From Planctomyces sp. SH-PL14 (GTDB lineage: Bacteria; Planctomycetota; Planctomycetia; Planctomycetales; Planctomycetaceae), in assembly GCF_001610835.1 (NCBI RefSeq), contig NZ_CP011270.1, positions 2,064,001 to 2,128,000 of the forward strand: DNA of 64,000 nucleotides. Reading direction: 5' to 3'. The position numbers and the translations under genes were made by a program. Numbering within the stretch: the stretch's first letter is position 1; each line of letters opens with the position of its first letter. Under the pieces are notes generated by a model. It saw only the letters and a list, made by a program, of their open reading frames with translations, was not told where the DNA came from and did not search any database. Of this stretch, positions 1 through 64,000 are shown piece after piece.

Positions 1-231
1 TGAAGGAGCGAGTGTCCAGGCGCGGACAACGCGCCGGATGCCCACTCACCTTAGCCGCAGGGATGACAACGCGAGCGGTGAGTGCTCAACGCCGGTCCCA
101 CAAAGGGGACGTCCGTTGTGTACCACGGTTCCTCATCGGAGGCCTCCGGCGGCAAGGGGTTCCCCCTTGACCCCGGCTGCCGTGGCACAATGGGTTTGGC
201 GTAGCAACGTCGTGCCGGCAAAGACGGTGTT
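1..231 (+). repeat. 320-bp intergenic element, copy 1 (cut by window start)
   Basis: Right three quarters of the recurrent element. It starts at the conserved TGAAGGAG block and carries the GGGGACGTCCGTTG block, the CAAGGGG-tt-CCCCCTTG hairpin and the terminal GTGCCGGCAAAGACGG block. It lies just downstream of the response regulator gene. The left end is outside the window. Confidence 0.9.
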
Positions 232-648
232 TTATTCGCCCGTCTTACGAGGGGACTTTGAGGCCGGCTTCGGCCGCTTCGGCTCCGCCTTGTCTCCCAG
301 CGCCTTCCGCACCGCCTCCAGTAACGACTCCATCGCGAACGGCTTCCGCAGATAGTCGGAGACACCCAGCATCTCCGCATAAGCCTTGTGCCGCCCACCC
401 TCGTTCGCCGTGATCATGATCACCTTCGGCGGATTCGGCAGCGTGCGGAGAAACTCCAGCACCGGAAAGCCCCCCATCCGCGGCATCATCATGTCGGTAA
501 TGACCAGATCCGGCTGCTCCGCCTGGATCAGCCGCTGACCATCGATGCCGTTCGGAGCCGGAAAGACCTGGTACCCCGCACCATCCAGCACGCCGTGCAG
601 CGTAGAGGAAATCTCCCGGTCATCCTCGATCAGAACAATCTTGGCCAT
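232..648 (-). CDS. single-domain response regulator
   Basis: CheY-like receiver protein of 138 residues. The N-terminal IVLIEDD stretch supplies the acidic pocket (D9, D10), the predicted phospho-acceptor is D52 in VITDMMMP, and the conserved lysine is in the YLRKPF motif near residue 101. After the receiver fold there is only a short Lys/Pro/Ser-rich tail and no DNA-binding domain, so it probably acts through protein contacts, for example in a phosphorelay. No histidine kinase is adjacent. It is flanked on both sides by copies of the 320-bp element. The start fits the receiver family exactly; the partner is unknown. Confidence 0.9.
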
Positions 649-798
649 ACTGCACTCGAAGCCACGCCGCGGCAGCGAAGGTCGCCACAGTCAACCCGGC
701 CCGAGCATCTTACCCCCGTTCCAGCCCTCCAACCAGCCAGGGCCGGGCTTCGAACGCGGTGGGGTGCATTCGCAGATTGGTGTCGCCCGATACTGGCC
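649..798. other. upstream region of response regulator
   Basis: Non-coding stretch between the response regulator start and repeat copy 2. It should hold the regulator's promoter, though no clear -35/-10 pair is visible. About 40 bp next to the repeat (ending GTCGCCCGATACTGGCC) recur beside copy 6. Confidence 0.4.
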
Positions 799-1120
799 AA
801 CCGGGTCCAGGGGCACCCTGGTCAGGGGGTGCAGGGGGCAGAATGCCCTTTGCCCGCCGGAGGCCTGGCCGTCGGGAGATGTCTGAAGGAGCGCGTGTCC
901 AAGCGCGGACATTGTGTCGTATGCCCCCTCACCAACCCGCGGAGATTGTAAAGCGAGCGGTGAGTCCTCAACGCCGGTCCCGCAAAGGGGACGTCCGTTG
1001 CTTACCACGGTTCCTCATGGAAGTGCCTCCGGCGGCAAGGGGGCGTGGCCCCCCTTGACCCCAGGCTGCCGTGGCACATTGGGTTTGAGCTATGCGCGTC
1101 GTGCCGGCAAGGACGCGATT
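799..1120 (+). repeat. 320-bp intergenic element, copy 2
   Basis: Full-length copy. It begins with AACCGGGTCC and ends GGACGCGATT, giving imperfect 10-bp terminal inverted repeats. Internal hairpins: CCAGGG-gca-CCCTGG, a GCAGGGGGC/GCCCTTTGC stem, and CAAGGGGGC/GCCCCCCTTG. It sits between gpsA (3' side) and the response regulator (5' side). Confidence 0.95.
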
Positions 1121-1170
1121 CGCGTCAACGGGACAATCCACCCTACCCAGAGAACGCCTCCAACGCCCCG

Positions 1171-2166
1171 CTACTCCTCCCGGGGCGGCCGCATCATGAG
1201 CGCGTTCGTGGCAGCAAGCGGCGAGCGGCCGGCAAACAGGACGTGATAGACCTGCTCGCAGATCGGCATCTCGATCCCCTTCTGCCGCGCCAGATCATGC
1301 ACACTGGCCGCCGTGTTGACCCCCTCGGCGACGGAGGGCATCGAACTCAGAATCGCATCCAGCGTCTCCCCCCGCCCGATCCGCTCGCCAACGCCGCGGT
1401 TCCGGCCGTGAGGACTGATGCAGGTCGTGATGAGATCGCCAATCCCCGCCAGCCCCGCAAACGTGGCGGAGTCCGCCCCCAGCGCGACGCCGAACCGGGT
1501 GATCTCCACAATTCCCCGCGTCATCAGGGCTGAGACCGCGTTGTCCCCAAACCCCAGCCCCGCACAGATCCCGGCCGCGATCCCGATCACGTTCTTGAGC
1601 GCCCCGGCCAGTTCGACGCCGAGGAGGTCGGAGTTTGAATAGACCCGGAACCGGTCCGTCGTGAACATCTCCTGAACCCGCCGGGCGAGGTCAGGACTGG
1701 CGGCCGCCGCCACGACACTGGCGGGCAACCGATTGGCCACCTCTTCGGCATGGCTTGGACCGCTCAGGACCGCAACATCCCCGACCGGAAGACACTCGCG
1801 GATGATCTCCGTCGGACGTTCCAGGGTGCGGTTCTCGATCCCCTTCACGACACTGATCGCCGTGACACCGGTCGGGAAGGCTCCCGCCAGCGGAGCGAGC
1901 GTCGCGCGCAGGTACTTCGTCGGAACCGCGACAACGAGGTAGTCGGCGCTCGCGGCCGCTTCACGGATGTCGCCGGTGACCAGCAGCCGATCGGGAAACC
2001 GCACGCCCGGCAGCAAGCGGGCATTCATCCGGTCGCGATTCATCGTCGCGGCGTTGGCCGGATCACGGCACCAGAGAGCAACCTGCTGATCCTCACGCTC
2101 GCATAGCAGGAGCGCGCATGCGGTCGCCCAGGCGCCGCTTCCCAGAATCGTAATCCGCGACGGCAT
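1171..2166 (-). CDS. gpsA: NAD(P)-dependent glycerol-3-phosphate dehydrogenase
   Basis: Reduces dihydroxyacetone phosphate to sn-glycerol 3-phosphate for phospholipid synthesis in the cytoplasm. The 331-residue length is usual for GpsA. The Rossmann motif GSGAWATA is at residues 9-16, VVKGIE starts near residue 107, and LSGPSHAEEV follows near 133. The catalytic-lysine region GALKNVIGIAAG is near residue 190 and the C-terminal half has the family's helical substrate-binding domain. It starts 8 nt downstream of the CDGSH gene stop, so the two are probably cotranscribed, and purM lies further upstream on the same strand. Confidence 0.97.
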   Translation of the reverse strand: MPSRITILGSGAWATACALLLCEREDQQVALWCRDPANAATMNRDRMNARLLPGVRFPDRLLVTGDIREAAASADYLVVAVPTKYLRATLAPLAGAFPTGVTAISVVKGIENRTLERPTEIIRECLPVGDVAVLSGPSHAEEVANRLPASVVAAAASPDLARRVQEMFTTDRFRVYSNSDLLGVELAGALKNVIGIAAGICAGLGFGDNAVSALMTRGIVEITRFGVALGADSATFAGLAGIGDLITTCISPHGRNRGVGERIGRGETLDAILSSMPSVAEGVNTAASVHDLARQKGIEMPICEQVYHVLFAGRSPLAATNALMMRPPREE

Positions 2167-2174
2167 TCCCGCTC

Positions 2175-2423
2175 CTACTGCGCGGGGGGGGCGGGAGGGG
2201 CCGGAGTCGTCGGCGCCGGCGGAACGAGGTCCTCCGCCACCCAGCCGCAGGACTTGTGCGTCCCGTCACAGAAGGGCCGCCGCTTCGTCTGTCCGCAACG
2301 ACAGAGGGCGACGTTCTCCTTCCCCGTCAGGTCGTAGACGTTCCCCTCATGGTCAATGATCTTGACCGGCCCCGTAACCAGCAGGGGACCATTCAGACGC
2401 GTCTTGATGACCACTTCACTCAT
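2175..2423 (-). CDS. CDGSH iron-sulfur domain protein
   Basis: Small 82-residue protein carrying the 2Fe-2S ligand pattern C-x-C-x2-(S/T)-x3-P-x-C-D-G-(T)-H, seen here as CRCGQTKRRPFCDGTH around residues 41-56. The three cysteines and the histidine are all present. The N-terminal half (LLVTGPVKIIDHEGN) is typical of bacterial CDGSH proteins, whose role is redox or Fe-S related but poorly defined. The tail is rich in Pro, Ala and Thr. The start at 2423 was chosen over an upstream methionine because homologues begin with this short MSEV-type segment. It lies between purM and gpsA in one minus-strand run. Confidence 0.9.
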   Translation of the reverse strand: MSEVVIKTRLNGPLLVTGPVKIIDHEGNVYDLTGKENVALCRCGQTKRRPFCDGTHKSCGWVAEDLVPPAPTTPAPPAPPAQ

Positions 2424-2483
2424 GGCAGGCTCCTCTCGACTTTGCGCAGGTCCGTCGAACACGCCCTGGCCTTTGCCATTGCG

Positions 2484-3536
2484 TCAGTTCACGTACTTCG
2501 CTGCCTGGTCCTGGCCGGGAACGACTTCGCCGCACACCCAGGAGTCGCAGCCGGCGCCGCGGAGGACTTCCTGGACGCGGGCCACGGAATCGGGCCGGAC
2601 GATGAACGTCATCCCGATCCCCATGTTGAAGACCCGGAACATCTCTTCGCGATCGATCTTCCCGAGTCCCTGGACCCAGTCGAAGAGCGCCGGCGTTTGC
2701 CAAGTCCCGCGGTCGATCACGAGCCCGCAGCCGGCCGGCAGCAGGCGAGCGATATTGTCGCACAGTCCGCCGCCGGTGATATGAGCGATCGCCGACAGGC
2801 CGCTCTTGAGCGCGGCGTCGCGGGTCACGGCCGCAACCGTCTTGGCGTAGATCCGCGTCGGCGTGAGCAGCGCCTGACCGACCGTCTGGTTCAGTTCCGG
2901 AACGTGATCGTCGACCGACTTGCCGCCCGCTCCGAAGACCGCCTTCCGGACGAGGCTGTAGCCGTTCGAATGCAGACCGCTCGACCCGATCGCGACCACG
3001 ACATCGCCCACCTGGATCCGCGAACCGTCGAGGATCGCGTTCTTCTCGACGACCCCGACGCAGAACCCGGCGACGTCGAACTCTTCGAGTCCGTAGACGT
3101 CGGGCATGATCGCCGTCTCGCCGCCGAGCAGGGCCGCCCCCGCCTCGACGCAGCCGGTCGACACTCCTTCGACGACACTCACGATCAGGTCCGGGTTGTC
3201 CCGGCCAAGGGCGATGTAGTCGAGGAAGAAGAGCGGCTCGGCTCCCAGGCAGAGACAGTCGTTGACGCACATCCCGACGAGGTCGATGCCGATCGTGTTG
3301 AACACGCCGGCCATGTGGGCCACCTTGATCTTGGTCCCCACGCCGTCGGTCCCCGAGACGAGGACCGGATCCTCGTACCGGTTCTGGGCGTCCTGCAGGC
3401 GGAACAGTCCCGCGAACCCGCCGGGAAGCGGCATCGCCCGCTTCGTCATCGTGCGGGCCATGAGCTGCGGCAGCCGCCCCATCGCCTGTTCGTACAGGTC
3501 CAGGTCGACGCCGGACGATTTGTAGGTGAGCGACAT
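2484..3536 (-). CDS. purM: phosphoribosylformylglycinamidine cyclo-ligase (AIR synthetase)
   Basis: Closes the imidazole ring in purine synthesis (FGAM + ATP to AIR). 350 residues from the chosen start; the motifs TYKSSGVD (residues 4-11), SGTDGVGTK (near 62-70), GMCVNDCLCLGAEPLFFLDY, LGGETAIMPDVY, SSGLHSNGYSLVR and ITGGGLCDNIAR appear in family order. A much longer upstream extension is possible in frame but lacks family similarity. It lies 60 nt upstream of the CDGSH gene in the same direction. No other pur gene is adjacent. Confidence 0.97.
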   Translation of the reverse strand: MSLTYKSSGVDLDLYEQAMGRLPQLMARTMTKRAMPLPGGFAGLFRLQDAQNRYEDPVLVSGTDGVGTKIKVAHMAGVFNTIGIDLVGMCVNDCLCLGAEPLFFLDYIALGRDNPDLIVSVVEGVSTGCVEAGAALLGGETAIMPDVYGLEEFDVAGFCVGVVEKNAILDGSRIQVGDVVVAIGSSGLHSNGYSLVRKAVFGAGGKSVDDHVPELNQTVGQALLTPTRIYAKTVAAVTRDAALKSGLSAIAHITGGGLCDNIARLLPAGCGLVIDRGTWQTPALFDWVQGLGKIDREEMFRVFNMGIGMTFIVRPDSVARVQEVLRGAGCDSWVCGEVVPGQDQAAKYVN

Positions 3537-3576
3537 GCTTCCAGTTCTGCGGGCGGGACTCAGGAATGCAGGAGGT

Positions 3577-3747
3577 GAAACACCAAGGCACCAGGAAGGC
3601 ACAAAGGACACCAAGAGGATGCTAAGAACAGGAAGGCAAGTCCCGCGAGACCGCAGCACTGATTCGCGCCACGGGCTTCCTCTCAGGCCAACGCCTCTCT
3701 CCATCCTTTGTGTTCTTGGTGCAACCTTAGTGTCTTTGTGTTTAACT
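3577..3747. repeat. imperfect inverted pair of ACCAAG/CACAAAG-rich arms
   Basis: Between purM and the PPi-PFK gene. The left arm (3577-3620) is built from CACCAAG and CACAAAGGACACC words. The right arm (3702-3747) carries the complementary CTTTGTGTTCTTGGTG words. The arms are about 80 bp apart. They read as Lys/Asp/Thr-rich peptides if translated, which is probably meaningless. Confidence 0.55.
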
Positions 3748-3756
3748 CTCCTCGGC

Positions 3757-5031
3757 CTACTTCCACTCCGCCAGCTTCTTGGCCACGCGGTGCTTCGCGA
3801 GGACGACGTACTTCGGCAGGCCCCCTTCCATCGGGACCGTCGTCTCGCCGACGATCAGCGGGGCGGCGTAGTCGACGAACTTCTGGTTGACCATCATGCC
3901 GCACTCCGAGATCCAGTCGCTCGGCAGGAAGTGCTCCACGTTGGCGATGTCTTCCAGCGGCTGCAGGCCGGTCGTCCACTTGTAGGGGCTGGTCGACTCG
4001 CGGACGATCTTGACCATCAGGCCGCTCTTCCCTTCGACCGCGGCGCGGGTCGCCGCGTTGCCGCAGGCGACCGCCTCTTCCGCGTCCGTCAGGCTGGCGA
4101 AGTGAGCCGCGGCCCGCTGGGCGTAGCCGAGCTTGACCGTCCGGGTCTTGAGGTTGAGCTTCCCTTCGACGATCTCCTTCAGCTTGTCCGCCGAACCGGC
4201 CAGGACCGCGTGGCCGAAGGCGTCGAGGCGGGACTTGTCGGCCCCGATCTCCTCCCCGTCCTTGTTCTTGAGCCCTTCGCCGACGATGACGATGCAGTAG
4301 CGGAGCTTCTCGACGACGCTCTTCACCTTCGCCAGGAACTTCTCCTCGTCGAGGGCGATCTCCGGCAGCAGGATGATGTGCGGCGGGTTGTCTTCCTGAC
4401 CCCGCTTGGCGAGGACCGCCCCGGCCGAGATCCAGCCGGCGGCCCGTCCCATGACCTCGATGATGCAGCAGGAGCCGTCGTCGGTCGCCATCGAGCCGAC
4501 ATCGAAGCCGACTTCCATCGTCGTCGCGCTGATGTACTTGATGACGCTGCCGTAACCGGGGCAGTGGTCGGTGTGCGGCAGGTCGTTATCGATCGTCTTC
4601 GGCACGCCGATGACCCGCATCTCCCAGCCCCGCTTGACCGCTTCGAGGTGGATCTTGTGCGAGGTGTCCTGGGAGTCGTTCCCGCCGGCGTAGAAGAAGT
4701 ACCGGATGTTGTGGGCCTTGAAGACCTCAAACAGCCGGTCCATGTCCTTGGCGGCCTTTTCCGCCTTCTTCTTGAAGTCGAGCTTGTAGCGGCAGGTCCC
4801 GAGGGCCGCGGCGGGGGTGGTCTTCAGCCCCTCGATGTCCTCGGGCTTTTCCTTGCGGATGTCGATGATGTCTTCGCGGAGCATCCCGTAGATGCCGTTC
4901 ATTCCGCCGTAAATCTCCTTGATGCAGGCGTGCTTGAACGCTTCCTGCATGACCCCGGCGACGCTGGCACTGATGACCGAGGTGGGCCCACCGGACTGAC
5001 CGACGAGGAGATTGCCTTCAAGCTGTGCCAT
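3757..5031 (-). CDS. pfp: pyrophosphate-dependent 6-phosphofructokinase
   Basis: Interconverts fructose 6-phosphate and fructose 1,6-bisphosphate using pyrophosphate. Of 424 residues, the N-terminal LLVGQSGGPTSVI phosphate loop is followed by YAGGNDSQDT and VPKTIDNDLPHTDH. In ATP-type enzymes the positions equivalent to the D of GGND and the K of PKTIDND are glycines; the substitutions seen here are those of PPi-dependent enzymes. MATDDGSCCIIEVMGRAAGW is the sugar-phosphate segment. Start 5031 puts the conserved strand a few residues from the N terminus. It is a single gene, with a 200-bp palindromic spacer behind it and a divergent toxin-antitoxin pair in front. Confidence 0.93.
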   Translation of the reverse strand: MAQLEGNLLVGQSGGPTSVISASVAGVMQEAFKHACIKEIYGGMNGIYGMLREDIIDIRKEKPEDIEGLKTTPAAALGTCRYKLDFKKKAEKAAKDMDRLFEVFKAHNIRYFFYAGGNDSQDTSHKIHLEAVKRGWEMRVIGVPKTIDNDLPHTDHCPGYGSVIKYISATTMEVGFDVGSMATDDGSCCIIEVMGRAAGWISAGAVLAKRGQEDNPPHIILLPEIALDEEKFLAKVKSVVEKLRYCIVIVGEGLKNKDGEEIGADKSRLDAFGHAVLAGSADKLKEIVEGKLNLKTRTVKLGYAQRAAAHFASLTDAEEAVACGNAATRAAVEGKSGLMVKIVRESTSPYKWTTGLQPLEDIANVEHFLPSDWISECGMMVNQKFVDYAAPLIVGETTVPMEGGLPKYVVLAKHRVAKKLAEWK

Positions 5032-5222
5032 GGGAGGGGTCGAAAAAGGGGAGAATGCGGAGACGAGAAACATCATCCGAATCCGATGCGAACGACATCC
5101 TCGCACTCGAATCCCGGACTCTCGCGACAGGATAACGGTCCCGGTCCGGGCTGCAACGACTCGGAAAACGTGGCCGGACCAATCAGGAGGCGGTTATACT
5201 GGTCAGAGCAGGAGAGGTTGCT

Positions 5223-5471
5223 ATGGGACGGGGTGAGCTGGAGGAGTTCCACGAGTTCGTCGCGCGGACGCTGCGCGATGGAGGCTCGACGCTCTCCCCC
5301 GAGTCCGTCCTCGCTCAATGGCGACGGGTTCGCCATGACGATGAAGACGTCTCGCTCCTGCGGGCCTCGCTGGAAGAAGCCGATGAAGGCCAGCTGGTTC
5401 CCGCCGCCGACGTCCTGGCCGATCTCCGGGACGAGTTCGGGCTGGGCCGATCGGATTCGAGCCCGTCGTGA
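5223..5471 (+). CDS. putative antitoxin of a ParE/RelE-type pair
   Basis: Acidic 82-residue protein encoded directly before a ParE-like toxin. Its TGA overlaps the toxin's GTG start (GTGA), so translation is coupled. A good ribosome site (GGAGAGG) precedes the ATG. The sequence ELEEFHEFVARTL and LRASLEEADEGQ suggests helices, but no classical ribbon-helix-helix or Phd motif is obvious. The antitoxin role is inferred from position, size and charge only. Confidence 0.7.
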   Translation: MGRGELEEFHEFVARTLRDGGSTLSPESVLAQWRRVRHDDEDVSLLRASLEEADEGQLVPAADVLADLRDEFGLGRSDSSPS

Positions 5472-5797
5472 GCGATCGTCACCGGGTTTTCATGACGCCA
5501 ACCGCCAGGCGAGACCTTCGTCAGCAGGCTCAATGGCTCCATGCCCGATCGGCCACGGGAGCCGCCCGCTGGCTGAACGAGTTCGAAAGAACCTTGGAGA
5601 CGCTCGCAGCGAATCCCCTCTCGGCAGGCCTGGCGCCGGAGAGTGACTTTGTCGGCCGGGAGATCCGTGAGGCGGCATTCAAGACGCCCCGCGGAAATCC
5701 GTATCGAATTGTTTTCGACATCGCGGGCCCGGTCGTCCGAATCCTGCGAATTCGCGGACCAGGGCAAGACGATCTGTCACTCGAGGACTTGGAGTAG
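5468..5797 (+). CDS. ParE/RelE-family toxin-like protein
   Basis: 109-residue protein with the RelE/ParE layout: N-terminal VFMTPTARRDLRQQAQWL helix pair, a central amphipathic segment, and the C-terminal strands NPYRIVFDIAGPVVRILRIRG, where YRIVF and VRILRIRG match the family's core. ParE-type members inhibit gyrase and RelE-type members cleave mRNA; the sequence alone does not decide between them. Start is GTG inside the antitoxin stop. The pair is divergent from the PPi-PFK gene and followed by gnd 195 nt later. Confidence 0.8.
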   Translation: MSDRHRVFMTPTARRDLRQQAQWLHARSATGAARWLNEFERTLETLAANPLSAGLAPESDFVGREIREAAFKTPRGNPYRIVFDIAGPVVRILRIRGPGQDDLSLEDLE

Positions 5798-5992
5798 ACG
5801 GAGATCACCGTGATTCTCCGACCGATCGGCCTCAATTCATGTGTTCCTTGATCGCCGGGATGCAAGTTGACCCCGGCGCGACCAATTCCCAACTCATTGA
5901 TTCACGAATTCCGCTCCACTAAAACTCGACGTCACGCTGCAGCCCCGCGGTGCGGGCCGTGACTTCACCCCGATTCCTCAATCTTCGCTTCC

Positions 5993-7462
5993 ATGCCCAC
6001 ACACGACATCGGTTTGGTTGGTCTGGCCGTCATGGGTCAGAACCTCGTCCTCAACATGGCCAATCACGGCTTCTCCGTCGGCGTCTACAACCGCACGACC
6101 GAGACGACGGACGAGTTCGTGGGGGGCCTCAAGAGCGAGCCGGCCGACAAGGTCCACGCCGGCACCGCCGACCGGATCAAGGGCTACCACACCCTCAAGG
6201 ACTTCGTCGACAGCCTCAAGGCCCCGCGGCGGATCATGATCATGGTCAAGGCGGGGGGCCCCGTCGACGCCGTCATCGACCAGCTCAAGCCGCTCCTCGC
6301 GCCCGGCGACATCATCATCGACGGCGGGAACTCGGACTATAAGGACACGAACCGCCGCGACGCCGACCTCCGCAAGGCGGGCCTGCGGTTCATCGGCACC
6401 GGGGTTTCGGGGGGCGAAGAAGGGGCCCTCAAGGGACCGAGCATCATGCCCGGCGGCCACCACGACGCCTGGCCGTTCGTGAAGGACATCTTCCAGTCGA
6501 TCTCCGCCAAGGTCGGCCCGAACAACGACATCCCGTGCTGCGACTGGGTCGGCGATGCCGGCGCCGGCCACTACGTCAAGATGGTCCACAACGGGATCGA
6601 ATACGGCGACATGCAGCTCATCTGCGAAGCCTACTTCATCCTCAAGAACGCCCTCGGCCTCACGAACGAGGAGATGTACGAGGTCTTCAAGGAGTGGAAC
6701 GAAGGGGAGCTCGAGAGCTACCTCATCGAGATCACCCGCGACATCTTCACCGTCAAGGACAAGGCGACCGGCGAATACCTCGTCGACGTGATCCTCGACA
6801 CCGCCGCCCAGAAGGGGACGGGCAAGCTGATGAGCCAGCACGCCCTCGACCTCGGCGTGCCGACGACCCTTATCACCGAGGCGGTCTTCGCCCGCTGCCT
6901 GTCGGCTCAGAAGGAAGAGCGGGTCCGGGCCTCGAAGCTCCTGACCGGCCCGACCGGCGCGAAGTACCAGGGGGACAAGAAGCAGTTCATCGAGGACGTC
7001 CGCCAGGCGCTCTACGCCTCGAAGCTCTGCAGCTACGCCCAGGGCTACGTCCAGCTCGACGCCGCCGCCAAGGAATTCGGCTGGAAGCTAAACAACGGCA
7101 ACCTGGCCATGCTGTGGCGCGGCGGCTGCATCATCCGCAGCCGGTTCCTCGGCGACATCAAGTCCGCCTTCGACAAGAACCCGCAGCTCGAAAACCTGCT
7201 CCTCGACGACTTCTTCAAGGCGGCGGTCATCAAGGCCCAGCCGAGCTGGCGCCGCGTCGTGGCGACCTCGGTCGAGCTCGGTTACCCGATCCCGGTCTTC
7301 AGCGCGGCCCTCAGCTACTACGACGGCTACCGCAACGGCCGCCTCCCGGCCAACCTGCTCCAGGCCCAGCGGGACTACTTCGGCGCTCACACGTACGAGC
7401 GGACGGACAAGCCCCGCAAGGAAATGTTCCACACGGACTGGATCCGCGAGCGGAAGGCCTGA
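5993..7462 (+). CDS. gnd: 6-phosphogluconate dehydrogenase, decarboxylating
   Basis: Oxidises and decarboxylates 6-phosphogluconate to ribulose 5-phosphate with reduction of NADP, in the pentose phosphate pathway. 489 residues, the usual size of the long (E. coli-like) type. The dinucleotide motif GLAVMGQNLVLNMANHG is at the N terminus, with YNRT close behind. IDGGNSDYKDT, GTGVSGGEEGALKGPSIMPGG and the catalytic-lysine segment HYVKMVHNGIEYGDMQ follow in order. The C-terminal region includes WRGGCIIRSRFL. It is monocistronic: a strong terminator follows 28 nt after the stop. Confidence 0.98.
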   Translation: MPTHDIGLVGLAVMGQNLVLNMANHGFSVGVYNRTTETTDEFVGGLKSEPADKVHAGTADRIKGYHTLKDFVDSLKAPRRIMIMVKAGGPVDAVIDQLKPLLAPGDIIIDGGNSDYKDTNRRDADLRKAGLRFIGTGVSGGEEGALKGPSIMPGGHHDAWPFVKDIFQSISAKVGPNNDIPCCDWVGDAGAGHYVKMVHNGIEYGDMQLICEAYFILKNALGLTNEEMYEVFKEWNEGELESYLIEITRDIFTVKDKATGEYLVDVILDTAAQKGTGKLMSQHALDLGVPTTLITEAVFARCLSAQKEERVRASKLLTGPTGAKYQGDKKQFIEDVRQALYASKLCSYAQGYVQLDAAAKEFGWKLNNGNLAMLWRGGCIIRSRFLGDIKSAFDKNPQLENLLLDDFFKAAVIKAQPSWRRVVATSVELGYPIPVFSAALSYYDGYRNGRLPANLLQAQRDYFGAHTYERTDKPRKEMFHTDWIRERKA

Positions 7463-7490
7463 GCCAGTCCCTGCCCGCCGAAGCCATTCT

Positions 7491-7526
7491 GAACGCCGAG
7501 GGAATCCACCTCGGCGTTCTTTTTTT
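7491..7526 (+). terminator. Rho-independent terminator after gnd
   Basis: Perfect 10-bp stem GAACGCCGAG / CTCGGCGTTC with a 9-nt loop, followed directly by seven T. On the other strand there is no T tract, so it serves gnd and not the convergent DUF4288 gene. Confidence 0.93.
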
Positions 7527-7558
7527 GCCGGGATCGAACTCTCGAACCGGACGGAACT

Positions 7559-7963
7559 CTATCGAGGTCCTGGTCGAGACGCTTTTCTCTCGCCCGCAAT
7601 CGCAGCCAATTGCGAGCTCTTGGGGATCAGCGATTCGCGACGCTCCATCGGTTGCCGGAGCGTCACGATGTCGTACCAGACTTCGTCCGCCTCGCACTCC
7701 GCTCCGAGATGGAGAAGGTCAAGGAGACCAACGAACTCGAAGTAAACGGAGTGGCCCGCCTCGTTCTGAAACTCGTACTCCGCGGCCCGTCCCCGCTGTT
7801 CCGCGACGCGAAGGGCCGACCCGGCATCCGCCGCACGCAGCAGGAGCATCCGCTTTTCGCAGGTCCGGTTCCGGTTGTCTCGGCCATCGACCGCGACTCG
7901 GTACTGGAACAGCAACGTCGCGGAGAAACGATCCTCGGCGGTCGTCTTGTCAGCCCGGCTCAT
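7559..7963 (-). CDS. DUF4288-like protein
   Basis: 134-residue protein with the pattern of DUF4288 proteins: an N-terminal FSATLLFQYRVAVDGRDN strand, ALRVAEQRGRAAEYEFQNEAGHSVYFEFVGLLDL in the middle, and EVWYDIVTLRQPMERRESLIP toward the end. The function of the family is unknown. The start at 7963 is preceded by GAGGGGGAAG, a convincing ribosome site. It follows ybeY by 25 nt and probably belongs to the same transcript. Confidence 0.7.
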   Translation of the reverse strand: MSRADKTTAEDRFSATLLFQYRVAVDGRDNRNRTCEKRMLLLRAADAGSALRVAEQRGRAAEYEFQNEAGHSVYFEFVGLLDLLHLGAECEADEVWYDIVTLRQPMERRESLIPKSSQLAAIAGERKASRPGPR

Positions 7964-7988
7964 GGCTTCCCCCTCTGACGTTGCGGGA

Positions 7989-8477
7989 CTACTCGTCGTA
8001 GTGCGGCTTGAGGCCCCAGAGGGCAAGCACTGCCCGCTCCCGTTCCCGCATGAGCGGCTGCTCTTCGTCGGTCAGGTCGTCGTAGCCGCACAGGTGCAGG
8101 AGGCCGTGGACGAGGTAGAGCGTCAGTTCGTTCTCCGGTGACCAGCCGAACCGGGCCGCCTCGCGGACGGCGGTGTCGCCGCTGACGATGATCTCCCCCT
8201 CAATCCGCTTCCCCGCGCCGCGCGGGGCCCGCGGGCCGGGCTCTGTCAGGACTTCGTCTTCAAAGAGGAAGCTGATGACGTCGGTCGGGTAGTCGTGATC
8301 GAGGTGGTCGCGGTTGACGTCGTGGATCGTCGGATCGTCGACCAGGGCCACGCTGATTTCCGCCTCGAGGACTCCCTCGACCGTGAGGGTCTCGCGGATG
8401 ATCCGCTCGACGACGGACTCGGAAATCTCGACAGCCGACTGCTGATCGGAAACAGCGATCTGATAGGTCCCGGACAT
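7989..8477 (-). CDS. ybeY: endoribonuclease YbeY (rRNA maturation factor)
   Basis: UPF0054 metalloprotein needed for 16S rRNA 3'-end processing and ribosome quality control. SVALVDDPTIHDVNRDHLDHDYPTDVISFLF and GEIIVSGDTAVREA are typical. The metal site reads HGLLHLCGYDD, so the first two histidines are present but the third (GYDH in most members) is Asp here. The start is uncertain: methionines at 8477, 8492 and 8501 are all possible, none with a strong ribosome site. It lies about 110 nt downstream of the GlmL-like gene on the same strand. Confidence 0.9.
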   Translation of the reverse strand: MSGTYQIAVSDQQSAVEISESVVERIIRETLTVEGVLEAEISVALVDDPTIHDVNRDHLDHDYPTDVISFLFEDEVLTEPGPRAPRGAGKRIEGEIIVSGDTAVREAARFGWSPENELTLYLVHGLLHLCGYDDLTDEEQPLMRERERAVLALWGLKPHYDE

Positions 8478-8587
8478 TTCCACTCTGGTCATTGGAGACA
8501 TTCGTCCCAGGAGGGTGACGCTCCCGCGGAGCCGCGACGGTACGCGACGCCTTCGGTGCTGGCCACGCCGAGAGACCGATTGCGGTC

Positions 8588-10402
<1,815 letters not shown>

Positions 10403-10504
10403 CCGGTCGCTCTCGGTTCGGGGCAGGCCTCAACGGGATGGACGAGCGAGAGATACCACAGTCGCGGCAGTGACACCATTCCGCCCGCGCCGGCACTGAT
10501 CGGC

Positions 10505-11740
10505 TTACCTGGCCGCCGCCTCGAAAAGAACGAGAGGATCGATCCAGACCCCTTCGTTGAGGACGTCCCAGTTCTCGCCGTAGTCGACCACGAGCGCGAG
10601 TCGCTTCTTCCCGGCCAGGGAGACCGGCGGCACCCGTTGCCGCGTTCCTCCGCCGCGAAGCAGGTCTGATCGATACGCGTCGACCCCGTCGAGCTCGATC
10701 CGGAAGCGGGCGCTCCCGGCGGCCCCGACCTGGTCCGGTAGCCCGATCGACGAACGAAACTCGGCGGCCGTCGGAGGAATCTCAAATTCCCAGCGGGTGC
10801 GGCCAGTGCCGGCCAATCCCTGGCAGAGGGCCCGCCCGCCGATGACCGCCACAGGGGGCGCCGCAGGGGAGTCGGCTTCCGCGACCTCCGATAGCCCGGG
10901 AAGAAACGGTGTCCTCCTGATCGCGACCGGCGGGAACTTCGAAAGGGGCCGGACGCGATCGGTCAGGAATTGAATCTGGACCATCGCGTCTTCGGAGATC
11001 GCCAGCTCGTCCGCATCGCGGCGAAACCGCCAGCGGGAATCCGACGGATCGAACTGTGTGCTGTCGACAACAAGGTTCGTCCCGTTCACCAGCTCAACCG
11101 TCTCGTGTCGTCTGGGGACCGGTCTCGTCGTCAGCAGCTCCGGACTGAACAGGATGCCGCGATAGCCGGCTTCCGGAATCTTCGTCTCGCCGACGCTCGA
11201 CCGGAACTGCAACTCGCCACGATTAAGTCCGACGAACTCCCCCCGCAGGATGTCCCGATTGCTCAGGAACACGACGTCATCCGCGGGCTCCGCGTCACGG
11301 GGGCGGGTGGGGAATCGAGAGAGGCGCTCCCCTTCAAGGCGGCGGATCGCGCGGACTTCTTCGAGCGGGACCGGAATCTCGACTGATGTGGGCAAGGAGA
11401 GCCGGACGTGAAGCACCTCATCCGCCAGCCGTAGGTCTCCGGCGATCAGGACATCGCCTGCGGTCGTCCAGACACATGATGTCCCCTCCGACTCCGGCTT
11501 CCGCGGCGGAAATCCGATCGAAAGGACCTGCTGCCGATCAAAGGTCTTCGCTCCGGACGGTCCCTCGATGGCGATCGCCTCATCCGACCAGCGGACGATC
11601 CGGCTCGCGGCCACCGGCGCCGGTTCTCCCCGGACTTCGATCTGCAGCTCGCTCGCCGGCAACGGTGAGGCAACCGCAACGAGGCTGGTGAAGACCACTC
11701 CGGCAAGGATTCGGCTGAGCGTCTTGAACGGCTGAACCAT
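10505..11740 (-). CDS. secreted protein with C-terminal NPCBM-like domain
   Basis: 411 residues with an N-terminal signal peptide (ILAGVVFTSLVAVASPLPASE). The middle is beta-rich with repeated short strands of the VVFLSNRDILRGEFVGLNRGELQFRS type. The last 110 residues, including SSIGLPD, FRIELDGVDAYRS and VVDYGENWDVLNEGVWIDP, match the shape of NPCBM/CBM51-type carbohydrate-binding domains common in planctomycetes. No enzymatic domain is visible. It lies 70 nt downstream of uvrB and is likely exported to the periplasm or cell surface. Confidence 0.7.
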   Translation of the reverse strand: MVQPFKTLSRILAGVVFTSLVAVASPLPASELQIEVRGEPAPVAASRIVRWSDEAIAIEGPSGAKTFDRQQVLSIGFPPRKPESEGTSCVWTTAGDVLIAGDLRLADEVLHVRLSLPTSVEIPVPLEEVRAIRRLEGERLSRFPTRPRDAEPADDVVFLSNRDILRGEFVGLNRGELQFRSSVGETKIPEAGYRGILFSPELLTTRPVPRRHETVELVNGTNLVVDSTQFDPSDSRWRFRRDADELAISEDAMVQIQFLTDRVRPLSKFPPVAIRRTPFLPGLSEVAEADSPAAPPVAVIGGRALCQGLAGTGRTRWEFEIPPTAAEFRSSIGLPDQVGAAGSARFRIELDGVDAYRSDLLRGGGTRQRVPPVSLAGKKRLALVVDYGENWDVLNEGVWIDPLVLFEAAAR

Positions 11741-11810
11741 GGGTTCCGGTCTTCAATCCAACGACACAGCGGGGCAGGGGAATGAGCAACAGAGCGGCGC
11801 CGCGAGCGGC

Positions 11811-13937
11811 TCACATGTTCTTCTTGGGACGGGGAACACGCCCCTTGCTTCCACCGCCGCGTCCACTCCCTTTGCCGCGGCGGCCTCGCTCCCCGCGCTC
11901 CCGCGTACCGGAGGTCGCGAAGCCGGGACGATCGACATCCCCCACGGGAATCGACTCGCCTCCCCTGGCCATCTGCTGCTTGAGCTGATGGACGCGGTCC
12001 CGGAGCTGCGCGGCCCGTTCGAACTCCAGGTTCTGCGCCGCCGTGAACATCTCCGATTCGAGCTCGGCGAGGTACTCCTGCGTGACGAACTGCCGCTCGT
12101 CGGTCGCCCCCGCCGCCTGCTGGACGATCCGGCGGGCTTCGATCTCCTCTTCGATGCCGCGCTTGATCGCCTTCTTGATCGTCTCCGGCGTGATGCCGTG
12201 TTCGGCGTTGTAGGCCATCTGAACCTGCCGGCGGCGGTTCGTTTCGTCGATCGCCTCCTGCATGCTGTCGGTGATGACGTCCGCGTACAGGAACACCTCT
12301 GCGTTCACGTTTCTGGCAGAGCGGCCGATCGTCTGGATCAGGCTCGTCGCGCTGCGTAGAAAACCTTCCTTGTCGGCGTCGAGGATGCAGACGAGCGACA
12401 CTTCGGGAAGGTCGAGGCCTTCCCGGAGCAGGTTCACACCGATCACCGCGTCGAACTTCGCTTCCCGCAACTCGCGGAGAACTTCCACGCGCTCGATTGC
12501 GTCCAGCTCCGAGTGCAGCCACTCGCAGCGGATCCCTTCTTCTTTGAGATAGCTGACGAGGTCTTCCGAGAGCCGCTTCGTCAGGGCGGTGACGAGCGTC
12601 CGCTCGCCGCGGGCGGCGCGGATCCGGATCTGTTCGATGAGGTGGGGGACCTGGCCGCGGGCGGGGTGGATGTGGACCACGGGATCGACGAGTCCGGTCG
12701 GCCGGATGATCTGCTCGACGATCTGGCCTTCCGCCTGATCCAGTTCCCAGTCGGCCGGCGTGGCGGAGACGAAGACCGCCTGCCCGCGGCGGGCGTTCCA
12801 CTCCTCGAACTTGAGCGGACGGTTGTCGAGCGCCATCGGGAGGCGGAACCCATGGTCGACCAGCGTCGTCTTGCGGGCCTGGTCGCCGTTGTACATCGCC
12901 CGGACCTGCGGGACCGTGACGTGCGACTCGTCCACGAACAGCAGGAAGTCATCGGGAAAGAAGTCGTACAGCGTCGCCGGCGGCTCGCCAGGGCGGCGTT
13001 TGGCCAGGGCCCTCGAGTAGTTTTCGATTCCGGGGCAGTAGCCGATCTCGCGGAGGAGCTCCAGGTCGTGCCGCGCGCGGGCGGAAAGCCGCTGGGCTTC
13101 GAGGAGTTTTCCTTCTTTCTGGAACTTGGCGAGCTGCTGGTTCAGTTCCTCCTCGATCTCGCCGACCGCGTCGTCGATCCGGTTCTGGGGGAGAACGAAG
13201 TGCTTGGCCGGGTAGATATAGACGTCGTTCTGCGGCTTGGAATTCTCGCCGCTGACGGGGTTCACGATCGAGAGTTTTTCGATCTCGTCTCCCCAGAGTT
13301 CGACGCGATACGCAAACTCCTCATAGGCGGGCCAGATCTCGATGACGTCGCCGCGGACGCGGAACTTGCCGCGGCTGAAGTCGATGTCGTTCCGCTCGTA
13401 TTGGATGTCGATCAGCTGGCGGAGCATCTCATCGCGGTCGATCGATTCCCCCACGCGGAGGGGGATCATCATCTCGATGTAGTCCTTCGGCGAACCGAGG
13501 CCGTAGATACAGGAGACGCTGGCGATGACGATCGTGTCGCGGCGGGAGACGAGGGCGCTCGTCGCAAGGAGGCGAAGGCGGTCGATCTCCTCGTTGATCG
13601 AGGCGTCCTTCTCGATGTAGATGTCCCGCTGGGGGATGTAGGCTTCGGGCTGGTAGTAGTCGTAGTAGCTGACGAAGTAGGCGACGGCGTTGTTGGGGAA
13701 GAACTCTTTGAATTCGCTGTAGAGCTGTGCGGCAAGGGTCTTGTTGTGGGCCAGGACCAGTGCCGGCCGCTGGAGCTGGGCAATGACGTTCGCCATGGTG
13801 AACGTCTTGCCGGTGCCGGTGGCGCCGAGGAGGACCTGGGAGCGTTGTCCGGAGCGGAGGTTATGGACGAGGGATTCGATGGCCCTGGGCTGATCGCCGG
13901 CGGGGGCGAATTCGGAGTTCAGTTCAAACTGCGGCAT
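11811..13937 (-). CDS. uvrB: excinuclease ABC subunit B
   Basis: DNA damage-recognition helicase of nucleotide excision repair. 708 residues: Walker A GATGTGKT at 38-45, beta-hairpin region YYDYYQPEAYIPQRDIYIEKD near residue 100, DESHVTVPQ helicase motif, SATPADWE, GRSARN and the C-terminal UVR domain (ELESEMFTAAQNLEFERAAQLRDRV) that contacts UvrC. The tail after the UVR domain is a Gly/Arg/Lys-rich extension of about 45 residues. Start 13937 gives MPQFELNSEF, matching the usual N terminus. The gene is divergent from an alpha/beta hydrolase, with repeat copy 3 between them. Confidence 0.98.
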   Translation of the reverse strand: MPQFELNSEFAPAGDQPRAIESLVHNLRSGQRSQVLLGATGTGKTFTMANVIAQLQRPALVLAHNKTLAAQLYSEFKEFFPNNAVAYFVSYYDYYQPEAYIPQRDIYIEKDASINEEIDRLRLLATSALVSRRDTIVIASVSCIYGLGSPKDYIEMMIPLRVGESIDRDEMLRQLIDIQYERNDIDFSRGKFRVRGDVIEIWPAYEEFAYRVELWGDEIEKLSIVNPVSGENSKPQNDVYIYPAKHFVLPQNRIDDAVGEIEEELNQQLAKFQKEGKLLEAQRLSARARHDLELLREIGYCPGIENYSRALAKRRPGEPPATLYDFFPDDFLLFVDESHVTVPQVRAMYNGDQARKTTLVDHGFRLPMALDNRPLKFEEWNARRGQAVFVSATPADWELDQAEGQIVEQIIRPTGLVDPVVHIHPARGQVPHLIEQIRIRAARGERTLVTALTKRLSEDLVSYLKEEGIRCEWLHSELDAIERVEVLRELREAKFDAVIGVNLLREGLDLPEVSLVCILDADKEGFLRSATSLIQTIGRSARNVNAEVFLYADVITDSMQEAIDETNRRRQVQMAYNAEHGITPETIKKAIKRGIEEEIEARRIVQQAAGATDERQFVTQEYLAELESEMFTAAQNLEFERAAQLRDRVHQLKQQMARGGESIPVGDVDRPGFATSGTRERGERGRRGKGSGRGGGSKGRVPRPKKNM

Positions 13938-14013
13938 GAATCCCATCCAGGGGCGAAAAGTCGAAGCGATATTCTACGCCAAGCGCTGAATGAAAGAAGG
14001 CGTAAAGAGTCGC

Positions 14014-14273
14014 GGGTCAAGGGCGGCCAGCCCTTGCCGCCGGAGGCACTCCTGTGAGGAACCGTGGTACACAACGGGCGTCCCCTTTGTGGTGCCGGCG
14101 TTGGGAACTCACCGCTCGCTTTGCAACCGCTGCGGGTTGGTGAGGGGGCATACGGCACGGCGTCCGCGTTTGGACACTCACTCCTTCAGACATCTCTCGA
14201 CGAGAGGGCCTCCGGCGGGCAAGGGGCATTCTGCCCCCTGCACCCCCTGACCAGGGTGCCCCTGGACCCGGTG
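14014..14273 (-). repeat. 320-bp intergenic element, copy 3 (right end missing)
   Basis: Inverted copy between the divergent uvrB and hydrolase genes. The left hairpins (CCTGGACCCGGT end) are intact. The right hairpin is CAAGGGC/GCCCTTG, shorter than in other copies but with both arms changed together. The terminal GGGTTTGAGC...GCCGGCAAGG block is absent. Confidence 0.92.
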
Positions 14274-14353
14274 GACGAGCCCTCACCGTGTTCTCGCGAC
14301 ATCACCATCGCCCGATATACTTCCCGGTCCAAACAATCCGCACAGGATTCTCC

Positions 14354-15217
14354 ATGGACTCGCAACTGGAAGAACGGTCATTCTCGATCGGCACGCTACG
14401 GCTCAACGTGGCCGTCGGTCCCCAAAACGGCCCGCCGCTGATCTTCTTCCACGGCGTCACCCGCCGCTGGCAAACCTTTCTGCCCATGCTCTCCGCCTTC
14501 ATCCCGCGGTGGCAGGTGTTCGCAGTCGACTTCCCGGGACACGGCAAGTCGGACCGGGCCGAAAGTCCGCACCTCGTCGCCGACTACGTCGAGTGGGGAA
14601 TGACATTCCTCCGGACACACTTCTCCGGCGAGATCAACCTCTACGGCCACTCGCTCGGCTCCATGGTCGCGGCCGGATGCGCAGCCCGGCTGCGGAACGT
14701 CCGGGCCATCATCCTCGAAGACCCGCCGTTCGACGTCATGGGAGAACGGATCGCAACGACGCCGCTGCTAAACTACTTCCGCGAACTTTTGCGGTTTGCC
14801 GGGTCCCCCGAGAGCGTCCGCGACGTCTCGCGGAAGCTTGCCGAGGTCCGGATGGGGTCCCCGGGGAGCACCAATACGTTTCGCCTGGGAGACATCCGCG
14901 ACGGCGTCTCGCTCCGCTTCACGGCGGCGAGCCTCAAGCAGCTCGATCCGCAGGCCCTCGTGGCGGTCGTCGAGCGGAACTGGCTCGAAGGGTACAATCG
15001 GGACGAAATCCTGAGCCGCATCGATTGCCCCGCGCTCCTGCTCCAGGGAGACGTGAAGGCGGGCGGAATGCTGCCGGATGCGGACGCCGACGACGTGATC
15101 GGGCGGCTCCACGACGGGACGCTGATCCGGCACCCGGGAATCGGCCACGTCATTCACTGGCAGAAGACGCAGGACGTCATCAACGCCGCTCACGGCTTTC
15201 TGGAATCCGTTCGTTGA
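14354..15217 (+). CDS. alpha/beta-fold hydrolase
   Basis: 287-residue hydrolase. The oxyanion-hole motif FFHGVTRRW is at residues 31-39, DFPGHGKSD is the family loop, and the nucleophile elbow is GHSLGS (serine near residue 100). The acid is probably D in LLLQGDVKAGGMLPDAD and the base H in GIGHVIHW. The substrate is unknown. Start 14354 has AGGA upstream. Its TGA overlaps the TTG start of the following aminotransferase-fold gene, so the two are cotranslated. Confidence 0.88.
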   Translation: MDSQLEERSFSIGTLRLNVAVGPQNGPPLIFFHGVTRRWQTFLPMLSAFIPRWQVFAVDFPGHGKSDRAESPHLVADYVEWGMTFLRTHFSGEINLYGHSLGSMVAAGCAARLRNVRAIILEDPPFDVMGERIATTPLLNYFRELLRFAGSPESVRDVSRKLAEVRMGSPGSTNTFRLGDIRDGVSLRFTAASLKQLDPQALVAVVERNWLEGYNRDEILSRIDCPALLLQGDVKAGGMLPDADADDVIGRLHDGTLIRHPGIGHVIHWQKTQDVINAAHGFLESVR

Positions 15218-16383
15218 CCGCTGACTCACCCCCGCCGCGGATCTACCTCGACAACGCCGCCACGAGTTTTCCAAAACCGCCCGGTGTGGTGGAGGCGGTC
15301 ACGCGGTATCTCACGGACGAAGGCGTCTCGCTGGGACGGGCGACCACCCGCAGCGGCGAAGAGACCGCCCGTCGAGTCAGCCAGCTCCGGACAAAGCTCG
15401 GCCAGTTCTTCGGCGCCGGCCCGGGCGACGAAGTCGTGTTCACGTTCAGCGGAACCGACAGCCTCAACATGGCACTCCACGGCTTCCTGAAGCCGGGCGA
15501 CCACGTCGTGACGACCGACATCGAGCACAACTCCGTCCTCCGGCCACTCGAATGGCTGCGGCAGCGCGGAATCGCCGTGACGCACGTCCCCTGCGATTCC
15601 GCAGGCCGAGTCGCGACGGACGATATACGACAAGCGATCCGTCCCGAGACGCGGCTCCTCGCGGTGTCCCACGCCTCCAACGTAACGGGGACGGTTCAGC
15701 CGATCGCCGATTTCGCCGAGCTGGCCCGCAACCACGGAGCCCGGATCCTCGTCGACGCCTGCCAGACCGCCGGGCACATTCCGATTTCGATCCGCGAAGC
15801 AGGAATCGACTTCCTCGCCTGCTCCGGCCACAAGGGACTGCGCGGCCCGCTCGGAACCGGCGTCCTCGTCATCGCCCGCGACGCAGTCCCGGACCTCGAA
15901 AGTTTCCGGCAGGGGGGCACGGGAAGCCACAGCGACTCCCCGCTCCAGCCCGCCGCCGGCCCCGACAAGTACGAGGCGGGGAATCACAACACCCCGGGAC
16001 TCCTCGGCCTGGCCGCAGCGCTGGATTGGATCGAACAGGAAGAGCTCGGTGCTCTCCACGAGCGGGAAGCCGCGCAGACGGCGCGCCTTCAGGAGGGACT
16101 CCGTTATCTTCCGAACGTACGAGTTCCCGGTCCCGAGCCCGACGAGCGCGTGCCGGTCGTGAGCTTCGTCATCGAGGGGTTCGACTCCCGCGACGTCGCG
16201 TCGATCCTCGATGCCGAGTTCGGCATCGAGGTCCGGGCGGGCCTCCACTGCGCCCCGCGCATCCACACCGCCCTCGGCACGCTCCCTTACGGAGGAACAG
16301 TCCGCCTCAGCCCCGGACTGGCCACGACCGACGGACAGATCGACGCCGCCCTCGACGCGGTCGCGGAGATCGCAGGCGGCTGA
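15214..16383 (+). CDS. cysteine desulfurase-like aminotransferase class V protein
   Basis: 389 residues, PLP-dependent, NifS/SufS-type fold. It shows YLDNAATSFPKPPGV at the N terminus, FTFSGTDSLNMALHGF, TTDIEHNSVLRPLEWL, DACQTAGHIPI and the Schiff-base lysine in CSGHKGLRGPLGTG. The active-site cysteine region is GLHCAPRIHTALGTLPYGGTVRLSPG, typical of the CsdB-like family in which the Cys sits in RAGLHCAP. The start is TTG at 15214 overlapping the hydrolase stop (TTGA). A longer frame upstream is only the shadow of the hydrolase gene. It probably releases sulfur from cysteine; the acceptor is unknown. Confidence 0.9.
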   Translation: MTADSPPPRIYLDNAATSFPKPPGVVEAVTRYLTDEGVSLGRATTRSGEETARRVSQLRTKLGQFFGAGPGDEVVFTFSGTDSLNMALHGFLKPGDHVVTTDIEHNSVLRPLEWLRQRGIAVTHVPCDSAGRVATDDIRQAIRPETRLLAVSHASNVTGTVQPIADFAELARNHGARILVDACQTAGHIPISIREAGIDFLACSGHKGLRGPLGTGVLVIARDAVPDLESFRQGGTGSHSDSPLQPAAGPDKYEAGNHNTPGLLGLAAALDWIEQEELGALHEREAAQTARLQEGLRYLPNVRVPGPEPDERVPVVSFVIEGFDSRDVASILDAEFGIEVRAGLHCAPRIHTALGTLPYGGTVRLSPGLATTDGQIDAALDAVAEIAGG

Positions 16384-16440
16384 GCTCGCTGGATTGGAGC
16401 CGGCACAGCCGCGGCGGCGAGGACGGCGTTCAGACAGTGA

Positions 16441-17247
16441 TCAGAGGCTTCCCGGCTCGCCCGGGAGCACCAGCAGCTCGACCTTCCGGAAATCAATCGG
16501 ATGGCTCTCCGACTGCAGCGAGATCGTCCCTTCCTTCAGCATCTTCGTCCCCGCCTTCTCGGCAAGTTCCTTGGCATGGGCGTCCCGCTCATCCAGCTGC
16601 GCCTGTTCGTACTCCAGCACGGTCTCGCCATCAATGATGTGCTTGATGACCTTGTCCCCATGGACCTCGATCTCCACGGTCACCCACTGTTCGCCGTGAT
16701 ACGTCTTGGACTTCGAACTCGTGCAGTGCGGCAGGAACAGCTTCCCCCCCATCACGACATTCGTCCCCGGGGTGCAGAGGTTCGCCGTCGTCCGCATCCC
16801 GCTCCCCGTCCCGCCCAGGAACTGAACTTCGATCGAAGCGGGGAAGTCCTGATCCTTCGCCATCCCCTTCGGATCTTCCCCGTGGAGCATTGCCCCGCTG
16901 TTGCGGATCGCCCACCCCGGGCCGCCGGGACACTGGTCGCCGACAAACCGGTACTCCACCCGCAGCCGGTAGTGCGAGAACTTGTCCTTGTAGAACAGGT
17001 GCCCGAAGGTCTCGTTGTACTTGTCGTACCCGTCGTAGCGGACCTTGAGCAGCCCGTCCTCCACGCGGAACGTGTCCTTCCAGTTGTCCCCGAACTCGTG
17101 ATAGCGGATCTTTGGCGTCCAGCCGGTCAGGTCTTTGCCGTTGAAGAGCTGGATCCACTCTTCCTTCTTCGGCTCCTGTCCAAAGGAGACGAGGGACGAC
17201 GTCATCAGGAGAGCGAAGGCGAACGAGGCGATCAGGCGGCGCGACAC
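16441..17247 (-). CDS. DUF1080 (3-keto-disaccharide hydrolase-like) secreted protein
   Basis: 268-residue exported protein with signal peptide SRRLIASFAFALLMTSSLVSFG. The DUF1080 concanavalin-like domain begins at EEWIQLFNGKDLTGW, followed by FRVEDGLLKVRYD, FSHYRLRVEYRF, WAIRNSGAMLHG, FPASIEVQFLGG and the C-terminal DFRKVELLVL. Members act on plant glycosides or disaccharides or bind carbohydrate and are highly expanded in planctomycetes. The GTG start at 17247 is chosen because GAGG precedes it and it gives a proper signal peptide. It is convergent with the aminotransferase-fold gene. Confidence 0.88.
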   Translation of the reverse strand: MSRRLIASFAFALLMTSSLVSFGQEPKKEEWIQLFNGKDLTGWTPKIRYHEFGDNWKDTFRVEDGLLKVRYDGYDKYNETFGHLFYKDKFSHYRLRVEYRFVGDQCPGGPGWAIRNSGAMLHGEDPKGMAKDQDFPASIEVQFLGGTGSGMRTTANLCTPGTNVVMGGKLFLPHCTSSKSKTYHGEQWVTVEIEVHGDKVIKHIIDGETVLEYEQAQLDERDAHAKELAEKAGTKMLKEGTISLQSESHPIDFRKVELLVLPGEPGSL

Positions 17248-17381
17248 GGAAGACCTCAATGGCAACAGGCAGCGTCGTGAGACGGGAATGAACGATCCGG
17301 AGGGGCGATTGTGGACCCACGATCCCGGCAACGCAATCACACCGGAAGGCCGCGGCGGACGGAGGCTCCCTTGCGCCAGTG

Positions 17382-17710
17382 AACCGGGGTCCAGGGGGCC
17401 CCCCCTGGTGGGGAGTGCAGAGGGGCAACGCCCCTTTGCACGCCGGAGGCCCGGCCGTCGAGAGATGTCTGAAGGATCACGTATCCAAACGCGGACAACG
17501 TGCTGTATGCCCCCTCACCAACCCGCCAGGATTGCAACGCCAGCGGTGTGGTTTGAGGGAGTCCTCAACGCTCGTACCACAAAGCGGAAATCCGTAGTGC
17601 CCCACGGTTCCTCATGGAAGCGCCTCCGGCGGCAAGGGGTTGCCCCCTTGACCCCGGCCGCCGTCGTACGTTGGGTTTGAGTGAGCAGAGTCGTGCCGGC
17701 AAGGACGGTG
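17382..17710 (+). repeat. 320-bp intergenic element, copy 4
   Basis: Full-length copy between DUF1080 (5' side) and the racemase-fold gene (3' side). Left hairpin CCAGGGGG/CCCCCCTGG; second hairpin AGGGGC-aac-GCCCCT; right hairpin CAAGGGG-ttg-CCCCCTTG. The middle is slightly longer than in most copies (GTGTGGTTTGAGGGAG), as in copies 6 and 13. Confidence 0.95.
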
Positions 17711-17780
17711 CTGTCACGCGCCGGAATCGCACTCACTCCTCAACTGCCCACCTTTCGGCCAACGCACCCACGGGCGGACC

Positions 17781-18875
17781 TCACAGTGATCGCAGATCCA
17801 GAGGCCAGACGTCCACCACCGCGCCGGAACGAATCGCGTAGAGAACCCGGTGTGCCGAATGCCGTACGGAGTCCGCCGAAGGGACCAGTTCGACCTTGTC
17901 GCCAATCCGCAGATCATATGACTCCGGCCCCAGGGCCAGCCGGCAGGTCTCGTCATCGACCGCGTCGATCGCCGCATCGGGCAGCTCATGACCCCCGGCA
18001 ATCCGCCGCACGATCGGACGACGCTCGAAGGATGAGAACACCGCCGCACCGCAGTCGAGAACCGCCCGCTCCAGCTTTCCACGGTGAAGGACAGTCCCGA
18101 TCAGGCAGAGCGCCGGACGCAGCGACAGGTCCTCCGCCGGCCGATGTGGGTCACCGAACACGTCTCCGCCGATGCGCAGCTCAGTGGGCTCCGGACACCG
18201 CGCCGCTTCTCCGATGAGATCCGCACCGGCGACCGAGACGACATCGCACCGCATCCCGTCCTGCGCCATCCGCTCGCGGGTCTCCCCCAGGATCCCCATC
18301 GCGCTCCAGACCAGCCTCTCTCTCTCGGCCGCCGGAGTCATTGTGTCGAGGTGCCCGACATCACCGGTCAGTCCGATGACCTCAACATTCGAGAGCCGGC
18401 GGATTCCCCGAAGAAGATGCTGAGTGTCCGGTCCGGGCCGCACCCCCAGGTGGTGCCGGCCCAGGTTGACCTCGACGAGCAGTTCCGCGCGAAGCCCCTC
18501 GCGGTGGCAGATCGAGTCGATCTGCTCGGCATGAACGTAGTGGTCGACCGTCGCTACCAGACGGACTCGCCGCGCCAGCCGGGCGTACCGCTCCAGCTTG
18601 TCCGGACCGACGATCGGCCGCGTCACAACGAGATCGGTTTCCCCAGCCTCGGCGAGACGTTCAGCCTTCGACAGCGAGGGGAGGGCAGCGCCACTTAAAC
18701 CGAACGGGGCCAGATAGCGGATCAGTGACGCCGAGAGCAGCCCGCCGGCGTCACAGCGCCACCGCTTTTCACACGCCTTCAGCCGCTCGCCAATCCGCGC
18801 CGCATTCTGCTCGAGGATGTCCAGATCGACACAGAGCGCCGGCGTTTCGAGCGTACTCGAGTGCCTGCCGATCAT
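17781..18875 (-). CDS. alanine racemase/D-threonine aldolase-fold protein lacking the PLP lysine
   Basis: 364-residue protein with the DSD1/D-threonine aldolase layout: ETPALCVDLDILEQNAARI at the start, ADRLAEAG-type helix, LLVEVNLGRHHLGV, VIGLTGDVGH and ELRIGGDVFGD. The motif that holds the PLP lysine in active members (RPHxKTHK) aligns with WRCDAGGLLSAS here, and the metal-binding HGC/D region near the C terminus is also changed (PSADSVRHSAHRV). It is therefore probably not a working PLP enzyme of this class. A start at 18914 would overlap atpC. It follows atpC closely on the same strand. Confidence 0.75.
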   Translation of the reverse strand: MIGRHSSTLETPALCVDLDILEQNAARIGERLKACEKRWRCDAGGLLSASLIRYLAPFGLSGAALPSLSKAERLAEAGETDLVVTRPIVGPDKLERYARLARRVRLVATVDHYVHAEQIDSICHREGLRAELLVEVNLGRHHLGVRPGPDTQHLLRGIRRLSNVEVIGLTGDVGHLDTMTPAAERERLVWSAMGILGETRERMAQDGMRCDVVSVAGADLIGEAARCPEPTELRIGGDVFGDPHRPAEDLSLRPALCLIGTVLHRGKLERAVLDCGAAVFSSFERRPIVRRIAGGHELPDAAIDAVDDETCRLALGPESYDLRIGDKVELVPSADSVRHSAHRVLYAIRSGAVVDVWPLDLRSL

Positions 18876-18897
18876 CGACCGGTCATCCCTCGGCGGA

Positions 18898-19308
18898 TCA
18901 GTGGTGGCCGCCATCCTTGAGGGCGATCTTGCGGCGGGCGCTTTCCTGGGCCTGCTGCTTGGCGGCGTATTCTTCGTCCGTTCCGACCGGCATCTGCTGC
19001 GTGGCCGCCAGCTCGGCGCGGGCCTTGGTGGCGTCGATCTGCGAAGCGGGGACGGCGACGTTCGTCAGCAGGGTGACGATGTGCCCCTTGATCTGAAGGA
19101 ACCCGCCTTCGATGAAGTACCGCTCGACGCCGCTCCCCGTATCAAAGTGGAGCTCGCCGGTGCCAAGCCGACCGACCGCGGGGGCCCGCCCCGGCAGGAC
19201 GCCGATCTGTCCGTCGAACAGCGGGAACTGCAGCGACCGGACGTTCTGGTCGATGAGCGTGGTTTCCGGGGTAACGACGACGAGTCGCAGTTCGGTGGCA
19301 GCAATCAT
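18898..19308 (-). CDS. atpC: F1 ATP synthase epsilon subunit
   Basis: 136 residues: beta-sandwich domain from LRLVVVTPETTLIDQNVRSLQFPLFDGQIGVLPGRAPAV to FIEGGFLQIKGHIVTLLTN, then the C-terminal helical hairpin (ATKARAELAATQQ... AAKQQAQESARRKIAL). It belongs to the rotor stalk and normally follows atpD. Here the next gene upstream is on the opposite strand, so atpC is separated from the rest of the ATP synthase operon. The downstream neighbour is the racemase-fold gene. Start 19308 gives the usual short N terminus. Confidence 0.92.
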   Translation of the reverse strand: MIAATELRLVVVTPETTLIDQNVRSLQFPLFDGQIGVLPGRAPAVGRLGTGELHFDTGSGVERYFIEGGFLQIKGHIVTLLTNVAVPASQIDATKARAELAATQQMPVGTDEEYAAKQQAQESARRKIALKDGGHH

Positions 19309-19520
19309 GTTACAGCGAAGATTCCGATGAGACGCTGGACGGACGTTCGACAACTGTACCGCAGACGAGGGGGAGCGTCACGGATCGGGGGCGAATTCTC
19401 ACGTCCGGGGTGCCGGCGGTCCGCCCCGCCTCCGGCAGAAGCCCCTTCGACGGAGGTCGCCGGCACGCGGTATAGTGCCGCCGGACCAGGGCAAAAGTGA
19501 GTCGCGGGAGGGGGTCAGTG

Positions 19521-20591
19521 ATGCAAAAGGTGTTTCTGTGTCTCGTTGGGGCAGCGGTCCTGCTGGGTCTCGCGCAGACGGCCACGGCCGATGAGCGGGT
19601 CTCGGTCCTGTTCGTCGGGGACATCATGCTCGACGGCGGACCGGGGCATCTCGTCGCCTGCGGCAAGGACCCATTCGAGCACTGCGCGGCCCTCCTGGAC
19701 GATGCCGATTTCACGATCGGTAACCTCGAATGCGTCCTCGGGAGCAAGGGGAAGCAGCTCCTCAAGTCCTACACCTTCCGGGCCGCCCCCGGCTCCGAGA
19801 CCTCCCTGAAGCGGTACTTCTCCGCCCTGAGTCTGGCGAACAATCATACGGCAGACTTCGGCTCGGACGGCTTCGCCGAGTCGCTGCGGCTGCTCAAGGA
19901 AGCCGAGATTCCCCACTTCGGCGGCGGGAGCACGCTCGAAGAAGCCCGCAAGCCCCTGATCCTGGAGAAGGACGGCGTTCGGATCGCGCTCCTTGGCTAC
20001 AACGGGTTCCGGGCCAAGGAGTACGCGGCCACCGAAACCGCCGCCGGCTCCGCTCCCCTTTATGCGGAGATGGCCGTCGCGGATGTCCGCCGGGTTCGGG
20101 AATCGAAGGCGGCCGACGTCATTATTCCGTTCCTGCACTGGGGAGACGAGATGATCGCCATGCCGGACGCGGACCAGCGGGGGCTGGCCCGGGAGCTGAT
20201 CGACGCCGGGGCCTCGGCGGTGATCGGGTCGCATCCGCACGTCGTCCAGACGGTCGACGTCTACCGCGGCCGGCCGATCGTCTACAGCCTTGGGAACTTC
20301 GTGTTCGACTACTTCCCGGAAGACCCCGAGGAGTGGACCGGGTGGGCGGTCCGGCTGACGTTCTCCAAGGGGGACAGCACGCCCGTCGATCTGGAGACCT
20401 TCGCCGTGACGCTGGACTCGGCCGGAATCCCGCGGCCCGTCGACACCGCATCCGACGGCCCGACGATCCCGGTTCCTCCCGGCTCCTCGCCCGGCGCCGG
20501 CCCGGCAGCTCCCGCGGCGGTCTCGACCCCGGCCGCCTCGACGATTCCCAGAGGATCTGCGGCGACGCCCCCTGGAAAATCCGGGGATTGA
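19521..20591 (+). CDS. CapA-family protein (poly-gamma-glutamate synthesis type)
   Basis: 356 residues with a signal peptide (VFLCLVGAAVLLGLAQTATA). The metallophosphatase-like CapA domain shows VLFVGDIMLDGG, IGNLECVLG, SLANNHTADFG, IIPFLHWGDE, VIGSHPHVVQTVD and PIVYSLGNFVFD, which are the family's conserved metal-ligand stretches. CapA proteins take part in polyglutamate capsule assembly, although many homologues are uncharacterised. The C-terminal 60 residues are Pro/Ala/Ser-rich and probably disordered. A ribosome site (GGGAGGGGG) precedes ATG 19521. No capB/capC is nearby. Confidence 0.88.
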   Translation: MQKVFLCLVGAAVLLGLAQTATADERVSVLFVGDIMLDGGPGHLVACGKDPFEHCAALLDDADFTIGNLECVLGSKGKQLLKSYTFRAAPGSETSLKRYFSALSLANNHTADFGSDGFAESLRLLKEAEIPHFGGGSTLEEARKPLILEKDGVRIALLGYNGFRAKEYAATETAAGSAPLYAEMAVADVRRVRESKAADVIIPFLHWGDEMIAMPDADQRGLARELIDAGASAVIGSHPHVVQTVDVYRGRPIVYSLGNFVFDYFPEDPEEWTGWAVRLTFSKGDSTPVDLETFAVTLDSAGIPRPVDTASDGPTIPVPPGSSPGAGPAAPAAVSTPAASTIPRGSAATPPGKSGD

Positions 20592-20778
20592 ACCGCGCCG
20601 GTGGTGACGGTGTCCGGTACCCGGCCTAAAGTTCACCCCCGCTTCGTCCCCGCCCCTGCCTGCCGGCTGCCGGGCCGATCCGGCGATCTCTCCTCGCCTT
20701 GGGCGAATCGAGACCGTCGTCCCTTCGTTCATCTGAAATCCGCGGTTCCGGAGTCGGACGCCCGCGGCCCCGTGATCC

Positions 20779-21618
20779 ATGCTCGAAAATCTGCCCGTCA
20801 AGTCGCTGCCGTTCCAGGGATACACGATCGAGGGGTACTCCCGCGCGGCGGTCCAGAGCTACTGGCGGATCCCGGAACTGCGGGTCGGGTTCGACATGGG
20901 CGGGACCCCGTGGTCGTTCATGGGGACGCAGACGTACTTCATCACGCACGCCCATCTCGACCACATGGCGGCGCTCCCCGCCTACGTAGCGCGGCGGAAG
21001 ATGATGAAGATGGAGCCGCCGACGATCTACGTGCCGGAGGAGGTCTATGAGGCGACCGACCGGATGCTGAAGTCGTGGCAGCGGCTGGATCGGGGGCGGA
21101 TGCTGTGCGAGTTGATTCCGGCGAAGGCGGGGGTGGAGTATGAGCTGTCGCGCGAGTATGTCGTGACGGCGTTCCCGACGAAGCACACGGTTCCGTCGCT
21201 GGGGTACATCCTGTGGGAGCGTCGGCGGAAGTTGAAGCCGGAGTACCAGGGGTTGTCGGGGGACGAGATCCGGGACATCAAGTTGTCGGGCCAGGAGGTG
21301 GCGGCGGAGGTTCGGATCCCGATTGTCTGTTATTGCGGGGATACGGCTCCGCAGGGGCTGGATGGGGATCCGGCGATTTATCAGGCGAAGATTCTGATTA
21401 CGGAGATGACGTTTTTCCGTCCGGAGCACCGGAAGGAGAAGATCCATAAGTTTGGTCATACGCATCTCGACGACATTATCGAGCGGGCGGAGAAGTTTCA
21501 GAATGAGTTGATTGTGCTGGGCCATTTCAGCACGCGTTACATGGACAAGCAGATCAAGGCGGCGGTGGAGAAGAGGCTTCCGGCGAGCCTCAAGGAACGC
21601 GTCCACCTGTGGTTGTGA
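20779..21618 (+). CDS. metallo-beta-lactamase-fold hydrolase, RNase Z-like
   Basis: 279 residues. The metal motif [14 protein letters not shown] (HxHxDH) is near residue 57, followed by [18 protein letters not shown] and the later GHFSTRYM, matching the RNase Z/AtsA-type arrangement. There is no long exosite arm obvious, so tRNA 3' processing is only one possibility. It starts 187 nt after capA in the same direction and ends 8 nt before repeat copy 5. Confidence 0.82.
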
Positions 21619-21626
21619 GTGGACAG

Positions 21627-21945
21627 ATCCGGGGTCCAGGGGCTCGCCCCTGGTGGGGAGTGCAGAGGGGCAACGCCCCTTTGCCCGCCGGAGGCCCGGC
21701 CGTCGAGAGATGTCTGAAGGAGTGGGTGTCCAGGCGCGGACACGGTGCCGTATGCCCCTCACCAATCCGCGAAGAGTCCAAGGCGAGGGGGGAATCCTCC
21801 ACGCCGGTGCCGCAAAGGGGACGTCCGTTGCTTACTACGGTTCCTCATAGAAGTGCCTCCGGCGGCAAGGGGTTGCCCCCTTGACCCCAATGGCCGTCGC
21901 ACGTTGGGTTTGAGCGAGCCATATCGTGCCGGCAAGAACGCGGTT
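21627..21945 (+). repeat. 320-bp intergenic element, copy 5
   Basis: Full-length copy starting only 8 nt after the RNase Z-like stop codon. Left hairpin CCAGGGGC-tc-GCCCCTGG, second hairpin AGGGGC-aac-GCCCCT, right hairpin CAAGGGG-ttg-CCCCCTTG, right tip GAACGCGGTT. Confidence 0.95.
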
Positions 21946-22103
21946 CGAGTCAGGCCGCAGCAACCATCGCAGCCGCAATCCCTTACAACCTTAACAAAAA
22001 CACCAAACCCACATGCGAACCTGTTCGCCCCCCACGTGTCGACCGACAGCCCACCAGTGATGCCCAGAGCGTCATCCCCACCCGAACGGATTTGCCGCGG
22101 ATT

Positions 22104-23312
22104 ATGCCGAGCTCACTGACCGTCGTCCTGCTCATCGTCTGCCTCGACGCCATCGGCTTCGGAATCGTCCTGCCGATCCTCCCCGACCTTCTGAAGGAAA
22201 TCTCCTCCCAGGTCCACGTCGCCAACCACTTCGGCTGGTTCCTCTCCGTCTACGCGCTGATGCAGTTCCTCTGCTCACCCGTCCTCGGCGCCCTCAGCGA
22301 CCGGTTCGGACGACGCCCCGTCCTCCTCGTCTCCCTCGCCGGCGCCGCGGCCGACTACGTCATCATGGGACTCGCCCCCAACCTGACGATCCTCTACATC
22401 GGCCGCATCATCGCCGGCATCACCGGCGCCAACATGGCGGTCGCCACCTCGTCGATCGCCGACGTCTCCAACGACGAAAACCGCGCCAAACACTTCGGCA
22501 TGATGCACTCGGTCTTCGGGATCGGGTTCGTCATCGGCCCCCTCATCGGCGGCGTCTTCGGCGCCATGTCGCTCCGCTACCCGTTCCTCATCGCGGCGGC
22601 CCTCAACGGAGTCAGCTTCCTCCTCGCCCTCTTCGTCCTGAAAGAATCGCTCCCCGAAGAGAAACGGCGAAACCTCGACGTCACCGCCCTCAACCCGTTC
22701 AAGTCCCTCCGCTGGGTCGGCAGCATGCCGGCCCTCGTCCCGTTCCTGGTCGTCTTCATCATCGTCCAGCTCGCGGGACAGATGCCGGGGAGCCTCTGGA
22801 TCATCTCCAGCATGGACCGCTACGGCTGGAGCCGGGAACTCGTGGGAGCGTCGTTCTCCGCCTACGGACTCCTGATGGCGATCTCCCAGGCGTTCCTGAC
22901 GGGGCCGGTGACGAAGCGCCTCGGCGAGTTCCGGGCGATGGTCCTCGGCCTCTCGGTCGAGTGCATCTGCTACGTCCTGTTCGCCTTCGCGACGCAATCC
23001 TGGATGGTCTTCGCCCTCCTGGTCCCCCTCTGCTTCGGCGGCATCGCCCATCCGGCGATCCAGTCGATGATCTCGCGGCAGGTCTCAGACTCGCAGCAGG
23101 GGGAACTCCAGGGCTCGCTCGTCAGCCTGATGAGCCTGGTCACGATCATCGGACCGATCGCCTACACCTGGATCTACGACCGGCTTCCCACGGAGCAGGC
23201 CGGCCTGATCTGGCTCATCGCCGCCGGCCTCTACTGTTTCTGCCTGCCGATCGTCCGCGTCCTGGGCCGCCAGGAAACCGTGCAGACAGCCGTCGAAGCA
23301 GACGCCGCTTAG
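22104..23312 (+). CDS. TetA-type MFS drug/proton antiporter
   Basis: 402-residue inner-membrane transporter with about 12 hydrophobic segments. The N-terminal LDAIGFGIVLPILPDLL and the loop 2-3 motif GALSDRFGRRPVLLVSLAGAA are the signature of Tet(A)-type efflux pumps; IAGITGANMAVATSSIADV and FGIGFVIGPLIGGVFG are motif C-like. The substrate cannot be told from sequence; homologues export tetracyclines or other compounds. The start at 22104 gives a hydrophobic first helix at once. It is flanked on both sides by repeat copies 5 and 6. Confidence 0.88.
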   Translation: MPSSLTVVLLIVCLDAIGFGIVLPILPDLLKEISSQVHVANHFGWFLSVYALMQFLCSPVLGALSDRFGRRPVLLVSLAGAAADYVIMGLAPNLTILYIGRIIAGITGANMAVATSSIADVSNDENRAKHFGMMHSVFGIGFVIGPLIGGVFGAMSLRYPFLIAAALNGVSFLLALFVLKESLPEEKRRNLDVTALNPFKSLRWVGSMPALVPFLVVFIIVQLAGQMPGSLWIISSMDRYGWSRELVGASFSAYGLLMAISQAFLTGPVTKRLGEFRAMVLGLSVECICYVLFAFATQSWMVFALLVPLCFGGIAHPAIQSMISRQVSDSQQGELQGSLVSLMSLVTIIGPIAYTWIYDRLPTEQAGLIWLIAAGLYCFCLPIVRVLGRQETVQTAVEADAA

Positions 23313-23388
23313 AAAGCCCGCGGCAAGAATGCGGACGTCGCGACCGACTACGGGTGCATTCGCCGATGGTGGTCGCCCGATACTGGCC

Positions 23389-23719
23389 AACCGGGTCCAG
23401 GGGCACCCTGGTGGGGGATGCAAGGGGGCAACGCCCTCTTGCCCGCCGGAGGCTTGGCCGTCGAAGGATGTCTGAAGGAGGGAGTGTCCAGACGCGGACG
23501 ACGTGCCGTATGCCCCTTCACCAACCCGCGAGGATTGCAAAGCCAGCCGTGTGATGTGAGGGAGTTCTCAACGCGGGTACCACAAAAGGGACGCCCGTTG
23601 TGTACCACGGTTCCTCATGGAAGCGCCTCCGGCGGCAAGGGGGCGTGGCCCCCTTGACCCCTGGCTGCCGTAGCATGTTGGGCTTGAGCTATGGGAGTCC
23701 GTCCGGCGAGGACGCGGTT
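23389..23719 (+). repeat. 320-bp intergenic element, copy 6
   Basis: Full-length copy between convergent genes. The second hairpin is AAGGGGGC-aac-GCCCTCTT, a version in which both arms differ from the AGGGGC/GCCCCT of other copies. Tips are AACCGGGTCC and GGACGCGGTT. About 40 bp in front of it match the sequence in front of copy 2. Confidence 0.95.
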
Positions 23720-23794
23720 CGGGCCAGCGGGACAATCCATCCCGTCCCCCGTTGACCAACCACCATCCAGCGAATGCGCCTACAGGGCCGCCCG

Positions 23795-24208
23795 CTACGA
23801 GCGCTGCGACGGCCGGGACCGGCTGGCCGCTGTCCGCGACGGAACCCAGTTCTTCCCCTCGGCCTTGATGTCGCGAACCTCCTCCGCTGTCGGCGGAGCG
23901 TTCGTGCCAAAGGTGTCGTAGGTCGGCTTGGAGATCTTGGGGCTGTAGCCCACGTACTGATTCCGCCCCTTGCGGCCCCGGAACCAGGAGAGCGCTCCGG
24001 TCGGCAGCGGCACCCGCGGAATGACCCCCAGCACCAGGATTGAAAGAATCAGGAAGCTGGCCACGATGACGCCGAGCGTCACATAAGCATTCTCAGGCGA
24101 AGCCAGGAAGGCGACAAAGCAGACCCCCGTCATTCCGACGAACAGCACGATCACGCTGGCCATGATCGAGCCGCCTGCCCGCCGCATTCCACCCGTCGAA
24201 TCCGACAT
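23795..24208 (-). CDS. small two-TM membrane protein, function unknown
   Basis: 137 residues. Two hydrophobic segments, ASVIVLFVGMTGVCFVAFL and TLGVIVASFLILSILVLGV, are followed by a cytoplasmic or periplasmic tail rich in basic and Ser residues (SRSRPSQRS end). I do not recognise a family. It is the last gene of a minus-strand run behind a tetraheme cytochrome and a metal-site lipoprotein, so a role in that membrane redox context is possible. Confidence 0.65.
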   Translation of the reverse strand: MSDSTGGMRRAGGSIMASVIVLFVGMTGVCFVAFLASPENAYVTLGVIVASFLILSILVLGVIPRVPLPTGALSWFRGRKGRNQYVGYSPKISKPTYDTFGTNAPPTAEEVRDIKAEGKNWVPSRTAASRSRPSQRS

Positions 24209-24336
24209 CGGTTCCACCTTCGTTCCGGATGCCTCTCCCTACGTCCCAATCTCCGATGGCGTGGGAGGATTTTCACGCTCTCTGAAGTTTCGCACCAACT
24301 CGGCTCGGCGGACCAGTCGCGAATCTGTCGAAGCCG

Positions 24337-24696
24337 TCACGTCCCCGCCGGCTTCTCGTCCGCGGGGGCCTCTCCCGCTGCTCCATCGGCGGCTGCCTTC
24401 GACTTCTCGTAATCGGCCAGCAGTGACTTCCGGCACCCCTCACAGCAGATGAACACCGGCTTCCCGCCAACGTCCACCTTGATCGGCGTCCCCATGCTTC
24501 CCAGGGCTGAGTGTCCCACCGGACAGGTCTTCTGCTCCTCGGCGAGCTTCCGGTCTTCCTCCGGCAGCTTCGATAGCGCCCCGCGGATCTCCGCCGCCTC
24601 CTTGTCCGCGGCGGAAACCGGCGGCGTCTTGGCGCAGCTCGACGAAACCAGGAGAGCCGCAAGGGCGAACAGCGAGCCGAAACGGGCGATCTTCAT
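24337..24696 (-). CDS. lipoprotein with YHS/TRASH-like cysteine site
   Basis: 119 residues with a lipoprotein signal peptide ending LVSSSC. Cysteine residues in TCPVGHSALGSMGTP and VFICCEGCRKSLLADY resemble a YHS/TRASH-type metal-binding fold: a first Cys, then a beta-hairpin and a CxxC pair. The C-terminal tail is Ala/Gly/Glu-rich. It lies about 110 nt downstream of the multiheme cytochrome gene and may handle metal or heme on the outer face of the membrane (inference). Confidence 0.72.
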   Translation of the reverse strand: MKIARFGSLFALAALLVSSSCAKTPPVSAADKEAAEIRGALSKLPEEDRKLAEEQKTCPVGHSALGSMGTPIKVDVGGKPVFICCEGCRKSLLADYEKSKAAADGAAGEAPADEKPAGT

Positions 24697-24804
24697 AAAC
24701 GGAGCCACTCCGGGACAACACCGCGGGCCACGTGGAGGGGCATTCCGAATGCCCCCGTCCCGGGCCGCGACGAAGATTGTACGCATCCGCGGCTCCGCGG
24801 ACGA

Positions 24805-26523
24805 TCAGTCCAGTCCGGGATGGGCGACTTCTTTCCAGCGGTTTTCGAAACCGACCTCTTCCCAGTTGATGTCGTTTTCCCCGTCGTGGCACTTCCGGCA
24901 CGACTGTTCGGCCTCCGCCTTGGAGCGGTGCATCATCTTCCGGGAGGCCAGCATCTTGGCCATGTCGGTCCCGGCGGTCTCCAGGGCGACGTGCTCGCTC
25001 CCCGGCCCGTGACAGTTCTCGCACTGCTGCCCCGCCAGATGCGGCGTGGTCATCATGTCCACAAACCCGCCGTCGATCCGCTGGGCCGACTGGGCATTCC
25101 AGCCGACGACGTGACAGCACAGACACTCCGGATCGTAAACCCGCGAAACGAAATCCTTCTCCTGCCCCTTCCGCCCCTTATCGATGGCGACGTACGCGTT
25201 GGCGTGCTTGGAGTTCTTCCAGACCTCATACGCCTTGGTGTGGCAGTCCTTACAGGCATCGACCCCAACAAACTTCCGCTCGGACGGAATCGATTCGGCA
25301 ATCAGGTTCTGGTAGTCGTCCTTGAGCCGTTCCTGGTACTCCCGCATCACCTGCGTCATGGAGTCCTGGTTGCTCAGCGTCTCGGGGGCGACTTCGATGT
25401 TCGTGTACTTGAACGGCTGAGCCCGGTCCTGCGGGTAGTAACCGACCACGCCGATCGTCTTCCCCTTGATGCCTGACGTCACAACGATCGTGTTCCCCAC
25501 CTTTTCCGGCGTCTGCGGCGGCTCCTCGTAGCCTCCGGCGCTGACGACCAGCTGGAACACAGGGAACTTGCCGGCCCACTTCTTAGAGTTGTCGAGCGAG
25601 TCGTGCGAGAGCAGGACGTACAGGTCCGGCTTCTCCTTCTGCTGAACCTCCGCCAGAACCCGCTTCAGCGTCTGCTCCACGCCGGCGACCTTCAGCTCCT
25701 CCTGGGAGAAGGAATCGACTTCGTTCTTCCAGGCCTCGCCGAAGATGCTGACGATCGCCACCTTCTTCCCGCCGCGTTCGACGATCGTGTAGTCCAGCGG
25801 CATTCCGAGAGACTTGTCGATGATCGTCAGGTTCGCCCCCAGGAAGGGGAGGGCGAAGTCCGGGTCGACGTTCTTGAACTCCTGAAACACCTCGAACAGC
25901 TTTTGCGGGCCGAACTTCAGTTCCTCGGTCCCCACCGCCAGGGCGTCGTACTTCATCCGGGCCAGGCCTTTGACGAGGGCTTCCAGCTTCCACCGGGCCT
26001 GAACCTGGAAGACGCGTTCCATGTTGAGCAGGCCGCCGACGTCGACCGCGATGACGGGCCATTTGCGGTCTTCGCGAAGCATCCGGACGAAATCCGCCCG
26101 CCGCGAGTATCCGCCGATCATCCGTTCCGAGCATCCGCACGGTTCGATGTAGCCGTGGGCCTGTCCGGTGATGACGAACGCGAGTTGCGGGGTGGTCCAA
26201 TCGGCCAGGAGTTTCTTCCCGCCCGTTCCGCCGGCGCCAGTCTTCGGAGCTGTTCCCGAAGCGGCGGTCTTGGTGGCCCGGGCATCCGCGAGTTCGTTCG
26301 TCTCGGCGGGTTCTTCGTCTTTGGCGGTCTCGCCGAGGACGACTTCGGTAGCCGCTTTGGCGGTGGAGGTCGTTTCGGGGCGCCGGTCTTCGCCGGAGGA
26401 GTCGGTCTTGGCCGCAAGCCGCGACTGGTTCCAGAGATAGAGGGAGGTCGCCCCGGCGGAGACGAGGACGATCAGGATCACCAGTGCGGCACGTCCGCTG
26501 CGCGACGGAAGCTGCGAAACCAT
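24805..26523 (-). CDS. tetraheme c-type cytochrome with 5'-nucleotidase-like N-terminal domain
   Basis: 572 residues anchored by one N-terminal TM segment (ALVILIVLVSAGATSLYLW). After a Thr/Ala-rich linker comes a region resembling the metallophosphatase/5'-nucleotidase fold (FVITGQAHGYIEPCGCSERMIGGYSRRADF ... AVGTEELKFG ... VVSAGGYEEP). The C-terminal 170 residues carry four CxxCH heme sites: CKDCH, CLCCH, CENCH and CRKCH, as in cytochrome c554-like proteins. It is likely exported with covalent heme. Similar fusions occur in planctomycetes. It starts the minus-strand run with the lipoprotein and membrane protein. Confidence 0.88.
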   Translation of the reverse strand: MVSQLPSRSGRAALVILIVLVSAGATSLYLWNQSRLAAKTDSSGEDRRPETTSTAKAATEVVLGETAKDEEPAETNELADARATKTAASGTAPKTGAGGTGGKKLLADWTTPQLAFVITGQAHGYIEPCGCSERMIGGYSRRADFVRMLREDRKWPVIAVDVGGLLNMERVFQVQARWKLEALVKGLARMKYDALAVGTEELKFGPQKLFEVFQEFKNVDPDFALPFLGANLTIIDKSLGMPLDYTIVERGGKKVAIVSIFGEAWKNEVDSFSQEELKVAGVEQTLKRVLAEVQQKEKPDLYVLLSHDSLDNSKKWAGKFPVFQLVVSAGGYEEPPQTPEKVGNTIVVTSGIKGKTIGVVGYYPQDRAQPFKYTNIEVAPETLSNQDSMTQVMREYQERLKDDYQNLIAESIPSERKFVGVDACKDCHTKAYEVWKNSKHANAYVAIDKGRKGQEKDFVSRVYDPECLCCHVVGWNAQSAQRIDGGFVDMMTTPHLAGQQCENCHGPGSEHVALETAGTDMAKMLASRKMMHRSKAEAEQSCRKCHDGENDINWEEVGFENRWKEVAHPGLD

Positions 26524-26632
26524 CAATCACTCCATCCGTGAAATCCCTTGGGAGTGAGCCGGAGGGCGGCGCCAAGGGGAGTGTGGAAATTGTAACCATC
26601 AGGCAGAAGCCGCACGACACCAGGGTGCCCCT

Positions 26633-26945
26633 TACCGGGTCCAGGGGCACCCTGGTGGGGAGTGCAGAGGGGCAACGCCCCTTTGCCCGCCGGAGGCCTG
26701 GCCCGTCGAGAGATGTCTGAAGGAGCGCGTATTCAAACGCGGACAACGTGCCGGATGCCCCCTCACCAACCCGCGGGATTCCAAAGTGAGCGGTGAGTCC
26801 TCAACGCCGGTTCCACAAAACGGTCGTCCGTCACCTTCCACGGTTCCTCACCGGAGCGCCTCCGGCGGCAAGGGGTCCCCCCTTGACCCCAACTGCCGTC
26901 GCACATCGGGTCTGACGTACCACCACCGTGCCGGCAAGGACGTCA
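26633..26945 (+). repeat. 320-bp intergenic element, copy 7
   Basis: Copy between the divergent cytochrome and ilvB genes. A partial duplicate of the left tip (CACCAGGGTGCCCCTTACC) lies just ahead of it. Second hairpin AGGGGC-aac-GCCCCT; right hairpin CAAGGGG-tcc-CCCTTG; right tip degenerate (GGACGTCAAT). Confidence 0.93.
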
Positions 26946-27149
26946 ATGAGGCAGACCTTTCCGTCCCTCCCGATTCCAACACCAACGTTTCCCACCTCTC
27001 CCCACCCCCAACTCACGAATTCGCTCGTTTCTCGCTCCCCCCGCCGGTAGAATCCCCGTCCCAGCCGGGCCGAAGGTGCGCACACCCGTTCACCTTCCCC
27101 GGCCTCGCCCCAAGTCGGGGCAGTCTCCTGAACCTCTCAGGGGACCACC
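26946..27149 (+). promoter_or_regulatory. ilvB upstream region
   Basis: About 200 nt between the repeat and the ilvB start, rich in C and T. It must contain the ilvB promoter. No attenuator-like leader peptide with branched-chain codons was recognised. Confidence 0.3.
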
Positions 27150-29057
27150 GTGTCGGGAACCGCATCGTTGGGTTTCCCAGATTTTCCGTTCGCACTGTTC
27201 AACCGTTTGCGAAGAGAGACGACTGTGCCACAAGCACCCGCCCCCGCTGCCACGCAGCCCCAGACCCAGAAGCAGGCCCTCACCGGAGCCGACATTCTGG
27301 TACTCGCACTGGTTCAGCAGGGCGCCGAGTTCGTATTCGCCTACCCCGGCGGGGCCAGCATGCCCCTCCACCAGGCACTCCGCCTCCACCGCGAAAAGAT
27401 CCGCACCATCCTCCCCCGCCACGAGCAGGGGGGAGGCTTCGCCGCCCAGGGTGTCTCCCGCACCAGTGAATCGGTCGGCGTCTGCATGGCCACCAGCGGC
27501 CCGGGGGCGACGAACCTCGTCACCGCCATCGCCGACGCCAAGATGGACAGCATCCCCCTGATCGCCGTGACCGGCCAGGTCGCCCAGGCGGTCATCGGCT
27601 CCGATGCCTTCCAGGAAACGCCGATCGTCGAGATCTGCCGCGGCATCACCAAGCACCACTACATGATCACCGCCGAGGACTGGCGGAACCCGGAAGACGT
27701 GCAGGCCGCCCTCAGGGAGATCCCCCGGATCGTCAAGGAGGCGTTCTACGTCGCCAAGACCGGCCGCCCCGGCCCGGTCCTCATCGACTTCCCGCGGAAC
27801 ATCCAGATCTCCGTGCTCGAAGGCGAAATCGACTTCGACCCGCCGATGCACCTCCCCGGCTACCACCCGGAGCGGAAGCACGTCGCCAATGAGCAGGTGA
27901 AGCAGGTCATCGCCGCCATCAAGCGGTCCAAGAAGCCGATCCTGTACGTCGGCGGGGGAGTCATCAACTCCAACGCCGCCGAAGAACTCACGGCCTTCGC
28001 CAAGAAGTCCAACATCCCCGTCACCATGACGGTCATGGGCCTGGGTTCGTTCCCCGGCGATGACCCGCAGTCGCTGCACATGCTGGGGATGCACGGCACG
28101 GTCTACTCGAACTACGCCATCAACGAGGCGGACCTCCTCCTCGCCTTCGGCGTCCGGTTCGACGACCGCGTCACCGGCAAGCTGGACGAGTTCGCCAAGC
28201 ACGGCAAGATCGTCCACGTCGATATCGACCCGTCGGAGATGCACAAGAACAAGGAAGCCCACATCCCGATCGTCGCGGACGTCAAGGTCTTCCTGGAGAA
28301 GCTCAACGCCGCCTTCACCGATGCGGACAAGCCGCAGATCGACGAATGGTGGCAGCAGATCAACGCCTGGCGCGATAAGTTCCCGCTCAAGTACAACGAC
28401 GCCGGGGACTTCATCCTCCAGCAGTACGCGATCGACGAGCTCTGCCGCCAGACGAAGGCGCTGAACCCCTACGTCGCCGTCGGCGTCGGCCAGCACCAGA
28501 TGTGGGCCGCCCAGTTCTACAAGTTCAACAAGCCCAAGCACTGGCTCTCGAGCTCCGGCCTCGGCACGATGGGCTTCGGCCTCCCGGCCGCGATGGGCGC
28601 CCAGGCCGCCCACCCGGGCGAGCTGTGCATCGACATCGACGGCGACGGCTCGATCCTGATGAACATCCAGGAGCTCGCCACCCTCAAGTGCGAGAAGCTC
28701 CCGGTCAAGGTTCTCCTGCTGAACAACCAGCACCTCGGCATGGTGGTTCAGTGGGAAGACCGGTTCATGTCGGGCAAGCGGGCTCACACCTACCTCGGTC
28801 CGATCGATCACCCCGAGTGGCTGGGCGAAGGCAAAGGCGACCACTACGCCGAAACCTATCCCAACTTCGTGGAGATCGCCCGCGGCTTCGGCCTCCAGGC
28901 CAAGCAGGTCCGCAGCAAGGCCGAGTACCCCAAAGCCCTGGCAGAAATGCTCGCCTCGGAAGGCCCCTATCTCCTCGACGTCCTCTGCCCCTACCAGGAA
29001 CACGTCCTCCCAATGATCCCCGGCGGCAAAACCGTCCGCGACATCATCACCGAATAG
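27150..29057 (+). CDS. ilvB: acetolactate synthase large subunit
   Basis: ThDP-dependent enzyme of valine, leucine and isoleucine synthesis; joins two pyruvates, or pyruvate and 2-oxobutyrate. TPP-binding N domain: [17 protein letters not shown] and the catalytic Glu in [15 protein letters not shown]/central domain: [18 protein letters not shown] and [13 protein letters not shown] domain: [16 protein letters not shown] and the ThDP motif from GDGS to LNNQHLGM. The GTG start at 27150 has AGGGGA upstream; a second GTG at 27223 would remove 24 residues. No regulatory subunit gene (ilvN) follows. A degraded repeat remnant lies right behind the stop. Confidence 0.96.
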
Positions 29058-29074
29058 CCAAGGCATCCGCCCTG

Positions 29075-29126
29075 GCCCCGGCTCGCCGTAGGTGCGGTGG
29101 GTTGAGCTAAGGGCGTCGTGCCGGCA
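29075..29126 (+). repeat. 320-bp intergenic element, copy 8 (right-end remnant)
   Basis: About 50 bp behind ilvB resemble only the right end of the element (CCCCGGCTCGCCGTAGGT then GGGTTGAGCTAAGG and CGTGCCGGCA). It marks the junction with the accessory island. Confidence 0.7.
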
Positions 29127-29309
29127 TGCACGATGTTCGACGGAAATCAGAGCCGTGTGAGCCGGGAAACTGGTTCACGCGGCTTTTCTCGTTTACACCG
29201 ACATACGGACGGTTCAACTCTCCACGCATCCAATCTATCCTACGCTTCGCTTATTTCCAGACTCGGTACGCCGCCGACGTTCGTGTCGCCGTTTCTCTTG
29301 AGCTCTTCC

Positions 29310-30494
29310 ATGCCAAGCTTCACACCCTCCGAACAGACGATGTGGGTTCAGCTTCCACCGGAGTCTCCAACGCAGCTCAACGACGATCAGATTAACGAGA
29401 AGTACGGCAAGCGAGAATTACGCATCGTCACCGAGACGAATCGAGAGCAGCTGCCCAACTTTGTCGAGGCGCTAAATCGACCGGGATGGATGGAGTTGCG
29501 ACCGTTCTACCAACGGCGACCTCGATGGGAAGCGAAACGTCAGTCCAAACTCATCGAGTCGTTCATAATGAACGTGCCAGTTCCACCACTCTTTGTGTAC
29601 GAGTCAGATCTCGCGAAGTACGAAGTGATGGACGGACAGCAGCGCATCACTGCAATCAAAGAGTTCTACTCGAACAAACTCCGCCTCGAAGGGCTTGAAC
29701 AGTGGCCTGAACTCAACGGGCGGCGGTATGACGACCTTCCGTCCGAGATTAAAAAGGGAATCGACCGTCGATCGATTTCATACATCGTTCTTCTCAAAGA
29801 GTCTGCGACAACCTCTGACGAGGAAGCTTTGCTGCGGCAACAAGTCTTCGAGCGCCTAAACACCGGAGGAATCGAGCTCACTAAGCAGGAGATCCGTCAT
29901 TGCATTTACCACGGCCCTTTTGACCAACTCTTGCTAGAGCTGTCAAAACACGAGCTCCTCCGAAAAGCTTGGGATCTTCCACAGCACACAAAAGACGAGG
30001 ATGCGAAACCTCCCAAAGCCCTCCTCGACAAGAAGCACTTCTCACAGATGAAGGATGTCGAAGTTGTCCTGCGATTCTTCGCACTACGCCATGTTGAACA
30101 CTATCGTCGCGGCATGCAAGGATTTCTCGACTTGTACATGGTCCGCAGCCGTCGATTTACAGACTCGGACATCTCCACGCTTCGCGATATATTCTGCAGA
30201 ACAATCATCATTTGTCACGACATTTACGGCGAGCACCTCTTCAAGCCTTGGGTTCCGCTGCAGCATCAGTGGGCAGCGGCACCGCAAATTGCATTCGCAG
30301 ACGCCGTCCTAGTTGGCTTTAGCGAACACCTCGAACGAGCCGACAAACTCCGCGCCGCAAAGGATGAAATCGTAGCCAAGACGAAAGAACTCTTTGCCTC
30401 ACACGCTGCCGGCACTTTCACCGGACAGAAGAACACCAAGCAAGACCTGAAGGATAGGCTTCGACTATTTAACGAGATGCTTGACGCATTCTAG
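29310..30494 (+). CDS. DUF262 domain protein (ParB-like/GmrS-like)
   Basis: 394 residues from a plausible ATG. The DUF262 core is clear: PFYQRRPRWEAKRQSKLIES, IMNVPVPPLFVYE, and the signature VMDGQQRITAIKEF (D108-R112), followed by VFERLNTGGIELTKQEIRHCIY. DUF262 proteins have a ParB/sulfiredoxin-like fold and occur in defence systems such as the GmrSD modification-dependent nuclease; no HNH (DUF1524) domain is visible here. Base composition is visibly lower in GC and codon use differs from the flanking chromosome, suggesting transfer. It is followed 134 nt later by a HEPN gene in the same direction. Upstream starts as far as 29118 are in frame but lack support. Confidence 0.85.
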   Translation: MPSFTPSEQTMWVQLPPESPTQLNDDQINEKYGKRELRIVTETNREQLPNFVEALNRPGWMELRPFYQRRPRWEAKRQSKLIESFIMNVPVPPLFVYESDLAKYEVMDGQQRITAIKEFYSNKLRLEGLEQWPELNGRRYDDLPSEIKKGIDRRSISYIVLLKESATTSDEEALLRQQVFERLNTGGIELTKQEIRHCIYHGPFDQLLLELSKHELLRKAWDLPQHTKDEDAKPPKALLDKKHFSQMKDVEVVLRFFALRHVEHYRRGMQGFLDLYMVRSRRFTDSDISTLRDIFCRTIIICHDIYGEHLFKPWVPLQHQWAAAPQIAFADAVLVGFSEHLERADKLRAAKDEIVAKTKELFASHAAGTFTGQKNTKQDLKDRLRLFNEMLDAF

Positions 30495-30515
30495 CGACAG
30501 GGGTTTGGTCGCTAC
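30493..30515 (+). other. hairpin overlapping DUF262 stop codon
   Basis: TAGCGAC / GTCGCTA 7-bp stem with a 9-nt loop; its first three bases are the DUF262 stop. No T tract follows at once, though six T occur about 25 nt later. It could attenuate transcription into the HEPN gene. Confidence 0.35.
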
Positions 30516-30628
30516 CGATGCCCCCCCAACACCACCCCTTTTTTAGTCGATACAACTTTTTCGTAATGGCCGTTGTTGATTATTGAACACGATTGACTCC
30601 GAATGACAGAGTTTACGATTGCAGGGCC

Positions 30629-31882
30629 ATGTTTGAAAACACACTCACATCCGCGAGCAAGTCGATACAAACGGTTATCTCGGTTCTTCGAACGAATGAT
30701 GCCCTGCGAGCGTTGTTGCTCAGGAAGGGGCAAGACGCTTCTGGCGCACAGCCAGAGCCTTCCAATCACACTGGCATTGACAACACGAAGTGCGAGTCAG
30801 ACGCCGTTTGCAACTTTCCCCAAGAGCTTCTCGCGGCTGCGCCGAACAAAATCGACTGGCAGATATTCGATCACTGCGCCAGCTTCACTCGGATCTACGC
30901 AATTTTTGAGCAGTTTGTCACCGATCTGGCAACCGCATACATAGGCGAGCTGCCAGTGCTTTACCCAACATATTCCGGCTTATCCGAATCAGTCAGAACG
31001 CAGCATCGCGTTGCAGTGGGTCAGATTCTTCAAAAGTGGAGCAGCGACGGTCCTTACAGGCACTTAACAGAACAATCTATTGTGAAGGGGCTATCTGACG
31101 GATTGGCCGCCGCACCTAAATATTCACTGCTGGCAGATGCATTCTTGATTGACCCCCACAATTATCGCCCTGCGGCGATTCGCAAAATTTTTGGCTACCT
31201 TGGATTTTCAGACTGCTGGCAAGGAGTCCAGCGGCATGCCGCGGTAACGAACTATATGGCCAAAATCTACGGTGGCAGCGAAACCGCAGAGTCAGTCCTG
31301 ACAGCAATTGTGGAGTTTCGCAATAATGCCAGCCATAGCGTCGTCTCGGACGTTGCCAGCGTCGACGACATCTGTAAATACGCTGAATTCTTACTAACGC
31401 TGTGCACGGCATTGTGCGACATTGTACACAAAGGAGTTATACGACGAAGAATTGAGGCGGGAATGGCACCTGAGATCGGAGTTGTCGTAACCCGATTTGG
31501 GAGAGCCTCTGGCGTCAGGTTAAGATCATGTGAGCTGTCGATCGGCGACGAGCTGTATATTCGTCGCGGTAATTCCTTTCGATCGGTTCGAGTGAAATCC
31601 ATCAGGAAGGTGCGCGAGGACCGCGAAAAAGTCGTTGTTACATCTGACGAGGAGTTCGGGGTATTACTAACGCATTCACCCGACGAAGGCTACATAGTAT
31701 ACAAGGCACCTCATCTCCACTCCGCCTTCGACAACGCGATCCAAGCCGATGAATCACTCGCTGAGGACGCGTCTGACGAACCAGACACAAACGGGCCTGC
31801 TGCGGACGAGGATTCCTCGTCCGCAGCAGACTTACCGCAAGGAACGTCCGTTAACGTTGACGGAGTGGCCGGGGCGAGCTGA
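30629..31882 (+). CDS. HEPN-domain protein (MAE_28990/RiboL-PSP-HEPN-like), predicted RNase
   Basis: 417 residues. The N-terminal half is all-helical and ends with the HEPN catalytic signature EFRNNASHS, giving R231-x4-H236, as in HEPN ribonucleases such as the MAE_28990/MAE_18760 and RiboL-PSP groups. Residues 275-370 are beta-rich (GVRLRSCELSIGDELYIRRG, VRVKSIRKVRED, KVVVTSDEEFGVLL) and resemble a small barrel domain. The last 45 residues are acidic and low complexity and contain a 33-nt perfect palindrome in DNA. It pairs with the DUF262 gene upstream; the two are probably one operon. ATG 30629 has AGGG before it. Function as a toxin or defence effector is inferred. Confidence 0.75.
   Translation: MFENTLTSASKSIQTVISVLRTNDALRALLLRKGQDASGAQPEPSNHTGIDNTKCESDAVCNFPQELLAAAPNKIDWQIFDHCASFTRIYAIFEQFVTDLATAYIGELPVLYPTYSGLSESVRTQHRVAVGQILQKWSSDGPYRHLTEQSIVKGLSDGLAAAPKYSLLADAFLIDPHNYRPAAIRKIFGYLGFSDCWQGVQRHAAVTNYMAKIYGGSETAESVLTAIVEFRNNASHSVVSDVASVDDICKYAEFLLTLCTALCDIVHKGVIRRRIEAGMAPEIGVVVTRFGRASGVRLRSCELSIGDELYIRRGNSFRSVRVKSIRKVREDREKVVVTSDEEFGVLLTHSPDEGYIVYKAPHLHSAFDNAIQADESLAEDASDEPDTNGPAADEDSSSAADLPQGTSVNVDGVAGAS
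31797..31829. repeat. 16-bp perfect inverted repeat inside HEPN gene 3' end
   Basis: Arms CTGCTGCGGACGAGGA and TCCTCGTCCGCAGCAG are separated by one base. It encodes part of the acidic C-terminal tail of the HEPN protein. Confidence 0.9.
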
Positions 31883-31904
31883 CGCAGCTGGGTGATTGTG
31901 GTCG

Positions 31905-31975
31905 CGGCGCAGCCAGGTAGCACCATCGTCTCCCACCCATCCCCAACGCGCCGCACGTTTTGACACGCGACGGGG
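31905..31975. repeat. degenerate REP unit
   Basis: CAGCCAGGTAGCACCATCG followed by CCCATCCCCAACGCGCCGCAC and GACACGCGAC matches the linker and hairpin found beside the RAYT gene (33530-33608), with several mismatches. Confidence 0.75.
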
Positions 31976-32196
31976 GAGGGGGCTGGTGCGGGCTGATACC
32001 CCGATCACCAGAACGTGGCGCTCGCAAACTGAGCGGGGGGGGGGGGCTGACGTGAGGCACGTCAATTACAGTGATTAATAGCGAGGCTGTCATTAAGGTG
32101 GCGCAGCCAGGTAGTAGTCGACCTAGCGGTAAATGTCGCATTTTGTGAGAGTCTGTTCTGCAGACATAGAAGGAGCTGACGTTCAAGGAGGACGGC

Positions 32197-32667
32197 ATGG
32201 GGAAAAGCATCGGGAAGTGGGCGGTACAACTGACGGACGCGGAGCGGGAACAGCTTCAGAAGCAGACTCGGGCGCAGTCCGCCTCGGCACTGGCGGTCAA
32301 ACGGGCTCGAATCCTGCTGTTGTGCGATCAGAACCAAGCGGACGGCGGGAAGACGGATGATGAAGTTGCCGCACAGATCGGGATGACGCGGCGGCAGGTC
32401 CAGCGGATCCGGACGAAGTTCGCCCAGGAGGGACTGGAGACGACGCTCAGGCGGGAGGTGCGGTCGGATCGTGGAACCGCCCGGGTGCTGGACGGCCGCG
32501 CCGAAGCCCGATTGGTGGCGCTCTGTTGTGGTACGCCTCCGGAGGGGCGTCAGCAATGGACCATGCAGCTGCTGGCCGACGAACTGTGCCGGCTCAAGGT
32601 CGTCACCCACGTCTGCGCCGAGACCGTTCGGCAGACGCTGAAAAAAATCAGCTCAAGCCCTGGCTGA
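32197..32667 (+). CDS. IS630 transposase, first frame (DNA-binding half)
   Basis: 156 residues. Two helix-turn-helix regions: the first covers LTDAEREQLQKQTRAQSA to VAAQIGMTRRQVQRIRTKF, a homeodomain-like unit typical of IS630. Residues 75-140 form the second winged part. Frame ends soon after a run of seven A (32641-32647); a -1 shift there joins it to the catalytic frame, giving about 391 residues in total with the joint reading TLKKNQLKPWL, the expected IS630 linker. Confidence 0.9.
   Translation: MGKSIGKWAVQLTDAEREQLQKQTRAQSASALAVKRARILLLCDQNQADGGKTDDEVAAQIGMTRRQVQRIRTKFAQEGLETTLRREVRSDRGTARVLDGRAEARLVALCCGTPPEGRQQWTMQLLADELCRLKVVTHVCAETVRQTLKKISSSPG
32641..32647 (+). other. A7 slippery run in IS630 transposase
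   Basis: Seven A in the overlap; the first frame reads CTG AAA AAA ATC. A one-base backward slip gives AAA AAT CAG in the catalytic frame. It could act by programmed ribosomal frameshift or by transcriptional slippage. Confidence 0.75.
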
Positions 32668-33371
32668 CGCGACGGTTCTGCATACCCGAAGCGGATCGAG
32701 CCCGATTCGTCTCTCAGATGGAAGAGGTTCTGGACGTCTACCACGAACCTCGGGATGCTGCCCACCCGCTGATCTGCATGGACGAAGCATCGAAGCAGAT
32801 CGTCGCCGACACGGTCGCCGCGCTGCCGATGACGCCCGGCCAGCCTCGGCGGGAAGACCCGCACTACGAGCGGAAGGACGTCCAGGCGATCTTCGCGTTC
32901 TTCGATCCCGTCCGCGGCTGGCGGCGGATGTCGGTTCGGCGGACTCGAACGCGGCAGGACTGGGCGGAGGAAATCCGTCGGCTGCTGGACGAGGACTACC
33001 CCGCGGCGCAACAGGTGACGCTGGTCTGTGACAATCTGAACACGCACAACATCGCCAGTCTGTACGCGACGTTTGCGGCGTCGGAGGCGCATCGTCTGGC
33101 CCGCAAGCTGCGTCTGGCCCGCAAGCTGCGTCTGGTCCACACGCCACGAAGCGGCAGCTGGCTCAACATGGCGGAGATGGAACTGAGTGTGCTGACCCGG
33201 CAATGCATTGGGCGGCGGTTCGAGAATGCGGAGGCGATGACGGAGGAAATGGCCAAATGGGAAGCGAACCGCAACGAAAGCGGCCTGGGTGCGCACTGGC
33301 GATTCACAACCGCCGACGCCCGAATCACCTTCCGGAAGCTCTATCCCGTCGAATGCGACATTGAGCGATAG
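32643..33371 (+). CDS. IS630 transposase, second frame (DDE catalytic half)
   Basis: Read in the -1 frame from the A7 run. The DDE_3 catalytic residues are D in LICMDEASKQIV, D in VTLVCDNLNTHNIASLY and E in SWLNMAEMELSVL. Between the second D and the E there is an 18-bp tandem duplication (33093-33110 and 33111-33128) that repeats RLARKL. Whether this copy is active depends on the frameshift and on tolerance of the duplication. The frame has no good start of its own, so translation by shift is likely. Confidence 0.88.
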   Translation, partial: KNQLKPWLTRRFCIPEADRARFVSQMEEVLDVYHEPRDAAHPLICMDEASKQIVADTVAALPMTPGQPRREDPHYERKDVQAIFAFFDPVRGWRRMSVRRTRTRQDWAEEIRRLLDEDYPAAQQVTLVCDNLNTHNIASLYATFAASEAHRLARKLRLARKLRLVHTPRSGSWLNMAEMELSVLTRQCIGRRFENAEAMTEEMAKWEANRNESGLGAHWRFTTADARITFRKLYPVECDIER

Positions 33372-33383
33372 GTCGACCAGTAG

Positions 33384-33401
33384 GGTGCATGCCAATGCAC
33401 C
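33384..33401. repeat. REP palindrome 1
   Basis: GGTGCAT-gcca-ATGCACC, a perfect 7-bp stem with a 4-nt loop, immediately outside the right end of the IS630 element. It is the REP into which the element inserted. Confidence 0.85.
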
Positions 33402-33450
33402 ATCGCCTTTGATGACGCTTTCCGCATCGCCAACGACTCCTCACGTTCGT

Positions 33451-33468
33451 GGTGCGTTGACACGCATC
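33451..33468. repeat. REP palindrome 2
   Basis: GGTGCGT-tgac-ACGCATC, followed by CTACTCGAG as in the RAYT gene end. Same design as palindromes 1 and 3. Confidence 0.85.
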
Positions 33469-33469
33469 C

Positions 33470-33535
33470 TACTCGAGAGCCATATCGCGAATGCTCGCCG
33501 GTTCCTCGTGCCCCCATTCCTCGGGATAGCCAGGT
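33470..33535 (-). pseudogene. duplicated 3' end of the RAYT gene
   Basis: Read on the minus strand this stretch gives YPEEWGHEEPASIRDMALE and a stop. This closely matches the C terminus of the adjacent RAYT (YPKEWGRAEPESIGGLSLE and stop). With REP 2 it forms a unit repeated about 140 bp away from the real gene end. Only the C-terminal 20 or so codons are present. Confidence 0.85.
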
Positions 33536-33590
33536 AGCACCATCTTTCTCTTACCGGCTCCCAACACACCGCATGCCTCCTCTCGCGCGT

Positions 33591-33608
33591 GGTGCGTTGG
33601 CACGCACC
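33591..33608. repeat. REP palindrome 3, abutting RAYT stop codon
   Basis: GGTGCGT-tggc-ACGCACC. The last base touches the RAYT stop codon on the minus strand, so the hairpin is the first structure in the 3' untranslated region. Confidence 0.88.
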
Positions 33609-34157
33609 CTACTCGAGAGACAAGCCACCGATGCTCTCCGGCTCTGCACGCCCCCACTCCTTGGGATAGTGCCCCTCGCGGACGTACTTTCGGAACGTTG
33701 ACCACTCCCAATCCCAGGGGTGCGTCACGAGGCCGTGCGTTACAGGATTGAAGTGGATGTAGTCGAAGTGGGCCTCCAGATCCGCCTCGTCGCGAATCAC
33801 GTGCTCCCAGAATCGACGCTGCCAGACGCCAGAGGAACCCCGACGCTGACGGCTCGCCGACACCTCGGCTGTGAGCCCTCCTTCGCGCAACCAGGCCTTG
33901 GCAAACTCCCCCTTGATCTTCTTCCATCGCGTTGAAAAGTCCCGATCTCCCCGTGGCAGCCTCCACGGCGTGTGCAGATGATCTGGCAGGAGAACAATGG
34001 CAACGACCTCAAAGGGATCGCTCTCAGCAATTGATCGAATCACGTCACCGAGAAGCCTGCGCGCCGCCGCGTCTGCGAAGATCGGGATTCTGCGCTCTGT
34101 AACGACCGTAAAGAAGTATGTCCCTCCTTCGACGTACCATCGCCTGTAGTCTGACAT
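33609..34157 (-). CDS. REP-associated tyrosine transposase (RAYT)
   Basis: 182 residues, Y1/HUH superfamily (IS200/IS605-like). It has the N-terminal YVEGGTYFFTVVTERR strand, the HUH metal motif in VLLPDHLHTPWRLP (His-Leu-His) and the catalytic-tyrosine helix HFDYIHFNPVTHGLV. RAYTs are single-copy domesticated transposases linked to spread of REP palindromes. Here REP-like palindromes of the GGTGCGT...ACGCACC type lie directly after its stop codon and in an array downstream. Start 34157 (MSDYRRWYVEGG) matches family N termini. Confidence 0.92.
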   Translation of the reverse strand: MSDYRRWYVEGGTYFFTVVTERRIPIFADAAARRLLGDVIRSIAESDPFEVVAIVLLPDHLHTPWRLPRGDRDFSTRWKKIKGEFAKAWLREGGLTAEVSASRQRRGSSGVWQRRFWEHVIRDEADLEAHFDYIHFNPVTHGLVTHPWDWEWSTFRKYVREGHYPKEWGRAEPESIGGLSLE

Positions 34158-34311
34158 CGCCGCCCGCCTGCAACTGCTGCTGTCCTGGCATACCACCAAC
34201 GAGGTGCCACCCATGCCTGTTGTACAGCTGTAACCCATGCCTCCGGTACAAACAGCAAAGCCTCCAGTGCGTACCCCTCGAACGCTTGGGGTCGCCTGTC
34301 TGGCGCGATCC

Positions 34312-35031
34312 CTACCGATGGCCGAAGCGCAGGATGTCGGCCGTGATGTTCAGTCGAAGCTTGAGCTCCGTGCTCTTTCGGGCGGGTTCGTCCGTAAAGC
34401 CGCCGTACTCGGCATCGATCTCCGCCCCGAACTGGGCCACTGCGAGGGCGGCGCACCGGCAGGCGTACCCCACCTCTCCGGAGACTCCTCCCGCACTGAG
34501 CTGCGCGGCTCGCTGCTGCTGGCCGGGAGTCGTGCGACAGCCGAGCTGATACGCCAGGTATTCCATGACCGCTTCCTCGCTGATTTCGCGGATTCGACGG
34601 GCGTACTCCCGAGCCGCGCGACGTGCCGATGCGGTCTGAAGAGCCATCGGCTCGGCGTGCGTCGTCGCCAGTGCGAGTGCGCGTACCGGGGCGACGCTGG
34701 CGACTCGCTTCTCCCAGTCGATTGCCTCCGAGGGACTCGTAATCACCTGGGTCTGCCGTGTGGCCGGATCGCCGAGCTCCGCGAGGTATTCGTCCACCTC
34801 CGGCGACGGCTTGAAGTGCAGGCGATGCCCTCGAACAGGAGAGACCCAGACCCGGCAGTAGGCCATCTCCCCCCGCTTCCCCATGCTGTCGACGTCGATG
34901 TGCTCATAGATGCCGTCAACCGGACTGGGGCGAACGAAATCCAGGTTGAACTGCCTCCCGAGCCATTTCTCCCAGGCGAGTTGAAAGCCCGCGGGCGAGA
35001 GGAGGTCCAGCAGACGCCCGCCTTCAATCAT
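34312..35031 (-). CDS. hypothetical protein
   Basis: 239 residues, not recognised. The N-terminal part (LLDLLSPAGFQLAWEKWLGRQFNL, YEHIDVDSMGKRGEMAYCRVWVSPV) looks like a globular alpha/beta domain. The C-terminal part is helical, with EYARRIREISEEAVMEYLAYQLG, and ends in a Lys/Leu-rich segment. A start 24 nt upstream is also possible. It is on the same strand as the DUF1801 gene 70 nt upstream and as the RAYT gene downstream, within the accessory island. Confidence 0.6.
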   Translation of the reverse strand: MIEGGRLLDLLSPAGFQLAWEKWLGRQFNLDFVRPSPVDGIYEHIDVDSMGKRGEMAYCRVWVSPVRGHRLHFKPSPEVDEYLAELGDPATRQTQVITSPSEAIDWEKRVASVAPVRALALATTHAEPMALQTASARRAAREYARRIREISEEAVMEYLAYQLGCRTTPGQQQRAAQLSAGGVSGEVGYACRCAALAVAQFGAEIDAEYGGFTDEPARKSTELKLRLNITADILRFGHR

Positions 35032-35104
35032 GGATCTCGTTCCTGGCTCTTCCATCATGAGGCGCTGTTCCACTGGTGACTCGGCGGGGACGCCCCCGAC
35101 CCGC

Positions 35105-35455
35105 TCAGAGGTCCTGATCCCTCCGGGAAGCCAGCGCGAGCTTCCTGACGAGCGCATCAGGGATTGGCTTGCTGGGCGAGAAGGTGACGCCGGTCTTGGT
35201 GTACTTGAGCCCGGCCGCGGCAATGTCTTCGGCATGCGACTGGATAGCGGACGGAGCGAGATAGAGCCCGCACTGCTTGCTGAACGCCGCATACCCAGCG
35301 ACGATCGTTTTTCCGATGCGGTACCCCGGCATCTTGTAGGCGATGACTTCTTCGGCGTCCGGCAGCGCGTCCGCAAGCTCTGCACGCAATCGAACCAGCA
35401 GCGGCCGAAGGTCTTCAGAAGCCTCAGCAATATAGGCGTCGTGAGCAGAAACCAT
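35105..35455 (-). CDS. DUF1801/YdhG-like small protein
   Basis: 116 residues with the DUF1801 pattern: helical DLRPLLVRLRAELADALPDAEEVIAYKMPGYRI at the front and YAAFSKQCGLYLAPSAIQSH, TKTGVTFSPSKPIPDALVRKLA behind. Some relatives are iron chaperone-like (frataxin fold), but the function is generally unknown. It is followed by the hypothetical gene on the same strand. Confidence 0.8.
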   Translation of the reverse strand: MVSAHDAYIAEASEDLRPLLVRLRAELADALPDAEEVIAYKMPGYRIGKTIVAGYAAFSKQCGLYLAPSAIQSHAEDIAAAGLKYTKTGVTFSPSKPIPDALVRKLALASRRDQDL

Positions 35456-35753
35456 GGTCAGAGCACGCCTCCGTTGGCATGACGTTCAAGGCCAGCGTCC
35501 ACAATCTGACCTTAAACGAGTTCGATGACCCGATCAAACTGATCGGGAGAAGACGACTACGCTCAAGACCTTGAGCGGCGCGGACGTCACGCCTTGAAGG
35601 CTTTGCATCAGAGCGTGGCGCGGGGTGGCACTATCAGGGATGCGCTGGTGACAATCACCTCGGAGAACACTCGATGCTGGTGCTCATCACGCCCACGGCA
35701 CCCTGGCCCCGGAATCGTGATCGCCCCTGGTTACGCCCGAGACATGAAGAGAC
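35456..35753. other. 298-nt non-coding stretch
   Basis: Between the DUF1801 gene start and the DUF3445 gene start (divergent). Lower complexity than the repeats; no hairpin, repeat copy or small gene was recognised. Promoters for both neighbours must lie here. Confidence 0.5.
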
Positions 35754-36590
35754 ATGACTGAGCCGGCACCATCGCTCTCCGGGGACTTCTGGCTGCGGCT
35801 GTTTCCCGCGTCGGACTATCGCCTGCCGATGGGGGTCCGACCGGGCGAGGCGAGACGCTTCTGGGGTAATTCGCCTGAGGCGGCTTACGTGCTGGCGGAG
35901 CGGCGGCGCTGGATTGCCGAGGCTCCCGAGCGGCACCTGTTGTTCCTGCCGGAAGCGGAACCAGCCACGGCGGAGGCGGTGGCGTGGTTCTCGTCGGTCC
36001 TCGGGCGGGTCTTCAGAGACGCGCGCGATGCCGCCTGCGGGCTGGAGCCGGATTGGGTGCTGCTCGGCGGCGACGCGGCGAGCGGCTTACCCGTGCTGGG
36101 CGGGGCGCTGGCCTTTCCCTCGGGCTGGGCGCTGGAAGAGAAACTCGGTCGTCCGCTGGCCGATGTGCACGACACGGTGCCCGGACTGGCGGCCGCGATC
36201 GGTCCGCAGATCACCACATTTCTCGCTCGGATCGCGACCGGTTCGACATGGGAGCGGGACAACTGGGGACTCAGCGCGGATTCCTCGCTCAATCACCATC
36301 CCGCGCAGCCCATCGCCCGGCTCCGCGAGGACGCGCCGCTCGATGCGACCTGGCTCCGCCTGGAGCAGCAGTTTCTCACCCGGCTGCCGCACTCCCGCGC
36401 GATTCTCTTTGGCATCCGTGTGACGAACCATCGTCTGGACGCACTCCTCGACGTGCATCCCGTACTGGCCGGCCGGATGGCCCGTGCTCTGGAGACCATG
36501 CCCGACACCCTGGCAGCGTACAAAGGCCTGACGGCCGCTCGCCCCGTACTCGTCCGTCAACTCGCCGCCCTTCGATCAGCCTTTCCGTGA
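35754..36590 (+). CDS. DUF3445, heme-dependent oxidative N-demethylase-like
   Basis: 278 residues. It matches the DUF3445 layout: FPASDYRLPMGVRPG near the N terminus, PDWVLLGGDAASGLPVLGGALAFPSGWALEEKLGRPLADVHDTVPG in the middle, and WERDNWGLSADSSLNHHP, RLEQQFLTRLPHSRAILFGIRV, LAAYKGL late. Family members such as the N-demethylase HDM bind heme and remove methyl groups from amines. It is followed 57 nt later by a membrane protein with a CxxCH site. Confidence 0.85.
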   Translation: MTEPAPSLSGDFWLRLFPASDYRLPMGVRPGEARRFWGNSPEAAYVLAERRRWIAEAPERHLLFLPEAEPATAEAVAWFSSVLGRVFRDARDAACGLEPDWVLLGGDAASGLPVLGGALAFPSGWALEEKLGRPLADVHDTVPGLAAAIGPQITTFLARIATGSTWERDNWGLSADSSLNHHPAQPIARLREDAPLDATWLRLEQQFLTRLPHSRAILFGIRVTNHRLDALLDVHPVLAGRMARALETMPDTLAAYKGLTAARPVLVRQLAALRSAFP

Positions 36591-36647
36591 CGCAGGCGCC
36601 TGCGGCGCGTTACGCTGTCAGCGAGAAAATTCCCGTACTTTGGTCGC

Positions 36648-38051
36648 GTGAGCGAGTTTCAGTCCGGTCTCTTCCGTCGGGCTCGCGGAATGTTTGAACT
36701 GTCGCTGACGATCGCCGTTCTGATGATCCTGACCGCAGCGGTCCCGTTCAGCGTCCAGCCGCGCTGGGCCTGCGGGCTGTTGTGCGTGGGATGGCTCCTC
36801 GTCTGGGGGGTCGTCCATCTCGTCAACAGCGTTGTCCGCTTCGTTCCCGCCGTAGGAGCGCTCTACCTCTTCCTGATCGCGGCGTTCCCGATCGCCCGCG
36901 TGATGAAGCTGAACTGGCTGGGATTCCAGTCGATCGCCCTCGTCGGCGCCGTCGGGGCCTATGGCCTCGCGATGTTCCACTACATCCCGGCCTACCACGA
37001 GCATCGGGAGCTGCAGTCCCGCTTTCCCGCGGTCGACTTGAAGCCGCGGCTGGCGGACGAGCGGCCGCTCCTGACCGCGTCTGGACCGGTGTCGGCGGAG
37101 ATCGACGCCGCTACCGACGTCAAAGCAGCCGCCAAGTATGACGCCAGGGCACTGCGCGAGCAGGATGACGTCTTCCGACAGTATCTCGATCTCAACACGT
37201 TTCGAATCGAACTGGCCAAGAAGGATCGCCGCCTGGCCTTTCGGGCACTGGCGCAGGTCCACGAAGGGTTCGTCGCGGATTTCATCGCCCAGCCGGGTGT
37301 GGGGCGGACTCGTCTCCCCGGCGTGAAACTCCTGCGCAAGGACAGCTTCGTTGAGGAAGTGGAAGACGTCCGGCTCGATGTTACTCCCGAACCGATCAGA
37401 CAGCCTGATTCTCTCGAATCGAGTCCGCTCTCGGCTGGTCGCTCACACTTCCCGGACGAGCCGACTGATGCCGGTTCCCTTCACCCCGCAGCGACGTTCC
37501 GGGCCGTATCACACATCACGGAGCGCCCTGAGCTGGAGAGCCTGCACCGGCACAACGTCGCCAACTTCGTGCCGCTGTACTCCCTGGGCGGAGTCGATCG
37601 CGATTTGAAAGCTCGAGGCTTCGAGCCCCACGCCTTTCGCCTCTCACCGATGCAGTCGGATGCGGTACCACGTCCGACCAGTTGGCGGCTCTCCCGCCTG
37701 GAGCTCGTCAGTCTGCTGAAGCACCGCCCGCCCGCGGTGTACGTTTCCGAGCATCTCCCGGCGATGGAAGAACTGAGAACGGCGCCGACGCGTCCGTTGT
37801 CGCCGTTCGAATCGGACGCGATCGCCAAGCTGCTCGGCGGCGAAGATTTGGTGGCTGGATTCGCCAACGAGGGTGACCTGGCGATGGTCGGATCGATTCG
37901 GGCGATTGCCGCTTGCCGCGAGTGCCATCAGGTTCCCGTCGGGGGACTGCTCGGCGCCTTTACCTACCGATTGAAGCCCATCCCGGTGGCGCCAGCCGCG
38001 GTCCGCCAAGGCGAAGAGCCATTCCCGCCCTCAGCCTCCCCCGAGCCGTAG
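36648..38051 (+). CDS. membrane protein with C-terminal CxxCH heme-binding motif
   Basis: 467 residues. Four hydrophobic segments fill the first 110 residues (FELSLTIAVLMILTAAVPF, WACGLLCVGWLLVWGVVHLV, AVGALYLFLIAAFPIARV, IALVGAVGAYGLAMFHYI). The remainder is soluble and presumably periplasmic. One heme c site CRECH occurs about 40 residues before the C terminus. Start is GTG without a clear ribosome site; an ATG 42 nt later is possible. It follows the DUF3445 gene and may be an electron-transfer partner, by inference. Confidence 0.7.
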   Translation: MSEFQSGLFRRARGMFELSLTIAVLMILTAAVPFSVQPRWACGLLCVGWLLVWGVVHLVNSVVRFVPAVGALYLFLIAAFPIARVMKLNWLGFQSIALVGAVGAYGLAMFHYIPAYHEHRELQSRFPAVDLKPRLADERPLLTASGPVSAEIDAATDVKAAAKYDARALREQDDVFRQYLDLNTFRIELAKKDRRLAFRALAQVHEGFVADFIAQPGVGRTRLPGVKLLRKDSFVEEVEDVRLDVTPEPIRQPDSLESSPLSAGRSHFPDEPTDAGSLHPAATFRAVSHITERPELESLHRHNVANFVPLYSLGGVDRDLKARGFEPHAFRLSPMQSDAVPRPTSWRLSRLELVSLLKHRPPAVYVSEHLPAMEELRTAPTRPLSPFESDAIAKLLGGEDLVAGFANEGDLAMVGSIRAIAACRECHQVPVGGLLGAFTYRLKPIPVAPAAVRQGEEPFPPSASPEP

Positions 38052-38099
38052 GCCGCAGCATCGACCGGGTGTCTTTGTCATGGAACGGCCGAACGGAGG

Positions 38100-38128
38100 A
38101 ACATGCCCGTGCGATCCACGGGCATGTT
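38100..38128. terminator. hairpin between convergent genes
   Basis: AACATGCCCGTG / CACGGGCATGTT, perfect 12-bp stem with a 5-nt loop, between the ends of two convergent genes. No T tract on either side, so its role as terminator is not certain. Confidence 0.6.
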
Positions 38129-38158
38129 GCCGGTCCCGAACGCCATCCGCCGCACGGC

Positions 38159-38620
38159 TCATTCGCCGCCGGGAATTTCCGGCTCCACGAGGCGGGCCAG
38201 CTGGAGAAGCGATTCCTGCCAGCCGAGGTAGCACATTTCCGCCGGGATGGCCGCAGGAAGGCCCTCATGGAGGATCGTCATCTCCGTACCGCAGCTGACC
38301 GCTCGCAGCGTGATGGTCTTGGTCATGTTGTCGGTCGCCGGCCCCGGGGCGTCGAACTTGTCGGCGATGCGGATTCGCTCGTTCGGAACCAGCTCGACGA
38401 ACTTGCTCTCGAACGAATGGCTGTCCCCCGTCCCGAAGTTGATGAACGACATGTGATAGCCGCCCCCCTCGCGAGGGTCGATGCGATGGATCTTCCCCAG
38501 AAAGCCGTACGGCGGCAGCCACCGGCACAGGGCGTCCGGGTCGAGAAAGGCCTTGAAAATCCGCTCGGCCGGGGCCCGAAGCACGCGATGCAGCCGAACG
38601 GTGTTGGATGAATCCGCCAT
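38159..38620 (-). CDS. SRPBCC/AHSA1-family protein
   Basis: 153 residues in the START/Bet v1-like fold: VRLHRVLRAPAERIFKAFLDPDALCRWLPP at the front, GGGYHMSFINFGTGDSHSFESKFVELVPNERIRI and a C-terminal helix (MCYLGWQESLLQLARLVE). AHSA1 (Aha1 C-like) members bind hydrophobic ligands or partners. Convergent with the CxxCH membrane protein, with a strong hairpin between them, and divergent from nothing close. Confidence 0.85.
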   Translation of the reverse strand: MADSSNTVRLHRVLRAPAERIFKAFLDPDALCRWLPPYGFLGKIHRIDPREGGGYHMSFINFGTGDSHSFESKFVELVPNERIRIADKFDAPGPATDNMTKTITLRAVSCGTEMTILHEGLPAAIPAEMCYLGWQESLLQLARLVEPEIPGGE

Positions 38621-38799
38621 GGAATATTTCTCCTCAGGAACTGTGAATGACCGTGTTCACAAGGGCGTCGACTGACCGCCCGCGAAATCGACATCGTGAA
38701 TCGGAAAAATTCCGGATTCCTTTCTGGCCGGTGGAGAGCTCGTCTGGCACATCCATGGGACATACGGCCATTTCAACGTAGAGCGGGGCCATGCGGACT

Positions 38800-39546
38800 T
38801 CAGCGACCGCCGGCGAGGTCAATGAACGTTCCGGTCGCATAGGAGGCCTCCTCGGAGAGAAGCCACACGATGGCGGCGGCCACCTCGTCCGGCTGGCCGC
38901 CGCGCTTCATGGGGACTCCCGCCTTGACCCGGTCGACCCGGCCCGGCTCGCCGCCACTGGCGTGGATCTCGGTGTAGATGAAGCCCGGCCGCACGGCGTT
39001 CACGCGAATCCCTTCTTCGGCCACTTCCTTCGAGAGGCCGAGCGTCAGCGAGTCGATCGCCCCTTTGGCCGCGGCGTAGTCAACGTACTCCCCCGGCGCT
39101 CCGACCCGCGCGGCGACCGACGACACGTTCACGATCGCCCCCCCGCTGCCGCCCCGTCGCGTCGACATACGGCGGACCGCCTCCCGGCAGCAGAGAAACG
39201 AGCCGGTGACATTCGCCGCGAAGACGCGCTGCAGCCGCGCCGCGTCCATCGCCTCGACCCGCATCTGGGTCTCCAGAATCCCCGCGTTGTTCACGAGCGC
39301 CGTAACCACCCCGAGTTCCGCGTCAACGGTTTCGAACAAACGCACGACATCGGCCTCACTCGCCACGTCCGCCTGAACGGGGAACGCCCGGACTCCCAGC
39401 TCCCGACAGTCCGCCACCACGCGATCGGCCGCGTCGCGATTCGCCCGGTAGTTCACGCACACGGCGTAGCCCCGCCGGGCCGCCAGCCGGCATGTCGCCG
39501 CTCCGATCCCCCGGCTTCCTCCCGTCACAACGACGATTCGTTCCAC
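38800..39546 (-). CDS. SDR-family oxidoreductase
   Basis: 248 residues, classical SDR. NAD(P) motif TGGSRGIG at 8-15, NNAG near 86, catalytic Ser in NVSSVAAR, and YxxxK as YVDYAAAKG (Tyr/Lys). The C-terminal ending YATGTFIDLAGGR is typical of glucose 1-dehydrogenase or 3-oxoacyl reductase relatives. The substrate is not known. No obvious operon partner; the SRPBCC gene follows 180 nt downstream on the same strand. Confidence 0.9.
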   Translation of the reverse strand: MERIVVVTGGSRGIGAATCRLAARRGYAVCVNYRANRDAADRVVADCRELGVRAFPVQADVASEADVVRLFETVDAELGVVTALVNNAGILETQMRVEAMDAARLQRVFAANVTGSFLCCREAVRRMSTRRGGSGGAIVNVSSVAARVGAPGEYVDYAAAKGAIDSLTLGLSKEVAEEGIRVNAVRPGFIYTEIHASGGEPGRVDRVKAGVPMKRGGQPDEVAAAIVWLLSEEASYATGTFIDLAGGR

Positions 39547-39800
39547 TCCACCCTCCTCATCACATGCTCAACGTTCGGCCGAACTCGCGTCGACCCGCGA
39601 TGGAGTTTAAGAGGCCTCTCCAGGGATGCCCAACTCCCCCCACTCCCGCCCCAGGAGCCTGTTCCCGCCGCCGCGGAGGTGTGGTTACCGATCCGCATGA
39701 CAGACGGACCACCCGCGTTGAGAGACAAGGATGGCCGCCGGCGGGTAGAGTCCGGACACGTCGTGAACGATTCCAGTCCTGTCACAACTCCGGTGTTCTG

Positions 39801-41081
39801 ATGTCTCGTCTCGCTCCGGGAATTTTCGCCGCGGCCCTCGTGTGCAGTCTGGCGATGGCTGTTGCCGAGGATGTCCCGCTGGAGATCGACGCCCGCATCG
39901 CCGTTCCGTCCACGGACTGGCCCTGGTGGCGGGGGCCGCAGCGGAACGGCATCGCGACTCCCGGACAGCCGGTCCCGCTGCAGTGGACCGAGACGAAGAA
40001 CATCGTCTGGAAGGCTCCCCTTCCCGGACGGGGGCACGGCTCGCCGATCGTCTCGGGGAACCAGGTCCTGCTCCAGACCGCCGAGACGGACCCGCAGGTC
40101 CAGTCGGTCGTCTGCCTGGACCGCGGCACCGGAAAGCTCCTGTGGCAGACCCCGGTTCACCACGGCGGCGTCGAGATCAAGCAGAACGAGAAGAGCACCT
40201 ACGCCAACTCGACTCCCGCCTGCGACGGCGAGCGGATCTTTGTCAATTTCCTGAACGCAGGCGGCATCTACACGACCGCCCTCGACCGCTCGGGAAAACA
40301 GATCTGGCAGGTCAAGGTGACGGACTATGTGCTGCACCAGGGCTTCAGCTCCTCCCCGGCGCTCTACCGGTCGCTCGTGATCGTCTCGGCGGACAACAAG
40401 GGGACGGGGGCCCTCGCTGCCCTCAATCGCGATACGGGGGAGACGGTCTGGAAGCGGGACCGGCCCGCGCTCCCGAACTACACCTCGCCGATCATCCTCA
40501 AGGTCCACGGCCGCGATCAGCTCCTGTTCGTCGGCTGCGATCTGGTGACGAGCCTCGATCCGCTGACCGGCGAGACACTCTGGGAGACCGCGGGGGCCAC
40601 GACGGAATGCGTGACCTCGACGGTGACCGACGGCAACGTGATCTTCACGAGTGGCGGCTATCCCAAGAACCATCTCGCCGCCATCCGGGCCGATGGATCG
40701 GGGGAGCGGGCCTGGGAGAACGGGTCGCGGGTCTACGTCCCTTCGATGGTCCTCTCGGACGGGCACCTCTACGCCATGCTCGACGCCGGGATCGCCCAGT
40801 GCTGGGAAGCCTCCACGGGCAAGGAACGATGGAAGGCCCGCGTCGGCGGGACCTTCAGCTCGTCGCTGGTCCTGGCGGATGGAAACGTCTTTGCGACCGA
40901 CGAAGCGGGGAAGACGACCGTCTTCAAAGCGGATCCCAGGACGTTCGAGCGAGTCGGCGAGAACCAGCTCGGCAACTCGGTGTTCGCCACCCCCGCCATC
41001 TGCGACGGCCGAATCTACCAGAGGGTCATCACCGGACAGGACAAAGAGCTCAAAGAGTCCCTCTACTGCATCGGTCAGTAG
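39801..41081 (+). CDS. PQQ-like beta-propeller secreted protein
   Basis: 426 residues with signal peptide (FAAALVCSLAMAVA). WPWWRGPQRNGIA opens the domain, followed by repeated blade signatures of the type VVCLDRGTGKLLWQT, TALDRSGKQIWQV, LAALNRDTGETVWKR, VTSLDPLTGETLWET and QCWEASTGKERWKA: about six to seven beta-propeller blades of the PQQ-binding-like type. It is probably not an enzyme by itself; in planctomycetes such proteins are numerous and of unknown role. Start ATG 39801. Confidence 0.9.
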   Translation: MSRLAPGIFAAALVCSLAMAVAEDVPLEIDARIAVPSTDWPWWRGPQRNGIATPGQPVPLQWTETKNIVWKAPLPGRGHGSPIVSGNQVLLQTAETDPQVQSVVCLDRGTGKLLWQTPVHHGGVEIKQNEKSTYANSTPACDGERIFVNFLNAGGIYTTALDRSGKQIWQVKVTDYVLHQGFSSSPALYRSLVIVSADNKGTGALAALNRDTGETVWKRDRPALPNYTSPIILKVHGRDQLLFVGCDLVTSLDPLTGETLWETAGATTECVTSTVTDGNVIFTSGGYPKNHLAAIRADGSGERAWENGSRVYVPSMVLSDGHLYAMLDAGIAQCWEASTGKERWKARVGGTFSSSLVLADGNVFATDEAGKTTVFKADPRTFERVGENQLGNSVFATPAICDGRIYQRVITGQDKELKESLYCIGQ

Positions 41082-41114
41082 CCGGTCCCCGCGTCAGGCC
41101 GCCGCCGATCGCCT

Positions 41115-41342
41115 CTACGACGACGGCTTCACCGCATAGTGCTTGAGCAGCCCGCATTGCGGGCACCGGAACGTCGTGATCGGAATCATCGAGCTGGTCT
41201 CCAGCTTGAGGTTGCCGGTCAACGTTTTCGCGGTCGCGGTTCCCGGATGCCACTGGCTCTGGATGATGCAGGCGTAGTGATCGGGAACGAAACCGATCTC
41301 CAGATCGATCTGGCAATCGGGACATTGGTGTGAGCGTGGCAT
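41115..41342 (-). CDS. small zinc-ribbon protein
   Basis: 75 residues with two CxxC pairs: CPDC near the N terminus and CPQC in ITTFRCPQCGLLKHYA near the C terminus, a zinc-ribbon arrangement. A good ribosome site (GGAGGA) precedes ATG 41342, better than the upstream in-frame start. Function unknown; related small proteins have been grouped as DUFs. Confidence 0.8.
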   Translation of the reverse strand: MPRSHQCPDCQIDLEIGFVPDHYACIIQSQWHPGTATAKTLTGNLKLETSSMIPITTFRCPQCGLLKHYAVKPSS

Positions 41343-41643
41343 GTTGTGTCCTCCGCGGTAGCTCCGAAGGGGATTGGCGGAGCATTCCAAGAGACTTTCC
41401 GCAGCATCCCATAGAAACGAGACCGGACGCGGACGGGATCACGACAATCCGCCGGACCGCGGGACCGAATCTGCCCCGTCCACCAGTCGTCTTCCTGCGA
41501 AGCTGCCCCAACCTCGATTGGGCCACATAGGCTTCCCTCCCTTTTAACGCGACATGATACCCGCGAGCGGCCGGGCGACCGATAATGTGGGCTGCCGCCT
41601 CGAAGGCGGTTCCCGTCGGCCGTCCGCTTCCACAGGTGATCCC

Positions 41644-42189
41644 ATGACGTCGAAGACTCTCGCTTCCCTCGTGATCGCATCGTGCCTCGCCTGGACCACC
41701 ATCGCCGGTGCCGACGGCAAGGCGGAAAGCGCCAAGAGCGAGAAGCCCCCCTTCGACAAGTTCGCGCAGCTGGCCGGCGAGTGGGTCGGGAAGGGGATCC
41801 ATGGCGATTCCGCCGAAGAGGTCCACGTCGTCTACAAGGTCACCTCCGGCGGCAGCACTGTCGTCGAGACGATCGCCCCCGGGACCGATCACGAAATGAT
41901 CACGGTCATCCACCAGGACGGCGATGACCTCCTGCTGACGCACTACTGCATGCTCGGCAACCAGCCGCACCTGAAGGCCCTGCCGAAGAAGGGAGAGAAC
42001 ACGATCCCGTTCGAGTTCATCAAGGCGACGAACCTCAAGTCCGAAAAGGACATGCATATGCGGACCGTCACCTACACCTTCGTCGACAAGGACACGCTGA
42101 AGTCCGAATGGACGCACTTCAACGACGGAAAAGAAGCGGGCAAGGCAATCATCGAACTGAAGCGGAAGCAGCCGGCCGAGAAGAAGTAG
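41644..42189 (+). CDS. secreted lipocalin-like protein
   Basis: 181 residues with a signal peptide (LASLVIASCLAWTTIAGA). The mature part FAQLAGEWVGKGI, VYKVTSGGSTVVETIAPG, MITVIHQDGDDLLLTHYCMLGNQPHL, MRTVTYTFVDKDTLKSEW forms strand pairs resembling DUF1579/lipocalin-like domains. The tail is basic. Ligand and role unknown. Confidence 0.75.
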   Translation: MTSKTLASLVIASCLAWTTIAGADGKAESAKSEKPPFDKFAQLAGEWVGKGIHGDSAEEVHVVYKVTSGGSTVVETIAPGTDHEMITVIHQDGDDLLLTHYCMLGNQPHLKALPKKGENTIPFEFIKATNLKSEKDMHMRTVTYTFVDKDTLKSEWTHFNDGKEAGKAIIELKRKQPAEKK

Positions 42190-42230
42190 ACCGTTCTGGA
42201 GCGAAGCAAATAGAGTCGCCCTGTCTGGGC

Positions 42231-43130
42231 TCACAGCAGCGCGATGACGACCGAGATCATCAGCAGCACGGCGCCGACGAGCCGGAGGAACATGGTCCGG
42301 TTCGAGTGCCCTGCCTCGGGACTCGCAGCGAGGCGGCTGAGCCCCCAGGCGAGCAGGACGGACCAGAACCCGCGGAGGGCGTAGACGATGTTGATCCGCG
42401 TGGCGTCGCCGTACTGTCCCAGCGAGTAGGAAATGCTCACCGCCTGGGTCGCCATCAGGAGTGCCGCCGGCACGAGGGACTTCATCGCCCCCAACCGGCG
42501 GACCCGCGCGGGACTGTCGGCCCACGGAAGCAGCCCGCACGAGAAGAGCCCGGTGAAAACGAACATCGTCACCAGAAACCGTTCGGCCCCGTACCGGCGG
42601 CCGCAGATCTGCAGGCCGATGTCGAAGAGCGAGAGGGCGGTCGCGGCGAGGACCGCGAGGAGAATCGTGAGCGCCGCCCGTCCCGCGGACGTCCGTGAGT
42701 GCGAGGCGACCTTCCCGCTCGCCTGAACCACCCCGACTCCCACCGCCGCCAGCACCGCCGCGATCCAGATCCGGGTCTCGACGGGCTTCTCCGCCAGGAC
42801 CGCGCTGAGGATCGCCACGATGATGATCTTCACGCCAAAGACCGGCGTGGCCAGGGAGACGTCGCCATAGTGGAACGCCAGGTACGTGCAGAGCTGACCG
42901 GCCACAAAGGCCAAGGCGATCGCCGCCGCGGGCCACCAGGCATCGGGCGACAGCCCTCCCGCCCGCACCAGGCCGAAGGCTCCCCAGAACAGCGCCAGAC
43001 ATAGGTTCGAAAGGGCGGTATTCGTGAAGGGGCTCACCCCGCGAAGGGTCGCCTGCCGGGCCAGCAGGGCGCCGAAGACGAACAGCACACTCGAGAAGAG
43101 CGGGAACAGCAGGTGGAGGGAACCGGGCAT
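42231..43130 (-). CDS. EamA/DMT-superfamily transporter
   Basis: 299 residues, ten hydrophobic helices in two EamA halves (1: LHLLFPLFSSVLFVFGALLA to AVGVGVVQASG; 2: ALTILLAVLAATALSLFDIG to LVGAVLLMISVVIALL). It acts in the inner membrane, probably as a drug/metabolite carrier with unknown substrate. Divergent from nothing obvious; a small secreted protein gene lies 70 nt upstream on the same strand. Confidence 0.85.
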   Translation of the reverse strand: MPGSLHLLFPLFSSVLFVFGALLARQATLRGVSPFTNTALSNLCLALFWGAFGLVRAGGLSPDAWWPAAAIALAFVAGQLCTYLAFHYGDVSLATPVFGVKIIIVAILSAVLAEKPVETRIWIAAVLAAVGVGVVQASGKVASHSRTSAGRAALTILLAVLAATALSLFDIGLQICGRRYGAERFLVTMFVFTGLFSCGLLPWADSPARVRRLGAMKSLVPAALLMATQAVSISYSLGQYGDATRINIVYALRGFWSVLLAWGLSRLAASPEAGHSNRTMFLRLVGAVLLMISVVIALL

Positions 43131-43200
43131 GTCGGAGCATATCCGGCCCGGGGCCCGTTTCGAATCATGAATTCGTCGCGATGAAGTCGCGAATCAAGCC

Positions 43201-43440
43201 CTATCGACGGCGGAAAATGACGCCGCGACGCGGCCACGACGAGTTCGATCGTGGCTGGGGAGCCGCCTGGCGATGCTCCCGCTCCCACTGCTCCGCGCCG
43301 TAGTTGATCCCGCTGATATTGAAGCTGCGATACGGATTGTTTCGCGAGAGTTCCCCCGCGCCCGCAGAGGCCGGTGCCGCGAGGGCGAAGACCGAGACGG
43401 CGAGCAGCGTGCCGACAGACCGGAGAGTCATCGTGGTCAC
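43201..43440 (-). CDS. small secreted protein
   Basis: 79 residues: signal peptide MTLRSVGTLLAVSVFALAAPASA, then a short mature region with Asn/Arg-rich and Pro-rich stretches (RNNPYRSFNISGINYGAEQWE, SNSSWPRRGVIFRRR). No family recognised. Co-directional with and upstream of the DMT transporter gene. Confidence 0.6.
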   Translation of the reverse strand: MTTMTLRSVGTLLAVSVFALAAPASAGAGELSRNNPYRSFNISGINYGAEQWEREHRQAAPQPRSNSSWPRRGVIFRRR

Positions 43441-43872
43441 CTTCCTTCTTCTGAAGAGCTTTCGCTTTTGATTTTACGGAATCGATCCAGGCGAAGGGAA
43501 CCGGTTCCCGGAACCTCACGCTCTATCGTGTGTGCGTCCCGAAAGTCGGTAGAAGACTCCAACGTGGAGAGTCCACAGAATCCCATCGTTTGAGATGATT
43601 GACTCGGGAGGGCGAGGCTCCGGCCGAGCCGCGGCGATGGAGGACGTTCTCGGTCGCCCCTTCGCCCCGGTCCGAAGAGAATCGTCGTGGCCGGGGCGTT
43701 GCTCAAGGGAAGGGGCGGGAGGTCGAGGCGACCGAAGCGATGCGTTTCGAACCTGCACGGCTCAGCAGGAGCTTCGCCCGCCCAGGCCCATGCGATCAGA
43801 CGTCTCTGACCGCGAGCCACAACCGACCTTCACACACCGCCTTATCGATCCACCGGGCGGGCTGTCCGGCGT
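43441..43872. other. 432-nt gap with GEAPAEP-type palindrome pair
   Basis: Non-coding region between the small secreted protein and signal peptidase. It contains two arms in opposite orientation (43606-43631 and 43758-43783) that match at 22 of 26 positions (GGCGAGGCTCC.GCCGAGCC). Such GEAPAEP-coding palindromes recur in planctomycete genomes. Confidence 0.6.
43606..43783. repeat. inverted pair of GAGCCT/AGGCTC palindromic arms
   Basis: Each arm (26 bp) is GC-rich and partly self-complementary; together they could form one large stem-loop of about 180 nt. Translation in one frame gives EGEAPAEP, a spurious peptide often seen in planctomycete gene predictions. Confidence 0.65.
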
Positions 43873-44805
43873 TCACTGTGGCCCGGACGTCGGGCCGAAC
43901 CGGGACCAGCGATCCCCGGGCCAGTACAGGTAACTCAGCACCCCCACAATCTCACTGTGAGCCACGGGGCCGAACTCCCGACTGTCGATCGAACGGGAGC
44001 GGTGGTCTCCCAGCACGTAGTAACACCACAGCGGCACGGTCACCGGCGGACTGTCGCGCGGTCCCTCCTGCTCCGCGGGATCGTCGAGCACCGCATACGC
44101 CACGCGATCGGCATGCTCGATCTTCAGTGCCGCGCCGGAAGCCTTTCCCGCCGGGGAGCCATCAGTCGATGCAGGCCCCGGTTCGAGCGGCAGCGGCTGG
44201 CCGTTCACGAACACCTTCCCGTCGCGGATCTCGACCGTCTCCCCCGGAAGTCCGATCACCCGCTTGATGAAGCTCTGGCTCCGATTCTGCGGGTTGCGGA
44301 AGACGACCACCTCCCCCCGCGACAGCGTCCGGTCGGCGATCCCCAGCTTGGTCACCAGGACCCGGTCCCCCGGCACCAGCGTCGGCACCATCGAGGCGGA
44401 GGGGATCCGGAACGCCTCGACGACGTTCGCCCGCAGGAACAGGGCCAGCCCCAGCGCGTAGGGAACCCCCGTCATCGCCAGGAGGACATAGACCGCCGGA
44501 CGGTTGTAGTCCCGCGGAATGAACTCGGTTCCACGAAGCGCCCGAGCCCGCCGGCGGGCGTCGCCGATCGACCACAGCGAGATGCCGAGGACGGCCGTCA
44601 GGCTCGCCAGGAGCAGGATCAGCATGCCGGTGGACGTCGCCGTCAGAGCGGTCGCAACGACGATCGGCCCCAGGAGCAGGCTGAGGCTCAGCAGGATCAA
44701 CCCGCGGCCCGCCTCGCCGCAGTAGATCTGCCCCAGCCCGCAGCAGAGCATCGAGAGGGACATCGCCACCAGGGGGCTGCGTTCACGTGACGTCGTTGCG
44801 GACAT
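43873..44805 (-). CDS. lepB: signal peptidase I
   Basis: 310 residues. The N-terminal part has about three TM segments (MSLSMLCCGLGQIY, GLILLSLSLLLGPIVVATAL, MLILLLASLTAVLGISLW) and one more near 105 (AVYVLLAMTGVPYALGLALF). The serine-lysine dyad is S138 in IPSASMVPTL and K181 in SQSFIKRVIGLPGE. VLGDHRSRSIDSREFG is box E. Cleaves signal peptides of exported proteins. Its start overlaps the preceding single-TM gene by 23 nt; that gene in turn overlaps the sigma factor gene. Confidence 0.95.
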   Translation of the reverse strand: MSATTSRERSPLVAMSLSMLCCGLGQIYCGEAGRGLILLSLSLLLGPIVVATALTATSTGMLILLLASLTAVLGISLWSIGDARRRARALRGTEFIPRDYNRPAVYVLLAMTGVPYALGLALFLRANVVEAFRIPSASMVPTLVPGDRVLVTKLGIADRTLSRGEVVVFRNPQNRSQSFIKRVIGLPGETVEIRDGKVFVNGQPLPLEPGPASTDGSPAGKASGAALKIEHADRVAYAVLDDPAEQEGPRDSPPVTVPLWCYYVLGDHRSRSIDSREFGPVAHSEIVGVLSYLYWPGDRWSRFGPTSGPQ

Positions 44806-45103
44806 GGCTCTCGTCCTCGAAGAACTCGCGGGTGATGGCAGGCTCGTCCCCGGAGGAGGGGACGACGACTCCGGCCAGGCTCGCCAAGCGGACGACCGCC
44901 ACGACGAGCGAGCAGACAAACAGCAGCAGACAGGCGGCGGCTTCCAACCGATCCCGCATCCGTGGCGGAGCGCGGCGAGGCGATGGTCCAGTCGTCTGCG
45001 GCTCCGGCGCGATGGTGTTCATGACCCGGTCCGCCAGATCGGGAGGCGGGGCGGGTGACCGCCGCGAGGCGATCCAGTCCTCGAGAGGATCGTCAGGATT
45101 CAT
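44783..45103 (-). CDS. single-TM protein, putative anti-sigma factor
   Basis: 106 residues: an N-terminal cytoplasmic part (MNPDDPLEDWIASRRSPAPP), one TM segment LLLFVCSLVVAVVRLASLAGVVV and a short outside tail. It overlaps the ECF sigma gene start-to-stop by 11 nt and the lepB start by 23 nt, the usual position of a membrane anti-sigma factor, but it has no recognised ASD/zinc motif. The role is inferred from gene order. Confidence 0.65.
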   Translation of the reverse strand: MNPDDPLEDWIASRRSPAPPPDLADRVMNTIAPEPQTTGPSPRRAPPRMRDRLEAAACLLLFVCSLVVAVVRLASLAGVVVPSSGDEPAITREFFEDESHVRNDVT

Positions 45104-45719
45104 GGGGAATCTCCGAACGGAGGCGGGACGGGGCGGCCGCGGGGGTGGATGGGGGCGACATCGCGGCGGCGGGTCGCGGCTCCGGCTGAAAGGCGCGGAG
45201 GAGCGTGCGAAGCCGGTCTTTGGCCCGGCTGACGCGGGACTTGATCGTGCCGATCTCGACCGCCTCGATCGTGGCGATCTCGGCGTGCGGCAACTGCTGG
45301 ATCTCAGCCAGAACGAAGGCGGTCCGCTGGTCGAGCGGCAGGAGGTCGAGCGCTTGGTCGAGGGCCGTCCAGAGTTCGCTCTCGCCGAGCCGTTCGAGTG
45401 GCCCGGTGGCGCGAGAGAGGGGATCGGGGACAGTCTCCATGGGGGAAGGAGGGGGGCGACGGCCCAGCACCGAGAGGCATTCGTTGCGGGCGATCGTCAG
45501 CAGCCAGGTGGCGAACCGGGCGCGGCGCGGATCAAAGGTTCGCAGGCTGCGGTAGGCCGCCAGGAACGTTTCCTGGGTGACGTCTTCCGCGTCCGTCGGC
45601 CGGCGGAGCATGTTGTGTACGAAGGTGAAGACGAGTCTCTCGTGTCGTTCGACGAGACGGCGAAAGGCGGTGGTTTCCCCGGCCAGGACGGTTTCGACGG
45701 TTGTCTGGTCGTCGTCCAT
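45093..45719 (-). CDS. ECF-type RNA polymerase sigma factor
   Basis: 208 residues. Sigma-70 region 2: FRRLVERHERLVFTFVHNMLRRPTDAEDVTQETFLAAYRSL and FATWLLTIARNEC; region 4: LLPLDQRTAFVLAEIQQLPHAEIATIEAVEIGTIKSRVSRAKDRLRTLL with the HTH. There is a Pro-rich tail of about 40 residues. It heads an overlapping operon with a single-TM protein and signal peptidase I. Start 45719 is taken because all longer frames lie in repeat copy 9. Confidence 0.93.
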   Translation of the reverse strand: MDDDQTTVETVLAGETTAFRRLVERHERLVFTFVHNMLRRPTDAEDVTQETFLAAYRSLRTFDPRRARFATWLLTIARNECLSVLGRRPPPSPMETVPDPLSRATGPLERLGESELWTALDQALDLLPLDQRTAFVLAEIQQLPHAEIATIEAVEIGTIKSRVSRAKDRLRTLLRAFQPEPRPAAAMSPPSTPAAAPSRLRSEIPHES

Positions 45720-45821
45720 GTTGGTTGGGGGGGGAAGTTGCGAGAGGCCGCGGAGTCTTTCCTTCGGGCTTATACCGCCCACCGCTGAAAAAGGTTCCCA
45801 AGAAAATGCGCGGCCCAACAT

Positions 45822-46142
45822 CACCGGGTCCAGGGGCACCCTGGTCAGGGGGTGCAGGGGGCAGAATGCCCCTTGCCCGCCGGAGGCCTGGCCGTCGAGA
45901 GATGTCTGAAGGAGTTTGTATCCAAACGCGGACACCGTGTCGGATGCCCCCTCACCAACCCGCGGGGATTGCGGCACGAGTGTGGAGTCCTCAGCGCCGG
46001 TCCCACAAAGGGGACACCCGTTGTGTCCCATAGTTCCTCATGGAAGAGGCCTCCGGCGGCAAGGGGGTGAGACCCCCTTGACCCCGGCTGCCGTTGCACG
46101 TTGGGTTTGAGCTATGGGAGTCGTGTCGGCAAGGACGGTGTT
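45822..46142 (+). repeat. 320-bp intergenic element, copy 9
   Basis: Full-length copy between the divergent sigma factor and SGNH genes. Second hairpin GCAGGGGGC-agaat-GCCCCTTGC; right hairpin CAAGGGGG-tgaga-CCCCCTTG (an unusually long loop). Tips: CACCGGGTCC and GGACGGTGTT. Confidence 0.95.
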
Positions 46143-46266
46143 CGAGCCGGCCGGATGTCCCACCGCTTTACTTCGAGCCAATCGAAACGACAGACTGCGC
46201 CACTCACCGGGCGCTGACGGGAGCCAATAGACCAGGTGCCGCTCTGAGCGGCGGGGGATGTCGATA

Positions 46267-47136
46267 ATGCACCGATGGCTGATCGCTGGAATCCTGTGCC
46301 TTCTTTTCACCACAGGCTCCGCCCGCGCGGAGCACGAAGGAAAAGTGCAGATCCTCCTGCTCGGCGACAGCACGACCGAGGGAAGCATCCCCCGGCGGCA
46401 CGTCCCACAGGGCCCGCACCTGGAAGAGGTCATCCGAAGCCTCCTGGCCGAGGAAAAGGACCTTCCCCCCACGAACGTCATCAACCTCGGCCTGAGCGGC
46501 GAGTACATCCAGCGGCTCCTGGAATCGGGCCGGTATGACAAGGTCGCCTCCAAGCTGCCGGGGATCGACTACGTCCTGATCCGCTACGGACTCAACGACA
46601 ACGCCCGCCGTGACAACTTCGCCGAGAATTTTCCGAAGGACTACCACGACCTGCTCGACCGGCTGCATCGCGACCATCCCCAGGCGGAGCGGATCGTCAT
46701 GACCGTCATCCCCTATCTCGACGAAGCCTCCTCCGCGCGGGTCAACGCCCTCAATGTTCAGGTCGCGGAGAAGGCGGGGCTTCCGCTGTTCGACATCTAT
46801 CCCCGTTACGCCGCGGAACTCAAGAACGGCCCGAACATGCTGAACTACCGCCGATTCCCGCTGGCCAAGATCCCGGAGAACCGCCACGAGTTCGTTAAGC
46901 CGTTCGTCGTCCCGGGATCCGCGCCGTCGGTGGAAGTCCTCGACAACCGTCTCGACGCCCACTTCGGCCACCTCCCCGGCTGGTACGGCGACCGTCATCC
47001 CAACCTCGCCGGATACCACGTCATCGGGGACGAAACGGCCAAGTACCTCGCCCCGCGAATCCGCGAGCGGTTCGTCACTGCAAAGAAGGAACCGACCGAC
47101 TCACCTCCGGCCGCTGGAAACGGCAGCAAGAACTGA
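46267..47136 (+). CDS. SGNH/GDSL-like hydrolase
   Basis: 289 residues with signal peptide (LIAGILCLLFTTGSARA). SGNH blocks: block I LLLGDSTTEG (Ser), Gly in NLGLSGEY, Asn in IRYGLNDNARRD, and block V DRHPNLAGYH (Asp and His). An exported lipase/esterase-like or carbohydrate esterase enzyme. ATG 46267 has GGGGGATG upstream, better placed than 46258. It follows repeat copy 9 and precedes a DUF1697 gene by 67 nt. Confidence 0.85.
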   Translation: MHRWLIAGILCLLFTTGSARAEHEGKVQILLLGDSTTEGSIPRRHVPQGPHLEEVIRSLLAEEKDLPPTNVINLGLSGEYIQRLLESGRYDKVASKLPGIDYVLIRYGLNDNARRDNFAENFPKDYHDLLDRLHRDHPQAERIVMTVIPYLDEASSARVNALNVQVAEKAGLPLFDIYPRYAAELKNGPNMLNYRRFPLAKIPENRHEFVKPFVVPGSAPSVEVLDNRLDAHFGHLPGWYGDRHPNLAGYHVIGDETAKYLAPRIRERFVTAKKEPTDSPPAAGNGSKN

Positions 47137-47203
47137 GGGACGGCGGCGAAGAAGCACCGCCCTCTGGCTCATGACTGACAACTAACCACTGACAATTCCT
47201 CCC

Positions 47204-47758
47204 ATGACCGCGTACGTCGCACTCCTGCGGGCCGTGAATGTCGGCGGCACCGGCAAGCTCCCCATGACGGACCTGAAACGTCTCTGCGAGGAAGCCGGGT
47301 TCCAGTCGGTCCGGACCTATATCGCCAGCGGGAACGTCGTCTTCGACAGTTCCCTCAGCGAGGCGCGGGTCAAGAAGGCCCTTGAGAGCCGAATGGAGGA
47401 GTACGCGGGCAAGCCGGTCGGCGTCCTCGTCCGCACCGGCCTCGAGCTGGCCCAGGTCGTGGCGGACAACCCGTTTCCGGACGCCAAGGCGTCGTGGTGC
47501 GTCGCGCTGTTTCTGGATGAGGCGCCTCCCAAGGACGCGCTCCAGACCGTCAAGGGGCAGCAGGACGAACAGGTCGCTCTCGGACGCCGCGAGATCTACG
47601 TCAACTACGGTGCGGGAATGGGGCGTTCCAAACTGGCCATTCCGGCGGCGAAGGGAGCGACGGCCCGCAACATGAACACCATCGCGAAGCTGGCTCAGAT
47701 GGCCGAGGAGGTCTCGCCCGCGCCCGCGAAGTCCCGCCCCAAGCGTGGCAAGGCGTAA
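47204..47758 (+). CDS. DUF1697 protein
   Basis: 184 residues, starts MTAYVALLRAVNVGGTGKLPM as nearly all DUF1697 members do, then DLKRLCEEAGFQSVRTYIASGNVVFDS and VNYGAGMGRSKLAI. The function of the family is unknown. The C-terminal tail is basic (KSRPKRGKA). Co-directional with the SGNH hydrolase. Confidence 0.92.
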   Translation: MTAYVALLRAVNVGGTGKLPMTDLKRLCEEAGFQSVRTYIASGNVVFDSSLSEARVKKALESRMEEYAGKPVGVLVRTGLELAQVVADNPFPDAKASWCVALFLDEAPPKDALQTVKGQQDEQVALGRREIYVNYGAGMGRSKLAIPAAKGATARNMNTIAKLAQMAEEVSPAPAKSRPKRGKA

Positions 47759-47832
47759 CGGTGGAGGGGTGCGGATCGGTGCGTTCGCCGAATAGTGGCC
47801 GGTCGAGGAGTGAGTTGGGTCGCGGTATCTCG

Positions 47833-48151
47833 AAGCCCATTCTTGCCGGCACAGCGTTGATAGCTCAAACCCAACGTGCCACGGCAGCCGGGGTCAAGGG
47901 GGTCACCCCTTGCCGCCGGAGGCGCTTCGATGAGGAACCGTGGTAAGTAACGGGCGTCCCCTTTGTGGAACCGGCGGTGAGAACTTCCCGCTCGCCCTGG
48001 ACTCCCCGCAGGGTGGTGAGGGGGCATACGGCACGGTGTCCGCGTTTGGACACGATCTCCTTCAGACGTCTCTCGACGGCCAGGCCTCCGGCGGGCAAAG
48101 GGGCGTTGCCCCTCTGCACTCCCCACCAGGGGTGCCCCCTGGACCCCGGTT
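47833..48151 (-). repeat. 320-bp intergenic element, copy 10
   Basis: Full-length copy in the inverted orientation between two co-directional genes. Second hairpin AGGGGC/GCCCCT; right hairpin AAGGGGTG/CACCCCTT region. The tip on the low-coordinate side is degenerate, the other is GGACCCCGGTT. Confidence 0.94.
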
Positions 48152-48266
48152 CACTTACGCAATGAATGCTCCCGTGCGGATCCGAGCAGGAACAGCCCGT
48201 TGACGCCATCGGGCCGGTTCACACAATGAACGCCCTCGACCCGGTCCCACCTGTCACGACATCACC

Positions 48267-48842
48267 ATGCCGCTGACTCTGTCACGCTCGTTCCTCGTCA
48301 ACGTCCTCCCCGGCTTCGTGGCCATCGCCCCGTGGGTCATCCTCGTGGCAGTCCACTTCCCCCAGTTCGCCACGCTCTACGAAAAGTTCTCCACGGTCGT
48401 GCACGGGGCTCTCGTCGGGGCGGCCATCCTCGTCGGCGCAGTTCTCGAAACCGCCATGACCTACCTCGAGAACAAATGGGATGAAAAGACGCCGAAGGAA
48501 CTGAATATCGACGAGGACTGGTACGAGTACCTCGCGCTGGAAGTGAAGGACAAACCGATCGGCTTCGACTTCATCTCCCGCAAGGTGACCTCGCTCTACT
48601 TCGAGCTCACCATGATCCCCGCCTCCTTCCTCTTCTTCCTCGGACTCGGCCTCCTCCCACGCGTGATGTTTCACGAGCCGGCCCCCATCTATCCAATCGG
48701 AGCAACGGTCCTGGCCTTCGCTTCCGCCTGGATGTTCAAGAAGACCGCGCGGCACTCCTTCGACGTGCTGCTGCTGACACGCAAGGAACTCGTGACCCGG
48801 ATCAAGAGAGCCCAGGCCAACCGCGTCGTCGAGAAAGACTGA
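48267..48842 (+). CDS. membrane protein, function unknown
   Basis: 191 residues. Hydrophobic segments are spread over the sequence: FLVNVLPGFVAIAPWVILVAV, ALVGAAILVGAVLETAM, LTMIPASFLFFLGLGLLP and YPIGATVLAFASAWMF. Charged loops contain KWDEKTPKELNIDEDWYEYL. Convergent with the following SDR gene (end to end, 55 nt). No family recognised. Confidence 0.65.
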   Translation: MPLTLSRSFLVNVLPGFVAIAPWVILVAVHFPQFATLYEKFSTVVHGALVGAAILVGAVLETAMTYLENKWDEKTPKELNIDEDWYEYLALEVKDKPIGFDFISRKVTSLYFELTMIPASFLFFLGLGLLPRVMFHEPAPIYPIGATVLAFASAWMFKKTARHSFDVLLLTRKELVTRIKRAQANRVVEKD

Positions 48843-48897
48843 CGGTCGCTCCCGCCGACAGCGGCGGCGGCGGTCTGCCCCAACGGACGCGAGCCGA

Positions 48898-49788
48898 TCA
48901 GTACGGCGTGCGGCCCCCGGTCAGGCCGTACACCTCGCCGGTGATGTAACTCGCCGCGTTCGAAGCGAGCAGCACGTAGACCGGTGCGAGTTCCCCCGGC
49001 TGAGCCGGACGCTCGAAGAGCGTGTTGTCTCCGAACTTCTTGGTCTTCTCCTCCGACATCGTCGACGGAATGAGCGGCGTCCAGACCGGCCCCGGAGCGA
49101 CGGCGTTGACGCGGATTCCCTGCGGCGCAACCAGCTTCGAGAGTGCCTTCGTGAAGCCGATGATGGCGCTCTTGGTCGAAGCGTAGTCCAGAAGGTTCGG
49201 GGACGGATCGTAGGCCTGGATCGACGTCGTGTTGATGATGCTGGCTCCCGCCTTCATGTGCGGAACCGCCGCCTTGGCGAGATAAAACATCGCAAAGACG
49301 TTCGTGCGGTAACAGCGGTCGATGTGCTCCGCCGTGTAGTCCTCGAGCTTCTCGATCGCTGTCTGAAAGGCCGCGTTGTTCACCAGGACGTCGATCCGGC
49401 CGAACTCCTCCATCGCCTGATCGACGAGCTTCCGGCACGTCGCCTCCTCCTGAATGTCCCCGCGGGCCACGATCGCCTTGCGTCCCGCCTCTTCGACCAG
49501 CCGCCTGGTCTCGTTGGCGTCGCGATCCTCCGAAAGGTAGGAGATCACGACATCGGCCCCCTCGCGAGCAAAGGCGAGCGCGACCGCACGGCCGATGCCG
49601 CTGTCCGCCCCCGTGATGAGAGTTCCGTATCCCTGAAGCCTGCCGGTCCCCTTGTACGACTCTTCGCCGTGGTCCGCCTTCGGCGACATCTTGTCCTCAT
49701 AGCCCGGATACGGTTGCTGCGGCTGAGGGAAGGGGGGCTGAGCCTCTGCGGTCTTGGGATTCTTCGGGCTTTTAGCTGATGTCGACAT
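48898..49788 (-). CDS. YghA-like SDR oxidoreductase
   Basis: 296 residues, SDR of the general-stress/YghA subgroup, which has an N-terminal extension (here about 50 residues, Pro/Lys/Gln-rich). TGADSGIG nucleotide motif near residue 58, NNAA near 145, catalytic STTSIQAYDPS.. NTTSIQ serine and YASTKSAIIG (Tyr/Lys). Ends YITGEVYGLTGGRTPY. The reaction is not known. Single gene. Confidence 0.9.
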   Translation of the reverse strand: MSTSAKSPKNPKTAEAQPPFPQPQQPYPGYEDKMSPKADHGEESYKGTGRLQGYGTLITGADSGIGRAVALAFAREGADVVISYLSEDRDANETRRLVEEAGRKAIVARGDIQEEATCRKLVDQAMEEFGRIDVLVNNAAFQTAIEKLEDYTAEHIDRCYRTNVFAMFYLAKAAVPHMKAGASIINTTSIQAYDPSPNLLDYASTKSAIIGFTKALSKLVAPQGIRVNAVAPGPVWTPLIPSTMSEEKTKKFGDNTLFERPAQPGELAPVYVLLASNAASYITGEVYGLTGGRTPY

Positions 49789-49971
49789 CGCGCGTGACTC
49801 CGTTCCAGATGGCGGGGTGGCCGCGATCCTCCGGCAAATGATGTACCCCCCGGGCTCCGCCGACCTTGTCCTCTCGGACCACGCATCGCCGTGCGCACCG
49901 GTACGCGAGTTGCGACTGGACGCCTCACCGATTGAAGTCCATATCGGAGTACCCAGCTCCCGGAGGCTGCC

Positions 49972-51114
49972 ATGATTCGCTTACTGAAGTCGTCACGTGT
50001 CTGGATGGTGGCCCTCCTGCTGGGGAGCCCCAGCTTGAGCTCGGCTCAAGGAACTGCGCCTGACCCCGATCGGAACGGCGCCCCGGGGGCGACGACACAG
50101 CCCAATCCCGCCCGCCCGAATCCGCCTCCTCCGAAGCCCTCCGACCTGAACCCGCAACCCGTTCCCCTGGTTCCTCTCGGCGGAACGGTGCAGGGGGGAG
50201 GGGCCGCGGTCGTTGAACAGCAGTCCGGCGTTGTCGGGCAACAGTCCGGAACGGTCATTCAGCGGACGACGAACCGGGTGGGAGTTCCGATTACGGGCCT
50301 GCCGCGCCGTACGATCTCGATCATGAACGTCGAGCAGATTGACCGGACGCTCGCCGGCAGCCGCGTGGCAGGATCGCCCGAACTGGATGCCTACCTGGCG
50401 AACGAACTGATCCTCAACAGTCAGGAGGTCATCGCCCGGGCGCGGTTTGCCGCGGCTCGCACGACGAGCGACGCGGTCAAGCGAACCACCGAGCGGATGA
50501 TCAGCGACCACACGAACTCGATCACCGCGCTGCAACCCTTTGCCTCCTTCCAGGCGAATCTGCTGCGGCTCGGTGTCGATATCACGGAAGCGGTCAACGA
50601 AGCGTCACCACCGCCGAAGGCCACCGCGGCCGGCACTCCGAAACCGGAAGAGGTCGTCCCCGCCCCGGGACAGGTCCAGGCGAACGCCGCCAACCAGGAA
50701 TCGCCCTACGTGCGGTTCAATCCCAACGGATCGAGCACCGAGCTGATCGACGCCTACCTCGGCCCGAACAAGAGCATCCAGAACCAGCGGATCTTCGCGA
50801 TCAATTTCCGGACCCGACAGGTCCTGCTCCTGCTGACCCTGCGGGATCTCGATGCCGAGCCGGCCGATCTGTTCGACCAGGCCTTCCTGCGGAACGAGCA
50901 GACCAGCCAGACGGATCGTCTCGCCCTGCTGACGGCCGCCGAGGGGAATGTCTCGGGGCCGCTGGGAGAAGTCCTTGCGGCCGAACAGGGAAAGACGGCC
51001 CAGCACAAGTCCCTGCTGATGGACCTGCGAGCTCTGCTGGAAGCGAGTCAGAAGCCCACCCCCGCCCCCGCGGCTGAGCCGAAGCTGGACGAACCGCCCA
51101 AGCCGCAGCCGTAA
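49972..51114 (+). CDS. DUF4142-like secreted protein
   Basis: 380 residues with signal peptide (WMVALLLGSPSLSSA). A Pro/Gln/Val-rich low-complexity stretch (residues 25-95) is followed by the helical DUF4142-type domain: DAYLANELILNSQEVIARARFAAARTTSDAVKRTTERMISDHTNSI, and later helices with EQTSQTDRLALLTAAEGN and LAAEQGKTAQHKSLLMDLRALLEAS. Possibly ferritin-like four-helix fold. Ribosome site GGAGG. The tail is Pro/Lys-rich. Confidence 0.75.
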   Translation: MIRLLKSSRVWMVALLLGSPSLSSAQGTAPDPDRNGAPGATTQPNPARPNPPPPKPSDLNPQPVPLVPLGGTVQGGGAAVVEQQSGVVGQQSGTVIQRTTNRVGVPITGLPRRTISIMNVEQIDRTLAGSRVAGSPELDAYLANELILNSQEVIARARFAAARTTSDAVKRTTERMISDHTNSITALQPFASFQANLLRLGVDITEAVNEASPPPKATAAGTPKPEEVVPAPGQVQANAANQESPYVRFNPNGSSTELIDAYLGPNKSIQNQRIFAINFRTRQVLLLLTLRDLDAEPADLFDQAFLRNEQTSQTDRLALLTAAEGNVSGPLGEVLAAEQGKTAQHKSLLMDLRALLEASQKPTPAPAAEPKLDEPPKPQP

Positions 51115-51173
51115 GCGGCCCGTCCATCGACGCAACGACATCGAAACCTGCGGTCGCACCAATTCAGCGGCCG

Positions 51174-51896
51174 TCAGGTTTCGATCGTTTCCAGGGCTGG
51201 CTCGTAGCGATGGAGCCAGGCCCGGAGTTCTTCAGGGCGAAGGTACTCCCGGCTCCGCTTGACGAACTCACCGGAGGAGCGGCCGAGGAGCCGCCAGCGG
51301 ACATCGTCTTCCGCGTCGCGGTCGAGCAACGAGAGGACGAAGCTGCGGCTCTCCTCGGCTCGGCACTGGGCCAGGAACAGGGTGGCGGTCAGCCGTTCGA
51401 TCGCCCGGCACTCCGGAACCGTGTTCCGGATCAGATCCTGGCCCGATTCGTCGTAATGCCACACAAGGGCAAAGGCGGCGGCGGCCCGCCGCGAAGGATG
51501 TGTGGCTGCCACCATGATGTGTCGCAGGGCGGTGACCGCTTTGTCCGTCCCGAGGGCGCACAGCGCCATGACGCAGGACTCGTGGTCGTCCCCGTCGAGT
51601 CCGAGTGCCGATTCCAGGCAGGCGGAGACGATCATCTCATCCCCTGCGAGCCCGCGGCAGTGAAGACCGAGCGGCGTCGCGGCGAGTTCAGGACGCTGGA
51701 TCACCAGTTCCCGCACCGCCATACCCTCGGGCGTTTCCGCGAAGCCGACGGAGCAGGGGCCCCGTGTCGCGGTGCCGAACCGCATCTCGTCGGGAAGGGC
51801 GTCCATGAGGGCATGGATCAGGTGCCGCAGCACCTGGGCCTGGTCCCGCGAAGCGCCCGCCAACAACTCCGCTACCAATTCTGCAATGGACTTCAT
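51174..51896 (-). CDS. helical repeat protein, function unknown
   Basis: 240 residues, all-helical by composition: SIAELVAELLAGASRDQAQVLRHLIHALMDAL, CVMALCALGTDKAVTALRHIMVAA, RAAAAFALVWHYDE, HEAT-like spacing in the second half. No clear family. Convergent with the DUF4142 gene. Start 51896 selected as the first methionine after a non-coding-like segment; a longer frame is open to 52088. Confidence 0.6.
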   Translation of the reverse strand: MKSIAELVAELLAGASRDQAQVLRHLIHALMDALPDEMRFGTATRGPCSVGFAETPEGMAVRELVIQRPELAATPLGLHCRGLAGDEMIVSACLESALGLDGDDHESCVMALCALGTDKAVTALRHIMVAATHPSRRAAAAFALVWHYDESGQDLIRNTVPECRAIERLTATLFLAQCRAEESRSFVLSLLDRDAEDDVRWRLLGRSSGEFVKRSREYLRPEELRAWLHRYEPALETIET

Positions 51897-52169
51897 GACG
51901 ATCTCACTGCCGGTTCGATACGTCGAAGCCCTCCTGGCCCTGCCTGCGGATTGATCCTCAAAGCCCGCTCCACCCTCCGTCGGCTCACGCGGCCACTCGG
52001 AGAGTGCCCGGTCAGTCTGAGCCCTCCCTCCGACGGTGGTCAAGACCGGTCCCGCCCCGATCGGAGATTCCAGGGTTGCAATCGGCAAACCAGGGATCCT
52101 CCGGGTGGGATCGCGACACCGCCGATGAGTGTCGCGGCCCCCCCAGCGCTGGATGCGGTTCGGCCAGCC

Positions 52170-52382
52170 TCAGGCCACGGTGTCCCGCTCCACCCAGTAC
52201 AGCTGCTTGTGCCCGTACGATTCCAGCTCCGCGGCGATTCGGTCCGCCTCCGGCCGCGGGAGGTGCGACTCGACCAGAAACCGGTTGCCGTTGTCGTCCT
52301 GGCGGTAGACGGACCAACCGGCCGGATCTTTTGCCCGCTCCTCGGGTTCGGTCGGCGGCGCGGCGTCAGAAGTGGAGGTCAC
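52170..52382 (-). CDS. small hypothetical protein
   Basis: 70 residues from a GTG start with GGAG upstream. The sequence RAKDPAGWSVYRQDDNGNRFLVESHLPRPEADRIAAELESYGHKQLYWVERD has one strand-helix-strand core resembling SPOR-type small domains. Not recognised further. Confidence 0.6.
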   Translation of the reverse strand: MTSTSDAAPPTEPEERAKDPAGWSVYRQDDNGNRFLVESHLPRPEADRIAAELESYGHKQLYWVERDTVA

Positions 52383-52686
52383 GGTGAAGTTCTCCGGCGG
52401 ACTCCTCACGACGCGTTCACCCGAACAGAACGCAGATCCATCTGACGGCGGACGGCGGCTGCCGTCAAGCCACGGCATTTGCCGACACGCCGAAGGACGT
52501 GGGTCGCCGCCCTCGATCAACTGAAACGTCCGCGGGCGGAACCATCGGGGTGGCGAGCGACGACGTAGCGGGTTTCGATCCCCCTCCCGCCCGGACGCCA
52601 TGTCGGCCGCCGGAGTGTTTTCCCGGGATCGACTCCCTTACACTCGCCTCCGCGCGTCCCGGATCCCCTTCAGAGAAACCGCCGGC
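52383..52686. other. 304-nt gap
   Basis: Between the divergent small hypothetical gene and the membrane protein gene. No repeat copy, hairpin or small gene recognised. Confidence 0.4.
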
Positions 52687-53607
52687 ATGCCGGATCCCGC
52701 TGATCTCCCCGCACACGCGACGGCCCACCCAGACTCTGCGCGTCGCGAGCGGGTGATCGTGAGCGCGCTGTTCATTGCCGCGGCGATCTGGATCGCGTAT
52801 CGGCTCTTCACCGGCGGGATGGGCTACGCCTACGTGTCGGACCTCAACGGCGTCGTCTCCGAAGCGTCCTACAACGACTTCGCCGCCGGGACCGCCCAGT
52901 TCAGCCTCCCCCGCACGATCGGAATCTGGACAGCCGCCTTCTTCACCCTGGCGGTGTTCTCGTTCCTCTATCGCGACAACGTCTTCTACAAGGTGACGGA
53001 GGCGATCTTCGTCGGCGTCTCGGCCGCGTACTGGATGGTCGTCGGCTTCTGGACGGTTCTTGTCCCGAATCTCTTTGCCAAACTCGCCCCGGCGGAGGTC
53101 CATGCCTGGGCCATGCCGGGCCTGTCACCTCTCCGGGAACAGCACTGGTACATCAACCTCATCCCGCTGGTCCTGGGGGTCATGCTGCTGTGGCGGCTTG
53201 CGCCCCGCGGGACGTGGATTGCGAGGTGGCCGCTGGCCTTCATTATCGGGACGACGGCCGGTCTGCGGCTCGTGGCGTTCCTGCAGGCGGACTTCCTCAG
53301 TCAGATCCGGGCCAGCGTTCCGGAGTTCGCCTTCGTCTCGCAGGACAGCCTCTGGAAGGTGATTGAGGACCTGCTTACGGTCACGTGCACGCTGGCGGCT
53401 CTGGCGTACTTCATCTTCTCGGTCGAGCACAAGGGGACGCTCGGGAAGGTGACGCGGGCGGGGGTCTGGATCCTGATGATCACCTTCGGGGCCGCGTTCG
53501 CGAATACGGTCATGGCCCGTATCGCTCTGTTGGGGATCCGGTTCGAGTTCCTGTTTGACGACTGGCTGTGGCTGGTCGATCCTCAGGGGACGCGGATCGG
53601 CCAATAG
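52687..53607 (+). CDS. integral membrane protein, function unknown
   Basis: 306 residues, about 8 hydrophobic segments: VIVSALFIAAAIWIAYRLF, IGIWTAAFFTLAVFSFLY, TEAIFVGVSAAYWMVVGFW, YINLIPLVLGVMLLWRL, WPLAFIIGTTAGLRLVAF, LLTVTCTLAALAYFIFS, AGVWILMITFGAAFANTVM. Short hydrophilic loops. Planctomycete-type membrane protein with no assigned function. Repeat copy 11 follows 10 nt after the stop. Confidence 0.7.
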   Translation: MPDPADLPAHATAHPDSARRERVIVSALFIAAAIWIAYRLFTGGMGYAYVSDLNGVVSEASYNDFAAGTAQFSLPRTIGIWTAAFFTLAVFSFLYRDNVFYKVTEAIFVGVSAAYWMVVGFWTVLVPNLFAKLAPAEVHAWAMPGLSPLREQHWYINLIPLVLGVMLLWRLAPRGTWIARWPLAFIIGTTAGLRLVAFLQADFLSQIRASVPEFAFVSQDSLWKVIEDLLTVTCTLAALAYFIFSVEHKGTLGKVTRAGVWILMITFGAAFANTVMARIALLGIRFEFLFDDWLWLVDPQGTRIGQ

Positions 53608-53616
53608 CCGGTCTCG

Positions 53617-53940
53617 AACAGCGTTCTTGCCGGCACGACGTCCATCGCTCAAACCCAACGTGCCACGGCAGCCAGGGGTCAAGGGGGCCACGTCCCCTTG
53701 CCGCCGGAGGCGCTTCCCTGAGGAACCGCGGTAAACAACGGACGTCCCTCTTGTGGGACCGGCGTTGAGGACTCCACGCTCGCTCCGCAGTCCCCGCGGG
53801 TTGGCGAGGGGGCATCCGGCACGTCATCCGCGTCTGGACACTCACTCCTTCAGATATCTCTCGACGGCCAGGCCTCCGGCGGGCAAGAGGGCGTTGCCCC
53901 CTTGCATCCCCCACCAGGGGTTACCCCCCTGGACCCCGGT
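53617..53940 (-). repeat. 320-bp intergenic element, copy 11
   Basis: Full-length inverted copy starting 10 nt after the membrane protein stop. Hairpin AAGGGGGC-aac-GCCCTCTT (the compensated form also seen in copy 6), left hairpin CCAGGGG/CCCCCTGG. Confidence 0.95.
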
Positions 53941-54025
53941 GAACAGCTCCCTTCGCTGTTCTCGCACCAGATCACCGACTACCCTCACCCACTCCACCGT
54001 GCCGCCTCTTCCCAAGGGTTCCCGA

Positions 54026-55515
54026 ATGCTCCGCTCGTCCTGGCTGGGAGTGCTGTTGTGGTGTCTCGCCGCCGGTCTCGTCGCCCCAGCCTCCGGAGAC
54101 GAGAAACCCGCAGCACCAACCGAGGATGACTACTACCCGATCACCCGCTTCGAAACGCCCGAAGGCCCCGTCCTGGAAGCAGGCGCCTTCCAGCTCATGC
54201 CGGACGGACGGATGGCGGTCTCAACCCGCCGCGGCGAGATCTGGATGATCTCCGATCCACTCGCCAAAGAGGTCAAAGCCAGCCAGTTCAAGCGGTTCGC
54301 CCACGGCCTGCATGAAGTCCTCGGCCTCGCGGAGAAAGACGGCTGGCTCTACGTCACCCAGCGGTGCGACGTCTCCCGGCTCAAAGACACCAACGGCGAC
54401 GGCGCGGCCGACGTCTTCGAAGTCGTCAACGACGGCTGGGAGATCAATGGCGACTACCACGAATACGGCTTCGGCTCCAAGTTCGACAAGGACGGCAACC
54501 TGTGGGTCGTCCTCTGCCTCACCGGCTCATTCAGCAGCGAGGTCAAGTACCGCGGCTGGGGCCTGCGGATCACGCCGGACGGAAAACTGATCCCCTCGAC
54601 CAGCGGCATCCGCTCACCGGGCGGGATCGGCTTCAACGCCACCGGAGACCTCTTCTACACCGACAACCAGGGCCCCTGGAACGGGACCTGCGAACTGAAA
54701 CTCCTGGAGCCCGGCAAGTTCGTCGGCCACCCGGGGGGCTTCAAATGGTACGACCTCCCCGAAGCCCAGGCGGCGATGGGCAAGAAGCCGCAGGAACCGG
54801 TGAGCGGCAGCCGCTTCGCCACCGAAGCCAAGAAGATCCCCGAATACCTCCCGCCCGTGATCCTCTTCCCGTACGCAAAAATGGGACAGTCGGCGAGCGG
54901 CGTCGCCTGCGACACCACGGGGAAGTTCGGTCCGTTCCGGAACCAGATGTTCGTCGGCGACCAGACCTTCAGCACCGTTATGCGGTGTTACCTCGAGAAG
55001 GTGAACGGCCGCTACCAGGGAGCGTGCTTCAACTTCCGGAGCGGGATCGGGTCGGGCACGCTGCCGATCGAATTCACGCCGGACGGTTCGATGTTCGTCG
55101 GCGGCACGAACCGCGGCTGGGGGTCGCGAGGGAACAAGCCGTTCAGCATCGAGCGGATCGGCTGGACCGGTAAGGTCCCCTTCGAGATCCAGGAGATGCG
55201 GGCCAAGCCGGACGGCTTCGAGCTCGTCTTCACGCAACCGGTCGATCCGGCGACCGCGGGCAACATCGCCTCCTACAAGCTCCAGACCTATACCTACATC
55301 TTCCAGGCCAGCTACGGCAGCCCGGAAGTCGATCACACCGAGCCGACGATCGAAAGCGCGACCGTCAGCGGCGATGGAAAGAGCGTGACGCTCAAGGTGA
55401 AGGGGCTGATGGAAGGGCACGTCCACGAGCTGCACTCCGAGGGAGTCCGCTCGAAGGAGAATCTCCCGCTCCTGCATCCCGAGGCGTACTACACGATGAT
55501 GCAGATTCCGGCGTC

Positions 55516-55519
<4 letters not shown>
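54026..55519 (+). CDS. secreted six-bladed propeller (sorbosone dehydrogenase/DUF7133-like)
   Basis: 497 residues with signal peptide ([19 protein letters not shown]). Propeller signatures: [64 protein letters not shown] (calcium-binding-like D-rich loop), [36 protein letters not shown]. The C-terminal third ([24 protein letters not shown]) is a separate beta domain. Related to glucose/sorbosone dehydrogenases but no proven activity. Its TGA overlaps the ATG of hpnE (ATGA). Confidence 0.82.
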
Positions 55520-56967
<1,448 letters not shown>

Positions 56968-56996
56968 TCGGAGAATGCGTAACACCGCTCCCCCAG

Positions 56997-57315
56997 AACC
57001 GGGTCCAGGGGCACCCTGGTGGGGAGTGCAGAGGGGCAACGCCCCTTTGCCCGCCGGAGGCCTGGCCGTCGAGAGATGCCTGAAGGAGTGAGTGTCCAAG
57101 CGCGGACGCCGTGCCGTATGCCCCCTCACCAACCCGCGGGGATTCCGAAGCGAGCGGGGAGTGCTCAACGCCGGTACCACAAAACGGACGTCCGTTGTGT
57201 ACCACGGTTCCACATGGAAGCGCCTCCGGCGGCAAGGGGGCGTGGCCCCCTTGACCCCGGCTGCCGTAGTACGTTGGGTTTGAGCGAGCAAAGCCGTGCC
57301 GGCAAGGACGCGGTT
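56997..57315 (+). repeat. 320-bp intergenic element, copy 12
   Basis: Full-length copy with the clearest tips, AACCGGGTCC and GGACGCGGTT, between the convergent hpnE and adaptor genes. Hairpins: CCAGGGG-ca-CCCTGG, AGGGGC-aac-GCCCCT, CAAGGGGGC-gtg-GCCCCCTTG. Confidence 0.96.
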
Positions 57316-57329
57316 CACGACCACAACGG

Positions 57330-58499
57330 TCAGAAGTTCGTCTTCGGCTTGCTAGTCGGCGTCGTCGCGCCCGGAGGAAGCGCCGAGTTCGGAGGAGCGG
57401 CCGACGGAGCCGCCGCCGGCGTCGTACCAGGCGAACGAGCGACGGTTCCCGCCGCCACGCCGCCGCGCGGCGTCAGACGGTTGCCGTCGACCAGCGGAAT
57501 CGAACTCTTGACGATCAGCTCGTCCTTGGGACCGAAATCCCCGCTGATGAAGATCCGGTCATCGCCGATCTGCCCCAGCGTCTGGACCTTGATGTCGCGA
57601 ACGATGCCGTCGCGGACCACCTGGACCTTCCGGCTGCCGTCGTCACCGTTCGCCAGCGTCGCCGTCGAGACCTCGACCACCGGGAACCGCGGGATCAGCG
57701 GGCTGTAGACCGTTTGCCCCGCCTGGAACTTTCCGGAGGCATTGTCGATCGTCGCCCGGCCGGTTCCGACCGCCAGGAACAACTCGCGGATCTTGTCCAT
57801 TTCGGGCGTCAGGGGAAGGACCGTCGCCAGCTTCATCTGGGCCGGCTGGTCCTCGATCTTGACCGCCACGTTGTCCCCGGCCTTCTGAGCCCGACGGTCG
57901 ACCGGCAGCTCCGCAACGAGCTGCGAACTGTCGATGATCGTCGCCAGCGCCTGGCCGGCCCGGACGTATTCCCCTTCCGCGACGTGAAGCTTCACGACCC
58001 GTCCGGCGAAGGGGGCCTTGATCGACGCCTGCTGCACCCGCAGTTCGGCGATGTCGAAGTCCGCTTTGGCGACCTGAACGCGAGCCTCGGCCGCCTCCTT
58101 GGCCGGTCCGGTGACCGCGGCGACTTCCGCTTCCGCGGCGCGGAGCGCCGCCTGGGCCCGCGTCACGGCGAGCTGCAGGAGCTTGGTGTCGAGCCGCAGG
58201 ACTTCCGCCTGCGAGGCCGCCTGGTCGCCCAGCTTCATGAGGATCGACGTCACGGTCGTATCGAGCGGCGAAGCGAGCGTGATTTCGCGGAACGGCGCCA
58301 GATGGAGCGGGACCTGATACGAGGTCGGATCGCGGAGGACGAGCGGAGCCCGGTCGACGACCGCCTCCTTGGGGTCCGCGGCCTTTGTGGTGGCCGAGGG
58401 AATGGGAGTGTCCTGGGCTTGGGCAAACCCGACAGGGATCACGCCGAAACCGATTGCGAGCCCGGCAAACACGGACGACAGCGACCTGACGGACGGCAT
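57330..58499 (-). CDS. RND/HlyD-type efflux adaptor
   Basis: 389 residues with signal peptide (FAGLAIGFGVIPVGFAQAQ). Adaptor features: barrel-sandwich strand FREITLASPLDTTVTSILMKLGDQ, coiled-coil hairpin LDTKLLQLAVTRAQAALRAAEAEV...AAEARVQVAKADFDIAELRVQQASIKAPFAGRVVKLHVAEGEYVRAGQALATII, then membrane-proximal strands. The C-terminal tail is Pro/Ala/Thr-rich. No partner pump lies nearby. GAGG precedes ATG 58499. Confidence 0.85.
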   Translation of the reverse strand: MPSVRSLSSVFAGLAIGFGVIPVGFAQAQDTPIPSATTKAADPKEAVVDRAPLVLRDPTSYQVPLHLAPFREITLASPLDTTVTSILMKLGDQAASQAEVLRLDTKLLQLAVTRAQAALRAAEAEVAAVTGPAKEAAEARVQVAKADFDIAELRVQQASIKAPFAGRVVKLHVAEGEYVRAGQALATIIDSSQLVAELPVDRRAQKAGDNVAVKIEDQPAQMKLATVLPLTPEMDKIRELFLAVGTGRATIDNASGKFQAGQTVYSPLIPRFPVVEVSTATLANGDDGSRKVQVVRDGIVRDIKVQTLGQIGDDRIFISGDFGPKDELIVKSSIPLVDGNRLTPRGGVAAGTVARSPGTTPAAAPSAAPPNSALPPGATTPTSKPKTNF

Positions 58500-58691
58500 C
58501 TGACCCTCGAGCGAAAAGAACTTGGCAAACGGGACGGGAATGAACGGGAGTTCGGCAGCTTCCTGATGATCAAGGTACGGCATGGTCTGGCGGCGTTGCA
58601 ACTTGGAGGGCTCTCGCCGGTCGTCTTGGGAGGTGTCTGCTGGATGGCGGTCAATTGCCTCGTCGCCCCGAATGATCCATCACGCGCCCCC

Positions 58692-58901
58692 AACCGGGTC
58701 CAGGGGCACCCTGGTCAGGGGGTGCAGGGGGCCTGTGTTGTTTTTTGGCCCTCTGCCCGCCGGAGGCTTGGCCGTCAGGAGATGTCTGAAGGAGGGAGTG
58801 TCCAGGCGCGGACACCGTGCCGGATGCCCCCTCACCAACCCGCTGGGACTGCAATGCCAGCGGTGCAGCTTGAGGGAGTCCTCAATGCCGGTCCCACAAA
58901 C
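58692..58901 (+). repeat. 320-bp intergenic element, copy 13 (right end missing)
   Basis: Left two thirds of the element between the divergent adaptor and M28 genes. The left tip is AACCGGGTCC. The second hairpin has an expanded loop (GGGGGC then CTGTGTTGTTTTTT before GGCCCTC). It stops at GTCCCACAAA; the right hairpin and right tip are absent. Confidence 0.92.
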
Positions 58902-59000
58902 GCGTCCCCAATGCGGAGCCAACGTCGCTCTCCGGTCGACGCCCCGGGGAGTCACACCGGCCGCTGGTCGGGGACTTGGCGTTCCCGATAGGATCGCCGC

Positions 59001-60200
59001 ATGATCCCTTCGCCTCGCCATGCGATTTGTCTGACGACCGCCGTTTTCTTCGCTGCCTCGCTCGCGGCGGCCCTTCCATCACTCGCCGCGGACGAGTCGG
59101 CCGCACCGATCCCCGTCCCCTCGACGATCACGGCCTCGGATGTCCGGCCGCATATCGAGTTCCTCGCCCATCCCGACCGGATGGGACGCCAGGGAGCAGG
59201 ACTGGCCGCGGCGGCGGATTACATCGAAAACTGGTTCCGCGACCACAAACTCGCCCCGCTGTTCGAAGGGAGCTATCGGCAAGCCATTCCCGACGGCCAG
59301 ACCCCGGCGGGCGCCCTGGGGACCAACCTCGGTGCCGTCATCCCCGGCAGCGACCCGGCGGTCCGCGACGAGATCATCCTGATCACGGCCCACTACGATC
59401 ACCTGGGGAAGCGAAACGGCGTGATCTACCCCGGCGCCGACGACAACGCCAGCTCCGTGGCGATGCTCCTCGAATCGGCCCGGCAGATCGCCGCGATGCC
59501 GGTCAAGCCGCGTCGAACGGTGGCGTTCGTCGCCTTCGATCTCGAGGAACGTCTGCTCCACGGCTCGCGGTGGTTCGCCGCTCATCCGCCTTGGGACATC
59601 CACCGCATCCGCCTGTTCATCACGGCCGACCTCATCGGCCGGTCCCTCGGCAATCTCGAACTCCCCGCGGTCTTCGTCATGGGGAGCGAACGGTCGACAA
59701 AGGCGCGGGAGATCCTCGATCGTCTCCAGCCTCCCGCCGGCCTCGAAGTCGCCCGCCTGGGGGCCGATCTCGTCGGCACCCGCAGCGACTACGGTCCGTT
59801 CCGGGACTTCCGGATCCCGTTCCTGTTCTTCTCGACGGGAGAGCATCCGGACTACCACACGCCGCGCGACACGCCGGACCGGATCGACTATCCCAAGTGC
59901 GCGAGCATCTCCAACGTGATCCTGACGACGGCCCTGGAAGCGGCGAACGCGGACGCGGCCCCCGTCTGGATCCGCGATCCCGCGCCCGATATCGAGGAGG
60001 TGAAGGCCCTGGCCCGCGTGACGCGGCTGCTGCTCGACGCCGACGGAGCCGGCACACCCCGGCTGTCCGATCTTCAGCGGGCGTTCATCGAGCAGGTTCA
60101 CGCCAAGACGTCGTTCATGGCCCGTCGCGGCACGGTGACGGCGGAGGAGCGGGTCTGGGTCGTCCGGGCGGCCCAGTGGCTCATGATCTCCGTGTTCTGA
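59001..60200 (+). CDS. M28-family zinc aminopeptidase
   Basis: 399 residues with signal peptide (AICLTTAVFFAASLAAALPSLAA). Two-zinc site: H131 in ITAHYDHLG, bridging D147 in PGADDNASSVAML, then an Asp in ITADLIGRSLG and a His in EHPDYHTPRDTPDRIDY; the catalytic Glu is in FDLEER. Exported aminopeptidase of unknown specificity. Convergent with the MarR gene. Confidence 0.92.
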   Translation: MIPSPRHAICLTTAVFFAASLAAALPSLAADESAAPIPVPSTITASDVRPHIEFLAHPDRMGRQGAGLAAAADYIENWFRDHKLAPLFEGSYRQAIPDGQTPAGALGTNLGAVIPGSDPAVRDEIILITAHYDHLGKRNGVIYPGADDNASSVAMLLESARQIAAMPVKPRRTVAFVAFDLEERLLHGSRWFAAHPPWDIHRIRLFITADLIGRSLGNLELPAVFVMGSERSTKAREILDRLQPPAGLEVARLGADLVGTRSDYGPFRDFRIPFLFFSTGEHPDYHTPRDTPDRIDYPKCASISNVILTTALEAANADAAPVWIRDPAPDIEEVKALARVTRLLLDADGAGTPRLSDLQRAFIEQVHAKTSFMARRGTVTAEERVWVVRAAQWLMISVF

Positions 60201-60236
60201 GGACGTTTTTCCTCGCTCAGCTCAGCCGGGACGGCC

Positions 60237-60749
60237 TTAACCGATCGGTACGTCGCCGGTAGGACTCTCTTCGCCGTGGTGTGCCGGCTCGTGCGGGCGG
60301 CGGGCGGCCTTGAGCAGTTCGATCAGCCGACGCTGCTGGTCGGGAGTCAGGTGGCCGAGTTGTTCCGAATGCATCTGGCGGACCGGCTCGAGCATTTCTT
60401 CGAGGAGTTCCAGTCCGGTGGGGGTGATCGACACCTCAACCACGCGGCGGTTTTCGCTCCGGCGTTCGCGGACGATCAGGCTCCGGGCTTCGAGCCGGTC
60501 GAGCATCCGGGTGATGTCCGGACCGCGGGAGATCAGGAGACGCCCGATCGCCAGCGTGGGGAGCTTCCCGGGGTAGGCCGATTGCAGGATCCGCAGGGCG
60601 TTATACTGCTGGGCCGAGAGGTCGTAGTCGCCGAAGACACGTTCTTCGAGGGCTTTGAGCGTGTCGTACGTCCGCCACAGGTTCAGGAAGACTTCCTGTT
60701 CGGGGGAGTCGAACGGGACGCCGGATCGGTCATGGGAGCTGTGGGCCAT
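60237..60749 (-). CDS. MarR-family transcriptional regulator
   Basis: 170 residues, winged helix-turn-helix of the MarR type: LWRTYDTLKALEERVFGDYDLSAQQYNALRILQ at the front, LLISRGPDITRMLDRLEARSLIVRERRSENRRVVEVSITPTGLELL in the wing. It probably represses a nearby or remote gene; its target is unclear. It is divergent from an SDR gene, with repeat copy 14 in between. The first in-frame codon is TTG, so ATG 60749 is used. Confidence 0.88.
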   Translation of the reverse strand: MAHSSHDRSGVPFDSPEQEVFLNLWRTYDTLKALEERVFGDYDLSAQQYNALRILQSAYPGKLPTLAIGRLLISRGPDITRMLDRLEARSLIVRERRSENRRVVEVSITPTGLELLEEMLEPVRQMHSEQLGHLTPDQQRRLIELLKAARRPHEPAHHGEESPTGDVPIG

Positions 60750-60839
60750 TCGCAAAAATTCGAGGTTTCGGTGACAAATGTCAACGTGGGAGACGAAGCC
60801 GCAGCGTCGAAAGCGGAGCGTGCCGAGTGCATTTGCTCG

Positions 60840-61160
60840 AACCGCGTCCTTGCCGGCGCGGCTCGATAGCTCAAACCCATCGTGCGACTGCCGCTGGGGT
60901 CAAGGGGGTCTCACCCCCTTGACCCCGGAGGCACTTCCATGAGGAACCGTGGAACACAACCGGTGTCCGCTTTGTGGGACTGGCGTTGTGGCTTCGATAC
61001 TCGCTCTGGAATCCCCGTGGGTTGGTGAGGGGGCATCCGACACCTTGTCCGCGTTTGGACACGCACACCTTCAGACATCTCTCGACGAGAGGGCCTCCGG
61101 CGGGCAAGGGGGCGTTGCCCCCTTGCATCCCCCACCAGGGGTGACCCCCTGGACCCCGAC
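60840..61160 (-). repeat. 320-bp intergenic element, copy 14
   Basis: Full-length inverted copy in the divergent MarR/SDR intergenic region. Both the first (CAAGGGGGTCTCACCCCCTTG) and the second (GCAAGGGGGC-aac-GCCCCCTTGC) hairpins are fully paired variants of the family pattern. Low-side tip AACCGCGTCC. Confidence 0.95.
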
Positions 61161-61250
61161 TGGCCTCGCTTTTCAAATCTCAGACCGTCTTCCATCATTC
61201 GACTCTCCCATCGTTCGACCTCCCAAGGTCCCCTGATCGACGAGTCCACC

Positions 61251-62033
61251 ATGAAACTCTCCGGACGCAACATCCTCATCACCGGCGCCTCCCGCGGCAT
61301 CGGCCGCGGCTGCGCCATCGCCCTCGCGGAACAAGGGGCCAACATCGGGATCAACTACCGCTCCCAGGCCGCCGAAGCTGAAGAGACCGCCGCCATCGTC
61401 CGCAAGCACGGCGGCAAGGCCGAGCTCTACCAGGTCGACGTCTCCGACCAGCCCGCCGTCGAAAAGATGGTCGAGTCCTTCGCCAAAGACTTCGGCAGCG
61501 TCGACGGCTTCATCTCGAACGCCGTCTACAGCGACCGCGAAGTCATGATCAAGGCCGACATGGCCGGCTTCCGCAAGACGATCGACGTCTCCATGTGGGG
61601 CGCCTTCTACGGAGTGCGGGCCGCCGCGCAGAAGATGGTCGCCCAGGGGAAGGGGGGCTCGATCATCGTCGTCAGCTCGCCGCACGGAAAGATCCCCGTC
61701 CCGACCGCCATGGCCTACAACATGGCCAAGGCGGCCATCGACCACATGGCCCGCACGGCCGCGATCGAACTCGCCCAGTACCGCATCCGCGTCAACATCA
61801 TCCATCCGGGCTGGATCGACACTCCCGGCGAACGGAAGTTCTTCTCCGACCAGCAGCTCGCCGAAGGGGCCGCCAACATCCCCTGGAAGCGGATGGGGAC
61901 GGCGGAAGAAATGGGGCGGCTGGCGACCTTCATGATGTCGGACGACTGCGACTACATGACCGGCAGCACGGTCCTCATGGACGGCGGCATCAGCCTCCCG
62001 TGGTGGTCCAAGCGGGAAGAAGGAAAGCAGTAG
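61251..62033 (+). CDS. SDR-family oxidoreductase
   Basis: 260 residues, SDR: TGASRGIGRG at 11-20, NAVYS where NNAG is usual, catalytic VVSSPHG and YNMAKAAIDH (Tyr/Lys). Ends TGSTVLMDGGISLPWW. Reaction unknown. It may be controlled by the divergent MarR gene, as an inference from neighbourhood. Confidence 0.9.
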   Translation: MKLSGRNILITGASRGIGRGCAIALAEQGANIGINYRSQAAEAEETAAIVRKHGGKAELYQVDVSDQPAVEKMVESFAKDFGSVDGFISNAVYSDREVMIKADMAGFRKTIDVSMWGAFYGVRAAAQKMVAQGKGGSIIVVSSPHGKIPVPTAMAYNMAKAAIDHMARTAAIELAQYRIRVNIIHPGWIDTPGERKFFSDQQLAEGAANIPWKRMGTAEEMGRLATFMMSDDCDYMTGSTVLMDGGISLPWWSKREEGKQ

Positions 62034-62251
62034 GCCGCCCCCTCCCGTAAGTCGTTCCATCACGGTTCACGGGGGCCGGAAGCCTCGCTTGGAGGCGGAG
62101 TCACCGCAAAACGACGCAGCGGAAAAATACAGGCCCGCAGCGGCTTGAGACGCGCTCGGCGACGTTTACGGAACGTGAATTCCCCGCTTGTGTTCAACGC
62201 AGAGCCCGGTGAGAATGACGGAGTGGGCTCCCCAACATCGAAGGTGGTCGC

Positions 62252-63253
62252 ATGAAGAGGCACGGGTTCACGTTGATTGAGCTGCTGGTGGTGATCGCGG
62301 TGATCGCGGTCCTCGTTGCGATCCTCCTTCCGGCGGTTCAGCAGGCCCGTGAGGCGGGACGCCGGGCGACGTGCCTCAACAACATCAAGCAGCTCGGGCT
62401 GGCAATCCACAACTACCATGAGACCTACAAGGTCCTGCCCTACGGCAGCGGCTACCGGCTCCGGTACGGGACGGCGATGAACGCGCCGAACATGGGGGGT
62501 GCGCAGCACAGCTGGGTCGAACTGATCCTGCCGTACATCGAGCAGGAAAACACCTACAAGAAGCTCGATTTCAAGCTGGCCAACGTCGACCCGGCCAACG
62601 TCCCGCATCTGGCCAACAAGCAGTTCTCCGTGCTGCGTTGCCCCTCGAATCCCTTCGCGCTGACGAACAAGCGGCGGGACAACGCCGACTTCGTCGACTC
62701 CGGGACGGGGACGCCGGGGCTGTACTATCCGGCCGTCGCGGGATCGATCGAAATCGAGCCCGGCACGCTCTCGCCGGATTGCGGCTGTCGGTCAACCGCC
62801 GTGACCGGCGCCTCAAACTGCTTCTGCAACACGGACAACCCGATGGCCAACGGGGACCGGTATCGGTCACGAGACTCGGAATGGTTCCCGATCAACAAGA
62901 TCCCGGGGGCGTTTAACCGCGGCGTGACCCGCATCACTCTCGAAGACATCATCGACGGAACCAGCAACGTGCTGCTCCTGGGCGAGCGGAATGCCGAGGA
63001 GTGCTCGACCGGTGGGGCGTTCAGCTGGAATTGCCCCGTGCTGTTCACGGGGCAGAAGATCAACAGTCCCACGCGGACCAACGTTCCAACGGACACGTGG
63101 CGGAACTGCGGGGCGTCGAGCTATCACGTCGGGGGCGCGCACTTCTGCTTCGCTGACGGCTCGGTCAAGTTCCTCTCGGACTCGCTCGACCACCGGGTTT
63201 ACGTCTACCTCGGCGACAAGTCGGACCAGAACATCGTCCAGGTTCCGGACTGA
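62252..63253 (+). CDS. DUF1559 domain-containing pilin-like protein
   Basis: 333 residues. N-terminal prepilin-type motif GFTLIELLVVIAVIAVLVAILLPAVQQARE is followed by RRATCLNNIKQLGLAIHNYHE, the DUF1559 signature. The C-terminal HVGGAHFCFADGSVKFLSDSL (H-x9-DG) is also typical. These proteins are massively expanded in planctomycetes and are probably exported or assembled by type IV pilus-like machinery. A terminator follows, then a lipoprotein gene. Confidence 0.96.
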   Translation: MKRHGFTLIELLVVIAVIAVLVAILLPAVQQAREAGRRATCLNNIKQLGLAIHNYHETYKVLPYGSGYRLRYGTAMNAPNMGGAQHSWVELILPYIEQENTYKKLDFKLANVDPANVPHLANKQFSVLRCPSNPFALTNKRRDNADFVDSGTGTPGLYYPAVAGSIEIEPGTLSPDCGCRSTAVTGASNCFCNTDNPMANGDRYRSRDSEWFPINKIPGAFNRGVTRITLEDIIDGTSNVLLLGERNAEECSTGGAFSWNCPVLFTGQKINSPTRTNVPTDTWRNCGASSYHVGGAHFCFADGSVKFLSDSLDHRVYVYLGDKSDQNIVQVPD

Positions 63254-63275
63254 GCGTTTCTCGACGGCCGGATAC

Positions 63276-63312
63276 AGCGGACCGATTCCGGAACATCGGT
63301 CCGCTTCTTCTT
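63276..63312 (+). terminator. Rho-independent terminator after the DUF1559 gene
   Basis: AGCGGACCGAT / ATCGGTCCGCT 11-bp stem with an 8-nt loop, followed by TCTTCTTT. Confidence 0.88.
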
Positions 63313-63367
63313 TGTGGACTGTGGGCTCGGATCACGCACGCCGCGGGTTCGCGGAATGGGAAAGAAC

Positions 63368-63784
63368 ATGATGGGAAGATGGGTTCTCTGCGCGGTGCTT
63401 CTCCTGGCCGGGTGCGGCGCCAAGCCCAAGGTGACCGAAGGGCTCAAGGCAGTGACAGGGAAGATCACCTACAAGGATCAGCCGGTCACGAGCGGCGTCG
63501 TGACCTTCTACACGGACCGGCGGGAGGGGATGGGCGCGACCGGCAACATCAATCCCGACGGGACGTACTCGCTCCAGACCAACGCGAATTCGCCCGGTGC
63601 GAAGCCCGGCGCATACAAGATCCGCATTGAATCGTGGTCCGTCCCTCCGAAGGTCACCGACGATGCCGTCGTCCCCGGAAAATCGGCCATCCCGGAGAAG
63701 TACGGCAACGTCGAGCAGTCCGGCCTGACGGCGACCGTCAAAGAGGACGCCAGCCAGACGATCGACTTCAAGCTGGTGGATTGA
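63368..63784 (+). CDS. lipoprotein with carboxypeptidase-regulatory-like fold
   Basis: 138 residues. Lipobox in WVLCAVLLLAGCGAK, then a beta-sandwich: GLKAVTGKITYKDQPVTSGVVTFYTDRREGMGATGNINPDGTYSLQT and KPGAYKIRIESW, the pattern of carboxypeptidase regulatory-like (CNA-B-like) domains that follow DUF1559 genes in planctomycetes. GGGAAAG precedes ATG 63368. Likely cell-surface bound. Confidence 0.82.
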   Translation: MMGRWVLCAVLLLAGCGAKPKVTEGLKAVTGKITYKDQPVTSGVVTFYTDRREGMGATGNINPDGTYSLQTNANSPGAKPGAYKIRIESWSVPPKVTDDAVVPGKSAIPEKYGNVEQSGLTATVKEDASQTIDFKLVD

Positions 63785-63836
63785 CCGGGGTGGACGGTCC
63801 AGGCTGAGCCGGTGGGCGTAAGCTTAACGGGCCCGC

Positions 63837-64000
63837 TCAAAGCAGGATGTCGGCCCGCGGCTGCAGCCCCGCATCGTTCTCCAGATCGGCGGCAATGTCC
63901 GCAAGCCGCCGCCCCGTCACCGGGTGCCGCGTGTCGGGAGCGATCTCGGCCAGCGGGATCGCCACGAACGCTCGCGTCGCGATGTCTGGGTCGGGGATCG
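63837..64000 (-). CDS. folK: HPPK (folate pathway pyrophosphokinase), 3' end only
   Basis: The last 54 or so codons, read on the minus strand, give IPDPDIATRAFVAIPLAEIAPDTRHPVTGRR and ADIL at the end, the C-terminal half of 2-amino-4-hydroxy-6-hydroxymethyldihydropteridine pyrophosphokinase. The rest lies beyond the window. Confidence 0.85.
   Translation of the reverse strand, partial: IPDPDIATRAFVAIPLAEIAPDTRHPVTGRRLADIAADLENDAGLQPRADILL

Follow-up and report, generated by a model that had tools for sequence, protein, structure and literature searches.

The 3' end of a RAYT gene is repeated in an old and decaying cluster of REP-type hairpins

Behind a RAYT (TnpA-REP) gene in a 64,000-nucleotide stretch of DNA, hereafter the window, the end of the gene is repeated together with the REP-type hairpin that overlaps its stop codon. 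We conclude that this locus is probably a REPtron with a single-copy RAYT, in which a REPIN-like unit was tandemly duplicated along with its 5' flank. The cluster is old and decaying, rather than an array caught growing. This kind of arrangement was already described in 2010, and the window locus is a new example of it.

The RAYT gene and the hairpins behind it

33609..34157, (-) strand: RAYT (TnpA-REP) gene, 182 aa; start at 34157, stop codon TAG at 33609-33611
33591..33612, (-) strand: REP1, GTAG-GGTGCGT-GCCA-ACGCACC; 36.8 bits with the covariance model (training sequence)
33527..33544, (+) strand: relic of the inverted REP of unit 1, TAGCCAGGTAGCACCATC; flanks as in REP3, 14 nt of the hairpin lost
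33472..33529, (-) strand: second copy of the RAYT 3' end, the 57 nt preceding the stop; YPEEWGHEEPASIRDMALE versus YPKEWGRAEPESIGGLSLE
33451..33472, (-) strand: REP2, one unpaired stem position; 33.1 bits with the model (training sequence)
33380..33401, (+) strand: REP3, inverted relative to the gene; 34.1 bits with the model (training sequence)

A preliminary description of this DNA had recognized a RAYT gene with REPs, and our searches bear this out. The protein matches the NCBIfam model NF047646 REP_Tyr_transpos with 183.8 bits (cut-off, 80; E = 1.6e-54) and Pfam Y1_Tnp with 23.9 bits (E = 4.8e-5), barely above the cut-off of 23. Residues 1 to 169 align with PDB 4er8 “TnpArep” (E = 7.8e-37), which we take to be the E. 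coli TnpA-REP. The HUH histidines are conserved (HLH in the RAYT, HMH in 4er8), as is the catalytic Tyr (that of DYIHFNP, at chain position 115 of 4er8), and a stretch of ~17 residues (around 86 to 106) has no equivalent in 4er8. Judged by the family model and the HUH and Tyr residues, the window protein is a RAYT; with these catalytic residues kept, it would be expected, by analogy with E. coli TnpA-REP, to bind and nick single-stranded GTAG hairpins. As far as its sequence and the portion of PMC8266576 used here go, it has in common with the TnpA-REP of 4er8 that it is an HUH and Tyr homologue with a GTAG hairpin type of substrate.

The genome searched is one contig of 8.44 Mb, in which one full RAYT gene was found; the closest RAYTs found are Planctomycetota records. 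Pfam detects a second Y1 gene (89.5 bits) in the genome, at 6.247 Mb. As a RAYT it was rejected, with 29.4 bits against the RAYT cut-off of 80 and 66.8 bits, above the cut-off, for the NCBIfam IS200/IS605 transposase. At genome positions 1773427 to 1773579 (L005) lies a RAYT-like piece that covers residues 11 to 61 (51 residues) with 47% identity and is apparently a relic of another RAYT. Window positions 30593 to 31882, adjoining the REP cluster, encode a HEPN-domain protein (MAE_28990/MAE_18760-like; E = 1.9e-39).

The layout that the preliminary description had reported is confirmed for all three hairpins. At the RAYT stop stands the GGTGCGT/ACGCACC hairpin of REP1, with the stop codon forming part of its GTAG head; the gene end and a second hairpin recur about 140 bp further on, and REP3 follows. 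The direct repeat spans 93 nt with 78% identity and a spacing of 140, and holds the last 57 to 58 coding bases, the TAG and the REP (BLAST, 78.5%; E = 1.4e-18). The TAG of REP2 is the stop of the duplicated fragment, so that in both copies the stop sits within GTAG. The stem of REP3 differs from that of REP1 by a single compensated pair (GGTGCAT/ATGCACC); the change in the REP2 stem is uncompensated. A REP pattern written to fit REP1 to REP3 has 3 matches in the window and 0 in 100 shuffles, and the 271-nt hairpin stretch folds better than 200 of 200 shuffles (z = -4.03).

Absent from the preliminary description were the inversion of REP3 and the REPIN-like pairs, as well as the insertion in a GTAG and the eroded unit described below. 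REP2 and REP3 form a head-to-head REPIN-like pair of ~93 bp with GTAG outward, and the repeat unit reads RAYT end, REP, spacer, inverted REP, CTGGC. The duplicated fragment begins exactly at the end of the common CTGGC tail of the preceding unit. It differs from the gene at 4, 4, and 7 sites in codon positions 1, 2, and 3, giving no clear sign of selection. Its C terminus shares on average 5.8 of 15 residues with relatives and that of the gene 5.6 of 15, as measured on the 16 of 100 loci with an equally long tail, the others having been dropped. BLAST with the 5' end and middle of the gene found no further RAYT sequence in the locus. Upstream of the RAYT, no REP was found by self-comparison of the 3.5-kb locus (L004), by a whole-genome model search, or by scanning the 1.5 kb ahead of the start codon with the pattern; a decayed one there is possible.

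Decay of the cluster and the IS630-family insertion

32114..33380, (+) strand: IS630-family element, 1,267 bp; transposase in two overlapping frames
31910..31968, (-) strand: unit 3, an eroded repeat unit; hairpin relic 31953-31968 (by eye), spacer, CAGCCAGGTAGCACCATC relic 31910-31927

The GTAG of REP3 is interrupted by an insertion at its TA, now present at 32112-32113 and 33381-33382. By its sequence, the inserted element belongs to the IS630 family: it has a DDE transposase (NF033545, 62.8 bits in one frame and 129.2 in the other, with a cut-off of 100; Pfam DDE_3 also matched), inverted ends of 31 nt with 84% identity, and the TA target duplication. Its transposase has one match in the genome; no second genomic copy was found. 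A perfect 18-nt tandem duplication lies inside the transposase gene (window positions 33093 to 33128).

Excising the element and one TA yields GGCGCAGCCAGGTAGGGTGCATGCC, with the empty site GGCGCAGCCAGG-TA-GGGTGCATGCC. The left flank of this site recurs in unit 1 (33527) and at 31910, there as CAGCCAGGTAGCACCATC, in which 14 nt of the hairpin are missing. REP3 and the empty site, with a left flank matching the relics at 33527 and 31910, thus show that the unit includes an inverted partner REP, and the recurrence at 31910 marks 31910 to 31968 as an eroded third unit beyond the IS element. Unit 3 is 78% identical to unit 1 over 46 nt, a match with an E value of 0.04 to 0.05 taken alone. The genome has a single exact copy of the 18-mer CAGCCAGGTAGCACCATC, and allowing 1 mismatch adds only the one at 33527; a third genomic match needs 3 mismatches, at which tolerance the reversed control likewise has 3 matches. 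The spacers of units 1 and 3 are more alike than either is to that of unit 2, and the 14-nt loss is common to both, which shows not one simple duplication but a mosaic history.

The structure points to a history in which one REPIN-like pair and its 5' flank would have been copied by tandem duplication. Because the REP overlaps the stop codon, the duplicated flank consists of the last 57 coding bases of the RAYT. After the duplication, the copies would have diverged, one inverted REP would have lost its 14 nt, the IS630-family element would have entered another, and a further copy would have eroded; the divergence, the loss, the insertion and the erosion themselves are seen directly in the DNA.

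The hairpins in the genome and in relatives

Allowing up to 2 mismatches, we found the REP pattern 3 times in the genome, each time at the RAYT locus, and its reversed control 0 times. We also searched with a covariance model trained on REP1 to REP3 and five REPs of relatives, scoring 150 of 1276 genome candidates, so that weaker copies may be missed. The next-best match is a diverged copy at 6,978,051 (GTAGGGTGTATGTCAATACACC; 28.1 bits, E = 2e-4) with two compensated stem pairs. Below it, among the 150 candidates scored, a REP of a second type (25.1 bits, at 5.41 Mb) is followed by a few degenerate hairpins. In DNA searches for dispersed copies of units 1 and 2 and of the unit 3 region, only the local ones stand out, the rest having E values of ~0.9 or more. 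The preliminary description had allowed that the array would be no more than a tandem duplication if the genome held no other REPs of this type. This is nearly the case: besides the three local matches there are one clear diverged copy and a few degenerate ones.

The model was also run on 39 relatives. Counting the genome of the window, and with 150 candidates scored per genome, 19 of 40 have matches with E ≤ 0.1 (at most 45 in any one genome) and 21 have none at that threshold. This type of hairpin is therefore dispersed in some relatives and not in the genome of the window.

Two other repeats were noticed in the genome. One, a second type of REPIN that combines GTAGGGTGCGTTGAGGCTTTGCGAAACGCACC and GTAGGGTGCGTTGAGTCTTCGAAACGCACC, occurs at 12 distinct places (E ≤ 1e-3), mostly decayed; 8 of the 12 lie within 140 kb, and the places are at 7.95 to 8.09 Mb, at 5.41 Mb, and elsewhere (L177-L184, L186-L188, L192). 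Genome-wide RAYT and Y1 searches placed no RAYT or Y1 gene near these REPINs. The other is a dispersed repeat of ~245 to 270 nt, starting near ACCGGGTCCAGGGGCACCCTGGT, with 1153 first-look candidates in the 8.44-Mb genome. All 40 of the 40 candidates scored, the window copy included, match over approximately the full length with 88 to 100% identity. If most candidates are real, this repeat accounts for a few per cent of the genome, and it is far more striking than the RAYT and hairpin finding. Its copies in the window include the following.

57014-57258, 795-1132, 14011-14279, 17381-17707, 21626-21947, 23384-23732: copies of the dispersed repeat
45818-46155, 47829-48140, 53612-53928, 58678-58956, 60834-61158: further copies

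Origin of the repeated gene end

We compared 97 RAYT loci, namely, the window and 96 of 100 relatives (L102-L105 were left out for their short frames); some share a genome or have nearly identical ones and are thus nonindependent. Pieces of 210 nt from the 3' end, 5' end, and middle of each gene were compared by BLAST with the remainder of the locus. Duplications of at least 20 coding nt involve the 3' end in 6 loci and the 5' end and the middle in 8 loci each; with a minimum of 40 nt, the counts for the 3' end, 5' end, and middle are 5, 4, and 7, so that a specificity of RAYT duplication for the 3' end was rejected. A mini-RAYT in Nostocales cyanobacterium HT-58-2 (L050), 245 to 501 nt after the RAYT stop, fuses 88 nt of the gene start to 61 nt of its end between REPs; it looks like an internally deleted derivative and is possibly a step towards a REPIN. 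In L056, the gene start and an upstream REP form a 166-nt unit present in three copies, including the gene's own, and in L025 a 40-nt gene end with a REP is located upstream. These three cases indicate that coding ends are carried along from either side. L049 apparently has a second, convergent gene, with matches of 61 to 62% over the 3' end and middle. The stop codon stands in a G-TAG-G context at 11 of 101 loci, not all 11 of which have a clean hairpin following.

The fragment might instead be the last remnant of a complete second RAYT: a tandem paralogue, accompanied by a REP pair of its own, would have lost its body by deletion. Whole or internally deleted neighbour copies exist at related loci (L050, L049, and L025), and both the 22% divergence and a C terminus no further from relatives than the gene's own would fit an old paralogue. 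This history, however, requires two events; the start of the fragment at the end of the preceding CTGGC tail is what a tandem unit would lead one to expect, and the BLAST searches with the gene's 5' end and middle returned nothing more of a RAYT in the locus. We consider such a remnant unlikely, and we favour the tandem duplication of a REPIN-like unit in a REPtron, against which counts the missing upstream REP, RAYTs usually being flanked on both sides.

The preliminary description had read the locus as an array growing from the 3' end of its own transposase gene. A nascent REP family, with the RAYT now generating the array, would agree with the near restriction of the REPs to the RAYT locus and with the compensated stem changes, one separating REP1 from REP3 and two in the 6.98-Mb copy, that preserve hairpin pairing. 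But the divergence of the copies, the 14-nt losses, the uncompensated change in REP2, the split by the IS630-family element, and the eroded unit all speak of age. The lack of dispersal also tells against growth, and the diverged copy elsewhere (E = 2e-4) suggests a past population, not a starting one; nor do the 97 loci show a 3'-end bias. We regard a nascent family as very improbable, and the locus does not settle how REPs originate, a question on which it had been thought to bear. Nor can we give much credence to a chance tandem duplication with hairpins that are merely transcription terminators of the RAYT and IS630 genes. Their position directly behind stop codons would suit terminators, yet a GTAG head is present in 3 of 3 hairpins next to a RAYT, hairpins matching the model are dispersed in some relatives, and, by eye, no T-run follows directly 3' of the hairpins.

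How the duplication arose is a separate matter. At its junction, the position of which is only approximate with copies too diverged to place exactly, there is a 2-nt CT overlap. The portion of PMC8266576 used here gives C|T as the in vitro cleavage site of TnpA-REP enzymes. Breakpoint pairs containing CT make up 1.6% of the 8,736 enumerated and 9.8% of the subset that overlaps by 2 nt or more; the share hardly differs (1.2% or 1.6%) between a parent sequence with one base missing and one with two extra at the joint. The CT is suggestive as a trace of RAYT cleavage. Among 11 tandem duplications at 9 related loci, too few for a test of C|T junctions, CT is present in 0 of 5 with an overlap of 2 to 10 nt and in 2 of all 11, both with an overlap of at least 26 nt; AG, which is CT on the other strand, is present in 3 of the 5 short overlaps, twice within GTAG. 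The lack of CT in the short overlaps leaves RAYT catalysis of such arrays without general support. That the RAYT catalysed the duplication in the window, a proposal resting on one junction, strikes us as rather doubtful; ordinary replication slippage between hairpins may have made it instead. It is very improbable that the RAYT itself made the tandem unit through C|T cleavage with strand transfer that works on its own 3' end and solely in cis. If true, this would be a REPIN system that duplicates locally and hardly ever disperses, and a natural stage between REPs tied to a gene and mobile REPINs.

In the part of PMC6006769 used here, a REPtron is a tnpA-REP gene that often has several flanking REPs, and the window gene with its three downstream hairpins is a REPtron in this loose definition. 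The rayt element of Nunvar et al. 2010 (PMC2817692) is, in the passages cited, always flanked by two inverted REPs; with no upstream REP found, the window locus is not a rayt element in this strict two-sided sense. The head and imperfect palindrome of a GTAG-type REP are present in three copies, without the many dispersed copies of such a REP. Similarly, there is the inverted pair of a REPIN (REP2 and REP3, with relics in units 1 and 3) without dissemination as a unit. We speak of REP-type hairpins and REPIN-like pairs because a genome-wide population is missing.

Other parts of this arrangement also have precedents. In P. fluorescens, tandem REPIN clusters consist of f1-REPIN-f2 units with a short f2, according to the sections consulted of Bertels and Rainey 2011 (PMC3116915). 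On that description, the window cluster shares with them tandem units of a 5' flank, an inverted REP pair, and a short 3' flank, and differs in that its f1 is RAYT coding sequence and its units are diverged and degraded. REPtrons are also reported from species that have no GTAG repeats (Di Nocera et al. 2013, PMC3733652), and GTAG REPs often provide the TAG stops of flanking genes, as the excerpt used of that paper states. The window has in common with these REPtrons, as far as the excerpt goes, a RAYT with GTAG REPs, no dispersed family, and a TAG stop supplied by GTAG; unlike them, no REP was found upstream of its RAYT.

Among the closest precedents are four RAYT 3' ends that Nunvar et al. 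2010 (PMC2817692) reported from within REP arrays (BIMEs). The passages cited from that paper, the RAYTs of which are gammaproteobacterial with a few further genomes, also report four genomes with REPs accumulating near rayt and REPs immediately behind the stop codon. As in the rayt and BIME cases, a RAYT end and its downstream REP are repeated inside a REP array; unlike those cases, as described in the text of the paper, the window has its stop inside the REP head, a probably planctomycete host, and almost no genome-wide REP population. The locus thus adds a clear, probably planctomycete case of a REP cluster that carries the end of a RAYT gene, and the stop codon inside the REP head suffices to account for coding sequence moving along with the repeat.
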